DNA from: Gloeothece verrucosa PCC 7822
Lineage (GTDB): Bacteria > Cyanobacteriota > Cyanobacteriia > Cyanobacteriales > Microcystaceae
Assembly: GCF_000147335.1 (NCBI RefSeq)
Contig: NC_014501.1
Span: 186,001 to 250,000 of the forward strand
DNA length: 64,000 bases
Direction of reading: 5' to 3'
Shown one piece after another: positions 1 through 64,000 of the stretch (position 1 is its first letter; each line of letters starts with the position of its first letter). A program made the translations under genes and the position numbers. The notes under the pieces are model-generated. The model had not been told where the DNA came from, ran no database searches, and saw nothing but the letters and a program-made list of their open reading frames with translations.

Positions 1-2
1 AT

Positions 3-926
3 CCCTCTTTACTTCCTACTGAACCGCAAACTGGCGAAATTATTTGGCGTGACCATGCTAGGGTTAGCGATCAATTTGCAACAATTTTAAATAAGATGAT
101 TCATGAATATCATCGCTTACGCTATCAAAATGCCAGGGAGGCCTTAGAAGATTTAAACTCGTTGAATTTTTCCAACCCTACTGTTTATTCTACAGAGGCT
201 AACAGTTCAAATCCTACTCTAGTGGTTTCTCCTGGATCTAATGATAATTCTCCAAGGACATTAAATTCCCCTAAAATTTTCCCTTGGGTTTTCGGGCTAA
301 TGGGGGGATTAGTTTTAGCGGCAACAGGAACTATTATTTTTAATCGTTTTATCTCTAATTCCTCTACAGTGGTAACGGTTTCTCCTACTCCTGATGCCTC
401 TGCCTCAGAACCGCCGCCAACCACTTTCACCCCTTCTGTTGCTCCTGATGCCTCTACCTCAGAACCGCCGCCAACCACCTTAACTCCTTATCCTACTCCT
501 GATGCCTCTGCCTCAGAACCGCCGCCAACCACTTTAACCCCTTCTCCTACTCCTGATGCCTCTCCCTCAGTATCATTAAATCCTGCTACTTGGCTTTCTG
601 CTAGTGGTAAGACCACTATTCCTCAACTAGATAGTATCTGTTGGGGGAATAATCAAATTAACTCAGCACAAACTGTTTTTAGTAGTCCTCCTTATCAAGG
701 GAGTTTACGCTTTAATAATCCAAAAACAGGCGGCTGTTTTCCGGGAGACACTTTAACAGGAACTTTTGAACTTTCTAGTCAGGGAAATTACTGCACAGGT
801 CAAATAACAGTCACTTGGTATGAAAATAATCAGGCTCATCTACAATGGTTAATCAATAATTTGGGTACTGATTGTCCAGTGAGTAGCGATAGATGGGAAA
901 TAGATACTCATCCCGTGCGAGGTTAA
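3..926 (+). CDS. Serine/threonine protein kinase, C-terminal part (5' truncated by window edge)
   Basis: The frame is open from the first bases and reads LPTEPQTGEIIWRDHA, matching the end of the C-lobe of cyanobacterial Hanks-type kinases; the complete kinase at 25334 carries the near-identical LETDPRSGEILWR. The first in-frame ATG at 96 is therefore probably internal. After the kinase lobe come a membrane helix (about residues 92-116 of the visible part), a Pro/Thr/Ser-rich stretch with three 18-residue tandem repeats, and a C-terminal globular domain with four cysteines. The topology implied is a cytoplasmic kinase with an external sensor-like tail. Catalytic motifs lie outside the window, so activity cannot be judged. 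It ends 14 nt from the convergent ftsY stop. Confidence 0.85.
   Translation, partial: PSLLPTEPQTGEIIWRDHARVSDQFATILNKMIHEYHRLRYQNAREALEDLNSLNFSNPTVYSTEANSSNPTLVVSPGSNDNSPRTLNSPKIFPWVFGLMGGLVLAATGTIIFNRFISNSSTVVTVSPTPDASASEPPPTTFTPSVAPDASTSEPPPTTLTPYPTPDASASEPPPTTLTPSPTPDASPSVSLNPATWLSASGKTTIPQLDSICWGNNQINSAQTVFSSPPYQGSLRFNNPKTGGCFPGDTLTGTFELSSQGNYCTGQITVTWYENNQAHLQWLINNLGTDCPVSSDRWEIDTHPVRG
390..551 (+). repeat. Three 54-bp tandem repeats inside the kinase linker
   Basis: Three in-frame units encode PDASxSEPPPTTxTPxxx (18 residues each), and a fourth partial unit (PDASPS) follows. The DNA copies are nearly identical, suggesting recent slippage or unequal exchange. The unit lies between the membrane helix and the C-terminal domain, so copy-number change would only alter linker length. 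Confidence 0.9.
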
Positions 927-940
927 TAATAACAAGCCGC

Positions 941-2386
941 TCAACCATTTAATAAAGCTTCTACAAACTCATAACTCGAAAACGGACGTAAATCCTCAAT
1001 TCCTTCACCCGCACCAATAAACCGAATGGGTAAATCTAATTGCTGTGCTACTGCTAAAGCGACACCTCCTTTAGCTGTCCCATCTAACTTAGTCAAGACA
1101 ACCCCACTTAATTTAGCCGCTTCTGAAAACACTTGAGCTTGACGCAGGCCGTTTTGTCCTAAAGTGGCATCTAAAACGAGTAAAGATTCTACTTTAGCCT
1201 TGGGGGCTTTTTTATCAATAATGCGACGAATTTTTGCCAATTCATCCATCAAATTTTTCTTATTTTGTAAACGTCCCGCCGTATCCACTAATAATAAATT
1301 GACATTGCGCGACTGTGCCGCATTAATCCCATCAAATACTACCGCCGCCGGGTCAGTATTTTTGCCGGGGTTAGCAATCACTTCTGTTCCACTGCGTTCG
1401 CCCCAAATTTTCACCTGTTCGACGGCTGCCGCGCGAAAAGTATCAGCCGCCACAATCAGACAGCTATAACCAGATTTATTGGCCATGTGAGCCAATTTTC
1501 CAATGGTTGTGGTTTTTCCTGCTCCATTTACCCCAGTTAAAAGCCAAATATTGAGAACGTCTTTTTCTGGCTCAAAGGCGGTATCCTCAAAATGTTTGAA
1601 AGGGCGATCGAGAATTTCTCGTATAATTTCCTTAAGATACTCAATGGCTTGTTCTGGGGGTAAAGATTCCTCCCGCAATTTTTCCTGTAGTGCTTCAATA
1701 ATATAATCGGTGGCTTCAATCCCTACATCTGCCTGTAATAAGAGTGCTTCTATTTCTGTTACTGCATCTTGATTAAGAGGCCCTTGACCCACAATAGCTT
1801 TAAGCTGGTTAACCAAACTGCGGCGAGTTTTACCGAGACCTTCTCGAAGCCGCTTTAACCAATTAATTTCTTCTTCGGTTACGTCCTCGGCGGCGCGTCC
1901 TTGTTTGGCTAAAACCTGTGCTGACCAGACAAAATCATCATCAAAGCTGAGAGATTTGAATTGCTCTTGCACCAGTGGGGTGTCTGTGGCGGTTTCTTTG
2001 AGGATGTCTAAACGGTCTGATTTTTTCATCCAAGCCGGAACCGCTTGAGAGGGTTCGCTAAGAGCGAGTTTAGCCTCTGAGGGGGTGTCGCTAACTCCTA
2101 CTGTGGGTTCTGGTGTTTTGATCTCTTCTAAGGATGTAGTGGTCAATTCTTGAGCAGGAGTTTCTGCACTGGGAGTCAGTTCGACAGTTTCTTCGCTTTT
2201 TCGCTGCTGAATATTCTTAAAGGCCGTTTTAGCCCAATTGAGATACTCTTCTTGACCCGATGCGGCTTTTTCGGGTTCGGGTTCAGCTTGCACAGGTTGA
2301 GCTTCAGGGGTGAGCGGCTCAGATACAGGCTTTTCCGGTTCGGTTTTAGCAGTAGTTTCTTTTTGACGGCGAAACCAATTAAACAT
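941..2386 (-). CDS. ftsY: Signal recognition particle receptor FtsY
   Basis: SRP receptor GTPase that docks ribosome-nascent chain-SRP complexes at the membrane for co-translational insertion. The 481 residues comprise a long acidic, low-complexity A region (1 to about 170), a helical N domain (about 175-265) and the G domain. Visible GTPase motifs are GVNGAGKTTT (about 285-294), DTAGR (368-372), DATLGQ (406-411) and TKLDG (432-436). The acidic A region is poorly conserved in the family, as expected. ATG start at 2386. The gene is convergent with the kinase and divergent from the zinc-ribbon GUN4 gene, so it is probably transcribed alone. Confidence 0.97.
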   Translation of the reverse strand: MFNWFRRQKETTAKTEPEKPVSEPLTPEAQPVQAEPEPEKAASGQEEYLNWAKTAFKNIQQRKSEETVELTPSAETPAQELTTTSLEEIKTPEPTVGVSDTPSEAKLALSEPSQAVPAWMKKSDRLDILKETATDTPLVQEQFKSLSFDDDFVWSAQVLAKQGRAAEDVTEEEINWLKRLREGLGKTRRSLVNQLKAIVGQGPLNQDAVTEIEALLLQADVGIEATDYIIEALQEKLREESLPPEQAIEYLKEIIREILDRPFKHFEDTAFEPEKDVLNIWLLTGVNGAGKTTTIGKLAHMANKSGYSCLIVAADTFRAAAVEQVKIWGERSGTEVIANPGKNTDPAAVVFDGINAAQSRNVNLLLVDTAGRLQNKKNLMDELAKIRRIIDKKAPKAKVESLLVLDATLGQNGLRQAQVFSEAAKLSGVVLTKLDGTAKGGVALAVAQQLDLPIRFIGAGEGIEDLRPFSSYEFVEALLNG

Positions 2387-2540
2387 CAGAATACAGTGTT
2401 AAACGGGCGTGTAAATTAATCTTAACGTTAATGGGAAAGGTGGGAAAGGGAGAGATTTACACACCTGTGTTCGGCTGTGAGTTTAGCCAGACTTTGGGGA
2501 ACTCTAGAACTGTAGGCATTTTGTCAAGCTAGAGGTTAAC

Positions 2541-3245
2541 ATGAGTCAATGTCTTAATCCTAATTGTCTTTACCATAATCTGGATACTAACCAATTGTGC
2601 TTTAAATGTGGCTCATCTCTGTTATTAAAAGTCAGACCTAGAGGATTGAGTCAAAGATTTTTCCCTGTAGATAAGTATTTATCCTCTCATCCCACGCTAG
2701 AGATTGGCTATTGTAGACTTTATCAGTTTCTTGCTACCAAAAATTGGAAAGAAGCTAATGAAGAAACCGCTCACCTTATCTTAAAAATTTGCGAAAACAT
2801 TCAAAAATTTGGCGGCGATTGGCCAAATTTGTCCTATTTACCGGCTCTAGAATTGAGAAAAATTGATCGATTGTGGCTTCATTTTAGTGAGGGGCATTTT
2901 GGCTTTTCTGTTCAAGGAGAAATTTGGCAGCAATTAGGCGGAAGATTAGATTTTTTTGAGTTTGAACTTTATGAACAATGGGCTAAAAAAGTTGGTTGGC
3001 AGGCGAATAATATATGGATAAAATATTCTCAATTAAAAGATTTTACCTATGGTCCTGATGGATATCTACCGGCTGTTACCATGACCTGGTCAAATGGGGA
3101 TGCTGCTTGCTGCGGCGTAGAAACTTTTCAATTATTTTCTCAAGTAAGTCCTTTAATTAAATCGGGATCATCCCATTTTTGTTATTCTGAACCTTATCCT
3201 TCGCTATCCCCTTCTACAAGCTTAGGGCTAAAGGCTCAGGGCTGA
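2541..3245 (+). CDS. Zinc-ribbon GUN4-domain protein
   Basis: The N-terminus has two CxxxxC/CxxC-type pairs (CLNPNC at 4-9 and CFKCG at about 20-24), read as a small zinc ribbon. A GUN4 domain follows (about 50-195): the pattern YxxLxxxLxxxxWKEANEET, then LRKIDRLWLHFSEGHFGFSVQ and a GG(R)LDFF segment, matches GUN4, the porphyrin-binding activator of Mg-chelatase. The canonical Gun4 has no zinc ribbon, so this is a paralog whose role is unknown; binding of a tetrapyrrole is inference from the family. The last 25 or so residues are Ser-rich and beyond the domain. ATG start, single-gene unit divergent from ftsY. Confidence 0.8.
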   Translation: MSQCLNPNCLYHNLDTNQLCFKCGSSLLLKVRPRGLSQRFFPVDKYLSSHPTLEIGYCRLYQFLATKNWKEANEETAHLILKICENIQKFGGDWPNLSYLPALELRKIDRLWLHFSEGHFGFSVQGEIWQQLGGRLDFFEFELYEQWAKKVGWQANNIWIKYSQLKDFTYGPDGYLPAVTMTWSNGDAACCGVETFQLFSQVSPLIKSGSSHFCYSEPYPSLSPSTSLGLKAQG

Positions 3246-3391
3246 GGGCAACTCCTACTATAATATATAGACTAAAAACTCAGATTTGCGACGAAATTAG
3301 CTTACTAGATTCATAGACATTTTCAGCTTTTCTCGATGCTAATTAGGTAGGGGCCATTAGTGCGAAAAAAGGCCCACCATCCCCTATAGTT

Positions 3392-4030
3392 TTAACTTTT
3401 AGCTTCTAGTTTCAATTGTTCTGTTACCCGTCGCAAAACGCCATTAATAAATCGATATCCCTCTTCATCTGAGTAACGTTTAGCAATTTCTACGGCTTCA
3501 TTAATAGCGACTTTTTGAGGGACTTCCAGAAATAACATTTCAGCGACGGCAATTCTTAAAATATCGCGGTCAATTTTCGGTAAGCGGCTTAACTGCCAGT
3601 CTACCATTCCCGTTGCTAATTGTTGTTCTATTTCTTTTTGCCGGCGGAAAACCGTCCCAATAATTTCTACAGCATATTCTCGCACTTCATACTGACTTGA
3701 GAGTTGAACAATTTCGGGGATTTCTATCATCGCCGCCAGTCGATTAATGGCATTTTGAGTTAATTCTAAAGCTTCATTAACCATAGTTTGGGCACTTTTA
3801 AGATTGGTGGCCCGGGTTTCACTGGCTAATAAACGTTCTTGGGAGCGGCTCACTTCTGCGGCTGCTGTTTCTAAGGTTTCTTGAACTTCTCCGGCTAGAG
3901 TGCGAATAGCGGCTAAAACCAGTTGATTTAACTCTACTGCTTCGAGTTTTTCGGAAGCACCTTTGATTTGACTTAAACTCAACAGAGCTAATTCTCTGGC
4001 AATACGACGAGGTTGTTGACGAGGAGGCAT
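3392..4030 (-). CDS. nusB: Transcription antitermination protein NusB
   Basis: NusB binds boxA RNA with NusE (S10) in rRNA antitermination complexes. The 212-residue product begins [21 protein letters not shown], the typical RRxARExALxxLxQ start, and contains the C-terminal signature [27 protein letters not shown] chose the ATG at 4030, not the in-frame one at 4099: the extra 23 residues do not look like NusB and would overlap the upstream DUF502 gene. A helical insertion (about 50-110), usual in cyanobacterial NusB, makes it longer than the E. coli protein. Gap to the upstream DUF502 gene is 37 nt, so co-transcription is likely. Confidence 0.93.
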
Positions 4031-4067
4031 AGTTAAATGGTAGGGTGTGAGGTTTGAGAAACGGAAA

Positions 4068-4829
4068 TTAATCTTCTTTGTTAAGAACAGGTTCTTCAAT
4101 CGATTGATGTTTCTCTTCTGATAAAGATTTTGTTAAGGAGTTATTTGTATAGAATTTGGGTAAAGTCAGGGGAATAGATGGCGGTGGGTTGGGATTAACA
4201 ATTCCTCCAGAAATTAAAATTTTAAAAGCATCTTCAATGGACATTGATACATCTATAACCTCGTCTTCTGGTACAATGGCATACCAGCCGGAGGTAGGAT
4301 TAGGGGTTGTAGGAATGAATATATTTAGCATAGGTTTTGCTAATTCTGATTGCAGTTGACTGCTTAGAGTTCCAGTCACAAAACCCAGGCTCCAAACTCC
4401 CTGCCTAGGATATTCTACCATAACGACTCGACGAAATTTTGTCTTAGAATCTTTAAAAAGGGTTTCTAAAATTTGTTGAAGAGTTTTATAAACGGAGCCA
4501 GCTAAAGGAATGGATTGTAGAATTTTTTCTCCTACGTCAAGCAGCCATCTTCCGACAATATTACGCGCCATTAACCCAATTAACAAAATGGCCAGCAAAG
4601 GCACGGTCAAGCCCACTGCTAAATTGATAAAATTGCTTAAAATTGGGTCAAGATTATGAAAAGGGTTTAGCTGTTTAGGAATACGAGTCAGTAAATCAAT
4701 GACCCAACTAGCAATGGTTATACTTAACCAAATTGTGGTTGCCAAGGGAATAATCACTAATAGACCAGCGATTAAGTCATTTTTTAAATCTTGTTTTAAA
4801 CGTTGTAAAAATGAGCTAACACTCGCCAT
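4068..4829 (-). CDS. DUF502 family membrane protein
   Basis: A 253-residue membrane protein with two helices near the N-terminus (about 18-42 and 68-92), followed by the DUF502 core: [28 protein letters not shown], then a beta-rich region with [18 protein letters not shown] and [21 protein letters not shown]. These are hallmark strings of the family, whose function is unknown. The C-terminus is charged and probably cytoplasmic. ATG start at 4829. The neighbouring nusB lies 37 nt downstream, an arrangement that suggests one transcript but gives no functional hint. Confidence 0.92.
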
Positions 4830-5188
4830 ATAATTAAATAGTTTGTTTAGAAAGGGTTGATACTAAACGAGTTTTAAAAAGAGCGACAATAACTTTTAAA
4901 GTTTAGCCGAGAAATTTCACCCTCTAATTTTAGCATATGCCACAGGATTCATCAGGGATCATAGAGGTTCTAAAAGGCGTAAAAGCCTATTTTGGGCAAA
5001 AATATGGGTTATTCCCAAGTCTGTTGAGGTTTAACCTTAAGAATAACCCGAATTAAGTATGGTCGGAAACATATAAATAGTAGATGAGCGCAAAAAAAGG
5101 ATTATCAAAAATCAAAAAACGGGCACAGCATGAGCAAACTTTTTATAAAATAAAACCCTTGGTCAGTTAAAAGGATCACTGTATGGGT
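4830..5188. other. Intergenic region, no gene seen
   Basis: AT-rich spacer between two minus-strand genes. It holds the inverted repeat at 5006-5049 (listed separately) and presumably the promoter for DUF502-nusB near 4840-4900. No ORF or RNA gene was recognised. Confidence 0.6.
5006..5049 (-). terminator. Probable intrinsic terminator downstream of the HpsJ-like gene
   Basis: GGGTTATTC (5006-5014) pairs exactly with GAATAACCC (5041-5049), and the stem extends inward through AAG/CTT with two mismatches. Read on the minus strand the hairpin is followed by ATATTTTTG. It lies 140 nt past the stop of the gene at 5189, so read-through to DUF502 would be limited if it works. Confidence 0.5.
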
Positions 5189-5989
5189 TTAGCGTCTTGC
5201 TTCTTTGGGTACGCCACCGCCTAGACCTCGTATGCCTAACCAACCTACAGCGCTATAAACGATCGCCAACAATAAGCTACTCAACCCAATACGTAACCCT
5301 TGCTTGAGAGCCTCGGTTTTAGCTCGACTTTCGGCATCTCGTTGTCGATCTGCGAGTTGGGTTTGGAGTTGGTTTTTAATTTCTTGAACTTTCTTTTTAA
5401 AGTCTTCAGGTTTTTGAGCTAAATCTCGTAAACCTTGAAGTTGTTCAGTTTGTCGTTTCAGTTGCTCTAATTGTTGGGCGGTTAATTGTTGACCTTGAAA
5501 GGTACCAGTTTGAAGAATTTGTTGAAACTGTTGAATTTGACCATTAAGTTGTTGGGGATTTTGAGAAATACTATTTAACTGAGATAGAAAAGCTTGGATT
5601 TGCTGTTCTCCTTGTCCAACCCCTTGTTGAATTTGTTCTAAAGCACTTGTTTTGGCTTGATTGAGATTATTTAAATGTACAGGCACTAAGAGTAAGAAAA
5701 TCAAACCTAAGAGACTAGCTAAAATAAATATGGGTAATTTGAGGTCTACAGGAGATTTTTTAGTAGCCGAACCACTCAGACTATCAATCCAATAGCCGAT
5801 CAGAATCATCCCGATACCTACCAGAGGAACAACCCCTCGATCAACCACAGTGGTGACAAAATTAATCTGCCAGGTAGAATTCTGCCAATTAAAAGGAACC
5901 GCAAAGGTAATGACATCTAGTAAAAAGGAGAGAATGAAGATCACCCCGATTAACTTAAGACATAAGGAAGTATAGGCTGAACTAATCAT
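5189..5989 (-). CDS. HpsJ-like membrane protein
   Basis: 266 residues: two N-terminal helices (about 8-30 and 48-70), a third near 85-105, a long Gln-rich coiled-coil stretch (about 110-230), and a final helix (about 233-252) with WLGIRGLGG. The N-terminal pattern LKLIGVIFILSFLLDVITFAVPFNWQN...TTVVDRGVVPLVGIGMILIGYWID is that of cyanobacterial proteins named HpsJ (hormogonium polysaccharide/exosortase-associated). Whether this one takes part in polysaccharide export is unproven; no hps genes adjoin it. A PEP-CTERM protein is encoded at 29.2 kb, so an exosortase system may exist in the genome. Confidence 0.6.
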   Translation of the reverse strand: MISSAYTSLCLKLIGVIFILSFLLDVITFAVPFNWQNSTWQINFVTTVVDRGVVPLVGIGMILIGYWIDSLSGSATKKSPVDLKLPIFILASLLGLIFLLLVPVHLNNLNQAKTSALEQIQQGVGQGEQQIQAFLSQLNSISQNPQQLNGQIQQFQQILQTGTFQGQQLTAQQLEQLKRQTEQLQGLRDLAQKPEDFKKKVQEIKNQLQTQLADRQRDAESRAKTEALKQGLRIGLSSLLLAIVYSAVGWLGIRGLGGGVPKEARR

Positions 5990-6190
5990 TGTTATCGTTG
6001 TCTATATAACTTAAATGGAGCAACTACTCTAACATACTTAAAACTTAGTTAGGATGGCTAATTCTCTAGCCATGCCGGATAATTCCTCCCATATAATAGT
6101 ATGTAACCTTACGGACACCAAAGATCAAATTTTTTCCTTTCAAGTTCCTGTAGTGCTTCGATAACTTCTCAGTTCAATAGGCAAAGACAA

Positions 6191-6913
6191 ATGGAAAAAT
6201 TCGTAGAAATTTTAGCTGATAAGCAAGCTCTCATTGAGCGAACCTTAACCTTAGTCGTCGAAAAAATTGAAGCCGCCATAGGGACAAGAGGACGATGTAC
6301 CATTGCTTTAGCAGGAGGAAGTACGCCAAAACCGTTATATGAAGCTTTATCCACTCAAGCACTTCCTTGGGATAAACTCGAGGTATTTTGGGGAGATGAG
6401 CGCTATGTGCCGCCAAACCATCCAGATAGCAATCAACTGATGGCTCGTAAAGCTTGGTTAGATCATGTGCCGATCCCGGACGCCAATATTCATCCTATGC
6501 CTACCGATGGAAATGATCCCGACTCCGATGCTAAAAAATATCACTCTGAATTAGGCAAAGTCTTTCAAGTCCCTGAATCGGAATTTCCCGTCTTTGATCT
6601 GATTTTATTGGGGATGGGAGATGATGGACACACCGCCTCCCTATTTCCCCAAACCGAAGCGCTAAAAGTCCGCGATCGCTCTATCACCGTAGGGAATAAA
6701 GATGGTCAACCCCGTATTACTTTTACGGTTCCCTTGATTAATCAAGCTCGCTGTGTGATGTTTCTTGTCTCAGGTGCCAGCAAACAGCCGGCCTTAGCTC
6801 AAATTTTTGCGGCTTCAGCAGAGGAGCTAGATTACCCGTCTCGCTTAATTCAACCTCAAGGCGAACTCTGGTGGCTCCTCGATGCGGCAGCCGGAGAAAA
6901 GTTAAAGCGTTAA
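6191..6913 (+). CDS. pgl: 6-phosphogluconolactonase
   Basis: Hydrolyses 6-phosphogluconolactone to 6-phosphogluconate, the second step of the oxidative pentose phosphate pathway, in the cytoplasm. The 240-residue length fits the bacterial DevB/SOL family. Recognisable blocks are ALAGGSTPKPLYE (about 38-50), WGDERYVPPNHPDSN (about 66-80) and LGMGDDGHTASLFP (about 138-151). ATG start. It stands alone between a minus-strand membrane gene and the FHA gene 61 nt downstream; no zwf or gnd is adjacent. Confidence 0.96.
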   Translation: MEKFVEILADKQALIERTLTLVVEKIEAAIGTRGRCTIALAGGSTPKPLYEALSTQALPWDKLEVFWGDERYVPPNHPDSNQLMARKAWLDHVPIPDANIHPMPTDGNDPDSDAKKYHSELGKVFQVPESEFPVFDLILLGMGDDGHTASLFPQTEALKVRDRSITVGNKDGQPRITFTVPLINQARCVMFLVSGASKQPALAQIFAASAEELDYPSRLIQPQGELWWLLDAAAGEKLKR

Positions 6914-6974
6914 TCCGGAGTAGGGGGAAGGGGATAATAACTAAAGACTAACGACCAATGACTAATGACTGACT

Positions 6975-7724
6975 ATGATTGTTTGTCCTAACTGCGATCA
7001 CCAAAATCCTGACGGGGCGGCTCAATGTGAAGCCTGTTACACCCCGTTACCTGTTATGAGTTTTTGTCCTAATTGTGGCGCTGGGGTTCAAGCCAATGCT
7101 ACCTTTTGTGGACAGTGCGGCTACAATCTCCAACCCCCAGGGATTCCTGCTGAACCATCAACGCCAGAAATTTTATCTAGTCCTTCAACGACTAAAAGTG
7201 CGGAACGCATTCCGCACCCCAGTAAAAGTACCTCTCCCCCTGACACTTCCTCGCCTGCGGTCACGGTTCAGTCTCTCCCCCCTGAATTGCTCAAGCCTAA
7301 GCCTAGTAGTCCGCCGGTTATTCCCTCACCGAAAAGTGACGAGACAGCTTTAGATCAAAACGAGTGGGAAATAGCTGGTATGACTCGCCTACAAATCCAA
7401 AAAGCGAGTTTACTACATTTACAAACCAACCAAACCGTAGAAGTTCCTCAAGGATTATCGATCATTCATATTGGCAAACCGAATGAACGTATTCCTCCGG
7501 ATATTGATGTCTCTGGTTTCCCAGATTCGGATATTGTCTCTCGAGTCCATGCAGATATTCGTGTAGAAGGCGATCTTTACTATATTGAAGATACCGGCAG
7601 TTCTAATGGAACTTACATCAATCACATTCCCCTCTCACCGGGAGATCGCCATCGTTTACGCTCAGGAGATCGCATTGCTCTGGGAAAAGGGGACAAACTG
7701 ACCTTTATTTTTCAACTGTCGTAA
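6975..7724 (+). CDS. Double zinc-ribbon FHA-domain protein
   Basis: Two CxxC...CxxC zinc ribbons occupy residues 1-50 (CPNCDHQNPDGAAQCEAC, then CPNCGAGVQANATFCGQCG), followed by a Pro/Ser-rich linker and a C-terminal FHA domain (about 150-249) with HIGKP, SRVHADI and GSSNGTYIN. FHA domains bind phosphothreonine, so a partner of the Ser/Thr kinases in this window is plausible but inferred. The linker contains the palindromic in-frame insert encoding SAERIPHPS. A short TAATGACT-type repeat lies immediately upstream of the ATG. The protease gene follows closely (about 27 nt to its ATG). Confidence 0.9.
   Translation: MIVCPNCDHQNPDGAAQCEACYTPLPVMSFCPNCGAGVQANATFCGQCGYNLQPPGIPAEPSTPEILSSPSTTKSAERIPHPSKSTSPPDTSSPAVTVQSLPPELLKPKPSSPPVIPSPKSDETALDQNEWEIAGMTRLQIQKASLLHLQTNQTVEVPQGLSIIHIGKPNERIPPDIDVSGFPDSDIVSRVHADIRVEGDLYYIEDTGSSNGTYINHIPLSPGDRHRLRSGDRIALGKGDKLTFIFQLS
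7198..7217. repeat. Palindromic repeat read in frame (copy 1)
   Basis: GTGCGGAACGCATTCCGCAC has perfect 8-bp arms around CGCA. With its flanks it encodes SAERIPHPS in the linker of the FHA protein. A second copy, in the same reading frame, is at 52316-52335. Confidence 0.9.
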
Positions 7725-7751
7725 ACTTATTTACCCTTGGAAGATCGAAAA

Positions 7752-9005
7752 ATGCGGGCAGCAAATTGGCGAATTGGCTCATTATTTGGAATCCCTATCT
7801 ATATTGATTCCTCATGGTTTCTTATTCTTCTGTTGATCACCATCATTAATGCGGGTGATGTCAATGCGATGGAATTATCCCAGGTATCTCCCGCCCTTGG
7901 CTGGCTGACCGGGTTAATGATGGCTTTGTTGTTATTTGCTTCTGTACTCCTTCATGAACTTGGCCATAGCTTAGTTGCCCGCTCTCAAGGGATTAGCGTT
8001 AAATCCATTACTTTATTTTTATTTGGGGGTATTGCCTCTATTGAACGGGAATCTTATACTCCCACAGAAGCTTTTTGGGTTGCCATTGCCGGCCCAATGG
8101 TGAGTTTAGTCTTATTTGCACTGTTTTTTGGCTTGACGAAGGTTTGGGAGTCATCGCCCATACTCGAGTTAATCACTTCAGATCTTGCCAGAATTAACTT
8201 AGTGTTAGTTATTTTTAACTTGATCCCCGGTTTACCTCTCGATGGAGGTCAGGTGTTAAAGGCCATTGTCTGGAAAATGACGGGTGATCGCTTTACGGGT
8301 GTTCGTTGGGCTTCAGCCAGTGGTAAATTAATCGGCGGGTTGGGCATCGTTTTTGGCTTGTTTCTCGTTTTAGCAAGCGGAGAACTTGGGGCCATTTGGT
8401 TATCGTTAATTGGTTGGTTTGTCCTGAAAAATGCTAAGGCTTATGACGATTTGACCCTCCTGCAACAAAGTTTATTAGAATTAGTCGCCGCCGATGTCAT
8501 GACCCGAGAATTTCGCGTCGTTAATGCTAATTTAACCCTACGAGAATTTATAGAAGAGTATGTGGTTTCTCAACTGGGTTTGGGCACATCGAATACTTAT
8601 ACTTATACTTATTATGCCGCCTCTGAAGGACGTTATCGAGGTTTATTGAGAGTTTCACAACTACAATTAATTGAGCGCAGTCAATGGTCTAATCAGCGAT
8701 TAATTGATATTGTTCATCCCTTAACGGAAATTCCTTCTGTACAAGAAAAAACGCCTTTAGTTCAAGTGGTTAAGGAACTCGAAAAAATTAGAGAGCCGGC
8801 CATTACGGTATTATCTCCGGCCGGTGCAGTCGCCGGAGTCATTGATCGCGCCGATGTGGTCAAAGCGATCGCCCTCAAAAATCACTTATCGATTTCTGAA
8901 ACCGAAATCAAGCGCATTAAGACAGAAAGAACTTATCCGGCTTATTTACAATTAGGAGCGATCGCTAACACGATTCTTCAGCAAGACCTTCCCAAGCAAC
9001 CCTAG
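7752..9005 (+). CDS. Site-2 protease family (M50) intramembrane metalloprotease with CBS-type domain
   Basis: A polytopic membrane zinc protease of the S2P family, which cuts membrane-anchored substrates such as anti-sigma factors. The zinc motif HELGH is at about 68-72 inside a transmembrane helix, and the third-ligand motif NLIPGLPLDGGQ is at about 163. The C-terminal half carries a degenerate CBS-like pair ending in ...PAGAVAGVIDRADVVKAI. The longest frame starts at a TTG (7737), but the ATG at 7752 gives the usual MRAANWRIGSLFGIPIYIDSSW start. It ends in a 4-nt convergent overlap with the MscS gene. The substrate is unknown. Confidence 0.93.
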   Translation: MRAANWRIGSLFGIPIYIDSSWFLILLLITIINAGDVNAMELSQVSPALGWLTGLMMALLLFASVLLHELGHSLVARSQGISVKSITLFLFGGIASIERESYTPTEAFWVAIAGPMVSLVLFALFFGLTKVWESSPILELITSDLARINLVLVIFNLIPGLPLDGGQVLKAIVWKMTGDRFTGVRWASASGKLIGGLGIVFGLFLVLASGELGAIWLSLIGWFVLKNAKAYDDLTLLQQSLLELVAADVMTREFRVVNANLTLREFIEEYVVSQLGLGTSNTYTYTYYAASEGRYRGLLRVSQLQLIERSQWSNQRLIDIVHPLTEIPSVQEKTPLVQVVKELEKIREPAITVLSPAGAVAGVIDRADVVKAIALKNHLSISETEIKRIKTERTYPAYLQLGAIANTILQQDLPKQP

Positions 9006-10657
9006 ACCTTATTCGCGCTTTCTTCAATATTTGCCCAAACAGAACTATCAAACCACAGTTCTTGCTGAGGCGGCGGAATGGGAATGCCGGCCTGATCAAA
9101 GGTGGTTTTCAAGCGGCGGCGAAATTCTCGCGATACCTCCCACTGTTTGAGGGGTTGGGTTTTAATCCACACGCGAATAATGACACCGCGATCATCAAAA
9201 TTATCCACGCCTAACACTTCAGGCGGTTCTAAAATATACTTCTTCCATGAGGGTTCCTGATTCATCTGTTGAGCGGTTTTACTAATCAAATCTAAAGCTT
9301 TATTCAGGTCAGCTTTATAGGCCACAGGAATAGCCAAATCCGCACGGGACCATTGACTAGACAGGTTAGCTACTGCTTTAATTTCACTGTTGGGAATGGT
9401 AATTAAGCGTCCTTCAGAATCTCGTAACTGAGTAATGCGGAGGTTGATGTTTTCTACTAAGCCGCTAAAATTTCCTACGGCGATCACATCGCCAACGGCA
9501 TACTGGTCTTCAAAAATAATTAAAAAGCCATTGAGAGCATCTTTAATTAAGTTTTGGGAGGCAAAAGAGACAGCTAATCCGATAATTCCTGCTCCGGCTA
9601 AAACGGGGCCTATATCTAATCCTACTGCTGAAAGGGTTATTAATATTCCTATGCCGATGCAGATAATTGTAATAACGCTTTTAGTAATACTAGAAATTGT
9701 CTTTACTCGCAATTCTAAGCGGCGGTTTTCTGGATAGATGAGAGAGTGATTAGTAATGACCTTGGTAAAACGCGCAATCAAAGCATAACTTAAGCGGATA
9801 GCTAAATAGGTTATTAAAGCAATGATGGTCACTCTAATGGGAATTTTTAAACCGGCAATGAGTAATCCTTGTGTGGCTCGAGTCTGGGGAAATAAGCCCA
9901 AAATCAATAAAATCCCTCCGCTCCAAATTGCGCCGCTCGTTAGTTGTACTAAACGATACTGAACTTCTTTTATATGCCATTTTTGCCGCCGGTCTAGTTC
10001 AGTTTTTACCGCCCCAGACTGTAAGGATTTAGAAGGTTCAACCTTGGCAAGAGAGCGTTTTAATTTTTGTTTCCAACGAGCAAGCATGAAACTAGAAATT
10101 ATCATGGCTGCACCTATCCCCAAGGCAATTATCGCTTGACGATATATAAAGGAAGCCTGTTGCTCGAGTTTCGCTCGTTCTAATCCTTGTTTTAATTGTT
10201 CGACAATTTGGTCTGCTCTTTTGGCAATATCAACTTTTTCTAAATTGGCATCTAAATTGGTAACAGTCATCAAGCGAAACTCTTTGTAACCAATAGAAGC
10301 GTAAATATCTCTTAAGTTTCCGACTTGTTCTTGATTAATTTTTAATTGAGCTTTTTCGTCATGGGCATAGGTTTGATTTAGGTCTTGTAAGCGCTGTTCA
10401 ATTTCTTCGACTCTGGAAGATAAGTCTGCTTTTTCTCCGGCGATTTTAAATAGACAGCGCCCTTGTAATTCCACACATTGAGAGATAATTGTTTTTTCGG
10501 CATCGGGTTTTTGATTGTTGGGTGTGGGTTTAGTGATATTATTCAAGGGAATGGGAATCTGCGAAAATACTGGAGCGACTAAGAAGAAGCCAGTTACTAA
10601 TATCACCCCTGCGATTATTACAGAGGCAAACTGAATCTTCAATCTTTTTAAATTCAC
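9002..10657 (-). CDS. MscS-family mechanosensitive ion channel
   Basis: A 551-residue inner-membrane channel of the small-conductance mechanosensitive family. It has an N-terminal signal/anchor, an extracytoplasmic helical region (about 40-170), several membrane helices, and the MscS core: the pore helix VGLDIGPVLAGAGIIGLAVSFASQNLIKDALNGFLIIFEDQYAVGD (about 343-390) with the beta domain after it. The start is GTG at 10657, supported by AGAGGAG six to seven bases upstream. The protein is larger than E. coli MscS because of the N-terminal extension. A role in osmotic relief or in ion homeostasis is inferred from the family. Confidence 0.93.
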   Translation of the reverse strand: MNLKRLKIQFASVIIAGVILVTGFFLVAPVFSQIPIPLNNITKPTPNNQKPDAEKTIISQCVELQGRCLFKIAGEKADLSSRVEEIEQRLQDLNQTYAHDEKAQLKINQEQVGNLRDIYASIGYKEFRLMTVTNLDANLEKVDIAKRADQIVEQLKQGLERAKLEQQASFIYRQAIIALGIGAAMIISSFMLARWKQKLKRSLAKVEPSKSLQSGAVKTELDRRQKWHIKEVQYRLVQLTSGAIWSGGILLILGLFPQTRATQGLLIAGLKIPIRVTIIALITYLAIRLSYALIARFTKVITNHSLIYPENRRLELRVKTISSITKSVITIICIGIGILITLSAVGLDIGPVLAGAGIIGLAVSFASQNLIKDALNGFLIIFEDQYAVGDVIAVGNFSGLVENINLRITQLRDSEGRLITIPNSEIKAVANLSSQWSRADLAIPVAYKADLNKALDLISKTAQQMNQEPSWKKYILEPPEVLGVDNFDDRGVIIRVWIKTQPLKQWEVSREFRRRLKTTFDQAGIPIPPPQQELWFDSSVWANIEESANKV

Positions 10658-10790
10658 GATTTACTCCTCTTTGACTTGTTTTGAATTCAAAATGTTTTCA
10701 TTCAAAATTCAAAATGAATCTAATCAAGTGTAAAAAATTCAAAACTCTTTTACTTCTGTCAGGGGGAGTATTTTTTCTTATTCCTAAAGT

Positions 10791-10858
10791 AAGTACCTGG
10801 ACACTCATTAAAGTTAACTGTTTGGCAAGGGAACAGGGAACACCGTATCTGGGAGGGT
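10791..10858 (+). repeat. Dispersed repeat (AAGTACCTGGACA / GGGAACAGGGAACA family)
   Basis: AAGTACCTGGACA (10791-10803) leads into ATTAAAGTTAACTGT (10807-10821), then AAGGGAACAGGGAACACCG. The first part matches the end of the MITE-like element at 30210 and the sequence at 56478; the second part closely matches 35895-35932. It lies in the spacer between the MscS and MBL genes, which otherwise shows nothing recognisable. Confidence 0.75.
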
Positions 10859-10949
10859 AGACAATCACGGGGATTATAGTTGAGTAGCATATCAGTTTCT
10901 TATTAGCAACTCGTTAGCGGCACAGGGACAAAAATCTTTTAACTTTCTA

Positions 10950-11723
10950 TTATAGCTCAAAAATTTGCCCTCTTTTAACAAACCCACAAAAACCATCTGT
11001 TTCAGCAGCCGGTAATTGCCCGGGTTGATAGCCATAAAGCCACATTTTTTGTTTGATATCTTTTGGTAAAGTCACTAATTCTTCATAATGAGCATGGACA
11101 GGAGTGGGAAATTTTGAGGTTTCACAATCCTGAAAAATTAGGTCGGCTTCTTGATAATAAGGCTTTAGAATATCTAAACAAAATTGAGTATCTGAGGTAA
11201 TAAAAATCCGAGTTTGATTGACTTCAAAAAATAAGCCGTAAGTTGGCATCAGACAATAGTTGCTATTAACATGAAGAACTTTAACTAAATTAAATTGAAG
11301 ATTTTCCCAAATAAAATAGCCGTTGGGTTTAATGGGATAGATTTCAAAAAAACTGTTCAGGGTTTTAAGGTCTCCTTCCACAAAGCGCATTCCTCCGGCT
11401 AAGGTTCTATCCCAAATTTCACTAGCGATATCTTTACTCAAATAAAGATTTGGTTTTTGACATCTGGGGTCAAACTTACTCGCTAAACCAATATATTCCA
11501 ATCCGCCCACATGATCGGAATGTAAATGGCTAATATATATATCTGTTATATTGGCATAGGACAAGCCTACTTCATGAAGAGAGAATCGAATATCTGAGCC
11601 GCAATCAATCAGCAGTTTTTTATCTTCTTCTGTGATCAAAAGCATATTAGATTGAAAATTATTACTTCCCACAGTAAAAGCTGAACCGGACCCTAAAAAA
11701 AGTAGCTTCATCGAATTTGACAT
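10950..11723 (-). CDS. Metallo-beta-lactamase-fold hydrolase
   Basis: 257 residues with the metal-binding motif SHLHSDHVGG (about 63-72), an ITSDTQF block and a later D/H pair (ADLIFQDCET, HAHYEEL), typical of the RNase Z/phosphodiesterase branch of the MBL superfamily. The substrate cannot be read from sequence. The start ATG (11723) lies 2 nt past the stop of the cyclase gene, so translation is likely coupled; a phosphodiesterase acting on a cyclic nucleotide is an attractive but untested idea. A second in-frame ATG (MKLLFLG) sits four codons later and is an alternative start. Confidence 0.85.
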   Translation of the reverse strand: MSNSMKLLFLGSGSAFTVGSNNFQSNMLLITEEDKKLLIDCGSDIRFSLHEVGLSYANITDIYISHLHSDHVGGLEYIGLASKFDPRCQKPNLYLSKDIASEIWDRTLAGGMRFVEGDLKTLNSFFEIYPIKPNGYFIWENLQFNLVKVLHVNSNYCLMPTYGLFFEVNQTRIFITSDTQFCLDILKPYYQEADLIFQDCETSKFPTPVHAHYEELVTLPKDIKQKMWLYGYQPGQLPAAETDGFCGFVKRGQIFEL

Positions 11724-11725
11724 AA

Positions 11726-13996
11726 TTAATGAGTTATTGCTGAGGTTGATGTAGTCAAAATTGACTGATATATAGATTCTAACTTGGCGGCGATGGCTGG
11801 GGGTTTTGCCGTAAACTGAATATAGAAGCTTCCTGGCTCTGCGGCTTGGTCTAAAACTTTAGCATAAACATCTTCTCTTAATTCAGAAAATTGCTGCTCA
11901 AACAGTAAATTTAGTTTAATATTTGTCAGTCCCTCGGGAATTTCTTGAGAATTATTATCAATTTTGATTAAAGCTCTCTTAGCCGATAAAAAAACAATTT
12001 TTCCGTTAATCAAAAAATCTCCAACGTGTTTTCCTGAGAGAATTTGGTATTGAATGGGGATCTTTTCGGGAAGAGGACAAAAGATGTCTTCTTCCTTGGG
12101 TAAGATTAAATTGAATTCTCCGGCAATACCAATAACACCGTAAATGGTAATAGCTTCTTTAACCCCTTTGGGTCGTACTTCTTTTTCAGATTCAATGATG
12201 AGTATTTCCTGTCCAGCCGCGTCTAAGGCCTGCTGAGAAATCAAAATTTGTCCGCCGGTGGTATAGGATTCAATGCGATAGGTAAGGTTAACTTGAGAAC
12301 CGATGACACCGTATTTAGTGCGCTTTTCTGAGCCAATATTGCCGACAACCACCTCGCCGGTGTGAATACCAATACCCATTTCTAAGGGAGGAAGTTCCCA
12401 GGCCTTCATCTGTTCGTTAACGGTTTTCATGGCTAACTGCATATCAATGGCACAGGCGATCGCTCGTCTAGCATCATCTCCCTTAACGGTGGGTGCGCCA
12501 AACAACACTAAAATTCCATCGCCCATAAATTCATCGATCGTACCCTGATATTTAGTAATCACATCAGCCATGTGTCCCAAATAAAGATTAATGATTTTAA
12601 TCACTTCTTCAGGACTAATGCGTTCGGAAGTAGCGGTAAAACCTCTTAAATCTGAGGTCAAAATCGTCAGTGTTCTTCTTTCTCCTCCGAGTTTTGAGGC
12701 TTCAGGATGTTCGAGAAGCATCGCCACCACTTCATCAGTCAGGTAACGTCCAAAGGTTTTGCGAACTTCTAAGGCGGTGCGTGCGATATATGCGGTAATG
12801 GCGACGGCTGAGCCGCTTAAACTTAGCATAGGAGGAATCAGGGGTATCCACCACCCTTGTACAAAGGCGGCGAAACTACCACAGAATAAAATCCCACCGG
12901 CAAGGGTAAAACTGCCCCATTTTTGCCAGGAAAAGCTTTTGATCCCATCTGTGTAGCGCAGTTGCCAACATAATACAGAACCGACCCCAGACCAAAATAA
13001 AATCCACAGCCATTCTACAGGTTCGGGCCAAGTTTTAATCAGAGGACGACCGTCTAAAGCCGCACTAATAATCTCGCTGGTAAGATTAGCGTGAATTTCG
13101 ACTCCTGAAACCGGTTTAGGCAGTTTAAATACTCCATTACTATAAGGGGTAAAGAAAAGGTCTTTAAAACTTTCTCCCACCTTACCGACGAGAATGACGC
13201 GATCACGTCCCCAGTCAGGAGGGACTCGATCTTCGAGAATATCTGTCATAGAGACGGTTTCAAAATGCCGATCACCGCCTCGATAATTAATTAAAATTTG
13301 ATAGCCGCCGGCATCGGTGCGGACATAACCCCCATCATTAGCTTCTAAGGGTCTAAAAACCGTTTTCCCTAATTTCCAGATATCAGGGTCTTTAATCACG
13401 GTTAAAGAAACGTCTTTTTCCTTTTCCAGATATAAGTAGGCTAAACGAAAACTAAAACTGTAGATCGTTTCATTATTGGCCGATAGCTGAACCAAACCGC
13501 GACGGACGGTATTATCTGGGTCAAAAATGAGGTCATTGGCACCGACTTGGTCTTTGGCTTTCAGGATGGGGGGAGGGGCTACTGTTTCGCGTCCCATTTG
13601 ACCGACGATTTTTTGAATGCCAATGAGATGAGGGGTAGTTTCAAATACTTTAGCTAAGGCTTCATATCCTGGAGGCACACTCAAATCTCGATAAATATCT
13701 AATCCTATGGCCCTAGGTTTGTGGGTTTTTAGCTTTTCTAACAGATAAGCCAAACTACTATCGGTCATGATTGACTCATTACGGTCATGAAGATCGTTTT
13801 CATCAATTCCGACGATGACGACTCGTTGGTCTTGGGGTTGTTGAGGTCGCAAACGCATAAATAAATCGTAAGCTTCCCATTCCCAAGATTGTAACAGTCC
13901 TGCCGCGCGAATAATGATCACTAATAAAGTTACGCTTGGGGTAGCCACCAATACCCCCCGGTTTTGCCAAAGAAACTGTTTTAACCGATTCCACAT
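11726..13996 (-). CDS. CHASE2-domain class III nucleotidyl cyclase
   Basis: 756 residues: an N-terminal membrane helix (about 13-33), an extracytoplasmic CHASE2 sensor domain (about 35-320), two or three membrane helices (about 330-405), then a class III cyclase catalytic domain (about 435-620) and a PilZ-like or unassigned C-terminal region. Catalytic features are the metal-binding aspartates in LTSDLRGF and FMGDGI, and the VNLTYRIES helix. The position usually occupied by the adenine-selecting lysine is glutamate (TIDEFMGDG), as in the Synechocystis guanylate cyclase Cya2, so cAMP versus cGMP is open. The downstream MBL gene is 2 nt away and the DUF928 gene 37 nt upstream. Confidence 0.92.
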   Translation of the reverse strand: MWNRLKQFLWQNRGVLVATPSVTLLVIIIRAAGLLQSWEWEAYDLFMRLRPQQPQDQRVVIVGIDENDLHDRNESIMTDSSLAYLLEKLKTHKPRAIGLDIYRDLSVPPGYEALAKVFETTPHLIGIQKIVGQMGRETVAPPPILKAKDQVGANDLIFDPDNTVRRGLVQLSANNETIYSFSFRLAYLYLEKEKDVSLTVIKDPDIWKLGKTVFRPLEANDGGYVRTDAGGYQILINYRGGDRHFETVSMTDILEDRVPPDWGRDRVILVGKVGESFKDLFFTPYSNGVFKLPKPVSGVEIHANLTSEIISAALDGRPLIKTWPEPVEWLWILFWSGVGSVLCWQLRYTDGIKSFSWQKWGSFTLAGGILFCGSFAAFVQGWWIPLIPPMLSLSGSAVAITAYIARTALEVRKTFGRYLTDEVVAMLLEHPEASKLGGERRTLTILTSDLRGFTATSERISPEEVIKIINLYLGHMADVITKYQGTIDEFMGDGILVLFGAPTVKGDDARRAIACAIDMQLAMKTVNEQMKAWELPPLEMGIGIHTGEVVVGNIGSEKRTKYGVIGSQVNLTYRIESYTTGGQILISQQALDAAGQEILIIESEKEVRPKGVKEAITIYGVIGIAGEFNLILPKEEDIFCPLPEKIPIQYQILSGKHVGDFLINGKIVFLSAKRALIKIDNNSQEIPEGLTNIKLNLLFEQQFSELREDVYAKVLDQAAEPGSFYIQFTAKPPAIAAKLESIYQSILTTSTSAITH

Positions 13997-14033
13997 AGAA
14001 TTGAATTGCTACCGAGAAAATTAAACTTCAATT

Positions 14034-14783
14034 TTAAGGTTGGGCCTGACAGCAGGGAATAAAAGGCTGATTGGCTAGGTCTTCTAATCCGACAGATTGT
14101 AAAAGCTGTTGCCATTCTGTTGTTTTTTCGGCATGAATTTTAGCCATGACATCTAGCGTATCAAACCAAATACTTTTTTGAGCCAATAATTCTGCTTTTT
14201 CTAGGTCTGGTAGCTGTTTTAATTGATTTTGTAAGTTATTATCCTCAGCAATATATTGTATTTTCCCTTCTACAAACTTATCTCGATTGCGGTATTGGGG
14301 ATCGCAAACCACCATAAAAGACCAAGAATAAGTTTGATCGGGTTGAAGATTGGCTTTTTGAGGAACTGTTAATTTTATAATTCCCGGTTGATTGGGGAGA
14401 GCAAAGTTAGTATAGTAAACTTCATTCCCTTGCTGATCAGTCATGACAAATTCGCCGCTTTTGGCTTGGGTTTTGGGAACATACCAATAAAAAGTTGGTG
14501 TAGGGGTTGCCGTTTTCCCTATATTTTCTCGGTTAGGCATCAAGGCAACTAGGGGAATATCTCCTTCTTTAGCACTGATACAGGCAATATCATCGCTACG
14601 TGTTCCTCCCCCTGCGGTGGTTTTGGGAGCTTTTCTATCTCCTGTGGGAGGAAAGTTAAGACTAATTTGTCTGTCATTAGAAGGTCTAGAAAGGTTGTTG
14701 GGTAAGCTAGAAAATCCCATCAAGCTAGGAGAGAGGGTGATAGCAATTAATCCTAAAGATATTAAATACTTGTCTTGGTTCAT
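14034..14783 (-). CDS. DUF928 secreted protein
   Basis: 249 residues with a signal peptide (about 1-26, ending near SPSLMGFSS), followed by the DUF928 pattern: PTTGDRKAPKTTAGGGTR-like segment, a single conserved Cys, LVALMPNRENIGKTATPTPTFYWYVP, and EFVMTDQQGNEVYYTNF. DUF928 is a cyanobacterial extracytoplasmic family with no known activity, and it is often encoded next to CHASE2 proteins. Here it is the first gene of the minus-strand run with the CHASE2 cyclase, 37 nt apart, so a periplasmic partner or ligand of the CHASE2 sensor is a reasonable inference. Confidence 0.88.
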   Translation of the reverse strand: MNQDKYLISLGLIAITLSPSLMGFSSLPNNLSRPSNDRQISLNFPPTGDRKAPKTTAGGGTRSDDIACISAKEGDIPLVALMPNRENIGKTATPTPTFYWYVPKTQAKSGEFVMTDQQGNEVYYTNFALPNQPGIIKLTVPQKANLQPDQTYSWSFMVVCDPQYRNRDKFVEGKIQYIAEDNNLQNQLKQLPDLEKAELLAQKSIWFDTLDVMAKIHAEKTTEWQQLLQSVGLEDLANQPFIPCCQAQP

Positions 14784-15111
14784 GGCCGTTTGCTCCTGAC
14801 TTGTCTATTGGTTGATTTGGTCTAGCTTGATTTTTTTTTATACTAATAACTTTACAATACTAAAAAAACTCGCCGAGAAAAAAGAATACTTCCTGTTCTC
14901 AAGTTGGGGTATTCTTTCTGGGGTTTTTATATACACATATTAGTAATTTTGTCAACAAGAAAAATTGTGGATTGGGTTATCTAACGTTGGTCATCAGAAA
15001 ATGCCCCTCTTTGGCAACTTCTCGTTCAAGAAACCGCGCCCAATTTAGAAGCGGCTGTCTAGGGCCACAAAAGAAGGAGGAGAGGCAACAAAAAAAGGCA
15101 ATTGAGTTAAT
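14784..15111. other. Intergenic region, no gene seen
   Basis: Spacer upstream of the DUF928-cyclase-MBL unit and downstream of DUF427. The part nearest the DUF928 start is very AT-rich and probably holds its promoter. No ORF or RNA gene was recognised. Confidence 0.5.
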
Positions 15112-15396
15112 TTAGGCTTGTACTTTTACCCCTTTCCAGAAAGCTACGTAATTTTTAATATGATTAGCTTTTTCTTTTGTTTCGGGGTAATACCAAGCGG
15201 CATCTTTATTTTCTTGTCCATCGACTACGATAGTGTAGTAACTGGCTAAGCCTTTCCAAGGACAAGTGGTATGAGTATCACTGTTCTTAAAATAGGCTTT
15301 ATTAATGGAATCGTGAGGAAAGTAATAGTTACCTTCTACCACTTCACAATTATCGCTTTCTGCTAAAACTGCACCATTCCAAATTGCTTTTGGCAT
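15112..15396 (-). CDS. DUF427 domain protein
   Basis: A 94-residue protein that is almost entirely a DUF427 domain: MPKAIWNGAVLAES near the start, YFPHDSI, the conserved TTCPWKGLASYYTI block (about 42-55) and AAWYYPETKEKA. The family is small, soluble and of unknown function; the conserved Cys-Pro-Trp-Lys and His/Tyr residues are all present. ATG start at 15396, single gene. The family is widespread in cyanobacteria and actinobacteria, with no hint of transfer here. Confidence 0.93.
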   Translation of the reverse strand: MPKAIWNGAVLAESDNCEVVEGNYYFPHDSINKAYFKNSDTHTTCPWKGLASYYTIVVDGQENKDAAWYYPETKEKANHIKNYVAFWKGVKVQA

Positions 15397-15741
15397 TGCT
15401 CAATGACCTTATAACACTCTAATAACTTATTATGCACCGACGGGGAACCCAAAGCATAAGACCGATGCTATGGCCTGATCTGATCGATCCCAGCAGCAGG
15501 AGGCGAAAATTATTGAGAATGGGGCCCTGTTAAATTATCCTTAACAGGTACAACAAAATTTTTAGCTCAAAAATATACTGGCCTTTGCCTTTAGCGAAAT
15601 AACGGTTCAATGATTTGGCGTTAAACTTTATGAGCGACTGATTTGAGTAGGAAAAAGGCTCAGGATAAATTTTAGCCTGAAATACTCAATAAACAAGCTT
15701 TCTTTACTTAGTGTTTGGCTTGAAAATTTAGAGGTAAAGCA
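15397..15741. other. Divergent intergenic region
   Basis: It should hold promoters for the DUF427 gene (leftward) and the thioredoxin-TPR gene (rightward). I saw no riboswitch-like or repeat structure that I could support. Confidence 0.5.
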
Positions 15742-16560
15742 ATGGGATATTCAGTAGAGGTAGAGAGCGATACTTACAATAGCGAAGTGGTTCAAGCTTC
15801 CTATAGTAAAACAGTAATCGTTGATTTTTATGCCACTTGGTGCGGCCCTTGTAAACTCCTGAAACCGATTTTAGAAAAGTTGGTTCTAGAGTATGATTTT
15901 ATTTTAGCTAAAGTCGATATCGACAAAAATCAAGATTTAGCTACCCGATATGGTATAGAAGGAGTCCCTGATGTCAGGGTGGTAGTAGAAGGTCAGATGT
16001 ATCCGGGTTTTGTGGGGGTTATGTCAGAACCTCAAATTCGGGCTTTGTTAACCCAGTTAAACCTTAAATCTGACTTAGAAATAGGCTTAGAAGCTGTTCG
16101 AGATGCTATCGCCGTTCAAAACCCTCAACAGGCTAAACAAATTTTAGATCAATTATTTGCTAAGTATCCCCATAATCCTCAAATTGCCCTTGAAGCGGCT
16201 CGTTTTTTAATCCGCTTTAATCGTCTTGATGATGCTGAAAAAATTGTCAAAACTATTGGAGCAGATCAACGAGAATTTTACCCAAAAGCTCAGGCTTTTC
16301 AAACTTTAATAGAACTCCAGCGAGGGGTTAATGATCTAGGAGACAGCGAATTAGATCGCTTATTTGGTCAAGCCGCTCGTTTAACACTAGCTGAAGACTA
16401 CGAGAACGCATTACCTTTATTTCTACAAGTGGTTCAAAGTAGTCGAAAATATCGGGACGATGGCGCAAGGAAAGCGATGATCGCTATTTTTAATTTGTTA
16501 GGATTAAGTCATCCTTTAACTAAGCAGTATCAGCAAGAATTGATGTTAGCTTTGTATTAG
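15742..16560 (+). CDS. Thioredoxin-TPR protein (YbbN/CnoX-like)
   Basis: 272 residues: an N-terminal thioredoxin fold (about 8-108) with the intact redox motif WCGPC (about 32-36) and a cis-proline at GVPDV, then a helical TPR-like region (about 110-272). This is the architecture of YbbN/CnoX, a chaperedoxin that protects and hands over clients to GroEL. E. coli CnoX lacks the full CxxC, whereas here both cysteines are present, so redox activity is expected. The ATG is preceded by GAGG at 7-nt spacing, which fixes the start. It stands alone. Confidence 0.88.
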   Translation: MGYSVEVESDTYNSEVVQASYSKTVIVDFYATWCGPCKLLKPILEKLVLEYDFILAKVDIDKNQDLATRYGIEGVPDVRVVVEGQMYPGFVGVMSEPQIRALLTQLNLKSDLEIGLEAVRDAIAVQNPQQAKQILDQLFAKYPHNPQIALEAARFLIRFNRLDDAEKIVKTIGADQREFYPKAQAFQTLIELQRGVNDLGDSELDRLFGQAARLTLAEDYENALPLFLQVVQSSRKYRDDGARKAMIAIFNLLGLSHPLTKQYQQELMLALY

Positions 16561-16858
16561 TCCATTGGTAGGGGACGATTGAGACGGTTATATCTGTAGG
16601 AGAAGATAAGTTATCTACCAAACCCGTCCCTGCTGTTCCCTGTTAACCCATCTTCCACACTTCAAGTTGTAACACAATCAGCACACATTCTAAGAGCGAT
16701 CTGCTCCGCCGTACCCCTTGCCGGTGCGGGTTCCTTCAAAAGGGGATAGTGATCGCCTTAATTATTGAATAAAAATACTGATTAACTCCTCAAAAAACTC
16801 TTTTTTTTGATTTTTTTCAAATCCACATTCGAGAATAATTTAAGAATAAGAAAAAACG
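16561..16858. other. Intergenic region, no gene seen
   Basis: Contains a single TGTTCCCTGTT motif (about 16630), related to the dispersed GGGAACAGGGAACA repeat, and a GC-richer patch near 16690-16760 flanked by GCGATC and GATCGC. The last 60 bases before the radical SAM gene are AT-rich. No ORF was recognised. Confidence 0.5.
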
Positions 16859-18424
16859 ATGCGTACTTTACTCATTTATCCTGTTTTCCCCCCTACTTTT
16901 TGGTCTTATGAAAAAAGTTTGCAATTAGTCAATCGAAAGGTTTTATTACCTCCTCTCGGTTTAATTACTGTAGCGGCTATCTTACCGCAAGAATGGGAAT
17001 TTAAATTATGTGATCGCAATATCCGAGAGGTAACTGAAGCGGAATGGGATTGGGCCCAATTAGTCATTTTTTCAGCAATGATTGTTCAAAAACAAGATTT
17101 ACTCGAACAAATTGCAGAAGCCAAACGAAGAGGTAAATTAGTGGCAGTTGGGGGGGCTTATCCTACATCAGTGCCTCTTGATATGCAACAAGCCGGAGTA
17201 AATTTTTTAGTCTTAGATGAAGGAGAAAATACCCTACCTCAATTCGTAGAAGCATTAAAACGAGGAGAAACCGAAGGCATTTTTCGCAGTTCGGAAAAAC
17301 CCGATGTTAGTCTCACGCCTATTCCCCGTTATGATTTATTAGAATTAGATGCTTACGATTCGATGTCAATTCAGTTTTCTCGAGGTTGTCCTTTTCAATG
17401 TGAATTTTGTGACATCATCGTTCTTTATGGCCGCAAACCTCGAACGAAAGCTCCTCATCAATTATTAAAAGAACTCGATTATCTCTACGAATTGGGATGG
17501 CGGCGAGGTGTTTTTATGGTGGATGATAATTTTATCGGCAATAAGCGCAATGTGAAAAAATTACTCCATGAGTTAAAAGTTTGGCAAACTGAACATCAGT
17601 TTCCCTTCCGTTTCAATACAGAAGCTTCTGTAGATTTAGCACAAGATGATGAATTAATGAATTTAATGGTAGAGTGCAACTTTGATGCGGTATTTTTAGG
17701 GATTGAAACCCCCGATGAAGACAGTCTAATATTGACTAAAAAATACCAAAATGTCCGCGATCCTCTCTTAGAAACAGTCGATAAAATGATCCGTATTGGA
17801 TTAAGGCCAATGGCAGGGTTTATTATTGGTTTTGATGGAGAAAAAAAAGGAGCCGCTACAAGAATTATTGATTTTGTTGAACAAGGAGCCATTCCTACTG
17901 CTATGTTTGGAATGCTACAAGCACTACCGAATACAGCCTTGTGGGAGCGTTTAGAAAAAGAAAATCGATTACTGGTTAATAATAAACAAGATATTAATCA
18001 AAGTACCTTAATGAATTTTATTCCTACTCGTCCGATTGAAGAAATTGCTTCGGAATATATAGAAGCTTTTTGGGAATTATATGATGAAGAAAATTTTTTA
18101 GAACGGACTTATCGGTGTTTTCTGAAACTCGGCGCACCCCGAGCGAAAGTTCCTTTTAAATGGCCTCACTGGATTGATGTTAGAGCCTTATTAATCGTGG
18201 TGTGGCGGCAAGGCGTTAAACGCAAAACTCGTGCTAAATTTTGGCTTTATTTCTGGAATATTCTCAGATATAATCCCTCGGTATGGGAGCATTATTTAAC
18301 CGTTTGTGCCCATAATGAACATTTCCTGGAATATCGCCAAGTTGTGCGCGAAGAAATTGAAAAGCAATTAGAAGAGTTTTTGCGGCAAAAAGCCCAATTA
18401 CTAACTCAAGCACTAACAATTTAA
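16859..18424 (+). CDS. B12-binding-domain radical SAM protein with C-terminal DUF4070
   Basis: 521 residues. The N-terminal part (about 1-140) is a cobalamin-binding-like Rossmann domain; the radical SAM core follows, with the iron-sulfur motif CPFQCEFC (about 179-186, CxxxCxxC), and a DUF4070 C-terminal domain (about 370-510). Such enzymes generate a 5'-deoxyadenosyl radical; the substrate of this cyanobacterial group is not known to me. The N-terminal domain lacks an obvious DxHxxG motif, so true cobalamin use is uncertain. ATG start. It ends in a 4-nt convergent overlap with recF. Confidence 0.9.
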   Translation: MRTLLIYPVFPPTFWSYEKSLQLVNRKVLLPPLGLITVAAILPQEWEFKLCDRNIREVTEAEWDWAQLVIFSAMIVQKQDLLEQIAEAKRRGKLVAVGGAYPTSVPLDMQQAGVNFLVLDEGENTLPQFVEALKRGETEGIFRSSEKPDVSLTPIPRYDLLELDAYDSMSIQFSRGCPFQCEFCDIIVLYGRKPRTKAPHQLLKELDYLYELGWRRGVFMVDDNFIGNKRNVKKLLHELKVWQTEHQFPFRFNTEASVDLAQDDELMNLMVECNFDAVFLGIETPDEDSLILTKKYQNVRDPLLETVDKMIRIGLRPMAGFIIGFDGEKKGAATRIIDFVEQGAIPTAMFGMLQALPNTALWERLEKENRLLVNNKQDINQSTLMNFIPTRPIEEIASEYIEAFWELYDEENFLERTYRCFLKLGAPRAKVPFKWPHWIDVRALLIVVWRQGVKRKTRAKFWLYFWNILRYNPSVWEHYLTVCAHNEHFLEYRQVVREEIEKQLEEFLRQKAQLLTQALTI

Positions 18425-19575
18425 AAATCCCTAATTTCTCCGGCTTCTACCGAGAGAATTTGGGAAGACTTCAACCAGCCGCTATCAAAAGAATGTAGAT
18501 GAGTGGTAGTAATAAGCGTTTGAAAACGGTCTTGAATAGCCTCAAGTAACTGATTTTGACGGTTGGGGTCTAACTCAGCTAAAACATCATCTAAAAGCAA
18601 AAGAGGCGGCTCTCCGACTACCTCTTCTATTAGTTGTAATTCAGCCAATTTTAAAGCTAACACTAGGGTTCTTTGTTGTCCTTGCGAGCCATAATATTTT
18701 GCTGGTGTATGATTAATAATAAACTCAATATCATCCCGATGTGGCCCAACTACAGTGGTGCCTAATTGTTGTTCGGCCATACGGCGCTTTTCAATTTTTT
18801 CTAAAAAAGCCTGTTTAACTTCCAGAGGGTCATCTTCTGTCCAACTCACATTAGGAATATATTTAATCTCTAAAACTTCTGTTTTTCCACTAATATTACT
18901 GTGCCATTGTTGAGCCAGAGGGGTCAATCTTTCTAAGACTCTTGCTCGTCTTCTGGTTACCCGAGAACCCGCTTCTGCTAATTGAACATCCCAAAGTTTT
19001 AATTGAGAGATATCACTGGGTAATTGTTCGACAATAATTTCCGGATTTAAATTATCTTCTTCTCTTTGACGAAATTTTTTTAAGAGGGCATTCCGTTGTT
19101 TTAAAACTTGATAATATTGGCTTAAAATATGAGCATAAATCGGTTCTAATTGTATCAACAGAGTATCGATCCAACTGCGGCGAGCATCAGGCGCTCCTCG
19201 CACTAAATCTAAGTCTAAACTGGAAAACTGCACCGCATTGAGAACCCCTAAAAAATCCATTTGACGACGCAGAGGTTCTTGATTCAAAATAACGGTTCTT
19301 CTGCCGGAAATTCGCAAAATTAACGCTAATTCCGCTTGACCGTAAGCCCGTTCGAGGGCGGCTAAAATTTGTCCGCTAGCCGCTCCCTCTAATACTAAAT
19401 CTCGGTCCCGACTGACTCGATGACTTTTCAACGTCGCCAACAGTTCTACAGCTTCGAGTAAATTCGATTTTCCCTGAGCATTATTCCCAACAATAATGGT
19501 TTTTTGCGAATCAAAATTAACCCGTTGCTCTCGATAATTTCGAAAAGAGCGAAGCTGTACAGTCTTTAAGTACAT
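18421..19575 (-). CDS. recF: DNA replication/repair protein RecF
   Basis: An SMC-like ATPase that helps load RecA on gapped DNA with RecO and RecR. 384 residues, typical of the family. The start reads MYLKTVQLRSFRNY, the Walker A is GNNAQGKSNLLEA (about 32-44), the ABC signature is YYGSQGQQRTLVLALKLAE (about 301-319), and Walker B is LLLLDDVLAELD (about 330-341). In many bacteria recF sits by dnaN; here it does not, which is common in cyanobacteria. Confidence 0.96.
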   Translation of the reverse strand: MYLKTVQLRSFRNYREQRVNFDSQKTIIVGNNAQGKSNLLEAVELLATLKSHRVSRDRDLVLEGAASGQILAALERAYGQAELALILRISGRRTVILNQEPLRRQMDFLGVLNAVQFSSLDLDLVRGAPDARRSWIDTLLIQLEPIYAHILSQYYQVLKQRNALLKKFRQREEDNLNPEIIVEQLPSDISQLKLWDVQLAEAGSRVTRRRARVLERLTPLAQQWHSNISGKTEVLEIKYIPNVSWTEDDPLEVKQAFLEKIEKRRMAEQQLGTTVVGPHRDDIEFIINHTPAKYYGSQGQQRTLVLALKLAELQLIEEVVGEPPLLLLDDVLAELDPNRQNQLLEAIQDRFQTLITTTHLHSFDSGWLKSSQILSVEAGEIRDF

Positions 19576-19636
19576 TCTTATTCTTCTTTGTCCTTACTAA
19601 TAAACCTGTTGCCAGAACGCAAGAGCGGCTTAAACT

Positions 19637-22492
19637 TTAATGACGTTTAAGTTTACGATACACCCGAACAGCCACCTTTTCGAGTTCAACCCAAACAAAC
19701 ATCAACGAACTAAACAATAAACAAATAACCAGTTGTTGAACACTCAAAACTTCAGTATCAAAAAATTTACGTAAGGGTTCAACATAAATCAACATCAGTT
19801 GTAAAATCGTGGTAAAAACCACAGCCACCAGTAAATAGGGATTGCCCAAAGGATTCATTTCTAGGGTGAGGCGCTCATTAGAACGAACCGCGATCGCATG
19901 GCCCATCTGAGCAATACAAAGGGTTGTAAAAACCATCGTTTTCCAACTTTCTACATTATGCCCCGGTTGATTAGCTTCATTAAAAGCCCAGACCATTAAG
20001 GAAATACTAATAATCGAAAAAATCAGACCAATACGAATAATATACGAGCCTAACCCTCGAGCAAAAATACTTTCAGAAGGACTATAAGGCCGACGGCGCA
20101 TAATATTAGGGTCTGCCGGTTCTACCGCTAAAGCCAAAGCCGGTAACCCATCGGTGACTAAATTCATCCAGAGAATTTGTAAAGGCGTTAGAGGAACCCC
20201 TGAAAGCCCAATTAAGGGAGCCGCACCAATGGTAATCACTTCTCCGACATTACTACCGAGAATATATTTAATAAAGTGACGAATATTGCTATAAACCACC
20301 CGTCCTTCTTCGGTTGCTGCGACGATGGTGGCGAAGTTATCATCGAGCAACACCATATCACTAGCTTCTTTACTGACATCGGTTCCTGTAATCCCCATCG
20401 CAATACCAATATCAGCTTGTTTGAGGGCAGGAGCATCATTAACACCATCCCCGGTCATGGCGACGAATTTACCTTGTTTTTGCAAAGCTTGAACAATACG
20501 CAGTTTATGTTCTGGGGAAACTCTAGCATAAATACTCACTTGGTCAACTTCTTGCTCGAGTTCGGGTTGGGAAAGTTTTTGTAATTCTTGTCCTATCAGC
20601 ACGTGATCGCCGGGCTGTGCAATTCCCAATTGATGAGCGATGGCGGTTGCGGTTAAGGGATGGTCCCCTGTAATCATCACCACGCGAATACCGGCTTCTC
20701 GACACTTAGTCACCGCCGCCTTAACTTCAGGTCGCGGCGCATCGAGCATTCCCACTAATCCTAACCAAATTAAGCCTTGCTCTACATCCTCATTAAGTGC
20801 CTCGGTTGGGGGAAGTGCATAGAGGGGTTTACAGGCAAAACCTAGCACCCTTAAGCCGCGTTGTGCCATCGCGTTATTTCCTTGAAGGACCTGATAACGC
20901 TGTTGTTCGTCCAAGGGTTGAGCAACAGAACCCACTTGATAGGTTTGACATCGTTCTAAAATTAACTCAGGAGAACCCTTGATAAACAGCATATAAGAAG
21001 TTTGTTCTGGGTCAGCCAGGGGGAGTAGTTCTGGTGTTCTGATTAGGCTCCCTGACCACTCACAGATGACCGACATTCGTTTTCTTTCAGAAGAAAAAGG
21101 AATTTCAGCAAGGCGAGGTAACTGTTGGTTAAGGGGTTGTTGTTCTAATCCGGCTTTGCCGGCTAAGGTGAGTAATGCTCCTTCGGTGGGGTCTCCTAAA
21201 ATAATCCATTCTTGAGCGGGTTGTTGGCTTAAAGTTGCATCATTACACAAGACACAGCCCAATAAGAGTGCTTGTAATTCTAGATAGTTGGTGGTGGAGA
21301 TAGGTTGTTCATCTCCATTGAGAAATTCTCCTAGAGGGATATATCCAACGCCTGTAACGAGAAAATTGTTTTCTAGGGTTTCCACTTCCTGAACTACCAT
21401 TTTATTTTGAGTCAGGGTGCCGGTTTTATCCGAACAAATCACATTCACAGAGCCTAATGTTTCTACTGCCGGGAGTTTGCGAATTAAGGCATTACGTCTC
21501 ACCATGCGCTGTGTGCCAATGGCCAAGGTAACTGTAATGACGGCGGGTAACCCTTCGGGGACGACGGCAACCGCCATACTTAAAGAGATTTCGATTAAGT
21601 CTTGTAGAAAACCCCAACCGGCTTTAATTACCCCCCCAATCACCACTAAAGCTACTAAAATAAGTGAGCCGCTCACCAAGACATTGCCTAATTGATTCAT
21701 GCGCTGTTGTAGGGGAGTGGGTTCATTTTCTACAGATTGAAGCATCTGAGCAATTTTTCCCAATTCTGTGGCCATCCCTGTATTGGTAACCACCACTTTT
21801 GCTCGTCCTTGAATGACTTCGGTTCCTGTAAATACTCGATTGAAGCGATCACCTAAAGGGGTATCTTCTGTTAATCCTGTTAGGGCGGGTTGTTTATTGA
21901 CTCCATGCGGTTCGCCGGTGAGGGCAGATTCTCGAACTTGAAAGGTTGCCGCTTCTAAGATTTGCCCATCAGCACACAATTGAGAGCCGGCTTCTAAAAG
22001 AATAATATCTCCCGGAACTAAGCTAGAAGCATCGACTTCTAGTCTTGTGCCCTCTCGAATCACGCCTATTTTAGGAGAAGAAAGTCGTTTTAAGGCGGCT
22101 AAGGCTTTTTCGGCCCGGCTTTCTTGAAGGTAGCCTAAAATTCCATTCAGAATGACAATTAATAAGATGGCGATGGTATCTTTAAAAGGAACACCGGCCG
22201 GTTCTTTTTGATATAGTTGAACCAGATCTAAAACGCCTGAGACCAGAGCTACAACGATCAGCATAATTAACATCACATTTTTGAACTGATCGAGCAGTAT
22301 TTCCCAGGCGGTTCGGCCTGCCGCTTCTTCTATTTCATTAGGTCCGTAGTGTTTTAGGCGTTGTTCAACTTCACTGGCTGTTAATCCGTTACTAGCATCA
22401 GTTCCTAAAATATTGAGGATATCTTCTCCTGAATAAGTGTGCCATGCTTGATGCTGGTCTGGTAGAGTGTGGGAGGAGTAGGAGGATGTCAC
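19637..22492 (-). CDS. pacL: P-type calcium-transporting ATPase (PacL/PMR1-like)
   Basis: A 951-residue P2A-type cation pump. Visible features: the TGE loop (TGEPHG), the type II membrane motif [14 protein letters not shown] (about 310), the phosphorylated Asp in [10 protein letters not shown] (about 355), the nucleotide-binding KGSPE, and the hinge [21 protein letters not shown] (about 690). Helix M6 contains [12 protein letters not shown] with the Asn/Asp pair used for calcium. Export of calcium from the cytoplasm is the family role. The start is GTG at 22492; no ATG precedes the first conserved block. The symbol is by resemblance to Synechococcus PacL. Confidence 0.9.
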
Positions 22493-22576
22493 TGTAGCTT
22501 AATCAGTCTCAATAGATTTATCCTTTTTCATATTAAGACTTAATTCACCCGAGTCGAATGTAAAGATTTTCACAAT

Positions 22577-23770
22577 TTAAGAAAGGGGTTCATCTCGCTC
22601 AGTGGTTAGCCATTGTGTTTGGGGTTTGAGAATAAATCCTAAATAAATAGGAATTTTCCAGAATATATACATCGGAATGGCTAAAAGATTTTTGGCAGAT
22701 ATATGATCGCGCCCAAATTTAGCCCAAGCTAACAAGACAGCACTGACAATTAACAGTCCTTCAATCCCTAAAATCCATAAGGGAATCCAAATATTTTCTA
22801 CCATTGCCACACCCAATCCCGCTAGGCTAACGGTTAACCAGAATAGAACCAACAACGATAACGGGGGGACAAACAATTCTAAGGCAAGAGCGAGTAAATC
22901 TAGCCGTCGTTGGACAAAGGCTTGTTTAAATAAAACCCAAGAGTGAGTCAGGATCATTTCTAGGTGACCATGTTCCCATCGTTTTCTCTGGCTGATGGCG
23001 GCTTGATTTTCCATTAAGCGCCCAATCACTCTGGCTTGGTGGCAATAGATGGGACAAAATCCTGCCAATGCCAAGTCCACTGTAAGCTGCATATCATCAG
23101 CCGTTTTATTGCCAGCCAAAGAAACTTGTGCCAGTACAGTCCAAGGAAATCCCATTCCACTACCGGTGAGTAAACAAGGTAATCCTAAACTCGCTAACCC
23201 CAAAGGACGAACAAAATTTTTAATCAGTAGAGCTAATCTGGATATGGTATCTTTTGCGGTGGGATTTAAGCTTTGTTCCATTAGATAGGTCGCTTGTACG
23301 GGCCGCTGGGTTTTTTTGACTTTGCAGGCAATTTCAGTAATTGTATTGGCAGATACTTTACAGTCAGCATCGAGAATAATTACTACTTCTGGAGGATTCT
23401 TATTGAGATATTGCATTCCATAATCTAATGCATATCCTTTGCCGCGCCTTGTATCATCTGTTCTTTCTAAGACTTGTACCCCCCGATTAGCAGCGATGGC
23501 GACTGTATTATCAGTACAGTTGTCTGCTATGACCACAATTTCGTCTTTCGGGGTCAATTGGGGTAAAAGTGCGGCTAAGGTATCACCAATCACTAAAGCC
23601 TCATTGTGGGCTGGAATTAAAATTGCCAGGGTTGGCCTCTGTGTTTTTTCTGGGTTGGGTTTTTTTTCTGCTGGCTTGACAACAGCTAACCCACACTCCA
23701 CTACAAACACAAAAATAGGTGCTAACAGCCCTATGGCCAGCATGAATAAAGTAAAAGAGCCTAAAAACAT
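22577..23770 (-). CDS. Family 2 glycosyltransferase, membrane-bound
   Basis: 397 residues with one N-terminal membrane helix, a GT-A catalytic domain (PAHNEALVIGDTLAALL, DNCTDNT, ILDADCKV as the DxD-type motif, and QRKRWEHGH as the Q(Q/R)xRW motif), and three or four C-terminal helices. This layout is shared with cellulose/hyaluronan-synthase-like enzymes that polymerise or transfer sugars at the inner membrane. Donor and acceptor cannot be told from sequence. It stands alone, 84 nt upstream of the ATPase start on the same strand. Confidence 0.9.
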   Translation of the reverse strand: MFLGSFTLFMLAIGLLAPIFVFVVECGLAVVKPAEKKPNPEKTQRPTLAILIPAHNEALVIGDTLAALLPQLTPKDEIVVIADNCTDNTVAIAANRGVQVLERTDDTRRGKGYALDYGMQYLNKNPPEVVIILDADCKVSANTITEIACKVKKTQRPVQATYLMEQSLNPTAKDTISRLALLIKNFVRPLGLASLGLPCLLTGSGMGFPWTVLAQVSLAGNKTADDMQLTVDLALAGFCPIYCHQARVIGRLMENQAAISQRKRWEHGHLEMILTHSWVLFKQAFVQRRLDLLALALELFVPPLSLLVLFWLTVSLAGLGVAMVENIWIPLWILGIEGLLIVSAVLLAWAKFGRDHISAKNLLAIPMYIFWKIPIYLGFILKPQTQWLTTERDEPLS

Positions 23771-24282
23771 AGTTTTACTTATCTAATCTTTATTTTGTCT
23801 CTGAGTATTTTTGTACGAGGGTAGGCAAGATTTATGCTTATATTCTCTATATATTATGCTATGTGACTAAAAATAATCACAGGTATTAAGGTAGGTGAAG
23901 TTCACCAATTCTTAACAGGGTGAAAACTAATATCTATTAAAATATAACCTCGGATACTTGTTTAAAGCCTTAAAATATGGTACGGAAACCCAAGGCTGTT
24001 ATCTGTCTTAAGATAGAAACTTTATCAATTCTTTATCAATTCTTCATCAATTTTTGATTTATTTTTTATAAATTTTTTACATTGTCAAAACGGATGTCTG
24101 CTGATATGTAGCCGCTAGTGGATTTTAGGCAGCGAGGCTCTCAGGTAGCCGCTAGTTAATAAAATCTTTAGAATAATCAATTTGCAGAAATTTTGTTAAG
24201 AATTGTAAATTTTTAGCCCGAGCAATGTAAAGATTGTCGGTATCATGAGTGAGTTAGGTCTATCAGTAGCGTTAATCAATAT
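23771..24282. other. Intergenic region with two small direct-repeat sets
   Basis: Holds an 11-bp unit (TTTATCAATTC) repeated at 24021, 24032 and, degenerate, 24043, and GTAGCCGCTAGT repeated at 24108 and 24145. It is AT-rich and should contain both divergent promoters. No ORF of note was recognised. Confidence 0.6.
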
Positions 24283-24606
24283 ATGGGTTTAAAAATCGTT
24301 AAAAATTTTGAGGCGAGTTTTACGCTAAGCCAAGAAGCCAAAACACGGTTATTTGAGTTACTACAAAGCGCCGATTTTCTTGGGCAAATTAGCCAACAAT
24401 TACAGGGAGCCAAAATAGAGTTTACTGAATTATTATTTCAACCGGTTCCTTATAGTCAAGAAACACCTAAAGGAATGCCTCCTGAGTTGGAAAGTTATTT
24501 CAATTCAGAAGATTACGTAATTATTAATGTCCCTCCTAATTTTATGTTTAAAGCTAAAGTTTTTAACCCCAGTCGCCTCTGTGCCATTTATCGAAAACAA
24601 AAATAA
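24283..24606 (+). CDS. Conserved-looking hypothetical protein, 107 aa
   Basis: I do not recognise a family. The product is soluble, with no membrane segment or signal peptide; the predicted order is a short strand, a helix-rich part (residues 16-45), an acidic hydrophilic loop, and a beta-like tail (VIINVPPNFMFKAKVFNPSRLCAIYRKQK). The ATG start is clean and codon use looks like the neighbours. The GIY-YIG gene begins about 57 nt downstream on the same strand, so the two may be one transcript. Confidence 0.65.
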   Translation: MGLKIVKNFEASFTLSQEAKTRLFELLQSADFLGQISQQLQGAKIEFTELLFQPVPYSQETPKGMPPELESYFNSEDYVIINVPPNFMFKAKVFNPSRLCAIYRKQK

Positions 24607-24663
24607 TGGTTAGTAGTGATTTTATCTTATCAAAAAATCCATCTTCAACTCAGAAAAAATCTC

Positions 24664-25200
24664 ATGACTACTGGAACAGAAATCGCAGACTTAAAAACGC
24701 TAAATTATTTCCCTTATCTAGATAACGGCTTAATATCCGAAGATTTTCAGAGTAAAATTGGCGTGTATGCCATTTTCAATCAAGAGCAAGAATTACAATT
24801 TGTCGGTTATTCACGGGATATTTATTTAAGTTTAAAACAGCATTTAGTCCGTCAGCCGGATAATTGTTATTGGCTGAAAATACAAACCATTACTCGTCCG
24901 AGTCGTACCCAATTAGAAGAAATCCGTTTAGCTTGGATTAAAGAAAATGGAAAAACTCCTTTAGGAAATGACTCAGAACAAGGAAAATGGACTGAACCCA
25001 TTGATGCTAAATTAGCGATGACAGAAGCCGAAAAACAAGAGTATCAAAGCACTGATGACCTAGGAAAAATAAAGCTCCTTAAAAAAGTTTCTCGGCGAGT
25101 TGAAGAAGCCATTCAAGAAAAATTGAAAACCCGAGGAGTACAGATGGATATGCGTTTTAATCCTAAACTAAAAGAACAAGGATTGTTAGACCTAAAGTAA
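24664..25200 (+). CDS. GIY-YIG domain protein
   Basis: 178 residues. The central part has the GIY-YIG-like signature GVYAIFNQEQELQFVGYSRDIYLSLKQHL, in which the YIG element is changed to FVGYS as usual in this cyanobacterial group, followed by IKENGKTPLGN. The C-terminal half is charged and helical and ends RGVQMDMRFNPKLKEQGLLDLK. The frame extends upstream to a GTG at 24616, but the ATG at 24664 (MTTGTEIADL) seems the better start. Real nuclease activity is doubtful because several catalytic positions are not evident. Confidence 0.75.
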   Translation: MTTGTEIADLKTLNYFPYLDNGLISEDFQSKIGVYAIFNQEQELQFVGYSRDIYLSLKQHLVRQPDNCYWLKIQTITRPSRTQLEEIRLAWIKENGKTPLGNDSEQGKWTEPIDAKLAMTEAEKQEYQSTDDLGKIKLLKKVSRRVEEAIQEKLKTRGVQMDMRFNPKLKEQGLLDLK

Positions 25201-25333
25201 AAATAGGAAAAAAATAGCAGTAGCCGCTTTCAGGATTGACTGCTCGTTCTCTCGTAAAATCAACAAGCAAGCTATTATGGATAAATTAGACAAGATAGTT
25301 GTTGGTTACCAATACTGAGAGTTTTTTCGTCAG

Positions 25334-27304
25334 ATGACCACAGCCTTACTAAACAATCGTTATCAAATACTAGAAAGCCTGGCTAGAGGAGGCTTTGGGG
25401 AAACCTTTTTAGCGATCGATACCCATCTGCCCTCGGCTCGCAAATGCGTGATCAAGCAGCTTAAACCGATCATTCAAAGCCCTTCACTCCCGCAATGGCT
25501 AAAAGAAAGATTTCAGCGAGAAGCAACAATTTTAGAGGACTTAGGCGACAAAAACGCGCAAATTCCTCAACTATATGCTTACTTTGCCGAAGAAGATAAC
25601 TTTTATCTAGTACAAGAATGGATAGAAGGGCTGACTCTGACGCAGAAACATCAACTCGAAGGGAATTTTACCTCAGAAGAAGTCACAGACATCCTGGTGC
25701 AAATTCTGCCAGTATTAGACTACATCCACCATCGTCGCATTATTCACCGAGACGTTAAGCCCGATAACATTATTATAAGGTCCTCAGATAGGTTACCTGT
25801 GTTGATCGACTTTGGCATCATGAAAGAAGCCATGGCCACACTCGTTCAACCTGATGGGGTGAGTGCCTATTCTATCGCCTTGGGAACTCCTGGCTATATG
25901 GCCTCTGAACAAGCCGCAGGCCGCCCAGTTTTTTCTAGTGATCTCTACAGTTTAGGGCTAACCGCCGTGTTTTTACTGAGCGGCAAAACCCCCCAATATC
26001 TAGAAACCGATCCCCGTAGCGGAGAAATTCTTTGGCGTAACTCCGTCCCGAACCTTCATTCTAACTTAGCCGCCGTCATCGACCGTGCTATTCGCTTTCA
26101 TCCGCGTGATCGCTTTAGTTCTGCCCAAGAGATGTTAGCCGCCCTGCAACATCCTCCTGAAACTAAGACGGTGGCTACAGTGGCGGTTTCACCGGGGTCT
26201 CTAAAACCCGGAAAAATTCTCGCACAACAACCCATTGCCACACAACCCGATCCAGAGATGATTCTACCGGCAGTAGAATGGGAACCCGAAGAGAAAAAAT
26301 CTGCTTGGAGTGGGATAACTTTCTTTTTAAGCGTGGGGGGTTTAATGATCGGAGGGTTTATCTTGGGGTTGAGTATTTTTCTGGCGCAACAACGCTCCGA
26401 TCATACTCCCAAGCCTACTCCCATAGAAGCAACGCCAGAACCGCAAATCTCAGTAACTCCCTCTCCAGTAGCACCCGAGATCGTTCCAAGAAGAAGACCC
26501 AGCAGACAACCTATCCCTTCCAACACCTTTACGCCGGTTCCTCCACCAGAAACTTCTCCAAGTCCGCTTGAAACTATTGTTCCCTCTCCAGAAGGCGAAA
26601 TCACACCAACGCCGCTTGAGTCACCGACCTCTTCTCCATCGGGAGAAACGACCCCAACCCCGTCTGAAAACCCTGCCGCCTCTCCGGCTGGACAAACGCC
26701 TCCAACTACGCCTGAAAATCCTGCCGCCTCTCCTTCTGGAGAAACTGCCCCAACCTCCCCGTCACCAACCCCCTCGCCAACTGTTCAACCCAGTCCTGCC
26801 GCTTCTTCGGCCCCAAGTCAACCGACTCCACAACCGTCACCATCAGCAACCCCTGAACAGGAAAAATCCACCTCGGGGGATCATCAAAGTCGTGTTTTGA
26901 AAATCCCTGTGGTCGCTACTGGCACTAAAGAAGAATTAATCCGACGAAAATTAGGACAACCCACCACCATTAATAAGGGACTCTGGGGAAATACTCAGGC
27001 GGTATTATACAAAAACGTGGTTCCCAGTAAAGTTGATATCGGTTATTTATTTGAGCCTGAAAGCGGAAGAGTGAGACAAAGCGAGGTTTCTGTTGCTCAG
27101 TCGGTGGGTTTAGCCACCATCAAAACCACCTTAAATCAATTATTAAGGGGGAATGCGCCGCCTTCAGTTAAACAAGCTTTAGAACAAATCTATCTACGCC
27201 AAAGTAACCAACATTCATTTTTAGTTGGTAATCTAAAAGGAACGATTCAACGCAATCAGTTTGATCGCATTTACATTGGTATTTGGGAAGCTGATTTTCA
27301 TTGA
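25334..27304 (+). CDS. Serine/threonine protein kinase with membrane anchor and Pro-rich linker
   Basis: 656 residues. The kinase domain (about 10-275) is complete: Gly-loop RGGFGETFLA, VIKQLK lysine, HRDVKPDNII catalytic loop, DFG (IDFGIMKE), and GTPGYMASEQ. A single membrane helix follows (about 325-348), then about 170 residues rich in Pro, Thr and Ser with short repeats (ENPAASPxGxT), and a C-terminal globular domain (about 520-656) of no known family. It is a likely receptor-type kinase and a paralog of the fragment at the window start. The pentapeptide gene follows after 19 nt. Confidence 0.93.
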   Translation: MTTALLNNRYQILESLARGGFGETFLAIDTHLPSARKCVIKQLKPIIQSPSLPQWLKERFQREATILEDLGDKNAQIPQLYAYFAEEDNFYLVQEWIEGLTLTQKHQLEGNFTSEEVTDILVQILPVLDYIHHRRIIHRDVKPDNIIIRSSDRLPVLIDFGIMKEAMATLVQPDGVSAYSIALGTPGYMASEQAAGRPVFSSDLYSLGLTAVFLLSGKTPQYLETDPRSGEILWRNSVPNLHSNLAAVIDRAIRFHPRDRFSSAQEMLAALQHPPETKTVATVAVSPGSLKPGKILAQQPIATQPDPEMILPAVEWEPEEKKSAWSGITFFLSVGGLMIGGFILGLSIFLAQQRSDHTPKPTPIEATPEPQISVTPSPVAPEIVPRRRPSRQPIPSNTFTPVPPPETSPSPLETIVPSPEGEITPTPLESPTSSPSGETTPTPSENPAASPAGQTPPTTPENPAASPSGETAPTSPSPTPSPTVQPSPAASSAPSQPTPQPSPSATPEQEKSTSGDHQSRVLKIPVVATGTKEELIRRKLGQPTTINKGLWGNTQAVLYKNVVPSKVDIGYLFEPESGRVRQSEVSVAQSVGLATIKTTLNQLLRGNAPPSVKQALEQIYLRQSNQHSFLVGNLKGTIQRNQFDRIYIGIWEADFH

Positions 27305-27323
27305 ACGGTGAATTTAACGATCC

Positions 27324-28601
27324 ATGACCAACCAACCCGAATCTAATACAACCTCAAATCACGACTCGCAAAGCACTTCTGCTGTTCAGTCAACCTCTAC
27401 GAATGGGAATGGAAAGACCCCTTCGTCGCCAAAAAAATCGCTTAATCTGTTGATTCCGCCCCCTCGCCAATCTTCTCAACTTTCCCTATCTCAGAAAGAA
27501 ATTAGTTCATCAGATCCCCGTTTATTACTGGGTGCGGTGGCGATCCTCGGCTTAGGTTTATGGTTTAATCTGCCTTGGGTGGGTTTTTCTGGGGGGTTGA
27601 CGGCTTTGTTTCTCTCTTTAAGGGTAATTTTCCCCTCGATCAAAGATTGGGTTCGTCAATATTTAACCCTTCAAGAGAGAAAGACGTTACTCGCCTCTGT
27701 GGTTTTTACTTTATCTGTTGCGGGAATGGCCAAATATTTTAGGCTATATGAAACCATTGCTATTTGGCTCAATAATTTTAAATATGATGAATTTGGCTCT
27801 TGGGCTGACTGGGTGGGGGCTTTAGGGCAAATTATGATTGCTGTGTTGGCGGTTTATGTGGCTTGGCAGCAATATGTTATTTCTCGAGATTTAACCATTC
27901 AGCAAAATCGCATTACTCAACAACAAACCATTGATGCTTATTTTCAAGGTGTATCAGATCTGGTTCTGGATGGACAAGGGATGTTAGAAGATTGGCCTCA
28001 AGAAAGGGCTTTGGCAGAAGGTCGCACGGCGGCAATTTTGGGAAGTTTAAATGCTGAAGGTAAAGCCAAAGTTTTGCGTTTTCTTTCTCAGTCAAAACTT
28101 TTAGCCCCTTTAGCCCGCGATAGCCATTTAGGACGACCGATTTTTGATGGTTTAGGGGGTTATGCTGAAGATCGCGCCTATGGAGTTAGGGTGATTAATT
28201 TAGGAGTCATGTTAGCGGGTGCTGATTTATCCGGTACAGATTTACGTTGGACTGATTTAAGTGAAGCTAATATGGTACGGGCCAATTTAAGCGGCTGTGA
28301 TTTGGTTAAGGCTAATTTGTCTCGTACTGTGTTATTTGAAGCTAATTTAGCACAGGCTGATTTGAAAGGCGTTCGATTGTTTTATGGTTCTGTAGAATAC
28401 GCCAGTCCCCGCAGTCAGCATATTCCTCCCGATTATCAAACGGGTGCCCATACCGGCGCAGTGGTTGAAAATACTAATTTAATTGGCGTGAAAAATCTTA
28501 ATGAAGAACAGCGTTATTATTGTTGTGCTTGGGGAGGAGAACAAACTCGCGGGACGATTCCTGGGGGATGTGAGGGAATTCCTAATAAGTTAGGGCGTTG
28601 A
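27324..28601 (+). CDS. Membrane-anchored pentapeptide-repeat protein
   Basis: 425 residues: a disordered Ser/Thr/Asn-rich N-terminus (1 to about 65), three or four membrane helices (about 68-110, 122-138, 165-182), a soluble helical part, and a short pentapeptide-repeat solenoid (about 300-355; ADLSGTDLRWTDLSEANMVRANLSG). The repeats form a right-handed beta helix; in this family that is a binding scaffold of unknown target. It starts 19 nt after the kinase gene, making it the likely partner or substrate of that kinase, by position only. Confidence 0.88.
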   Translation: MTNQPESNTTSNHDSQSTSAVQSTSTNGNGKTPSSPKKSLNLLIPPPRQSSQLSLSQKEISSSDPRLLLGAVAILGLGLWFNLPWVGFSGGLTALFLSLRVIFPSIKDWVRQYLTLQERKTLLASVVFTLSVAGMAKYFRLYETIAIWLNNFKYDEFGSWADWVGALGQIMIAVLAVYVAWQQYVISRDLTIQQNRITQQQTIDAYFQGVSDLVLDGQGMLEDWPQERALAEGRTAAILGSLNAEGKAKVLRFLSQSKLLAPLARDSHLGRPIFDGLGGYAEDRAYGVRVINLGVMLAGADLSGTDLRWTDLSEANMVRANLSGCDLVKANLSRTVLFEANLAQADLKGVRLFYGSVEYASPRSQHIPPDYQTGAHTGAVVENTNLIGVKNLNEEQRYYCCAWGGEQTRGTIPGGCEGIPNKLGR

Positions 28602-28698
28602 TAGGCACTCTTGCCATAGGAGAAATTTTAGATCGGTTTAAAACACCTAAAAATAAGGTAAATTATTAACCGTCTCTCTTAGATTAAGGAAAAAGGTT

Positions 28699-29070
28699 GT
28701 GACCCCTAAAGAATTGTGTTTATTATTTTTTTCAGTTTTGGTTAGTGTAACTGGGCAATTTTTTCTCAAACTGGGGGCGGGAAAATTAGGAAAAGTCAAT
28801 GCTGGGAACCTGATTAGCCATGTTTTGAATATTATCTCTACACCCGAGTTATTATTGGGTTTATTTTGTTATGGATTAGGGGCTGTAGCTTATATTTTAT
28901 TATTAACCCGTGTTAAACTCAGTGTTGTCGGGCCTTCGGCTTCATTAATTTACATTTTTTCGGTTTTAATGGGTTATTTTTTCTTTAAAGAGTCTATTCC
29001 AGTTTATCGTTTATTTGGTTTAGGATTTATTGTCTGTGGTGTCATTTTAGTGGTTTGGCAACCTCGCTAA
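28699..29070 (+). CDS. Small EamA/SMR-like membrane transporter
   Basis: 123 residues with four hydrophobic helices, the size and layout of half an EamA (DMT) transporter or an SMR protein. Recognisable segments are FLKLGAGKLG near the start, ALYILLLTRVKLSVVGPSASLIYIFSVLMGYFFFKE (EamA-like, with a central glutamate) and RLFGLGFIVCGVILV. A probable dimeric exporter; substrate unknown. The start is GTG at 28699, preceded by AAGGAAAAAGGTT. It is in the same direction as the pentapeptide gene, 97 nt downstream. Confidence 0.8.
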   Translation: MTPKELCLLFFSVLVSVTGQFFLKLGAGKLGKVNAGNLISHVLNIISTPELLLGLFCYGLGAVAYILLLTRVKLSVVGPSASLIYIFSVLMGYFFFKESIPVYRLFGLGFIVCGVILVVWQPR

Positions 29071-29246
29071 ATATAACGTTTCCGCTAAAATGTTGGGTAC
29101 TGTTACATTTGGGGAGCAAGCCTTGCGCCTTCTTTTAGAAGTACGGGAGAGACTCTATCAAGCTACGATCAATTCCCAGAATATCATAAAAAGTGCTTAT
29201 ATTACTTAAACTTCACTTAATTTTCAGTTATTTTAGACAATAGTCA

Positions 29247-29948
29247 TTATTCAGCTTTTTTCTTGAGCTTACTTTTAAACAAAGTACCGAAACCTAATGC
29301 TGTACCTACACCAAGAATGGTAAAAGGTTCAGGAACCGCATCAGACTGGTAGGTTACTTTGTATCCAGCAGCAACTAGGTTTGGATGTAAGTATTGTGTC
29401 AAATCATATTCTATGGTAAACACAGAAGAACCAGGTTCTAAAAAATATCCATAAGGATTACCAAGAGGTTTCTCTTCAAAAATAGGGCCTGTGAAACCTA
29501 CATTCAATAGGTCACCAACAGTTCCAAAATTATCCTCTAGATCAGACCATGCAAACAAACTGGCGGAGTTTTCATCATTATGAATGATCCCAAAAACGTC
29601 ACTAACTATTGCATTACTTCCAGTGCCTGTACCTTGTTCTGTCAGCACAGTCAATGTGAAAGGAGTACCAGGGTAATTAATGGGGATACTAGGATCACCT
29701 ACTCCAGGGACAACAAATGGTTGTCCTTCGTCATTACCAAAAATGATGAATCGCTGATTAAGGACACCATTTAAATATACATTAACTAAATCCGATACGC
29801 CGCCTCTTGATAAGGAACAAGCTTTATCTAATGCACATTCAACATCTGTTAGTGCTTTGACAGGTGTAGAAGTGAGGGCCATAACAGCAGGTACTATCAA
29901 GGAAACACCAAGTAGCATGGGTTGTTGGAAAATTTTTAGCTTGATCAT
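29247..29948 (-). CDS. PEP-CTERM sorting-domain protein
   Basis: 233 residues. It has an N-terminal signal peptide (about 1-32, ending near TPVKALTD) and a C-terminal VPEPFTILGVGTALGFG helix followed by KSKLKKK, which is the PEP-CTERM signal that targets proteins to an exosortase for cell-surface or extracellular-matrix anchoring. The body is beta-rich and of unknown fold, with a Cys pair near the start of the mature part. ATG start. The AT-rich upstream region would contain its promoter. Function beyond being exported cannot be read. Confidence 0.92.
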   Translation of the reverse strand: MIKLKIFQQPMLLGVSLIVPAVMALTSTPVKALTDVECALDKACSLSRGGVSDLVNVYLNGVLNQRFIIFGNDEGQPFVVPGVGDPSIPINYPGTPFTLTVLTEQGTGTGSNAIVSDVFGIIHNDENSASLFAWSDLEDNFGTVGDLLNVGFTGPIFEEKPLGNPYGYFLEPGSSVFTIEYDLTQYLHPNLVAAGYKVTYQSDAVPEPFTILGVGTALGFGTLFKSKLKKKAE

Positions 29949-30432
29949 AGTTGTGTTTTTTTAATTTTTGTTTGAACAGATTAGCAATGAGACTTGTATT
30001 TTTATGTATATACTTGTTTTCTCTTGCTGTATTCAATGTTACCAAAATGCTATTAGATTTAATGTAATCTATCACTATATAGATGTATAACTTACTGTAA
30101 ATCTTTCTTAATCAAATCTTAATAATTCATTAATTCTTTAAAAATTCCTCAAAAAAAATTCTCACGACATACCCTATCAAGAGTACCTTTTGCAACAGCG
30201 CCTGTTGCTAAGTAGTCGGACACTCATTAAAGTTAACTGTGAGGTTAGGGTGTGGGGGAATTGTGGGCGTTTTACAATTCTTTATACAAAGTGCTTTATT
30301 TATGTCCAGGTACTTATAGCGTTTCTCAAATCAATGAGGTACACCTCAATTTTATTTTTTATTACCTGTTCCCTGTTCCCTAAAATCGAAAAACTATGTA
30401 CCTCACTAAAATGAGAGATGCTATATATTTTT
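29949..30432. other. Intergenic region holding a MITE-like element
   Basis: Very AT-rich near the PEP-CTERM gene. It contains the element at 30210-30315 and, near 30363-30380, a TGTTCCCTGTTCCCT motif of the dispersed GGGAACA repeat family. No gene recognised. Confidence 0.6.
30210..30315. mobile_element. MITE-like element, about 106 bp, imperfect terminal inverted repeats
   Basis: The left end reads AAGTAGTCGGACA then ATTAAAGTTAACTGT; the right end read inward on the minus strand is AAGTACCTGGACA then TAAAGCACTTTGT. The ends share AAGTA, GGACA and TAAAG in register. Similar end sequences occur alone at 10791 and 56478. There is no coding capacity, so it would depend on a transposase elsewhere. 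Confidence 0.55.
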
Positions 30433-31212
30433 TTAACGATAATAAAAATCAAAATCTTTCAAAGCGATTAAACGGGCTTTATTTAATCGATAATGATAGG
30501 TGGATTTTTTCTGCAACCTTTGCCAAAAACTGATTTTTTTTACGTCATGAGAAGCATCTAAATGTTTTGTAGCTCGAGCAATAGCCCTTAAACTGTCGCT
30601 GTTTCGTACTTTCCAGCCTACTTTAGTGGCGGCTAAACCCATGACATTACCTTGACCACTATGAATCCCTTTCAATTCTAAATAACGAGCAATTAAACCC
30701 CATATTTCTAGAAACTCTTTTTCTTTTCCCCCGTCTTTGGCTACTATAAATAATGAGTCTCCGATCCAATCAACTTCTTCTATTGGAATTTTTAATTTTG
30801 ATGATAATTTCTGGAATTTTTCTAGGTCTTCTGGCCTATATTTACTAACATGATATAATAAATTTTCAGAAAATCCTCTTATGCCGCCTAGAATTTCAAC
30901 AGAGATATCAATTTCACTAATAATTTTTGTATCAGCATCTAAATATATCGCGGCATCAGCATTTAATAAACATTTTTCAATCACGAATCTTTTATCATTA
31001 TAACAGTGTAAAACCCCTGTTTGCTTCTGTTGAAATGAGATGACATTCTCACAATTTTTGAATTGTTTAGGATTATCTGTACCGACTACAATTTTAGCTT
31101 TAGGAGCATATCTTTTAAGACCTAGGGCAAGTTCTCTAGCCAATAATTGGTATTTCTTACCCAGAGCTAAAGTACAAAAACAAAAAGTTTTTGCGGTGAA
31201 AGAGCTATTCAT
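30433..31212 (-). CDS. Glycosyltransferase-like protein (GT-A fold, DxD)
   Basis: 259 residues. The N-terminal half resembles GT8-type nucleotide-sugar enzymes: FCFCTLALGKKYQLLARELALGLKRY, then IVVGTDN and the strand-turn motif AAIYLDADTKI, whose DAD would hold the metal and the sugar nucleotide (about residues 92-94). The C-terminal part is Lys-rich. It is not clearly assigned to one GT family and has no membrane segment. ATG start, 16 nt downstream of the TIGR01777 gene on the same strand, so co-transcription is likely. No other sugar gene is adjacent. Confidence 0.6.
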   Translation of the reverse strand: MNSSFTAKTFCFCTLALGKKYQLLARELALGLKRYAPKAKIVVGTDNPKQFKNCENVISFQQKQTGVLHCYNDKRFVIEKCLLNADAAIYLDADTKIISEIDISVEILGGIRGFSENLLYHVSKYRPEDLEKFQKLSSKLKIPIEEVDWIGDSLFIVAKDGGKEKEFLEIWGLIARYLELKGIHSGQGNVMGLAATKVGWKVRNSDSLRAIARATKHLDASHDVKKISFWQRLQKKSTYHYRLNKARLIALKDFDFYYR

Positions 31213-31228
31213 ATAGTTAGTGGAAGGA

Positions 31229-32152
31229 TTACATTTTAGATATAATCTCTTGCAAAGCCGGTTTTAGCGTTGGATATTGATACTGAAAACCGATCTTTTG
31301 TGTTGCTTTTGGCAGAACTTGTTGACCTTCTAAAACCACTTTTGCTCCCTCTCCTAACAGCACTTCTAGGGCAAAACCGGGCACCGGTAACCAGGAGGGG
31401 CGCTTGATCACTTCTCCTAGGATTTGACAAAACTGATTCATTTGTACTGGATTGGGGGCTGTCCCATTAAAGGTGCCTTCTAGATCAGGTCGTTTTAAGG
31501 CTTCTAGAATCAGAGAAACTAAATCATCTCGATGTATCCAAGAAAACCACTGACGGCCTTCTCCAATGGGTCCACCAGCAAACATCTTAAAGGGAGGAAT
31601 CATTTTTGCTAATGCTCCCCCATCACCTAAAACAATTCCAAAACGAATAATCACTAAGCGCACGCCGGCTTCTTTAACTTTTGCGGCTTCGGCTTCCCAT
31701 TTTTGACAAACTTCGGCTAAAAAATCTGTTCCTGAAGGGCTATTTTCATCAAAGGTGGCTGTTTCGCTGGTGCCATAATAACCAATGGCGGAAGGATTAA
31801 TTAATACTGACGGTTTGGCATTAGCTTTGATGATCGCTTCGACGATTTTTTGGGTTCCCAGTTGGCGGCTGTCTAAAATGGCTTGTTTATGAGCCGGTGT
31901 CCAACGCTCTGAAATGGGTTCTCCGGCTAAGTTAACCACAGCATCACAGCCAGAAATCGCCTTTTGCCACTCTCCGGATTCTGTCGCTTGATACTTTACC
32001 ACCTCAAGATTAGAAAATGCGACTGCCGGAAAAACTCGTTTCGCTTTTTCGGGGTTACGAGTTAACACTAAGATTTGATCACCTTGGGCATTTAATTTTT
32101 CGACTAAGCGAGTGCCAACAAATCCTGTGGCTCCGGTAATGGCTATTTTCAT
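31229..32152 (-). CDS. TIGR01777 family NAD(P)-dependent epimerase/oxidoreductase
   Basis: 307 residues with an extended-SDR Rossmann start [16 protein letters not shown], the internal NLAGEPI and [10 protein letters not shown] segments (YfcH/SulA-homolog hallmarks), and a DUF1731-type C-terminal end: [46 protein letters not shown] is the visible pattern in short pieces. The enzymatic role is unclear; in plants the homolog is a chloroplast epimerase linked to cell division. It is 21 nt downstream of psb28-2. Confidence 0.93.
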
Positions 32153-32173
32153 TGTTACTTTACTTGTTGTTAG

Positions 32174-32566
32174 TTAGGAGTTTTGCTGTGTATTTTTGCC
32201 TTGGTCACTGTATCCCATCCCATTGGCCTCTGCATATCGCTGCATAAAGCGCATGAATCGTTCCCAGTGATCATCTTGGGGAATTTCAAATGTACATTCT
32301 ACCCGTTTTATGTCGTCTCCTTCATCCCCCCCAAAGATAAATTTAACGGATGAGGGTTGAACGCTAATGATTCCTTCAGAGTCGATTAAACGTAAATCTC
32401 CGTAGCTTCTTTTGGTAAAACTTTGAAATTTTTCGATGGCTTTTAAGGTTTTAAAAATCATTAAAACGCTGCGAATACCTGTTTCTTTACTGCGTCGTAA
32501 ACTTACATTGGCTAATTCTTCTGAAAGCCCGTCAAAAAATTCTATAGAAGGCGTTGCAGATGTCAT
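32174..32566 (-). CDS. psb28-2: Photosystem II assembly factor Psb28 (Psb28-2 type)
   Basis: 130 residues. Psb28 proteins bind PSII assembly intermediates near CP47 and influence chlorophyll-protein assembly. The visible fold is conserved: SIEFFDGLSEELANVSLRR, a central beta sheet with IDSEGIISVQPSSVKFIFG, and the signature DHWERFMRFMQRYAEANGMGY. The N-terminus and the long beta region favour the Psb28-2 class (as Synechocystis slr1739) over Psb28-1, by recall of the paralogs. ATG start. petM lies upstream on the same strand (91 nt). Confidence 0.85.
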   Translation of the reverse strand: MTSATPSIEFFDGLSEELANVSLRRSKETGIRSVLMIFKTLKAIEKFQSFTKRSYGDLRLIDSEGIISVQPSSVKFIFGGDEGDDIKRVECTFEIPQDDHWERFMRFMQRYAEANGMGYSDQGKNTQQNS

Positions 32567-32607
32567 GATAAATTTATGTTTAAATTTTTATAAAAAAGAG
32601 TTAATCA

Positions 32608-32642
32608 TTGACAATTGAAAATTATCAATGATCAATTGTCAA
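32608..32642. repeat. Inverted repeat between petM and psb28-2
   Basis: TTGACAATTG (32608-32617) and CAATTGTCAA (32633-32642) are perfect 10-bp arms, with an additional TCATTGA/TCAATGA pairing across them. It may end the petM transcript or be a dispersed repeat. Confidence 0.6.
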
Positions 32643-32657
32643 TTCTCTGTTAAAATC

Positions 32658-32771
32658 CTATTCGGCTTCCCCGCCTTGAATTTTAAGCAGTAAAAAACCC
32701 CAAGCCAGTCCCACTAAAACCAGTACAATAGATAAGATGGCTCCATTGAATAGCATACTTTCAGCAGTCAT
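32658..32771 (-). CDS. petM: Cytochrome b6-f complex subunit 7 (PetM)
   Basis: A 37-residue, single-helix membrane protein that is a small subunit of the thylakoid cytochrome b6f complex. It begins [18 protein letters not shown] and ends [11 protein letters not shown]; the start MTAESML and the end KxQGxE match known cyanobacterial PetM. The helix spans about residues 7-29. The start ATG is at 32771, 79 nt divergent from pdxA. It is too short for a usual ORF cutoff. No other pet gene is adjacent, which is normal for cyanobacteria. Confidence 0.9.
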
Positions 32772-32850
32772 TGGTTTTTATCCTTTTAATCTCAAACATA
32801 CATTATTGTTATTTTAAAGCAGTTGAGCCACATTACAAGGGAACTTGACA

Positions 32851-33939
32851 ATGAAATCCCTACATCTAGCAGTCACATTAGGCGATCCGGCCGGCATTGG
32901 TCCAGAAGTGGTTCTTAAAGCCTTGGCTGATCCTTCAGTGGCAGAAAATTATCAGATTACTGTGGTAGGCAGTCGTGCGCTACTGATCTCTACTTATGAG
33001 CGTCTGCGCTCGCTGTCTCATCTCAAACCTGAAGACCTTGCTGAGCCGGATAGTTTATCTATTTTGGATCTGCCTTTAGAAAAAACTCTCTTGAGTCAGA
33101 TTCGCTTGGGAGAAGGAAATGCCGCTAGTGGTGAGGCGAGTTTTGCTTATTTAAACGCGGCACTTGCCGGCACCTTAAACGCTCAGTTTGACGCAATTGT
33201 CACCGCTCCCATTGCTAAATATTGTTGGAAAGCGGCGGGTTATGATTATCCCGGACAAACGGAAGTTTTAGCTCAAGCGGCGGGAGTAGACAAATATGGG
33301 ATGTTGTTTGTGGCGAGGTCCCCTTATACAGGTTGGGTATTGAGGACGTTATTAGCCACGACTCATATACCTTTATCTGAAGTTCCTCGCGTTCTTAACC
33401 CTGAGTTAATGACTCGGAAATTAGATTTATTGGTGGAGTGTTTAAGGACAGATTTTGGACTGAGTGAACCGAAAATTGTCATAGCTGGACTTAACCCCCA
33501 TAGTGGTGAGGGGGGACAGTTGGGAACTGAGGAGAAAGAGTGGTTAATTGCTTGGTTAGAAGCTGAAAAAATTCAACGTCGAGAGGTTAAGTTGGTGGGG
33601 CCTGTTCCTCCGGATACGATGTGGGTAACGCCGGGTCAAGCTTGGTATACTCAGGGGGTTAATGCGGCGGCGGCGGATGGTTATTTGGCGTTATATCATG
33701 ATCAAGGTTTAATACCGGTGAAGTTGATGGCTTTTGATCAGGCCATTAATACTACCATCGGGTTGCCGTTTGTGAGAACTTCTCCAGATCATGGAACGGC
33801 TTTTGATATTGCCGGTTTGGGGGTTGCTAAGGCGGCAAGTATGATAGAAGCGATTAAGTTAGCGGCAACTGTGACATTCTCCCGACTCCGACCTGCGGTA
33901 CGGAGCGGGCTTCCTAACCTCACGATTAGGCATTTCTAG
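32851..33939 (+). CDS. pdxA: 4-hydroxythreonine-4-phosphate dehydrogenase with replaced C-terminus
   Basis: Oxidises 4-phosphohydroxy-L-threonine in the DXP-independent-end branch of pyridoxal phosphate synthesis. The 362-residue frame has [17 protein letters not shown] at the start, [26 protein letters not shown], and the metal/substrate end block [15 protein letters not shown] and [14 protein letters not shown]. The catalytic core is complete. From about codon 341 (33872) the sequence is that of an IS200/IS605-type right end, so the final 21 residues (TFSRLRPAV...) are foreign. ATG at 32851 preferred over a TTG two codons upstream. Likely still functional. Confidence 0.93.
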
Positions 33940-34160
33940 TTACTCCCATTGCTGGGCTTTCGCCACTTATCTAGAACTCGTTGGTATAAACGTATGACTA
34001 CTCCCACCGTTGGTTCCCCGATAGCCCGACTGCATAGACTTTTTCCTTCCCCAGAGTCCCTGGGTAGTTTCTGCAAAGATTTTTGCGGAAAGCGTGACCT
34101 ACTTACGGTCAAGTTTTTACCCAGACACCGAGAGTCAACCGATGACTCTAATTCCTGTCT
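33905..34160 (-). ncRNA. Candidate TnpB guide (omega/re) RNA relic
   Basis: Non-coding on the minus strand and rich in stems: CTGGGTA (34060-34066)/TACCCAG (34118-34124) encloses two hairpins, GCAAA/TTTGC (34073-34086) and GACC/GGTC (34096-34110), making a three-way junction. Further hairpins are GAGTCA/TGACTC (34132-34148) and CCTAA/TTAGG (33913-33930). The position just inside the right end is where TnpB guide RNAs are encoded. Expression is unknown. Confidence 0.45.
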
Positions 34161-34295
34161 GGAACCCCATAACTTGAGTTGTCAAGGTGCTGTACCGTCC
34201 CCAGAGTTTGGAGGTTCCGAATCAATGCCTACCTTTTACTCTCAATCTGGTCAGAGGTTAGCTGATAGAATGATTGTACCATACTGGTAGATCAG

Positions 34296-34550
34296 ATGAC
34301 CGAAAAAGATTTACACGTAAGAATTTCCGTCTCGGAGATGAAAAAACTTGAGCGTTACTGCAAGAGAACAAAAAGGACAAAGACAGATGTTATTGGCGAA
34401 CTCGTTAGATCATTGCCCAAATCAGGGGCATCGAACCCCCTCGTTGGGCTTGAGGGGTCCATGGATGAGGGGCTGTTGCCTGGGGAAACCCCAGACATTT
34501 ATAAGCCCCGTCCCGACGCTGAGCGTTCCGGTACAGCGCGGGACTTATAG
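34296..34550 (+). CDS. Ribbon-helix-helix protein of the IS605-type element
   Basis: 84 residues. MTEKDLHVRISVSEMKKLERYCKRTKRTKTDVIGELVRSLP is a typical RHH (CopG/Arc-like) DNA-binding fold: one strand, then two helices. Such short genes are seen beside tnpB in cyanobacterial IS605-type elements, where they may control transposition (inference). The second half (from about residue 43) is low-complexity Gly/Pro/Arg-rich and overlaps the subterminal hairpin, so it is probably a read-through of element-end sequence rather than a domain. ATG at 34296. Confidence 0.7.
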   Translation: MTEKDLHVRISVSEMKKLERYCKRTKRTKTDVIGELVRSLPKSGASNPLVGLEGSMDEGLLPGETPDIYKPRPDAERSGTARDL

Positions 34551-34582
34551 CCCCTCAAACTCCCCATTAGTTAATTAATGTA

Positions 34583-35182
34583 CTAAGCGTGGGCTAAGTT
34601 TTGGTTAACGAATTCCCAATTGATAAGTTTGCTGATAAATGTCTCGATGTAGTCAGGACGCTTGTTTTGATAATCTAAGTAGTAAGCGTGTTCCCATACA
34701 TCCATAGTTAGTAGGGGAACTTGACCTGCCGTTAAGGGGTTGTCAGCGTTCGGGGTTTTGGTAACTTTTAAGGTTCCATTGTCCAGCACTAACCAAGCCC
34801 AGCCGCTACCAAATTGAGTAGCACCAGCATTTTTAAATTCTTCAACAAATTTCTCAAAGCTACCGAAATCAGCATTGATTTTATCAGCGATAGCACCGCT
34901 AGGAGTCCCGCCGCCATTGGGTTTTAGGGAATTCCAATAAAAGGTGTGATTCCACGCTTGAGCCGCATTGTTGAAAACACCTGTCTTGGAAGAATCACCG
35001 GCTATCTTTTTGATTACTTCTTCAATGGGTAATGAGTCTAATTCAGTTCCCGCCACAGCTTTATTAAAGTTATTGACATAAGCCGCGTGGTGCTTGTCGT
35101 GGTGAAACTCAAGGGTTGATTTGGAAATATAAGGCTCTAGAGCCGTGTAATCATAAGGTAATACAGGTAATTCGTATGCCAT
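34583..35182 (-). CDS. sodB: Iron superoxide dismutase
   Basis: Converts superoxide to oxygen and hydrogen peroxide in the cytosol. 199 residues, the normal length. Metal ligands are the His in LEFHHDKHHAAYV (about 27), His in AQAWNHTFYWNSLKPNGGG (about 79), and Asp/His in DVWEHAYYLDYQNKRPDYI (about 162/166). The AQAWNHTFYWNS context and a Gln-free GSGWAWLV favour iron over manganese. ATG start. The mobile-element relic ends only a few bases past the stop codon. Confidence 0.96.
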   Translation of the reverse strand: MAYELPVLPYDYTALEPYISKSTLEFHHDKHHAAYVNNFNKAVAGTELDSLPIEEVIKKIAGDSSKTGVFNNAAQAWNHTFYWNSLKPNGGGTPSGAIADKINADFGSFEKFVEEFKNAGATQFGSGWAWLVLDNGTLKVTKTPNADNPLTAGQVPLLTMDVWEHAYYLDYQNKRPDYIETFISKLINWEFVNQNLAHA

Positions 35183-35336
35183 TTGTGTTCTTCCTCTGGA
35201 GATTGCTAAGTCAAAGCAAAATTTAGCTTTAAGGGAAATTCTTCAGCTTCTTGCGCCAAGAAAATTAGCAAGCTGAAATAAAACTTAACAGGATCATCTT
35301 ATCGTAAAAGGGTACGCTTCCCCAAATTATCCCTCT

Positions 35337-35834
35337 TTAGGCAGAGTTGCTTAAAATTACTTTGACTAACTCGATAACTTCTTTAGGATTGGTGGCCAGA
35401 AACACTTTATCTCTTGACAAATTGGTAAAAAACTGTATGGCTTCTTGATGCTGAGTTAAAAGAATGACCGATTTATGATTTTTGAGGGCGAGGGCAATTT
35501 CTGATGCTGTGCCGCTTCCCATACCACAGGCAATCACTACATCAGAGGAGAGAACATTGATATTATTGCGAGCATTCCCCATATCGGTGATGATGACAAG
35601 ATCTACCCCAGGTGATACGCCTTGAGGATGATCATCTGGGAGAATTCCCACTGTCAAGCCGCCTGCTGATTTTGCCCCACGACTGGCGGCATCCATGACT
35701 CCTACATTTCTCCCACCGGTTAGCAATACCCATCCTTGTTGAGCAATTAATTGCCCGAGTTGGTAAGCATAAGTTAAGTCGGTAGGTGTGGCCTGTTTTC
35801 CGGGCCCCATAATACCAATTATCGTTTTTTTCAT
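35337..35834 (-). CDS. SLOG/LOG-like Rossmann protein (TIGR00725 family)
   Basis: 165 residues that form one SLOG-type nucleotide-binding fold: IIGIMGPGKQATPTD at the start, a GWVLLTGGRNVGVMDAASRGAKSAGG block (GGxxGxMxAAxxGA) and ACGMGSGTASEIALAL near the C-terminal side. Related proteins are annotated as predicted Rossmann-fold nucleotide-binding or LOG-like lysine decarboxylase relatives, but lack the PGGxGTxxE motif of active LOG enzymes in its canonical form (here GMGSGTASE). Role unknown. Minus strand, 154 nt upstream of the sodB start codon. Confidence 0.85.
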   Translation of the reverse strand: MKKTIIGIMGPGKQATPTDLTYAYQLGQLIAQQGWVLLTGGRNVGVMDAASRGAKSAGGLTVGILPDDHPQGVSPGVDLVIITDMGNARNNINVLSSDVVIACGMGSGTASEIALALKNHKSVILLTQHQEAIQFFTNLSRDKVFLATNPKEVIELVKVILSNSA

Positions 35835-36137
35835 CTTTTAACTTTGGATGAGTTAAACTATATTAATAAATTTGGTTCTACAAGGTATAGAATGCTGTTT
35901 GAAAAAGGGAACAGGGAACACCGGATCTGGGAACAATCCGACTTAAACTGATAGTAATAAGTTATAATCCTTGCGCCGTCAAGCTTTTAAGCAAAATCTA
36001 GCATACTAGAAAGTGGAGAACCATAAATTTTTTGTGTCTTTAGACATTTACAAACCTAGGTTTTTACCCGATATAATCAGGAATTAAATCGCTATACTCA
36101 AGCGGGATTTAATGTAGTATTATACAGCCAAAGAACG
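35835..36137. other. Divergent intergenic region with a dispersed repeat
   Basis: The repeat CTGTTTGAAAAAGGGAACAG then GGAACACCGGATCTGGGA (35895-35932) is a near copy of 10816-10856. Its tail can form a hairpin CGGAT/ATCCG. The rest is AT-rich promoter-like spacer. No gene recognised. Confidence 0.55.
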
Positions 36138-37373
36138 ATGACTAAATGCTATAAAATTTGTCTGATTGGGGGAGGATTTGGCGGCTTATATACGGCTCTC
36201 TATTTGAGTCGATTTCGAGTTTTTAAAGCGGGTCTATGCCAAATTATTTTAGTGGAACCGAAAGATCACTTTCTTTTTACTCCGTTACTTTATGAATTGA
36301 TTACTGGCGAATTACAAAGGTGGGAAATTGCTCCCTCTTATCAAAAATTATTGGCTTTTACGCAGATTCAATGGTGTCAACAAGCTGTAAAAAGCGTGGA
36401 TTTTAAAACTCGAGTGGTGCAACTGGAAAATGAGCAACAGTTATCTTATGATTATTTAGTGTTGGCGGCAGGGAGTCAAAACCGCTTTTTAGATGTTCCG
36501 GGGTTATCCACTCACGCCTTAACCTTTAGAACCTTGGAAGATGTAGAACGTCTTCAAGGAGAAATTCATCTACTAGAGGCATCACAAAAACCTTTAATTC
36601 GCGCTACGGTGATTGGTGGGGGCCCTAATGGCGTAGAATTAGCCTGTAAATTGGCTGATCGATTAGGAAAACGAGGGCAAGTTAGTTTAATTGAAAGAGG
36701 AGAAAACATTCTTAAAGGGTTTTCTCAAGGGGTAAGAAAGGCGGCTTGGCGTTCTCTTGTCCTCAAACGGGTTAAAGTTGAATTAAATACCACTGTTGAA
36801 GCTATAGCGGCAGATTCGCTTACGTTACTTAAAAATGACCAAAAAGTTCAACTGCAACGGGATTTAGTGATTTGGGCAGCCGGAACTCAGGTAAGTGAAT
36901 GGGTTCGTCATTTAGACTGTCAAAAAAATGCTCAGGGAAAATTGTTAATTTATCCGACTTTACAACTAATTGATTACCCAGAAGTTTTTGCTTTAGGAGA
37001 CCTTGCCGATAGTCGTGAGGGAAAAAAATCTCACCCGGCTACAGCACAGGCGGCTTTTCAACAAGCTAGTTGTCTGGCTAAAAATATAGCGGCAATGATA
37101 GAAAATAAACCTTTAAAAGCCTTTCATTATCATCATTTAGGAGATATGTTGACTCTAGGAAGAAAGTCAGCTATCATCTCTAGTTTTTTGCTAAACGTGA
37201 ACGGTAGACTAGCCGATATTCTCAGAAGATTAGTTTATATTCTTCGTTTACCGACTATGCGTCATCGCCGGCAGGTTTTACAGTCTTGGTTTTTTAAATT
37301 AACCGTCAAATGCAAACAGTTTTTCAGATGGCATTTTACTCGCATCTTAGAGCAAATTTCTCTGAGAAACTAA
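36138..37373 (+). CDS. NAD(P)/FAD-dependent oxidoreductase, type II NADH dehydrogenase-like
   Basis: 411 residues. The FAD-binding start is ICLIGGGFGGLYTALYL (about 7-23), the second dinucleotide motif is VIGGGPNGVELACKLADRLG (about 158-178), and VFALGDLAD (about 285-293) closes the FAD site. This is the NDH-2/NdbA-like pattern: single-subunit oxidation of NADH to quinone on the membrane. The C-terminal tail is basic and amphipathic and would attach to the membrane. Assignment to NdbA, NdbB or NdbC is not possible from sight. It converges with the tmRNA gene. Confidence 0.88.
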   Translation: MTKCYKICLIGGGFGGLYTALYLSRFRVFKAGLCQIILVEPKDHFLFTPLLYELITGELQRWEIAPSYQKLLAFTQIQWCQQAVKSVDFKTRVVQLENEQQLSYDYLVLAAGSQNRFLDVPGLSTHALTFRTLEDVERLQGEIHLLEASQKPLIRATVIGGGPNGVELACKLADRLGKRGQVSLIERGENILKGFSQGVRKAAWRSLVLKRVKVELNTTVEAIAADSLTLLKNDQKVQLQRDLVIWAAGTQVSEWVRHLDCQKNAQGKLLIYPTLQLIDYPEVFALGDLADSREGKKSHPATAQAAFQQASCLAKNIAAMIENKPLKAFHYHHLGDMLTLGRKSAIISSFLLNVNGRLADILRRLVYILRLPTMRHRRQVLQSWFFKLTVKCKQFFRWHFTRILEQISLRN

Positions 37374-37388
37374 TCTAGAGTTGGGTCA

Positions 37389-37777
37389 TGGAGCCGAGCA
37401 GAGTCGAACTGCTGTCCAGACTGGGTATTAACCGTCCGCTCATTCACAGGCTTAGCTCTTTTAACCCTCAGAGCGGGGATCATTACTTATCCTGAATGAC
37501 CAAGGAATTTCTGGTAACTCTTAGCCCAATAGCCGACCAGACGCAGCTAAAGGGAGCATCCGTTGGGGTTTACCCGTAGCCCTTAACGGAGTCAGACTAC
37601 AAGTGCTCGGTCTTTGTTAAGGACTATTAAGCAGCTACAAGAGCAGACTTACGAGCGAAAGGAACAATGTTGTTCGCAGTTACTTTTTGTTTGAGCCCGG
37701 TATTATCGAGAGAAGACTCACTCTCGTCCTGAATCACAGAAAAGCTTTCGCCAACCTGTCGAAACCGTTACGGCCCC
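37389..37777 (-). ncRNA. ssrA: Transfer-messenger RNA
   Basis: Rescues stalled ribosomes. On the minus strand the gene begins GGGGCCGTAACGGTTTCGAC and ends ...TTCGACTCTGCTCGGCTCCA, which pair as the tRNA-like acceptor and T arm; CCA is encoded. The tag reading frame is ANNIVPFARKSALVAA followed by TAA TAG, starting with a GCG resume codon. The pseudoknot-rich middle is AT- and GC-mixed as usual. It is a one-piece tmRNA of about 389 nt, not the permuted form known from some marine cyanobacteria. Confidence 0.95.
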
Positions 37778-37952
37778 GAGTGGTTATATTCTTATTATAG
37801 TTGTAGTTTGAGAGAATGACAACTTAGCATTGACTCAGGAAAAAACGTTACAAAAGATTGAGATATTGGAGAGTTAGTCAATGGAGTTACCGCGATCGCC
37901 TTAAACTAAGTTGAGGTATTGAAACTTGATCAGCATCCATAACACTAAGCCT

Positions 37953-38942
37953 ATGTTTCCCATTACTCGCCCTCGCCGCTTGCGTCAAACCTCTCAACTG
38001 CGCCGTATGGTGCGGGAAACGGTTTTAACGACGAATGATTTAATTTATCCTTTGTTTGCCGTACCCGGAGAGGGAGTCGCTACAGAAGTAAAATCAATGC
38101 CCGGAGTGTTTCAACTCTCGGTGGATAAAATTGTAGAAGACGCGAAAGAAGTTTATGACTTAGGGATACCTTCTATTATTCTTTTTGGTATTCCTGACAC
38201 GAAAGATACTGATGCAACCGGTGCCTGGCACGACTGCGGCATTGTACAAAAGGCAGCCACCGCCGTAAAAGAGGCTGTCCCGGATTTAATTGTGATTGCT
38301 GATACCTGTCTGTGTGAATATACCAGTCATGGTCACTGTGGTTATTTAGAAGTAGGAGACTTAACCGGGCGGGTACTCAATGACCCTACCCTAGAGTTAC
38401 TCAAAAAAACCGCCGTCTCTCAAGCTAAAGCCGGGGCTGATATTATTGCGCCTTCGGGAATGATGGATGGTTTTGTGAGTGCTATTCGTCAAGGTTTAGA
38501 TGAGGCGGGTTTTGAAGATACTCCGATTCTTTCCTATGCGGCTAAATATGCCTCTGCCTATTATGGACCCTTCCGAGATGCGGCTGAGTCTTCCCCTCAA
38601 TTTGGTGACCGCCGCACCTACCAAATGGACCCCGGCAATGCCAGAGAGGCCCTCAAAGAGGTACAGTTAGACGTGGAAGAAGGGGCGGATATGTTGATGG
38701 TTAAACCGGCCTTGTCTTATATGGATATTATCTGGCGGGTGAAAGAAATTACTGATTTACCCGTTGCCGCTTACAACGTCTCTGGAGAATATGCCATGAT
38801 TAAAGCGGCTGCCCTGAATGGCTGGATTGATGAAAAACGGGTTACTTTAGAAACCTTAACCAGTTTCAAACGAGCCGGGGCTGATTTAATCTTGACTTAT
38901 CATGCCAAAGATGCGGCTCGCTGGCTACAAGAGCAAGATTAA
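37953..38942 (+). CDS. hemB: Delta-aminolevulinic acid dehydratase
   Basis: Condenses two 5-aminolevulinate molecules to porphobilinogen in tetrapyrrole (heme, chlorophyll, B12) synthesis. 329 residues from the ATG at 37953; the in-frame TTG nine codons earlier is less likely. The catalytic lysines sit in [20 protein letters not shown] and in [12 protein letters not shown]. The cysteine-rich [15 protein letters not shown] is the zinc-binding type of metal site, not the Asp-rich magnesium type of plants. Single gene behind a tmRNA on the other strand. Confidence 0.97.
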
Positions 38943-38981
38943 TTTTCTTGTGTCCTCGGAAAACTTGGCAGTATACTAACT

Positions 38982-39001
38982 AAGCCCGTCTATGCGGGCT
39001 T
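38982..39001 (+). terminator. Hairpin downstream of hemB
   Basis: AAGCCCG (38982-38988) and CGGGCTT (38995-39001) form a perfect 7-bp stem 40 nt past the hemB stop. There is no run of T directly after it, so it may be a terminator or only an RNA stabilising hairpin. Confidence 0.45.
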
Positions 39002-39061
39002 GCCCCATCAAAAAGGTTATTTTATTATTCTTGCTGTAATTATAGTTTAAAATTATAGATT

Positions 39062-40144
39062 ATGTACCGATTAGCCGCGCAAAATTTATATCCTGAGTGT
39101 ATCTTTCTAAACTTAGAAGCCATACCTAAAGGACAACACCAGTTTGACCTCTATGCGAGTCTCGACTTTAATGAGCAGTGGAAGTCTTTATTAAACGGTC
39201 AAATCAAGTTTGGATTAAAGGGCGGTAAACTGAGCTTAAAACTAGATGACACCGCGATGGCAATTAGTGACGCTAATTTTGGTGAGGCTTTTACGGTTAC
39301 TTCCCAATTTACCCCCAATCATTCTAGTTGGACCCTGACACTCAAAACCAGTCAATGGGTTTTTAAAGGCTCCCTCTCACAAGTTAAATTGGGAACTATC
39401 ACCGTGAGTGAATTGCCCTCTCATCTGACAGCCCTTTTTGAGGTTTACCCTTCGGATATTTCCATTACTGATGCAGAGGGACTATGGAAACATGATATTA
39501 GCCCCAATAAACACGGGGTATTAGAAAGAAAACTCGCCTTATTTTTGTGGGAGAGAAGATTTACTCCCTATATGAGTTGGGTTCAATTGGCCTCTGATGA
39601 AAAGCAAATAGAAAAAGAAATTGCTCAGAGGAATGAAAACGCCATTACCCCAGAAAGTCTTGCTGAACTACAAGAGATTATCCGCCTAGTTTATGAGGCA
39701 AAAACCAACGATTTACGCGAATTAGCCCAAATAGCCGGATTACATCCTTTACAAGATTTTGCTGGCGGCAATTTACTGGCCGGAGAGTTAAGCGGCGTTC
39801 AATTGGGTGGGGCTAACCTATACCATATCAACTTACGGGGTGCCGTTTTAACGGATGCTGACTTTGGAGAGGCAGACCTTAATCATGCTAAACTCACGGG
39901 TGTTGATTTAAGCGGCGCTTATTTAGGTAATGCTAATTTAAGTTATAGCAACCTTCATAAATCTAGTTTAGCCCTAGCTAACTTGATCGGGGCTGACCTA
40001 CGAGGAGCTAATTTAAAAGAAGCTAACCTCTCTCAAGCTAATTTAAGCGGGGCCAAGGTAGAAGCGGCTTTGTTTGCTGAAAATTTAGGCATGACTGAAG
40101 AAATGAAAGAAAGTTTACTAGCTAGAGGGGCTATTATCTCCTAA
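39062..40144 (+). CDS. Pentapeptide-repeat protein with N-terminal beta-rich domain
   Basis: 360 residues. The first 160 residues are beta-rich (a sandwich-like part with LDDTAMAISDANFGEAFTVTS) of no family I recognise. A helical link follows (about 160-235), then a pentapeptide-repeat solenoid (about 238-330) with A(D/N)LxxA units such as ADLNHAKLTGVDLSGAYLG. No membrane segment or signal is seen, so it is cytoplasmic. ATG start. One of three pentapeptide-repeat proteins in this window. Function unknown. Confidence 0.88.
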   Translation: MYRLAAQNLYPECIFLNLEAIPKGQHQFDLYASLDFNEQWKSLLNGQIKFGLKGGKLSLKLDDTAMAISDANFGEAFTVTSQFTPNHSSWTLTLKTSQWVFKGSLSQVKLGTITVSELPSHLTALFEVYPSDISITDAEGLWKHDISPNKHGVLERKLALFLWERRFTPYMSWVQLASDEKQIEKEIAQRNENAITPESLAELQEIIRLVYEAKTNDLRELAQIAGLHPLQDFAGGNLLAGELSGVQLGGANLYHINLRGAVLTDADFGEADLNHAKLTGVDLSGAYLGNANLSYSNLHKSSLALANLIGADLRGANLKEANLSQANLSGAKVEAALFAENLGMTEEMKESLLARGAIIS

Positions 40145-40246
40145 CTCATCGCTCTTGACTAACCGCCTTTTCTCCCACACTTGATGAGGTTTGTAACAAC
40201 CCTTACTCAATTTTTCACAGGCTTATGTTATGCTAGATGGGGATAA

Positions 40247-40319
40247 GGGCACGTAGCTCAGGGGATAGAGCACCAGATTCCGGTTCTGGGTGTCGGGGGT
40301 TCAAATCCCTCCGTGCTCG
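40247..40319 (+). tRNA. tRNA-Arg (anticodon CCG)
   Basis: Acceptor GGGCACG pairs with CGTGCTC, with one G-T pair. The anticodon stem CCAGA/TCTGG closes the loop TTCCGGT, so the anticodon is CCG, reading CGG. The T loop is TTCAAAT. G is the discriminator base; CCA is not encoded. Confidence 0.95.
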
Positions 40320-40388
40320 TTAGGTTTGATGCCGCGCTAAGACGCAAAAGACCCCTAAGAGGTTGTCTGTTAGGAATCGGGATTTTTT

Positions 40389-41627
40389 ATGCTACCATTA
40401 CTGACTATTCCTGAGCCGCTTTATGTATCTGAAAAAGGCTCTTTTGCTTATTATACTTTTACTCACCGATTACCAACTATTATTGAAAGGGTTATTGCAG
40501 AAAATCGTTTTTACGATTCGGTTGTAGAAAGGTTGGAGGGGTTATCTGAGGAGATTTTAACGGGGTTAATTCGTGAGATTAAGAATGATCAGGGCGCGGA
40601 TGTTTCGGCTTGGTATGAGTATGTTAAACCTTATTTAGGAAAGAGGTTTATTGATACTCCTTTTTATTTTGCTGAAGCCTATTTTTATCGCCGCATTTTG
40701 GAAGCAACTGAGTATTTTTTGAGTCCTGAATCTGACAAAATTGATCCTTTTTATCCGCAAAAATATGGCAGTTTAGGGTCGGCCATGAATGAGGTTTCTC
40801 GCATGGCTCAACAAGTTAATGAGTTCAAAGTTTCTGCTAAAAGGGAGAATCAATGGCAATTTATTATTAATTTACTCGTTTTTAATTTATGGGGAAATCG
40901 TGCTGATTTAAGTCTGCGACCTACTGAAGCCGGACAATTTGAACATCAGGAAACTAATCAAGCGTTTCATCGTATTTTATTAAATGATTCTCGGGAAATA
41001 GCTGATAAGTTAAATAACGCTAAATTTGAGCGGCTTGATTTTATTGTTGATAATGCGGGTTTGGAATTAATTTCTGATTTGTTTTTAATGGATTTCCTGC
41101 TCGATTATAAAATCACCCAAAAAGTTTATATTCATCTTAAAGCTTATCCGACTTTTGTATCAGATGCAACGGTAAAAGATGTACAATTAACCTTGGATTT
41201 TCTAGCGGACTATCCTAATCAGGATGTTAAAAAATTGGCTCATCGTCTGCAAGCCTATAAAGAGAATCAAAGGTTACAGCTTTTTGACGATTTTTTCTGG
41301 ACATCTCCCCGGTTTTTTTGGGATATGCCTGAGCCATTGCGAGAAAATTTAGCTCAATCCGATTTAGTGTTTATTAAAGGTGACGCGAATTATCGCCGCT
41401 TAGTGGGAGATTGCCATTGGAATAAAACCAGTTCATTTAATGATATTGTCTGTTATTTTCCTACTGCTTTAGTGAGTTTACGAACGCTTAAATCAGAGGT
41501 AATTGTTGGCCTATCTCATGAACAAATACAAGCCGCTAGTGAAGAAGATCCCCATTGGTTGACTAATGGCAATTGGGGAATAATTCAGTTATTTGAAGCA
41601 GAAAAAATGAGAAAATTGCCCGATTAA
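40389..41627 (+). CDS. DUF89/ARMT1-like damage-control phosphatase
   Basis: 412 residues of the ARMT1-like (DUF89) family, metal-dependent phosphatases that remove damaged or excess phosphometabolites. Recognised blocks are the metal-binding DFIVDNAGLELISDLFLMDFLL (about 216-237; the DNAG motif) and DLVFIKGDANYRRLVGDCHW (about 325-345; KGDANYRR). These match the subfamily III type related to eukaryotic ARMT1, here in a long cyanobacterial form. The exact substrate is unknown. It starts 70 nt after the tRNA-Arg gene, in the same direction. Confidence 0.88.
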   Translation: MLPLLTIPEPLYVSEKGSFAYYTFTHRLPTIIERVIAENRFYDSVVERLEGLSEEILTGLIREIKNDQGADVSAWYEYVKPYLGKRFIDTPFYFAEAYFYRRILEATEYFLSPESDKIDPFYPQKYGSLGSAMNEVSRMAQQVNEFKVSAKRENQWQFIINLLVFNLWGNRADLSLRPTEAGQFEHQETNQAFHRILLNDSREIADKLNNAKFERLDFIVDNAGLELISDLFLMDFLLDYKITQKVYIHLKAYPTFVSDATVKDVQLTLDFLADYPNQDVKKLAHRLQAYKENQRLQLFDDFFWTSPRFFWDMPEPLRENLAQSDLVFIKGDANYRRLVGDCHWNKTSSFNDIVCYFPTALVSLRTLKSEVIVGLSHEQIQAASEEDPHWLTNGNWGIIQLFEAEKMRKLPD

Positions 41628-41632
41628 AACAA

Positions 41633-42673
41633 TTAACCTTCCTCTTGCGTCATCACCCTCAATCGGACTATCCGTTCACCGGCTTCATCCAAATTAACCT
41701 CAATCACTTCACTGGTGAGGAGTTCAAGACAAGATAATAAAGACCGTAAATGAGGGTTACTGGCCCCTGTATCTACATATAATCGATCAGCAAGACTTCC
41801 CAAACGTTTCCACGTGGTGTAGAGTTTGCCGACAGTTTGTTCTAATTGGGTCGCAACTTTAACTAAATCTGCGGCCGTACTTAAACAGTCCAGGCGTAAG
41901 GCTTCTTCTAAAGCCATTTCCACATCAACAGCGCCCTTTTTAAGGGTTTGCACTTGCGCGGCGGCATCTAAATATTTTGATAAACTTCTGGCCGAAGAGG
42001 TTAACAGTTTGACGGTATCAACATCGGGTTTTTCAGAAATTTCTTTTTGGAGCGGTTCTAGATGAGAATCGGGTAATTTCTCCATTTCTTTAACTAAGGG
42101 AGCAAGATGACGGGGCGGCAAAAGCCCGGACTGTGCTTTCTCTTTTACTTCTTCGGGTAAGAGGTCTGAACTCATCGCTGTCCACTCATCAGCAATTTGC
42201 TTGACTTCCCGCCGCGTAATGCGATCTCCCTGTTGGGCAGCTTCACTGACTAATTTTTGCACTTCTGGCACAGCTTTAGCGGTTTCTACAAAGGCGCGTT
42301 TACTAAAATTGTTGATCGCTTCTGCACTCAGTTGTCCTTCTGCTAGAAGAGTATCTGCACTATTAGCCAGTCCAATTAAGGCATAAGCTTGACTTTTGGT
42401 AATTTCTCGTAGCTTTAACCAATTGAGAAAGCCGCTTCCTCGTCCATCTCCTCCTTGTTTTTCTCGGTCCCGGATGGCTCTTAAAACGCGCCCTCGCCAA
42501 ATATCGGTTTGCAGATCGTAGCGATCGCAGACTTTCCACACGGCATCGAGTTGTTGTTGAAATTCACTGTCTTGAATCTCCTCATCCTCTGGATCGGGCA
42601 GTTGGAAGGAAAAATCGGCAGGTGTTTCAAAAGCCGCAACAATCTCATCAGGAGAGGGAGCATTAGCAACCAT
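41633..42673 (-). CDS. Conserved hypothetical protein, 346 aa
   Basis: I do not recognise a named family. The product is soluble, acidic and almost wholly helical. Residues about 50-110 (VLRAIRDREKQGGDGRGSGFLNWLKLREITKSQAYALIGLANSA) look like a DNA-binding or ParB-central-like helical region with a helix-turn-helix flavour, and about 245-330 look like coiled coil. The ATG at 42673 (MVANAPSPDE) is preferred to the TTG two codons upstream. The stop lies 5 nt from the convergent ARMT1-like gene. Likely a cyanobacterial conserved protein; a DNA role is only a guess. Confidence 0.75.
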   Translation of the reverse strand: MVANAPSPDEIVAAFETPADFSFQLPDPEDEEIQDSEFQQQLDAVWKVCDRYDLQTDIWRGRVLRAIRDREKQGGDGRGSGFLNWLKLREITKSQAYALIGLANSADTLLAEGQLSAEAINNFSKRAFVETAKAVPEVQKLVSEAAQQGDRITRREVKQIADEWTAMSSDLLPEEVKEKAQSGLLPPRHLAPLVKEMEKLPDSHLEPLQKEISEKPDVDTVKLLTSSARSLSKYLDAAAQVQTLKKGAVDVEMALEEALRLDCLSTAADLVKVATQLEQTVGKLYTTWKRLGSLADRLYVDTGASNPHLRSLLSCLELLTSEVIEVNLDEAGERIVRLRVMTQEEG

Positions 42674-42995
42674 AGTCAAGTTTAAATAGTCATACTGTCG
42701 GACCTTCCATCATACCACTGCCTAGACTGTCGGGTTTGCGATCATCGACTTTTCAGGCTTCATCAGCTTAATTATTTCTCTAGATAGAAGCAAAAATCTA
42801 AAAAGCCGAATACTATTAAGAAGTTAAACCAAGCTAAACAGACAATCTATATTGCCTATTAGTGAAACTCACAATCATGATGATTTTAGGTTTCATTGGT
42901 TTTAAACTTTGCCTAAAATATTTTTTCATAACTTAATCCCATTTTTAGTTAACTAGCCAACGGATAATTTTTTTTAAGAGTTAGGAGAAAAAAAC
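42674..42995. other. Divergent intergenic region, no gene seen
   Basis: It separates the 346-residue protein gene from the csbD-like gene and should contain both promoters. AT-rich, with no repeat or RNA gene that I can support. Confidence 0.5.
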
Positions 42996-43178
42996 ATGAG
43001 TATTGAAGACAGAGTAGATGCAACTGTTAAAAATATTGATGGGAAACTGCAAGAAGCATTAGGAGAAATCACAGGCGACCCAAAAGCGAAAACTGAAGGA
43101 AAGGCTAAACAAATGGAAGCTGAAATCCAGCATTCAGTAGAAAATTTAAAAGATGAAATCAAGCAAGCAATTAATTAG
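42996..43178 (+). CDS. CsbD family stress protein
   Basis: 60 residues, MSIEDRVDATVKNIDGKLQEALGEITGDPKAKTEGKAKQMEAE as the recognisable CsbD pattern (in pieces: KNIDGKLQEALGEITGDP, EGKAKQMEAE). CsbD-like proteins are small, hydrophilic, mostly disordered or helical and rise under general stress; the molecular action is unknown. The ATG has AGGAG 9 nt upstream. A clear intrinsic terminator follows at 43231. Confidence 0.92.
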   Translation: MSIEDRVDATVKNIDGKLQEALGEITGDPKAKTEGKAKQMEAEIQHSVENLKDEIKQAIN

Positions 43179-43230
43179 TTTCATGCTATAATTTAATTGT
43201 TTTAGATCCCTTTGCTATTTAAAAAGATAG

Positions 43231-43259
43231 GGAAGCCTCCGGGCTTTCTTTCTTTTTTT
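43231..43259 (+). terminator. Intrinsic terminator of the csbD-like gene
   Basis: A 7-bp stem, GGAAGCC (43231-43237) with GGCTTTC (43242-43248), is closed by a TCCG loop and followed by a T-rich run (TTTCTTTTTTTA). Position 53 nt past the stop fits. Confidence 0.8.
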
Positions 43260-43432
43260 ATAAGCTTATAGCAAGGGAGCATCCCTATGGAAGCTTTTAA
43301 CTCATGTTGTCATCGTGATCGTGATCTTTTGCAGCCTTCTTTTAGAGGGAAAGTTATTGGCGGCTAAAGTCGACTCGCCGCTATTCCCCTATAGACTCCG
43401 CAAAAAATTTGTAAATCTTATTTTTAGTGGAT

Positions 43433-43561
43433 GTTTTCCCCAATAGCCTCCCATAGTTTCCACAAACTTTACCTTAGTTTTCCACAATTTACCCAGACTT
43501 TTCCACAGGCAAAGACTCTCAATAGCACTTTTGACGACCTCTGAGACAATTTTGTGGAATT
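43433..43561. other. Phased DnaA-box array, candidate replication origin
   Basis: Two perfect TTTTCCACA boxes lie at 43478-43486 and 43499-43507, GTTTCCACA at 43456-43464 and a weak GTTTTCCCC at 43433-43441; the starts are 23, 22 and 21 bp apart, all on the same strand. A weak inverted site (TGTGGAATT) is at 43553-43561. The surroundings are AT-rich, and 43260-43805 holds no gene. DnaA-bound regulatory site is the alternative to an origin. Confidence 0.5.
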
Positions 43562-43805
43562 TGCTCAGGAGATCATCAACACTGAGTTTAGGTAAAGATA
43601 TGTAACAAAAATAAGGTTATAATGCTGATGCGTCCGTAAATCTTGAAATTAGCTAAAGAAATTTGTAACATTCCGTAGCATTGACAACCCTCCCCCCTGA
43701 TAGCAGACAATAGTCATCACATTGCTAGATCTTGCCTAAAGCTGGACCTACATAAATAGGAATAAAAAACCAGCAAGGGGTTTCTTGAACTATATCGAGG
43801 TAATT

Positions 43806-44036
43806 ATGAACACATCAGTCAGCATTTTGGCAGAAATCCCTGAAGAAATACACGAATCACTCAAACACTACTTAGAAACTCACCCCAATTGGGATCAAGA
43901 CCGAGTTTTTGCTGCGGCCTTATCCTTATTTTTGCTGCAAAATGAAAGTCAGAAGACTCCTCAATCGTCCTATTTTTATCGCGCCTGTGCTAGGGTTTAT
44001 TTAGAAACTTTGTTTCAACAAACTGACGAGGGTTGA
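43806..44036 (+). CDS. DUF2811 domain protein
   Basis: 76 residues, MNTSVSILAEIPEEIHESLK then HYLETHPNWDQDRVFAAALSLFLLQN; this is the DUF2811 pattern, a small cyanobacterial family resembling a ribbon-helix-helix fold. The ATG at 43806 has GAGG 4 nt upstream (43798-43801), which rules out the TTG seven codons earlier as the better start. Function unknown; DNA binding is inferred from the fold. It lies between the DnaA-box array and pth. Confidence 0.85.
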   Translation: MNTSVSILAEIPEEIHESLKHYLETHPNWDQDRVFAAALSLFLLQNESQKTPQSSYFYRACARVYLETLFQQTDEG

Positions 44037-44158
44037 AAGACCTCCTGCTCCCACAGTGATTAATAGTAGGGAGAGTGTTATCAATTGCTCAGCTTAGTTG
44101 TAACCTTTTCCAGTCCTTAGTCATTATTCAGTTGTTCCCTGTTCCCTACTCCCTAATT

Positions 44159-44791
44159 ATGGCCAAAGGCAATTCAAGCGAAATAATTATTCCCCAACTG
44201 ATTATAGGATTAGGCAATCCTGAACAAAAATACGAAAAAACTCGGCATAATATTGGTTTTGAAGCTGTTGATGTTTTAGCGAAATCCTGGCAATTATCTT
44301 GGCAGCAAAACAAACGTTTTCAGGGCTTATTTACCGAGGGCATGGGGGCAAGTGACAAAAAAATTCGTTTACTTAAACCTTTAACTTATATGAATCGGTC
44401 AGGGGAATCTGTACGGGCCGTCCTAGATTGGTATAAATTACCCCCTGAGTCAATATTAGTTATTTATGATGATATGGATTTACCTTTAGGGCGAATTCGA
44501 TTACGTCTTTCGGGTTCTGCGGGTGGGCATAATGGTATAAAATCCATTATCTCTCATGTGGGTAGTCAAGACTTTCCTCGACTACGCATAGGCATTGGGA
44601 AATCTAATGGCAAAAAAGAGACAATTTCTCATGTATTAGGGCGTTTTTCTGCTGATGAAACCGAAGTAATCGCTAAAATCCTTCAGTTGGTAGAACAGAC
44701 CGTTAAAACCAGTATGAAAGAAGGCATCGAAAAAGCCATGAGTCTTTATAATAATCGCGTCATAGAAACTCCGGTATTTGAAAATCTTTAA
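44159..44791 (+). CDS. pth: Peptidyl-tRNA hydrolase
   Basis: Cleaves peptidyl-tRNA released prematurely by ribosomes. 210 residues from the ATG at 44159; the longer frame begins at a TTG within repeat-like sequence. Recognised sites are IGLGNPEQKYEKTRHNIGFEAVD (GLGNP, and the catalytic His about 30), MNRSGESV, DDMDLPLGRIRLRLSGSAGGHNGIKSI (about 103-128) and FPRLRIGIGKS. The bases just before the start hold a TGTTCCCTGTTCCCTA dispersed repeat. Confidence 0.96.
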   Translation: MAKGNSSEIIIPQLIIGLGNPEQKYEKTRHNIGFEAVDVLAKSWQLSWQQNKRFQGLFTEGMGASDKKIRLLKPLTYMNRSGESVRAVLDWYKLPPESILVIYDDMDLPLGRIRLRLSGSAGGHNGIKSIISHVGSQDFPRLRIGIGKSNGKKETISHVLGRFSADETEVIAKILQLVEQTVKTSMKEGIEKAMSLYNNRVIETPVFENL

Positions 44792-44942
44792 TCAGTGGTG
44801 GGGGATGCTCCCCTATTGCTTAGGGTGAATTTTTGCTCAACTTTGTAGACGCTTCTGTAAAAAGTTTTAACATCAATAGGTAAAAAGCAAAACTGAAGGT
44901 GTAGTTAAATAAAGCCCTAACCAAATGAGGAGAAAGAAAAAG

Positions 44943-45476
44943 ATGAATAACAACACTTTAACTCTAATGGCTATTAGTGGAGCAATGCTTACCTCTGTCC
45001 TATTCGCTCCTATGGGAATCGCACAAACTGATAAAGTAGAGTTTATCTGTAAAGCAAGCTACGATCAGCAAACGAATCAACCTTTACCGACAACTTTTGT
45101 CTGGTATGAGGGGCAAAAACGAGCCTTAATTCGTTGGGAAAAGCAACTAGGAGGAAAAACACCCCTAGAACGCTGCACGGCTATTACACAACGCTTTCAA
45201 GAAGCTTATAATAACGGTTCCTTAAGCTTTTTGACCAATGGCATCATGAACAATCAACCGGTCATTTGCACGGCTAAAGAATATGGCGGAAATTGCATTA
45301 CTCTATTGATGACTCTACGTCCTCAAGACAATTCATTAGACATCCTCAACAGTTTAGCCGATGCGTTAAGTGGTCGTGGGGTAGGTCCTGTCCGTCATAG
45401 CAGTGGGACTCCTCAACGCTACTATGAAATTAACCTCCAAGAAGCCCTTAACAAAGCCCCAGTTTCTCAAGATTAA
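44943..45476 (+). CDS. COP23-domain secreted protein
   Basis: 177 residues: a signal peptide (about 1-27, ending MGIAQT) followed by the COP23 domain, named for a circadian-oscillating protein of a unicellular cyanobacterium. Recognisable parts are VEFICKASYDQQTNQPLPTTFVW, RWEKQLGGKTPLERCTAITQRFQ and PVICTAKEYGGNCITLLMTLRP. Cysteines are conserved and could form disulfides. The ATG at 44943 is chosen because AGGAG lies 10 nt upstream; an earlier in-frame ATG at 44925 would cover it. Function unknown; possible pairing with the adjacent protease is by position. Confidence 0.88.
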   Translation: MNNNTLTLMAISGAMLTSVLFAPMGIAQTDKVEFICKASYDQQTNQPLPTTFVWYEGQKRALIRWEKQLGGKTPLERCTAITQRFQEAYNNGSLSFLTNGIMNNQPVICTAKEYGGNCITLLMTLRPQDNSLDILNSLADALSGRGVGPVRHSSGTPQRYYEINLQEALNKAPVSQD

Positions 45477-45506
45477 TTCTCTTAGGCTGCACATTTTATA
45501 TTGATC

Positions 45507-48245
45507 ATGAATTTCCTAACTAAGCCTATTAAACTCCCTCTCATTGCCACCTTAACGGGCTTAATTCTGCTTCCTACTCCTGTGGTTTTAGCATTAACTC
45601 CGATAGCCGAAATGAGAGGAAAAATTGCCCAACTCTCCTCCGAATCCCTGCAAAAAATCGCCCAAGAAATTACCGTTCAAGTCTTAGTCAAAGATACTCG
45701 AGGGACAGGCTTTATTGTCGCCAAAAAAGATAATACCTATACGGTTGTTACCAATGCTCATGTGGTTAGCAGAGGTCAACCTTATCGGATTCAAACCTCG
45801 GATGGTCAAATCTATCAAGCTACCCTAAAAACTCAAGGAGATTCATTTAAAGGCTATGATTTGGCAGTCCTTGAATTTCAAAGTAGCAAGAATTATCCCG
45901 TAGCGGCCATCGATAATTCAGGTAACCTCAAAAATAATCAAGAAGTATTCGCGGTTGGGTTTCCTGTGGAAAGTAATCAGTTAACTGTCATTAAAGGGAA
46001 TATTGCTTTAGTATCAGAAAAACCCTTAGCTGGAGGATATCAAATCGGATTTAATGCTCAAACGCTTCAGGGAATGAGTGGAGGAGCTTTATTAAATACA
46101 GAGGGCAAAGTGATAGGGGTGATTGGTATGGGAAATTTAGCGATTTTAGACCGTGCCTATACTTATAAAGATGGAACGACCCCAGATGAAGCCATTGTCA
46201 CCCAGATGCGGCAATTAAGTTTTGCAGTTCCTATTGCTAACTTAGCCGACATGGAGGACAATAAAGCCGCTAACTATAGCGGAAAAGTTGCCGAAATTGA
46301 TAAAATTGCTCAACAAGTTACCGTCAGGATAGATTCTCTAAAAAGCGGTAATGGTTCTGGGGTAATAATTGCTAAAGAAGGGAATACTTATTCGGTTTTA
46401 ACGGCGGCTCATGTGGTACAAAATCCGGATAATTATCAAGTCATTACTCCTGATGCTAAAGGATATCCTATTACAACCAATGCCATTCAGATTATAGAAG
46501 GAGTGGATTTAGCTGTCGTTCAGTTTCAATCCCAACAAAATTATCAAGTTGCTACATTAGGAAATTATCAAATCAGTTTGTTTAAATTTGAAGAAGAAGA
46601 CATCGCCCGCGTTTTTGTTTGTGGGTTTCCCGCCTCAAAAACGGGAATAGTTAAACGATTGTTGAGTTATGGTCAATTTGTTCGTGCCGATTTATTGGGC
46701 AGTCTTTTAGGAAGAGATGTCTATTCTTTTGAGAATGGCTATAATATGATTTATACCAATCTTTCCTATGGAGGAATGAGCGGCGGCCCAGTCTTTGATC
46801 TCTCGGGGCAAGTTATAGGAATTAATACCGCGTCGGATAGTGAATATAGAAATGATGAGTCGGGTGAAGTGGTAGAAATTCCTCTCGGATTTAGTTTAGG
46901 AATTTCTATTAATACCTTTTTGAGTTTGGTTAATAAAACCCCTATAAACCCCGCAAGTTTACAAGTAAAAACCTCTCCTCCTCCCACTCTAACGCAATCA
47001 GAACAAGACGCTTTTTATAGTCAATTTATTTTAAATTCTCCGCCCGCTAAGGCTAACTCATTAGATTGGCTTATTTATGGTTTGGAAGTTTTGCGCTTAA
47101 ATAAACCCCAAGAGGCTTTAAAAGCCATTGATAAAGCTATTAGTTTAAAGCCAGATTTTGATTTAGCTTACTATGCAAAGGGCTTGGCTTTGGCCTTTAC
47201 AGAACAAAAATTTGAACAAGCTTTAGTTCAGTTTGATAAAGCCACTCAACTCAACCCCCAATTAGAGCAAGCTTGGCGTTGGAAAAGCATTTCTCTTGCT
47301 AATTTAGATAGACATTCCGAATCTTTAGCGGCTATTGATCAATCAATTAAATTACGCCCTAAAGATATATTGCTGTATCAATTTAGACTTTTTGTTCTGT
47401 TTAATTTAGAAAATTACTCAGAAGCCTTAAAAACCGTTACCCAAATGCTGGCGCTTAAAGAAAATAATCCTAATGGCTATTTTTGGCGCGGCTTGATATA
47501 TTTTCAACAAAAAGACTATCAAAATTCCCTTAAAGATTTGTCAAAAGCGATTGAAATTAACCCGAATTATGCAGAAGCTTATGGGATAAGAGGGGGAGTT
47601 TATCGAGAGTTACAAGATTATCAAAAAGCCATTACAGATTACAATAAAGCGATTGAAATTCAACCGGACTGGGTAGAGGCTTATAATGGACGAGGTAGCG
47701 CTTATATCGTTTTACAAGAACCCCAAAAAGCTTTTACAGATTTTTCTAAATCTCTTGAAATTAAACAAAATAATCCTGATGCTTATCTCGGGTTAGGAAT
47801 TTTCTATATCGCTCAAAAAAACTATGAAAAAGGCATGGATTATTTGTCAAAAACGCTTGAGTTAAAGCCAGATTATGCAGAAGCTTATGTGATTCGAGGG
47901 AAAATTTATGTCGGTTTAGAACAGTATCAAAAAGCCATTACTGATTATTCAAAAGCACTTGAAATACAACAGAATAATGCTGAAGCGTACGCCGAACGAG
48001 GAGCCGCTTATATTTATCTTAAAGACTACCCAAAAGCTATTACAGATTTATCTAAAGCCGTTGAACTAAACTCGAATTATGCTGATGCTTATATGGCACG
48101 CGGTGCAGTTTATCTAGTTTTGCAAGAGGCACAAAAAGCTCAAGGAGATTTACAAAAAGCCGCCCAACTCTATCAAGAACAAGGCAATACACAAATGTAT
48201 GAAAAAGTCCAGCAAGCTTTACAAAATTTGACTAAGACTCCCTAA
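45507..48245 (+). CDS. Tandem trypsin-like serine protease with TPR array
   Basis: 912 residues with a signal/anchor (about 1-30), two trypsin-like domains and a long TPR region. Domain 1 (about 40-240) keeps the triad in TNAHVVS, YDLAVLE and QGMSGGALLN; domain 2 (about 250-465) keeps it in LTAAHVV, GVDLAVVQF and YGGMSGGPVFD. About twelve TPR units follow (about 515-905). Periplasmic HtrA-like quality control with a TPR docking surface is the natural inference; no PDZ domain is seen. An in-frame TTG two codons upstream is an alternative start. Confidence 0.9.
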   Translation: MNFLTKPIKLPLIATLTGLILLPTPVVLALTPIAEMRGKIAQLSSESLQKIAQEITVQVLVKDTRGTGFIVAKKDNTYTVVTNAHVVSRGQPYRIQTSDGQIYQATLKTQGDSFKGYDLAVLEFQSSKNYPVAAIDNSGNLKNNQEVFAVGFPVESNQLTVIKGNIALVSEKPLAGGYQIGFNAQTLQGMSGGALLNTEGKVIGVIGMGNLAILDRAYTYKDGTTPDEAIVTQMRQLSFAVPIANLADMEDNKAANYSGKVAEIDKIAQQVTVRIDSLKSGNGSGVIIAKEGNTYSVLTAAHVVQNPDNYQVITPDAKGYPITTNAIQIIEGVDLAVVQFQSQQNYQVATLGNYQISLFKFEEEDIARVFVCGFPASKTGIVKRLLSYGQFVRADLLGSLLGRDVYSFENGYNMIYTNLSYGGMSGGPVFDLSGQVIGINTASDSEYRNDESGEVVEIPLGFSLGISINTFLSLVNKTPINPASLQVKTSPPPTLTQSEQDAFYSQFILNSPPAKANSLDWLIYGLEVLRLNKPQEALKAIDKAISLKPDFDLAYYAKGLALAFTEQKFEQALVQFDKATQLNPQLEQAWRWKSISLANLDRHSESLAAIDQSIKLRPKDILLYQFRLFVLFNLENYSEALKTVTQMLALKENNPNGYFWRGLIYFQQKDYQNSLKDLSKAIEINPNYAEAYGIRGGVYRELQDYQKAITDYNKAIEIQPDWVEAYNGRGSAYIVLQEPQKAFTDFSKSLEIKQNNPDAYLGLGIFYIAQKNYEKGMDYLSKTLELKPDYAEAYVIRGKIYVGLEQYQKAITDYSKALEIQQNNAEAYAERGAAYIYLKDYPKAITDLSKAVELNSNYADAYMARGAVYLVLQEAQKAQGDLQKAAQLYQEQGNTQMYEKVQQALQNLTKTP

Positions 48246-48249
48246 AAAA

Positions 48250-48684
48250 TTAATTTATGGTGAATTTTTTGATAATACTGATGGCTTCTTGAAGACATTT
48301 TTCGGTAACAGGGGATAATTCTTCTCCAAATTCAAAATTCCTACCCGGTATGAGAACCCACCAAGCCGCAGGACAACAGCCATAAAGCACCTTCACCAAG
48401 GATAAAATCGCTCTAGGGTCTCCAGTATGGCCTAGGGTTTCTTCTATCTCAATAGGTTGGAGGGGTTGAACTTCTACGGTGGCGGCATCACTGGGCACAG
48501 CATCCACGAAAATTACACCTTTAGCACTCGCTATATTTTCGGCTAACTCAGGGGTTAATTGATGAACTGCCAGCACTTGCACCGCCGGCCATTGTTGTGT
48601 CGCAATGGTTTCGGCAACCCGTACCCCCACCCCATCATCACCCCGCAAGGTATTTCCATAACCGATGATTAAGTATTGAGACAT
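48250..48684 (-). CDS. hoxW: Hydrogenase maturation protease (HoxW-like)
   Basis: 144 residues. Such endopeptidases trim the C-terminus of the NiFe hydrogenase large subunit after metal insertion. IIGYGNTLRGDDGVGVRVAE (about 5-24, with the metal-binding Asp), FVDAVPSD and the late ETLGHTGDPRAIL with the histidine are as in the family; the HQLTPELAE and LSPVTEK context resembles Synechocystis HoxW (bidirectional hydrogenase) more than HupW. The ATG at 48684 has AGGAGGT 10 nt upstream, so the upstream TTG is not used. No hydrogenase gene is in this window. Confidence 0.75.
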   Translation of the reverse strand: MSQYLIIGYGNTLRGDDGVGVRVAETIATQQWPAVQVLAVHQLTPELAENIASAKGVIFVDAVPSDAATVEVQPLQPIEIEETLGHTGDPRAILSLVKVLYGCCPAAWWVLIPGRNFEFGEELSPVTEKCLQEAISIIKKFTIN

Positions 48685-48795
48685 AAACGTTCCGACCTCC
48701 TGAGACAATACGGTTTTCTGCCCTTGAAAAAAGGCTTAAACTAAGCAACAATTGGAAAGCAAAATTAAGTTTAAATTTATTTAAATATATTAATC

Positions 48796-49122
48796 ATGAG
48801 TACAAACGTTGCAGCAGTAGTAAAGGCAATGGCCACTGCGCCAACGGTAGCACCCGATAAAACAACGCAGGTTGTTAAGAAGACCTATCCTAACTATAAG
48901 GTGATTGTTCTCAATGATGATTTCAACACCTTTGAACATGTGGCCAAATGTTTGATGAAGTATATTCCAGGGATGACCAGTGATCGCGCCTGGGAGTTAA
49001 CTAACCAAGTTCATTTTGAAGGACAGGCGATCGTTTGGGTAGGTCCTCAAGAACAAGCAGAATTATACCATCAGCAACTCCGCCGCGAGGGACTGACGCT
49101 GGCACCCTTGGAGGCGGCATAA
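48796..49122 (+). CDS. clpS: ATP-dependent Clp protease adapter ClpS
   Basis: 108 residues. Delivers N-degron substrates to ClpAP or ClpCP. YKVIVLNDDFNTFEHVAKCLMKYIPGMTSDRAWELTNQVHFEGQAIVW is the core, including the conserved LNDDFNTFEHV loop; the C-terminal EQAELYHQQLRREGLTLAPLE is typical. The first 30 residues are a flexible leader. ATG start. The DUF2103 gene begins 4 nt after its stop, so the two are one unit. Confidence 0.95.
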   Translation: MSTNVAAVVKAMATAPTVAPDKTTQVVKKTYPNYKVIVLNDDFNTFEHVAKCLMKYIPGMTSDRAWELTNQVHFEGQAIVWVGPQEQAELYHQQLRREGLTLAPLEAA

Positions 49123-49126
49123 AATC

Positions 49127-49417
49127 ATGAAAAATCCTTCTAATGGGAGATTGGTTTGGAATCATTCTACTCATATTCGAGATTTGATTCCCGTTTTAGA
49201 AAAGCTCATTACTCAAACTGGTATTACTACAGTTACTCCGGGTGTCATCAGCCGCGCTAGGGCCCATTCTCCAGACCTAAAATTAAGGGTTTCTGTGCCA
49301 ATTCGGGGCGGTTATAAACTGATTGCTAGGCAAGGAAAAACTGTTCAAGAGGTTTTTATTGTTACAGATTTAAATCAAGCAGAATTAGAAAATCTGATTA
49401 TACAAGCCTTGAAATAA
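49127..49417 (+). CDS. DUF2103 protein
   Basis: 96 residues, with GRLVWNHSTHIRDLIPVLEKL (His residues about 14 and 17), a central PGVISRARAHSPDLKLRVSVPIRGGYKLIARQG and a C-terminal VFIVTD; this fits DUF2103, a small family with conserved histidines sometimes called metal-binding. Function is unknown. Position is the only hint: it lies 4 nt behind clpS and so may relate to N-degron proteolysis. Confidence 0.8.
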   Translation: MKNPSNGRLVWNHSTHIRDLIPVLEKLITQTGITTVTPGVISRARAHSPDLKLRVSVPIRGGYKLIARQGKTVQEVFIVTDLNQAELENLIIQALK

Positions 49418-49534
49418 TAGTTCAGTGTCCCTCCCCCTCCCCTGCATTTCACGAGTCGGAAAAATCAGTTACCATATCAGAGCATTTACTTTTAAAGTTA
49501 AATGCCTGATCCCGAAAAGGAGCTTTTTGACTGA

Positions 49535-50521
49535 ATGCAAACCCTGATTAACTATTCCACTTCACTTCAATTATCACCCTTACCCCTTAAACGTCCCTTG
49601 TTAATGATCGGTCATGGTACAAGAGACGCAGAAGGCCGTCAGACTTTTTTAGATTTTGTCCAAGTTTACCAAGATTTAGATAGTTCTCGTCCTGTCATTC
49701 CCTGTTTTCTTGAACTGACTACCCCGACCATTGCTGAGGGAGTAGCGTCTTGTGTCTCCCAAGGTTACACAGAAATATCAGCTTTACCGATTCTTCTGTT
49801 TGCCGCACGTCATAATAAATTTGATGTCACCAACGAATTAGATCGCACTAAACAACTCTATCCTCAGATCAATTTTCACTATGGGCGGCATTTTGGCATT
49901 ACCCCTAGTATTTTAGACTTGTGGCAACAACGATTAGACCAACTCGACCAACCGGAATATAATCCTCATAATATCCCCCGTTCGGAAACCGTTTTGTTAT
50001 TAGTCGGAAGAGGTTCGAGCGATCCGGATGCCAATGGAGATGTCTATAAATTAGCGAGAGTGCTTTGGGAAGGAAGCGGCTATCTAACCGTAGAAACTTG
50101 TTTTATTGGCATTACCCACCCTCGACTAGAAGAAGGTTTCCGTCGCGCTCGTTTGTATGCACCCAAACGGATTATTGTCTTACCCTACTTTTTATTTACT
50201 GGCGCTCTAGTTAAGAAGATTTTTGCTATTTCTCATCAACAACAACAGCAGTATCCAGAAGTTTTAATTAATTGCTTACCGGAAATGGGCATTCAACCCC
50301 AACTGCTAGAATTAGTCCGCCAACGGGAAATAGAAACCCAACTCGGAAGCGTACAAATGAACTGTGAGATGTGTAAGTTCCGTCTAGCGGCTCTTGACAA
50401 AAACAACGCTCATAGTCACCATCATCACGATCATAATCATCACCATCATCACGATCAGGCGGTGCCCGATCCCTATGCTAATCTTGAGCAATATCACGGT
50501 AGAATCTGGCAAACGCCATAA
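49535..50521 (+). CDS. cbiX: Sirohydrochlorin cobaltochelatase, CbiX-L type
   Basis: 328 residues: two CbiX-type chelatase halves (about 20-135 and 150-265), each with the G-H/R-G-(S/T) motif ([15 protein letters not shown] and [15 protein letters not shown]), followed by a C-terminal tail with MNCEMC (MxCxxC, about 276-281) and a His-rich stretch. MxCxxC plus His-rich tail is the pattern of long CbiX, in which an iron-sulfur cluster is held by the motif. It inserts cobalt (or iron) into sirohydrochlorin, feeding B12 or siroheme. The tail could store metal. Confidence 0.88.
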
Positions 50522-50820
50522 TAGTTATTAGTCGTTAGTCATTAGTCGTTAGAATTGTAGGGTGGGTTAGGTGCGGGGATAATTTTTATAAGAAACGGAT
50601 AAGTTTTGATCCGCTCCGTAACCCACCACTGTGTATTTTTTATCAACATAAACATTTTTCCCCACGATGCCGAAAGAGCCTAATAACATTTAACCCTGAC
50701 CAATGACCCATAACTAATAATTAATAACTAATAATTAATAACTAATAACTAATGATTAATAACTAATGACTAATAACTAATGACTAATAACTAATAACTA
50801 ATAACTAATGACCAATGACT
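50522..50820. repeat. Repeat-rich intergenic tract
   Basis: Three parts: TTAGTCGTTAGTCATTAGTC near 50526; an inverted repeat GGTGGGTTA (about 50561)/TAACCCACC (about 50620) around a GC-richer core; and 50700-50820, an AT-rich run of 7- to 14-base units such as TAATAACTAATGACTAA. The first and last parts are inverted relative to each other and could pair. The sipA start codon lies inside the end of this tract. Confidence 0.85.
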
Positions 50821-51087
50821 AACTTAAAAATAACTGTTGGTAGCCAAGTCAAACTAATCGCTTTACCCGCTTATTTCAAGACGGCTGAACCTATGCCCAT
50901 GCTTCGTCCTGCCGATATTCTAAGCATTGGTGAGGCAGGAATTGTCATTGATCGTCGTCCTGGCGGCTATTGGGGTGTTCGTTTTAATCGAGGAGCTTTC
51001 CTCGTAGAAAGTCAATATCTCGAAGTTATCCCACCCCCTGATCCGGCCATGACCATTGAGTCTAAAACTCAAGAAAAAGATCAATAG
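50815..51087 (+). CDS. sipA: Regulatory protein SipA
   Basis: 90 residues. SipA binds the histidine kinase NblS (Hik33/DspA) and modulates its signalling. The core matches: VGSQVKLIALPAYFKTAEPMPMLRPADILSIGEAGIVIDRRPGGYWGVRFNRGAFLVESQYLE (in order: SH3-like barrel). The ATG at 50815 is unusual: it lies in the last unit of the TAATGACTAA repeat, CCAATGACTAAC. There is no ribosome-binding site, so the native start may have been reshaped by the repeat. No NblS gene is in this window. Confidence 0.9.
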   Translation: MTNLKITVGSQVKLIALPAYFKTAEPMPMLRPADILSIGEAGIVIDRRPGGYWGVRFNRGAFLVESQYLEVIPPPDPAMTIESKTQEKDQ

Positions 51088-51101
51088 CAGTCAGCCAAGT
51101 T

Positions 51102-51953
51102 TTACTGTTCTGTAGAAGTGGGAGTTTTATCCTCTGGAGGAGAAACAATAGTTTCAGAATTTTGAGCCGCAATCTCTTTGACTTGGTCTTTATACTGAAC
51201 AGGAGCAAGGGTAACCGCTTGCTCAAACAAAGGTTGAGATTCTGTGGTTTTTCCTTGTTCTTTTAACACGAATGCCTGAGCCAAGACCGGACGAAAATCT
51301 TTAGGATCAAACTTGCTGGCTTCTTGATAAACGGCCAGTGCTTCTGGATATTTCTTTTGCTTGACATAGATTTCACCTAATAACAACTGTAAGGCAGTAA
51401 GATCGACATTAGAGGGAGTTTCTGCCTCATCAGACTGAAGAGAAATAGCCTTAGAAAGAGCCGCTTGCACTTCCCCAACCGCATCAGAAAAACGATTTTG
51501 AGCCGATAGTAAATCCACTAAACCTTTAAGCGCCATCATCTGCCCCGGATAAGCCGCTAAAATTGCTCGATAGGCGGCGCTGGCCCCTTCAAAATCTTCT
51601 ACTCGCTCTTTAGCCTGAGCCAGTAAAAACGTATATTCGCTTTGTTGGGGATTAAGTAGCGCTAATCTTTCTAAAGGCTCGATGGCGGCTTTAATATCAC
51701 CTTGCTTTAATCGAGCTTCTAAAAGTCCTTGTAGGGCTGTTTGATTTTCGGGTTCTCGTTCTAGCACCATTTGATAGCCTAAAACCTGAGAATCTAACTG
51801 ATTAGAGACTGAAAGAACCGACTGTCCTGATTTGGCGTTTCTCGCTTGCAATACACTACCGACCAAAGGAGCCAAGGAAAAACACACCAAGGCAAACAGC
51901 ATTAATATTAAACCGATGTAAGCCCAGCGACTACGCTTTGAAACAATTTTCAT
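51102..51953 (-). CDS. Tetratricopeptide-repeat protein with N-terminal membrane anchor
   Basis: 283 residues: one membrane helix (about 12-34), then TPR units from about 53 to 265 (visible A-x-x-x-Y/F patterns such as YTFLLAQAKERVEDFEGASAAYRAIL, YPEALAVYQEASKFDPKDF), and a Ser/Thr-rich end. It resembles the anchored TPR proteins of cyanobacteria that aid assembly of complexes, but no specific homolog is evident. It is convergent with sipA, 15 nt apart. ATG start. Confidence 0.85.
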   Translation of the reverse strand: MKIVSKRSRWAYIGLILMLFALVCFSLAPLVGSVLQARNAKSGQSVLSVSNQLDSQVLGYQMVLEREPENQTALQGLLEARLKQGDIKAAIEPLERLALLNPQQSEYTFLLAQAKERVEDFEGASAAYRAILAAYPGQMMALKGLVDLLSAQNRFSDAVGEVQAALSKAISLQSDEAETPSNVDLTALQLLLGEIYVKQKKYPEALAVYQEASKFDPKDFRPVLAQAFVLKEQGKTTESQPLFEQAVTLAPVQYKDQVKEIAAQNSETIVSPPEDKTPTSTEQ

Positions 51954-52146
51954 AAATCTTCAGATGAAATAACAATAACAGGAAAATTTATTACAAATTA
52001 CTTTTTGCTCATGGATTATTGAGTACAATAAGCAAACAGGGATTTGTTGATTGTACTTAACTATGCTAATCCTAAAATCTATTTTAGAGTACAGCGAATC
52101 GCACAGGATCAAGTCGGAAATTTGTCTGTGCCGCTAGGAGTGTGCT

Positions 52147-53088
52147 ATGAATTCTTTTGCGAATCCGTCTTTTGAATCACCCCGTCAGGGCAAAACGACA
52201 TCACAGAAGTCAGAAACTTCGCTGCCGGAGTCTGTACTATCGACAAAATCTCAGACGGTGATGAGTCAGCAGACATCCGCTTTAAAAGTGGAACCAGAAG
52301 AATTAAAAATGACTAGTGCGGAACGAGTTCCGCACCCCAGCCAGCGACAACTACCTATCCCTGCTCCTTCGCAGCCAGAGCAGTATCGAGCCATTGGTTT
52401 AATACAAGGTCACTATCAACGCTCATCAGACCAACTTAACCGAGGTAATCTTTTGACTGCTGACGGAACTTTGATTAATGCTGTGATGCTAGGCCGAGTG
52501 ATCGGCTTATTCAAAAAACTGATAGACCTCGAAGAACCTCATTTATGGGTCGTTTATCCCCGAACAAGGGACGACGAGCAACAATTACACGTGCAAATTG
52601 TCGGGGTTTGGGAGCCTGAAACGCTGTGTAAAGACGAGCCGCAACCCTTAGCTAACTCTGACGATCAAACCTTAATCAAGCATGGCTATTTTTCGGTTCG
52701 AGGTGAGGTCATCTTCGCTTCTGCGGAAAAACAAATGGTCATTGTTAAAATTAGACAAGCTCCCAAACAAGAGCAAGAAAAGCCGAAATTTTTTAAATTA
52801 ATCTTGAGAGGAACCCTGCCGGCGCGACCTGTCAGCCGATTTTGGGATTTAAAAGTAGAGTTACAAGGTAATGATCTCGTTATTCAAGAAGCCACCGATT
52901 TAGGCTTTATTAAAAATAAAAAGTCTTTCAACAACCGCAAAAAAACTTTAACCAACAGCCGCTCAAGAAAACCTTTTAATAATTCTCGTTCTCTAACTAG
53001 AAGTTACCCAGAAAATAAAAGTCAACAGCCTCAAGAGATAAAATTTACTCCGAAACCATCTAAAATCATTAAGAAAAAAATTGATTAA
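52147..53088 (+). CDS. Conserved hypothetical protein carrying the palindromic coding insert
   Basis: 313 residues. The first 80 are Ser/Pro/Gln-rich and disordered and include SAERVPHPS (about 58-66) encoded by the palindromic repeat. Residues about 80-260 are a conserved-looking core (RAIGLIQGHYQRSSDQLNRG, LLTADGTLINAVMLGRVIGLFKKL, FFKLILRGTLP), possibly an OB-like barrel. The last 50 are Lys/Arg/Asn/Ser-rich, basic and suited to nucleic-acid binding. No named family known to me; RNA or DNA binding is a guess. ATG start. Confidence 0.75.
   Translation: MNSFANPSFESPRQGKTTSQKSETSLPESVLSTKSQTVMSQQTSALKVEPEELKMTSAERVPHPSQRQLPIPAPSQPEQYRAIGLIQGHYQRSSDQLNRGNLLTADGTLINAVMLGRVIGLFKKLIDLEEPHLWVVYPRTRDDEQQLHVQIVGVWEPETLCKDEPQPLANSDDQTLIKHGYFSVRGEVIFASAEKQMVIVKIRQAPKQEQEKPKFFKLILRGTLPARPVSRFWDLKVELQGNDLVIQEATDLGFIKNKKSFNNRKKTLTNSRSRKPFNNSRSLTRSYPENKSQQPQEIKFTPKPSKIIKKKID
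52316..52335. repeat. Palindromic repeat read in frame (copy 2)
   Basis: GTGCGGAACGAGTTCCGCAC has perfect 9-bp arms around GA and encodes SAERVPHPS with its flanks. Compare copy 1 at 7198-7217 in an unrelated gene: same frame, same surrounding residues. Confidence 0.9.
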
Positions 53089-53312
53089 GCATAAATAATC
53101 AGCCCCCCCCCTTAAAGGGCAGGGTTTAAAAATCAAGTTTTTGCTCATTTGTCAAGAGAGTAGCTATTTTTTAGCAAGCCACATCTTTTGACCCTTAAAT
53201 TCAATCGGTTAAGAAAAATTAATCGGAAAATAAAATCACCTTAAAGCTAAAATAACTGTCAAAATGAGAATAGTCATTTATAAAGTCTTGTTAGGCAACC
53301 ACAACGAAAACA

Positions 53313-55433
53313 ATGTCAGGATTTTGGAAGACTCTTTTTGGTGCTGGACAATTTATTCCACATGGACACTGTTATCTGTGGAAACCTTCCCTAGTTTGGT
53401 TACACCTGACCTCAGACTCTCTGATTGCCTTAGCCTATTATTCTATCCCTTTGACATTGTTTTATTTAGTTAAAAAACGCCAAGATTTGCCGTTTAACTG
53501 GATTTTTTTACTATTTTGTGCCTTTATTGTCGCTTGTGGGACAACCCACCTCATGGCCGTTTGGACACTCTGGCATTCTACCTATTGGCTATCGGGAATG
53601 ATTAAAGCCGCTACGGCGGGGGTTTCGGTGTTAACTGCCATAGAGTTAATTCCCATCGTTCCTAAAGCCTTAGCCCTTCCTTCTCCGGCTCAATTAGAAC
53701 AGGCTAACCAACAACTTCAAATTGAGATCACAGAACGTCTAAAAATCGAGGAGCAATTAAAGCAATACCAGAATCAGCTTGAGCAACGAGTGGCAGAACG
53801 CACCGCTCAACTAGAAGCCTCTAACGCTCATATACAAGAACTGCTCTGCTCTGAGCAACAAGCCCGGGAACAAGCCGAAGCGGCTAAAGCCGAAATTCAA
53901 CGCTATACAGAACGCCTCACCCTAGCCCTAGAAGTGGCTAAAATGGGGTCTTGGGATTGGAATTTAGAGAATAATGAAGTATATTGGAGCCGTTACCATG
54001 AACTAATATTTGGCTATGAACCGGGTACTTCCCAGCGAAACTATACAGACTGGCGACAGCGAGTACATCCAGAAGATTTAGCCAAGGTTGAAAGGATTAT
54101 TGCAGAAGCGATCAGGGACCACAAAGACTATGACTGTGAATATCGTCTTCTCTTACCAGACGGACAAGTGCGTTGGGTTAATGGTGTAGGTCGTCTCAGT
54201 TATAGTGGGGAGGGTTATCCTAACCAAATGATCGGAGTGGTTATTGATATTACAGACCGTAGATTAGCCGAAGAAACACTCAGGGAAAGTGAAGAAACGG
54301 CGAGACGACAACTCATAGAAATTGAAGCAATTTATACCTCTGCTCCGATTGGTCTATGTGTTTTAGACCTTCAATATCGATATATTCGGGTCAATGAATC
54401 TTTAGCACAAATTAATGGTATTTCTGTGAGTGAGCATTTAGGGCGTACAGTACGAGAAATTTTACCCGAACTCGGAGAATTTCAAGAACCAATTTTTGAA
54501 CAGGTGATACAGTCTGGTCAACCTGTGTTGAATGTTGAAGTACATGGTGTCACCCCTGCACAACCTGAAATAGAACGAGATTGGATTGTTAATTACTATC
54601 CTTTGAAAGCACCCGAGGGTCAAGTACAAGCGATTAACATTACAGCACAAGAAATTACTGAGCGAAAAATAGCCGAAAAAGAACTTAAAAAACGCACACA
54701 AGAGTTAACTTGCCTCAATGCCACTCTCGCTCAAACGATGACTTTGCTAAAACAACAAAATCAAGAATTAGATCAGTTCGCTTATGTGGTTTCTCATGAT
54801 TTAAAAGCGCCCTTACGAGCGATCGCTCATCTTTCAGAATGGATAGAAGAAGATTTAGAAATAGAACTTACCCCAACTACTCGCAATCAATTTGATCTCC
54901 TTCGCCGACGAGTCTATCGCCTAGAAGCCCTGATTAATGGATTACTAGATTATTCCCGAGTTGGACGTAGTGAAGTGTCTGTGCAAACTGTTGTGGTGGA
55001 GGACCTCCTCAAAGATATTATTGATTCTTTGGCTCCTCCGGATACCTTTAGGATTGATATAGCGTCAGGAATGCCCACTCTTAAAACCAAACGAATACTT
55101 CTAAGTCAAATCTTCTCTAATTTGATTAGCAATGCCATCAAACATCATCATCGCCCAGATGGAAGAGTGAAAATTTTAGTTCAGGAAAGAAAAGATTTTT
55201 ACGAGTTTGCTGTCAGTGATGATGGTCCAGGAATTAGCTCACAATATCATCAAAAAATCTTTCAAATTTTCCAAACTTTAAAATCTCGGGATGAGCAAGA
55301 AAATACCGGTATAGGCTTATCTATTGTTAAAAAAATTGTTGAAAGTGAGGGGGGAGAGATCTGGCTAGATTCTGAAGCAGAACAAGGGGCCACTTTCCGC
55401 TTTACTTGGCCGAAAAAAGACTTATCTACTTAA
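53313..55433 (+). CDS. Histidine kinase with ethylene-receptor-type N-terminal domain
   Basis: 706 residues. The N-terminal three-helix domain (about 20-125) has all five residues that bind copper/ethylene in plant ETR1, at a constant offset of 10: D35, Y42, I72, C75 and H79 (CGTTH = CxxxH). Then a coiled coil (about 125-200), PAS domains (about 205-310 and 330-440), HisKA (SHDLKAPLRA, phospho-His about 495) and HATPase (DDGPGIS, GIGLSIVKK). Unlike Synechocystis SlEtr1 it has no phytochrome-like GAF domain. No response regulator is adjacent. Ends in a 4-nt convergent overlap. Confidence 0.9.
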   Translation: MSGFWKTLFGAGQFIPHGHCYLWKPSLVWLHLTSDSLIALAYYSIPLTLFYLVKKRQDLPFNWIFLLFCAFIVACGTTHLMAVWTLWHSTYWLSGMIKAATAGVSVLTAIELIPIVPKALALPSPAQLEQANQQLQIEITERLKIEEQLKQYQNQLEQRVAERTAQLEASNAHIQELLCSEQQAREQAEAAKAEIQRYTERLTLALEVAKMGSWDWNLENNEVYWSRYHELIFGYEPGTSQRNYTDWRQRVHPEDLAKVERIIAEAIRDHKDYDCEYRLLLPDGQVRWVNGVGRLSYSGEGYPNQMIGVVIDITDRRLAEETLRESEETARRQLIEIEAIYTSAPIGLCVLDLQYRYIRVNESLAQINGISVSEHLGRTVREILPELGEFQEPIFEQVIQSGQPVLNVEVHGVTPAQPEIERDWIVNYYPLKAPEGQVQAINITAQEITERKIAEKELKKRTQELTCLNATLAQTMTLLKQQNQELDQFAYVVSHDLKAPLRAIAHLSEWIEEDLEIELTPTTRNQFDLLRRRVYRLEALINGLLDYSRVGRSEVSVQTVVVEDLLKDIIDSLAPPDTFRIDIASGMPTLKTKRILLSQIFSNLISNAIKHHHRPDGRVKILVQERKDFYEFAVSDDGPGISSQYHQKIFQIFQTLKSRDEQENTGIGLSIVKKIVESEGGEIWLDSEAEQGATFRFTWPKKDLST

Positions 55434-56491
55434 TAGGGAGGCAATAAACGCCGAAAACCATGCCAAATAATTATACTCGTAAAAAAACCATTTCTTATTA
55501 TTAAAAAATAAACCGATAAAGACAAGGGTTTTTGGGGCTTGTTTTCCGAACAAACTTGAGCTAATTTTTTCCCTAAAATTTCTATCCATCTAATAGTTCT
55601 AGGATATTCCCAGATGTTTTGAAGCCAAGGTGAAGGGATTCCTTGTGGCCCAACGGCTGCCCCAATAATTCCTCCTAAAATCGCTGCTGTCGTATCTGTA
55701 TCTCCTCCCTGTTGAATAATTTCTCTGATCCCGTTTTGATAATCTGTTTGATGTCTCAACCAAACCTGCATGACCATCGGTACAGTCTGATAAACATAAC
55801 CACTCACTCCGCGAAAAAAGCCTAATTGATTAGCAAAATTTTCGGCGGTTTCTCTTCTCTTTGCACTCTCACAAGCCTGATATATTAAACTCAAAAAATC
55901 TTGGGCATCTGGAGTTAATAAGTCTTGTAAATTTTGGTAATAAAAATGCGGCTCAATTTCCGACTTCAAAGAAGCTAAATAAGCGGCAAGTGCTACGGCT
56001 AAAGCACCATATTCGGCTTTAGGGTCGCTATGAGTAATACGAGTTGAAGCTTTGACTAAATCACAAAGTTGATGCCGATTATTGCCATAACAAACTCCTA
56101 TAATTGCGCTTCGCATCGCTGCCCCATTGCCCGCAGAAAATACCCCACTGCTATCAGGAGAAAACCCTAACCATAACTTTAAAATTGCCCTGAGAGTCGC
56201 AAAACCGATGCCTGCTGGTAAACCTAATAACCACCAACGTAAGCGCCACGCCAGAGCTTTAATAAATACTGGTTTGTTTCCTGCCGATACGATTAAAGAT
56301 TGTGCCACCATACAAGTATGTTCGGTATCATCAGACACCATACCTTTGCCAAAAAATAGATGATGTGCGTTTAAATTCGGCATAATAGCACGCTGTCTTT
56401 GTCGAGATAACCCCTCATAAGGAAGTCCTAGAGCATCTCCCACAGCAGTACCCAACAAACAACCGACAATAGAGTCTAAGTAGGTGGACAA
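55430..56491 (-). CDS. ADP-ribosylglycohydrolase family protein
   Basis: 353 residues. Macro-type ADP-ribosyl hydrolases (DraG/ARH) remove ADP-ribose from proteins or small molecules. GCLLGTAVGDALGLPYEG (about 10-27), the metal motif SDDTEHT (about 53-59, usually TDDT) and GGDTDTTAAILGGIIGAAVG (about 262-281) are all present, so activity is plausible. The start is a TTG at 56491: the first ATG is residue 37, inside the conserved domain. The first codons lie in a copy of the AAGTAGGTGGACA repeat, which may have replaced the native start. Substrate unknown. Confidence 0.88.
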   Translation of the reverse strand: MSTYLDSIVGCLLGTAVGDALGLPYEGLSRQRQRAIMPNLNAHHLFFGKGMVSDDTEHTCMVAQSLIVSAGNKPVFIKALAWRLRWWLLGLPAGIGFATLRAILKLWLGFSPDSSGVFSAGNGAAMRSAIIGVCYGNNRHQLCDLVKASTRITHSDPKAEYGALAVALAAYLASLKSEIEPHFYYQNLQDLLTPDAQDFLSLIYQACESAKRRETAENFANQLGFFRGVSGYVYQTVPMVMQVWLRHQTDYQNGIREIIQQGGDTDTTAAILGGIIGAAVGPQGIPSPWLQNIWEYPRTIRWIEILGKKLAQVCSENKPQKPLSLSVYFLIIRNGFFTSIIIWHGFRRLLPPY

Positions 56492-56520
56492 AACTAAAGT
56501 TAACTCTGTGATAAGGGAAC
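56478..56520 (+). repeat. Dispersed repeat copy overlapping a start codon
   Basis: AAGTAGGTGGACA then ACTAAAGTTAACTCTGTG, followed by AAGGGAACAG; this matches 10791-10840 and the left end of the element at 30210. It overlaps the first codons of the ADP-ribosylglycohydrolase gene (TTG at 56491). Confidence 0.7.
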
Positions 56521-56899
56521 AGAAAACAGGTAAGAAGTAAAAGTTGGATCTGTTATTGAGGCTCCAGATTAATTATAGCCAAAATACTAAGATAAGTAGG
56601 ATGTTTCCTGAATTCATCCTACTATTAAAACCCCTTAAAAATTTAGCCGCTTAGTAATACCAATTTTCCCTGAAGCGTGTCTAATAGATTCCCCCCCCAA
56701 CCCCCCTTATTAAAAAGAGATAGGAGTTACGCACTCCTGATGAAAAACAACAATTTTATGTCATCCCTCGCTGTGCGAACCATCTCAAACCATCTCAAAC
56801 CCTTGTGATTTGGTTATGGTGCGTAAGTCCTAAGAGAGTAAAAGAAAATTAAGTGTATGCTATAGGGAAAAATGGTATAAGCTGTTAAAAAGTTATGAC
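56492..56899. other. Intergenic region with MITE-like inverted repeats
   Basis: No gene seen. It contains the repeat copy at its left edge, a C-rich run near 56692-56706, and the inverted-repeat unit at 56721-56832. Confidence 0.6.
56721..56832. mobile_element. MITE-like element, 112 bp
   Basis: TAGGAGTTACGCAC (56721-56734) and GTGCGTAAGTCCTA (56819-56832) are inverted copies differing at one position. The interior holds a 12-base direct duplication (AACCATCTCAAA). No coding capacity. The TAGGA(C/G)TTACGCA end is like ends of small non-autonomous elements reported in cyanobacteria. Confidence 0.65.
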
Positions 56900-57547
56900 T
56901 CAGCAAGCATTTTGAGCTAGTGTTTTGAGATGAGATAGGTTTTGAGCAACCAAATTTTCTTCGGGTTTAGATTCGACTGTATTCGAGTTGTTGTAAAAGT
57001 TTTCCCAAATGATTAGATGGTCTTGGCCTTGGTCTTGTAAAATTGCATCTATTAACAAGCTTCCCTCTAAATTTGCCCCCTCAAATTGACATCTTCTCAG
57101 GTCGGCTTCCCGTAGATTGGCATTAGTCATCGAGGCTCCCTCTAGGATAGCACCCCTAAGATCGGCTTGTCTCAAGTCAGACTCATCTAGGTTAGCCGCA
57201 TTAAGATACACTCCATTGAGAAACGCTCTTGTGAGCAAAGCTCCCTTTAAATTGACTTCCCTCAGATTTGACCCCACAAGATGAGCGTCTGTGAGGTTAG
57301 CATTGTTTAAATTAGCTCCCTTCAAATCAACGCCAGAAAGGTTAGCACCCACAAGATTAGCGCCTTCAAGAAAAGCCCCCACTAAATAAGAACCTCTGAG
57401 GTCGGCTTTTTCTAAGTTGATTCCTTGTAGGTCTAGGTTTAAACCGTAAATTCCTCTCAAGTCAATCTCTAACTGAGGATTTTCTTCGATCCAACTATTC
57501 CAAATATTCGTACCTTTTTGGAGAATGTATAAGTGATTTTTATTCAT
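56900..57547 (-). CDS. Pentapeptide-repeat protein
   Basis: 215 residues, mostly a pentapeptide-repeat solenoid (about 35-175) with regular A(N/D)LxGANLx units, e.g. GVDLKGANLNNANLTDAHLVGSNL. A single four-sided right-handed beta helix of about seven turns is expected; it is cytoplasmic with no signal. The ATG at 57547 (MNKNHL) is chosen; the upstream TTG would add 11 doubtful residues. Similar proteins can mimic DNA or act as scaffolds, but this is not predictable here. Confidence 0.9.
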   Translation of the reverse strand: MNKNHLYILQKGTNIWNSWIEENPQLEIDLRGIYGLNLDLQGINLEKADLRGSYLVGAFLEGANLVGANLSGVDLKGANLNNANLTDAHLVGSNLREVNLKGALLTRAFLNGVYLNAANLDESDLRQADLRGAILEGASMTNANLREADLRRCQFEGANLEGSLLIDAILQDQGQDHLIIWENFYNNSNTVESKPEENLVAQNLSHLKTLAQNAC

Positions 57548-58048
57548 GGGTTTGACAATCTCTAATAACAAAAACGACAAGATATGAACCAGTAATGCTG
57601 TGAATCCCCTTTAGGCACTCTTCCTTTGAGTAAAAAGCTTTTTGCCACGACAGGATTTTAACAACAGTTTTTATCCTCTCCTCTAAATTTTTTCAAGAGG
57701 AGATTCTTAAAAAAACAATTAATTCCTCTATCATAACAGAATAAAATCCTTTTTTGGTGATCTAATACACCATAAGTAAGATTTTACCGGCTGTTTTTGT
57801 AAAGAATTGTTGTTATCTATAGCCGATCAGATATTGAGCAGATAGTAAGGAAAATAACAAAGAATGCCATAGGGATCAATCTGAAGAGGCAGATCATCTA
57901 AAGGCAGAGGGGTTAAAGATATAATATAGAGCGAGTAAATGATCCAGCCCTAGCCGCTTTTCACAATAGCATCACCCGAGTAGAGAAGTTGGGGAGAAGC
58001 TCTCTAGGACGCAAAAGTGTGAATCAACAAATTTTGAGCGGATTTTAG
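57548..58048. other. Divergent intergenic region, no gene seen
   Basis: It separates the pentapeptide and dihydrofolate-reductase-like genes and should hold promoters in both directions. AT-rich, with a palindrome AAAAGCTTTTT near 57636. Nothing else was recognised. Confidence 0.5.
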
Positions 58049-58570
58049 ATGAAAAAAGGAATTTTATTTATTGCCACCAGTTTAGACGGATACATAGCTA
58101 GGAAAAATGGAGAGATTGACTGGCTATTTACGGACCAGGACTATGGTTATGAGGAATTTTACCAGAGCATTGATATTACGTTAATCGGTTACAAGACTTA
58201 CCAACAACTGTTAACTTTTGAGGAATTCCCTTATCCAGACAAAATCAACTATGTATTTAGCCGCCATCACAAGAACCAAGACCATAATTTAGTCACTTTT
58301 ATTTCAACTGATCCAGTAGAATTTGTCAAACAACTGAAACAAGCGTCCGGGAAAAACCTTTGGTTAGTTGGAGGTGGGCAAATGAATACCCTATTTCTCA
58401 ATGCCAATTTGCTCGACGAAATCATTATTTCTATTCATCCTGTCATTTTGGGAGAAGGAATACCGCTTTTTGCCGGAAATCCTCAAGAAAAGAAATTGCA
58501 ATTAATTAAACATCAATCCTTTGAAAGCGGCTTAATCCAGATTACTTATAAAATTAAAGGAGATGGATAA
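58049..58570 (+). CDS. Dihydrofolate reductase-like/RibD C-terminal domain protein
   Basis: 173 residues of the DHFR/RibD-C superfamily: FIATSLDGYIARKNGEIDWL (about 6-25), a mid GYKTYQQLL, and WLVGGGQMNTLFLNANLLDEIIISIHPVILGEGIPLF (about 110-146). It is related to riboflavin-type reductases (NADPH-dependent) and not to the housekeeping FolA (the FolA-type folate-site Asp is not clear). Substrate unknown. The start is ATG at 58049. The dus gene begins 15 nt after its stop, so the two are likely co-transcribed. Confidence 0.85.
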   Translation: MKKGILFIATSLDGYIARKNGEIDWLFTDQDYGYEEFYQSIDITLIGYKTYQQLLTFEEFPYPDKINYVFSRHHKNQDHNLVTFISTDPVEFVKQLKQASGKNLWLVGGGQMNTLFLNANLLDEIIISIHPVILGEGIPLFAGNPQEKKLQLIKHQSFESGLIQITYKIKGDG

Positions 58571-58585
58571 ACCCAAAAACTAATC

Positions 58586-59599
58586 ATGACCTCTCTTGCT
58601 CCCACTGTCCTTGAAAAACTAGCAACTCCTTTAAAAATCGGTTCAGTAGAAATCAAAAGCCGCGTTTTACAGTCACCCTTATCGGGAGTAACAGACTTAA
58701 TCTTTCGTCGCTTAGTGAGACGTTATGCACCCACCTCGATGATGTACACCGAAATGGTTAGCGCCACAGAAATACATCATCTGCAACAACTACCAAAAAT
58801 CATGGAGATAGACCCTCAAGAACATCCCATCAGTATTCAACTATTTGACTGTCGTCCGGATTTTATGGCCGAAGCGGCAACAAAAGCGGTAGCAGAAGGA
58901 GCAAAAACCGTAGATATTAATATGGGTTGTCCGGTCAATAAAATCACCAAAAAAGGCGGGGGTTCATCGCTATTACGTCAGCCGGAAATTGCCCAAGAAA
59001 TTGTCAAAACCGTTGTATCTGCGGTAGAGGTTCCTGTTACCGTTAAAACTCGTATTGGTTGGAATGATGAAGAAATTACCATTCTCGACTTTGCTAAACG
59101 GATGGAAGATGCCGGCGCGGCAATGTTAACCTTACACGCTCGGACTCGCGCTCAGGGGTATAATGGGACGGCAAGATGGGAATGGATTAGACGAGTCAAA
59201 GAAATACTCTCTATCCCAGTTATTGCTAATGGGGATATATTTTCTGTTGAAGCGGCGCTTAGGTGTTTAGAAGAAACTGGCGCAGATGGGGTCATGTGTT
59301 CTCGGGGAACATTGGGTTATCCGTTTTTAGTGGGAGAAATAGATTATTTTTTGAAGACAGGAAAAGAATTAGCTACACCTACTCCTTTACAACGTCTTGA
59401 ATGTGCCAAAGAACATTTAAAGGGTTTATGGGAATATAAAGGACAACGAGGAATCTATCAATCTCGTAAACATTTAACTTGGTATTGTAAAGGGTTTGCG
59501 GGTGCATCTTTGTTACGGGATGAAGTATCTAGAATTAATAGTTTACAAGAAGGTTATGAATTAATTAATAAAGCCATCAAACAGTTAAATTTTTCTTAA
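58586..59599 (+). CDS. dusB: tRNA-dihydrouridine synthase (DusB-like)
   Basis: Reduces uridine to dihydrouridine in tRNA D-loops using FMN and NAD(P)H. 337 residues with the TIM-barrel motifs LSGVTDLIFRRLVRR, ENMGCPVNKITKKGGGSSLL-like DINMGCPVNKITKKG (with the catalytic Cys), LHARTRAQGYNG and GDIFS/GVMCSRGTLGYPF at the phosphate-binding loops, and a C-terminal helical RNA-binding domain. Among Dus families the bacterial DusB type fits best. ATG start, 15 nt after the upstream gene. Confidence 0.94.
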   Translation: MTSLAPTVLEKLATPLKIGSVEIKSRVLQSPLSGVTDLIFRRLVRRYAPTSMMYTEMVSATEIHHLQQLPKIMEIDPQEHPISIQLFDCRPDFMAEAATKAVAEGAKTVDINMGCPVNKITKKGGGSSLLRQPEIAQEIVKTVVSAVEVPVTVKTRIGWNDEEITILDFAKRMEDAGAAMLTLHARTRAQGYNGTARWEWIRRVKEILSIPVIANGDIFSVEAALRCLEETGADGVMCSRGTLGYPFLVGEIDYFLKTGKELATPTPLQRLECAKEHLKGLWEYKGQRGIYQSRKHLTWYCKGFAGASLLRDEVSRINSLQEGYELINKAIKQLNFS

Positions 59600-59703
59600 T
59601 TTTTCTTGTCATGCTCTGACCGAGACAGATAATAGTGGCATTTGAGTTGAGCAATGTTTAGATAGTTATTGGTTATTGTTACTTAAAAATCGGAAAAAAA
59701 TTC

Positions 59704-60477
59704 ATGACATCGGATCTAGGATATGAGATTTTTACTGTACAAGAAGCTCCCCACTTATTTAACAGAAAACCGAATAAAAATTTTACAATCCAAGTATGGC
59801 CTTCCTTTATGTCATATTGCCCTGAGCCACAAGAAAGGCAAAAAGCTAGTTCAAAAAAGCAGATTTATTCCGATTTTAGTATCATAGTAGTCGAATCAGG
59901 GACAGGACGGTTAATAGCAAGAGGAATCGGTATTCCTTTGGCGTGGGAAGGAGACTTTGACCAGTTGCCAGATCGAGGTTTAGACTGGGCAATAGATCAG
60001 GGGACAGAAGACCATTTACAAGGTCGTCAGCCTACCCTATTATGCGCTAGAAGCATTGCTGTTATACCCGAATATCGCAATAAACATCTGAGCAGTTTGC
60101 TCATTCAAGAGATGAAAAAAATCGCTCAAGCTCATCAGTTTAGTTCGCTAATTATTCCTGTGCGTCCATCTCTCAAACATCTTTACCCTCTCACACCGAT
60201 AGAGCGTTATATCACTTGGCAAAATGAAAATAAACTCCCTTTTGATCCTTGGTTGCGTATTCATGCTAAACAAGGAGCTAAACTGATTAAAGTTTGCTCT
60301 CAATCTTTTAGTATTATTGATACTGTTTCTAATTGGGAAGCTAGGGCGAATATGCGTTTTCCCGAGTCTGGTGATTACATTATCCCCGGTGCTTTAGTAC
60401 CCATCAAGATTGACTATGCCAACGATCAAGGGAGTTACATAGAGCCTAACGTTTGGATGTCTTACAATCTCAATTAA
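59704..60477 (+). CDS. GNAT-like acetyltransferase
   Basis: 257 residues with a GNAT-type core. The acetyl-CoA binding block is LLCARSIAVIPEYRNKHLSSLLIQEMKKIAQAH (R/Q-x-x-G/A variant, here RNKHLSS, with Gly changed), flanked by IIVVESGTGRLIARGIGIPL and LIIPVRPSLKHLYP. The C-terminal third (LRIHAKQGAKLIKVCSQSFSI) is like that of cyanobacterial acetyltransferases next to acyl-CoA genes. Because the glycine-rich P-loop is altered, binding of acetyl-CoA should be verified. ATG start. Confidence 0.7.
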   Translation: MTSDLGYEIFTVQEAPHLFNRKPNKNFTIQVWPSFMSYCPEPQERQKASSKKQIYSDFSIIVVESGTGRLIARGIGIPLAWEGDFDQLPDRGLDWAIDQGTEDHLQGRQPTLLCARSIAVIPEYRNKHLSSLLIQEMKKIAQAHQFSSLIIPVRPSLKHLYPLTPIERYITWQNENKLPFDPWLRIHAKQGAKLIKVCSQSFSIIDTVSNWEARANMRFPESGDYIIPGALVPIKIDYANDQGSYIEPNVWMSYNLN

Positions 60478-60520
60478 TTGATAGGTTAAGAAATGTTTTA
60501 TTATTAAAAGTAACTAGGCT

Positions 60521-60697
60521 CAAGCGAATATTTTTGAATATTGGGTCGTCGATGTCAAGGCGAGAAAATTAATTGTTTATCGTTTTCCCCAGTCAGGTGA
60601 TTATCAAGAGACAAGAGAATTATTATCAGAGGCGAAAATATCTCCTTTAGCTTTTCCTGATGTTGAGATTGCCATCAAAGATATTTTCTTGATTTAA
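60521..60697 (+). pseudogene. Uma2 family endonuclease, C-terminal relic
   Basis: 58 codons read QANIFEYWVVDVKARKLIVY then RFPQSGDYQETRELLSE and end ISPLAFPDVEIAIKDIFLI before TAA. EYWVVD and ISPLAFPDVEI are the ending of Uma2 (DUF820) proteins. There is no start or catalytic N-terminus before it, and TAG lies two codons upstream. It is a remnant. Confidence 0.7.
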
Positions 60698-60785
60698 TTA
60701 TAGGTTAAGAAAAAGTAATATATTGCTGGAGCGAGTAATTATTATCGACCTTGCCTATCATTTCCGAAGTTTACTTACCCTTACT

Positions 60786-60801
60786 TGTGATCTAAATCAC
60801 T
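60786..60801 (+). promoter_or_regulatory. Candidate CRP-family (SyCRP1-type) binding site
   Basis: TGTGATCTAAATCACT fits TGTGA-N6-TCAC(A/T) with only the last base off a perfect palindrome. It ends 97 nt before the ATG of the small ORF at 60898. A half-site-like GAGATCACAA occurs 30 nt further down. Confidence 0.5.
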
Positions 60802-60897
60802 TCGTTATCATATCGAGATCACAAACTGTTGACTATTAAAGCAATATTATAGAATTGTTGAGCTTAATCGATCATCAATTAATAGTAGAAAACACTT

Positions 60898-61050
60898 ATG
60901 TCTACTCCAAAGTCAGAATTTTCTAAAGTGACATTTATCAGTTCTCAAAAGATTAGTAATTTGGCTCCTAGTGTTTCAGAAGATGTAATTGAAGAAATGG
61001 AAAAAGAGCAAAAAGAAAGAATTAAATCTAAAAAATATAAATCATTTTAA
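60898..61050 (+). CDS. Small basic hypothetical protein, 50 aa
   Basis: MSTPKSEFSKVTFISSQKIS, then NLAPSVSEDVIEEMEKEQKE and a Lys-rich end (IKSKKYKSF). Hydrophilic, with a helical acidic part and no membrane segment. It was too short for the usual cutoffs. The LRAT-like gene starts 15 nt downstream, so it is probably translated from the same mRNA. No family recognised; a small partner or inhibitor of the LRAT-like protein is conceivable. Confidence 0.5.
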   Translation: MSTPKSEFSKVTFISSQKISNLAPSVSEDVIEEMEKEQKERIKSKKYKSF

Positions 61051-61065
61051 TCTTTATTAATAATT

Positions 61066-61863
61066 ATGAAAAAGCCAAAAAATCCAAGCCCTGCAAAAAT
61101 TTTATATTTATTTGCAGAACTTCACAATCATCTAGGTAACGGAACGATTCGCCATCAATTAAGCCAAATAGTGAGGCATAGTAAAGACGCTGAAATTATT
61201 GACATTTGTCGGCGTGCGGCAGATTGCTTAGAAATAGAAATTGATGACAAGTTTAATAAACTTGATACTGAGCAACATTCTCATTCTCTTAAAACTCTTG
61301 TTAATCATCTCGCATGGGCAAAAAACAAGTTTGATGAAATCCTTAAATTAAGGGATGAATGTAATCCGAAATGGACAGAAAGTATTTTTAAAGCTACCGA
61401 GATTCAACTAATAGAGCTTTCTAATTGTTATACATTACTTGATAAAATTCCTGATATTACAGATAAAAACGATGAGGTAGTTAAAATAGGAGATCTTGTT
61501 GCCGTCAGATGCAAAGATGAGAAAGATCAAGAGTATGATCATTATGGGGTTTTAATTTCAAGTCCCAAAGGCTACAGAGTTGCTCATTTTTTTACAGGTG
61601 CTACAGTAAAAGCTCAAAATAGTCTGGCAGAAAAAGGATTTGGCTATGTGCATGAGACATTTTATTCACCTGACTGGATAGTCAAAGAACATTTACCCAC
61701 AGAAATTCCCTATAGCCAAGTTGAGCAACGGATAAAAGAATCAAGAAAACTCGATAAACGAGTATGGAGTAAGTTCACCTATAATTGTGAACATTGGGCA
61801 CGAGAAATGGTTTATAACAAACCTGAATGTACTCAGTTTAAAAGAGGGAATGATCAAATATAA
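61066..61863 (+). CDS. LRAT-like (NlpC/P60 superfamily) protein with helical N-terminus
   Basis: 265 residues. The N-terminal 130 are helical and of no recognised family. The C-terminal part (about 135-260) is LRAT-like: GDLVAVRC, then DHYGVLIS with His159, and NCEHWAREM with Cys241 and His243, the catalytic Cys and NCEH motif of lecithin:retinol acyltransferase/H-rev107-type enzymes. These act as thiol acyltransferases or phospholipases in eukaryotes; bacterial members are barely known. ATG start, 15 nt after the small ORF. Confidence 0.75.
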   Translation: MKKPKNPSPAKILYLFAELHNHLGNGTIRHQLSQIVRHSKDAEIIDICRRAADCLEIEIDDKFNKLDTEQHSHSLKTLVNHLAWAKNKFDEILKLRDECNPKWTESIFKATEIQLIELSNCYTLLDKIPDITDKNDEVVKIGDLVAVRCKDEKDQEYDHYGVLISSPKGYRVAHFFTGATVKAQNSLAEKGFGYVHETFYSPDWIVKEHLPTEIPYSQVEQRIKESRKLDKRVWSKFTYNCEHWAREMVYNKPECTQFKRGNDQI

Positions 61864-62217
61864 GAGTCAACTCATTCCAGTGACTAAATTTTAGGGAGCA
61901 TTAACTGATTAATATGCTGCACAGATTCTTGAACCAGTTGCGGCATAATTTGAATTGTTCGTTGTCCTGTTGGAGTTTTATAATACCTAAAAAAGAGCGG
62001 CTTTTTAAGAATTGTTCATTTTCACCGAGAACTTGAGATTGAGTTAACTAGACAGTGCTGTTGATGGGATTTTTCTGGTATTAATCTTAAAAATGCTGTG
62101 CTACTTTAATCCTACTGTATCTTAACCTCCTTATAAACAGAAGGCTCTAAAATCATAATTTGGTAAAATCCTCTAGATTAAATTCTGGACAAATCTTTTT
62201 AACCTCAAGACTCATCT
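61864..62217. other. Intergenic region with likely decayed Uma2-type ends
   Basis: On the minus strand two short pieces are coding-like: TSQVLGENEQFLKSR-type sequence (near 62030), a common Uma2 ending, and RYYKTPTGQRTIQIMPQLVQ running to a TAG at 61884. They are in different frames. On the plus strand it holds the PhoX promoter region. Confidence 0.45.
62121..62128 (+). promoter_or_regulatory. Possible Pho-box half-site
   Basis: CTTAACCT (62121-62128), with TTTAACCT at 62198-62205, resembles the cyanobacterial SphR/PhoB repeat. The expected 11-nt periodic copies are not seen, so the assignment is weak. Confidence 0.3.
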
Positions 62218-64000
62218 ATGACTATCAAACGTCGAGAATTCTTAGCTTTTTTAGGCATCAGTGCCGGAACAGTTACACTAAATCCCTTGGCCAAATTTCC
62301 TGCAACTGAAAAAAGCATAGCCGCTACTATTCCCAATACTCTAGCAAAAGAACTATCAAACCCCAACCTTTTTTCCATTCAACTTCCTATCCCCCTCGAT
62401 ATTGATAATCTAACAGCAGATGAGCAAAAATCCGCCTACAGCACTTATGAAGTGGTAGATGATTTGGTACTGCCTTCGGGTTTTACCTATGATGTCATTG
62501 CCGCTTGGGGCGATCCAGTGGGAGATTCTCGCTTTGGCTACAATAATGATTACCTTTCCTTGCTGGAAACAGCGCCCAACGAGGGGTTATTAACCGTTAA
62601 TTTTGAATATATTAGTAGCAACACCTGGTTACAAACTTTCTCTAAGGTAATCGGGCAATCTTTACCTCTCGAAATCAAAGAAATCCCTACAGGTTATGAA
62701 GAAGAAATCCAAGCCTTTGAATTACCCGAAAATGACCCTTTAAAAACACAAGTAAAAGCCACTTGTGAGCAAGCACTCATTGATTTAGGAATAGGGGTTA
62801 TTTCTATTCGCCGTAATTCCAACGGTCAATGGGAAAGAACTTATGCTAAAACCGATAGACGTATTACCGGCATATCCGGACTCAAAGACGGACGCTACTT
62901 AAAAGCAACCGGTCCTGCTGTGGCAGTTTTCACTAAAACCAATAAGCAAGGTTATGATGATCAACTCGGCGAAAAAATTATCGGGACTTTTCAAAACTGT
63001 GCAGGAGGAACCACACCTTGGGGAACAGTCTTTAGTGCTGAAGAAAACTTTCAAGACCAAGTTCCTGAAGCAGTAATGGCCGATGGTTCATCTTTAAAAC
63101 CCTCTCAAACTCCTTTTAAAATAATTGTCAGCAAAACTGGCGGCAAAAATGAAGTTAATATCACCGGTTGGGCTAATGTATTTGGTTTAGCCGGCAATAA
63201 ATACGGTTGGATGGTAGAAATAGACCCTGCTAACCCCAATGACTACGGAACCAAACACACTTGGTTAGGGCGCTATCGTCACGAAGCAGTGGCCTTTCAT
63301 ACAGTGGCCGATAAACCTTTAGCTGTTTATTCAGGATGTGATCGCCGAGGAGGACACTTATATAAGTTCGTCTCCAAAGCTAACATCAAAGACCCCAAAG
63401 ACAAAAGCAATTCCCGTTTAATGGAAGATGGGATGCTATACGGAGCAAAATTTAACCCCGATGGAACCGGGCGCTGGATAGCATTACGTCCTGATACCCC
63501 TGTAGATCCCGTTTTACCCTCTCAAGTCCAAGGAAAAGAGGGTCAGGGAATTGTGGGCCTACCGAACCCCAAGCGCACAGAAGGCGGCATCATAAAAATA
63601 AGCCGCGATGAGGATATTACCAGCTATAAACAACAATTTAAAACCCTCAGCGATCTTTACCCAGGGAACCCCAGCGAAAAACAGGGTGCTATCTTAATTG
63701 ATGCTCATTATGCCGCTAATGCTGCCGGTGTGACTTGTACCGCGCGGCCAGAAGACACTGAAATGAGTCCAGATGGCACACTTTATATGACCTACACCTC
63801 GGGTACACCTGACAGTAGCGGCGGTCCCGATCCACAGATTTTTAAGGGCCCCAATGGAGAAACCGCCTATGAATTTGGTTGGATCATGAGTCTAAAAGAA
63901 GACAATAACGATCCAGCCGCCATGACATTTCGCTGGAAACTCTTTTCTACAGGAGGAGAACCCGCTAAAGGCGGCCTCGGTTTTTCTAACCCTGATAATC
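62218..64000 (+). CDS. phoX: PhoX-type alkaline phosphatase, 3' truncated by window edge
   Basis: 594 codons are visible and open to the end. The N-terminus carries a Tat signal (MTIKRREFLAFLGISAG, twin Arg at 5-6), as expected for a periplasmic or secreted calcium/iron phosphatase. Recognised PhoX/DUF839 parts are FGYNNDYLSLL, LLTVNFEYIS, CAGGTTPWGTVFSAEENFQD (with the catalytic-site Cys and Glu region), GRYRHEAVAFHTVADKPLAVYSGCDRRGGHLYKF (in short pieces) and TARPEDTEMSPDGTLYMTYT. It hydrolyses phosphomonoesters under phosphate limitation. ATG at 62218. Confidence 0.93.
   Translation, partial: MTIKRREFLAFLGISAGTVTLNPLAKFPATEKSIAATIPNTLAKELSNPNLFSIQLPIPLDIDNLTADEQKSAYSTYEVVDDLVLPSGFTYDVIAAWGDPVGDSRFGYNNDYLSLLETAPNEGLLTVNFEYISSNTWLQTFSKVIGQSLPLEIKEIPTGYEEEIQAFELPENDPLKTQVKATCEQALIDLGIGVISIRRNSNGQWERTYAKTDRRITGISGLKDGRYLKATGPAVAVFTKTNKQGYDDQLGEKIIGTFQNCAGGTTPWGTVFSAEENFQDQVPEAVMADGSSLKPSQTPFKIIVSKTGGKNEVNITGWANVFGLAGNKYGWMVEIDPANPNDYGTKHTWLGRYRHEAVAFHTVADKPLAVYSGCDRRGGHLYKFVSKANIKDPKDKSNSRLMEDGMLYGAKFNPDGTGRWIALRPDTPVDPVLPSQVQGKEGQGIVGLPNPKRTEGGIIKISRDEDITSYKQQFKTLSDLYPGNPSEKQGAILIDAHYAANAAGVTCTARPEDTEMSPDGTLYMTYTSGTPDSSGGPDPQIFKGPNGETAYEFGWIMSLKEDNNDPAAMTFRWKLFSTGGEPAKGGLGFSNPDN

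Follow-up and report, generated by a model that had tools for sequence, protein, structure and literature searches.

Our analysis of the window, by which we mean the whole stretch of 64,000 nucleotides, revealed two copies of a short palindromic element, both located inside genes. The first copy (7198..7221, plus strand) is found in a gene (6975..7724, plus strand) that, according to Pfam and its translation, encodes a double zinc ribbon, a proline/serine-rich linker holding the element, and an FHA domain. The second copy (52316..52339, plus strand) is found in a gene (52147..53088, plus strand) for a 313-aa protein that is conserved in the cyanobacterial family of the organism, with the element in the variable N-terminal part; a Pfam search with this protein gave no match. 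A first-pass annotation of the same DNA had reported a palindrome in each of these unrelated proteins, translated as SAER(I/V)PHPS, and this was confirmed: GTGCGGAACGCATTCCGCAC occupies 7198-7217 and GTGCGGAACGAGTTCCGCAC occupies 52316-52335, and the copies are read as S-AERIPHP-S and S-AERVPHP-S, respectively. Three details of the description had to be corrected, of which the third, the reading frame, is taken up below. Perfect arms, claimed for both copies, are present in copy 2 (centre GA), but in copy 1 (centre GC) the innermost pair is a C.A mismatch, which leaves a stem of 8 bp and a loop of 4 nt. Furthermore, the palindrome was correctly recognised but the unit is longer, namely 24 bp including the CCCA directly 3′ of the palindrome (7198-7221 and 52316-52339). 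The sequence common to both copies amounts to 26 nt (AGTGCGGAACGNNTTCCGCACCCCAG). With ≤3 mismatches, the palindrome gave four strand-hits in the window compared to a mean of 0.13 in shuffled windows, and none of 100 shuffles reached four.

Structure and distribution of the 24-bp unit

The genome-wide search that the first-pass annotation had proposed yielded 82 copies at ≤3 mismatches. Copies were located by pattern search, examined together with about 8 kb of flanking sequence each, and then lined up. They have a unit of 24 nt in common, a 9-2-9 palindrome with a one-sided CCCA tail (GTGCGGAAC-NN-GTTCCGCAC-CCCA), and their flanks are variable. The pattern GTGCGGAA-N4-TTCCGCAC occurs at 62 sites in the organism's own genome (7.84 Mb on 7 contigs, with a chromosome of 6,091,620 bp), and the reversed control pattern at none in the same genome. 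In local sequence, CCCA stands behind 63 perfect 8-bp hairpins and each of the other tetramers tried behind 1-7, with the exception of CCCC, whose count consists of CCCA copies in a register shifted by one base. A second stem family (GTCGGGAAC-NN-GTTCCCGAC-CCCA) of about 14 copies, 12 of them perfect, has the same tail and length as this main family, and the total in both stem families is about 97 copies. The outer stems, GTGC/GCAC in the main and GTCG/CGAC in the second family, differ by compensatory changes, which indicates that the hairpin has been kept and not the letters alone. As a folded single strand the unit is stable, at -8 to -9 kcal/mol and with z between -3.8 and -5.8. We rejected the possibility that the element is part of a longer repeat, since copies other than those in the MITE set described below, or in tandem or nested arrangements, have unrelated flanks. 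At two loci (L055 and L064) a 26-nt relative with an imperfect stem (GTGCGGMAC..GAGCGTTGCACCCCA) and a CCCA tail abuts the element on its upstream side, and tandem arrays and further subfamilies therefore exist.

All of 49 further genomes of the family, and all of 195 others in a sample of the order, lack the tailed pattern. A scan of 84,980 species, with one genome each, returned 17 contigs with isolated palindromes only, in unrelated flanks. As far as can be seen from the family and order genomes, all of which belong to other genera, the expansion is private to the species. Plasmid records contained no match to a plasmid host region and, for the element, only chance matches of 19-20-mers.

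Empty and filled insertion sites

The best evidence for insertion came from a MITE family of many copies (66 matches in the genome). Sixteen readable copies are empty at the site in question and read CTCACA|GTTAACTTTA (CTCACA|GTTAAC) with small changes at most; one of these lies in the window (30209..30316, minus strand, junction between 30237 and 30238). In three other copies the 24-bp element stands between CTCACA and GTTAACTTTA, with all else unchanged, and comparison of the three filled with the 16 empty sites revealed no target duplication. Filled and empty versions of a matching host repeat in one genome provide unusually clean evidence for the movement of 24 bp. The MITE itself has inverted ends (TAAGTA...TACTTA), dozens of its copies, complete or partial, are present in the genome, and a truncated end is located at 10790-10831 of the window.

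Conserved genes tell the same story by comparison with relatives or paralogues. The glycosyltransferase 9 homologue is longer than 12 relatives by exactly eight residues (VRKEFRTP), and FolC has eight residues (SAERVPHP) more than nearly all of 12 relatives. The same gain of eight residues was seen for the GDE, GH65 and ABC ATPase hosts, for which fewer relatives were compared. A D1-like PsbA contains eight additional residues (CGTSSAPQ) in the D-E loop relative to the best PDB D1 chain, and an iscB gene is 24 nt longer than two paralogues. The iscB-like genes, which encode an RRXRR domain, are located at L089:3307-4428, L055 and L057; one carries an antisense copy of the element and two paralogues lie near other copies. 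Three hosts were left out as proof of insertion because their gaps were ambiguous or comprised 16 residues (PEP synthase-like L079, DUF3598 L082 with an antisense copy, and DUF218 L042), and the alignment of DnaN (L116) does not span the insertion. The comparison of orthologues, which had been suggested as a way to find clean insertions, succeeded for several genes, in which relatives lack the element at the same place, but not for the two window hosts, in which the linkers vary too much and align too poorly to give an exact empty site. The motif SAERxPHPS was absent from those orthologues of the window hosts that were read.

The element was inserted as an exact unit of 24 bp and without target duplication. 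From the fixed differences we infer that it moves, and the mobile nature that the first-pass annotation had only supposed is now supported by empty sites both within the genome and in relatives. The target consensus is loose: the unit is preceded by YA and followed by GTYWA (YA^GTYWA, or TWRAC^TR on the other strand). A dispersed mobile DNA element of 24 bp that does not move autonomously would best explain these observations, and very probably the repeat is such an element, similar in size and style to the small dispersed repeats (SDR) of cyanobacteria. A palindrome of which some copies are intergenic might also be a regulatory site, such as an operator or terminator, that has arisen many times in place. 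This is extremely improbable, since the empty sites of exactly 24 bp identify the copies as inserted units, genic copies occur on both strands, the tail is asymmetric, and no T-run follows the hairpin. For the copies with empty sites an operator or terminator is refuted.

Copies in genes and the central dinucleotide

The 24-bp unit contains no stop codon in any of the six frames. As 24 bp correspond to eight codons and both strands are free of stops, every genic insertion is in frame, and a selfish element of this kind can live in genes without breaking them. Insertion into a gene lengthens the protein by eight residues with the frame intact, which applies to about half of the copies, some of them in conserved enzymes, and makes the element a source of short protein insertions. 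According to a simple gene finder that was written for this analysis and used for all genic and intergenic calls, 45 of the 82 copies are fully inside genes and 46 overlap a gene. Among the hosts are FHA proteins, Ser/Thr kinases and histidine kinases, FolC-like proteins, CoxB, carbonic anhydrase, TrbI and others, and also, on a smaller replicon, DnaN- and DnaX-like proteins.

The genic share of 55% is nevertheless below the 76% expected (p 2e-5) from a null model in which insertion sites are drawn according to the target consensus, and 37 copies are intergenic where 19 were expected. When the frames of the genic copies were listed, as the annotation had advised, they were found in frame yet spread over all six, with 14 of 45 copies antisense. 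The frame shared by the two window copies is indeed the commonest genome-wide, but is one of six that occur: SAE(R/L)VPHPS is read in 18 of 45 genic copies compared to 21-23% expected, an enrichment of about twofold (p 0.003-0.011). The overall deviation among frames is marginal (p 0.03-0.065). Selection that removes copies harming the protein would account both for genes holding fewer copies than expected and for the mild overrepresentation of the hydrophilic SAE(R/L)VPHP frame. Genes thus accept the element, though some copies are lost, and do so most readily when it is read in the hydrophilic frame; such selection after insertion fits the frame bias better than a coding purpose does.

The first-pass annotation had likened the repeat to the protein-coding palindromic RPE elements of Rickettsia, and of this comparison the in-frame insertion into genes holds, but not the rest, since about 45% of the copies are intergenic, genes are depleted and six frames are used by a unit of 24 bp. 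RPEs are about 150 bp long and have conserved peptides (PMC10969869). The element resembles them in being palindromic, dispersed and in frame in many unrelated genes, but differs in its size, its six frames and its nearly half intergenic copies; with neither a length of about 100-150 bp nor a single conserved coding frame, it was rejected as an RPE. An element that spreads mainly as an in-frame insert, with the octapeptide SAE(R/L)VPHP under selection, would suit the 46 gene-overlapping copies that keep their frame and the twofold enriched SAE frame. We regard this as very unlikely, because it is at odds with the intergenic excess (37 vs 19) and with the use of six frames including antisense ones, and because the length of the unit and the absence of stops alone explain in-frame insertion.

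One host merits separate mention. The D1-like PsbA with the insert (L094:3300-4397, at about 4.156 Mb of C1) has a C-terminal region that departs from usual D1. Cyanothece PCC 7822 produces in darkness a D1 protein, PsbA4, that is believed not to support oxygen evolution (PMC4320622). Judging from position and sequence type, the insert-bearing gene is probably this dark-expressed psbA4, and if so, a protein with the insertion is known to be expressed.

The centre of the palindrome takes two main forms. Among the 82 main-family copies it is GA in 37 and TC in 35, the self-complementary GC in eight and another dinucleotide in two, and GA and TC centres are both present in the second stem family. 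The 188-bp MITE copies with the element at two loci (L189 and L194) differ from each other at two positions only, which are those of the centre, TC in one and GA in the other; GC is found in the third filled copy of the MITE. The central dinucleotide thus occurs equally in both orientations and differs between otherwise identical copies, which means that the centre flips. Such a difference makes inversion at a short palindrome measurable. Template switching between the arms of inverted repeats is known to homogenise the arms and to invert spacers of 2-5 bp (PMC8604942). A polymerase that switches template between the arms would invert the centre and keep the arms mostly perfect, and this is the likely cause of the flip as well as of the preservation of perfect arms. 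GA and TC could instead mark two subfamilies that were amplified separately and never flipped, as both are abundant in the main family and both recur in the second. This is unlikely given the 188-bp MITE copies, which share one insertion point and differ at the centre only, and the third copy filled at the same point with GC; different masters would have had to hit an identical position in an identical sequence independently, a coincidence.

Relation to known repeats and candidate enzymes

The SDR repeats of Nostoc punctiforme and its relatives reportedly measure 21-27 nt and comprise eight described families. They are cited as dispersed cyanobacterial repeats of these organisms in PMC4390886 and PMC3116915, and PMC4390886 places the insertion of SDR5 between bases 3 and 4 of HIP1. 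The element described here is likewise cyanobacterial, dispersed and, at 24 bp, within the size range of SDR, has a hairpin kept by compensatory changes, and is precisely inserted into another repeat, the MITE site. It differs in its host lineage, in a target other than HIP1, in the large share of in-frame genic copies, and in the flip of its centre. In its size, lineage, nesting and structure, as compared by description, it behaves as an SDR would, and these repeats are its closest known kind.

REPs are the next closest kind. They are palindromic units of 20-40 nt with a tag (GTAG or CGTC) at one end, REP families have been reported from Cyanothece strains including 7822, and some REPs are located in genes (PMC3733652). 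The element is palindromic, of REP size and tagged at one end, with some copies in genes. Its tag, however, is TGGG/CCCA, its copies are mostly single and not inverted pairs, about half of them are genic (45/82) even though depleted there, whereas REPs are mainly extragenic, and there is no cognate RAYT flanked by the element. It was therefore rejected as a REP on tag, location and RAYT link. It was also rejected as a MITE, being a palindrome with a one-sided tail and not a pair of terminal inverted repeats with target duplication. No published report of the 24-bp unit was found in the literature searched. What is new over mobile palindromes of SDR or REP size are the unusually clean empty sites, the large genic fraction and the flipping centre.

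The absence of target duplication, the tagged hairpin and the one-sided preferred pentanucleotide (TNRRC on the other strand) are as an HUH enzyme would leave them. A transposase of the HUH (Y1) type, either a RAYT or a TnpA as in IS200/IS605, might recognise the single-stranded hairpin and join it 3′ of a TNRRC-like pentanucleotide, a route that we consider the best candidate, if somewhat short of an even chance. With IS200/IS605 elements the unit shares a hairpin, the lack of target duplication and, less clearly, a preferred pentanucleotide beside one end; it differs from them as a single hairpin of 24 nt with no second end and a looser, TNRRC-like target. The genome contains seven Y1 (HUH) matches, namely three IS605-type TnpA, one TnpA of 146 aa, two fragments and one RAYT, and the hairpin of the element was found beside none of these seven loci within 1.5 kb on each side. 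The single RAYT-like gene (L124, at about 4.569 Mb of C1) is flanked by GTAG-type REP repeats (GTAGGGTGTGTTAGCG...CGTAACGCACC), and no copy of the element is near it. No autonomous copy with the hairpin of the element was found, and within the 1.5 kb on each side of the Y1 loci no ends are shared with a TnpA-bearing element. The left ends of the genome's own IS605 copies are located 3′ of TTGAC (two copies) and of the similar TTGAG (one copy); for a HUH link this is no more than suggestive.

Copying through an RNA intermediate was reportedly proposed earlier for SDR elements. For the same 24-bp element, a group II intron or retron reverse transcriptase might have served this purpose, and this is the main rival to the HUH route. 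Frames resembling group II intron reverse transcriptases are present near the two Y1 fragments (L123 and L125), and the copies are found in either orientation, many of them in genes. We find the RNA route improbable all the same, as no intron-like sequence surrounds the copies, and a DNA enzyme with strand specificity accounts more readily for precise units of 24 bp that have their preferred flank on the side of the tail. With an expansion in a single species and few Y1 enzymes to choose from, the mover of SDR- or REP-sized elements becomes a testable question.

Taken further, and with more doubt than confidence on our part, the element may be among the smallest mobile DNA units with precisely known limits. 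It would be a single-stranded hairpin of 24 nt that is moved in trans by a HUH enzyme and, being eight codons long and free of stops in all six frames, writes octapeptides into functional proteins, the D1-like photosystem II protein included, with the flip of its centre acting as a reversible two-state change of a codon. If this is true, a flip in a genic copy would be a switch between Arg and Leu in the commonest frame.

Other repeats were noted in the window. Tandem repeats of 54 nt, an in-frame length, are located at 373-570 and are apparently coding for a proline/threonine/serine-rich sequence. An array of 7-nt units (TAACTAA/TGACTAA-like) occupies 50685-50836, similar sequence runs in inverted orientation at 50519-50552, and a near-identical repeat of 28 nt (AAGGGAACAGGGAACACCGKATCTGGGA) is found at 10827-10854 and 35905-35932.
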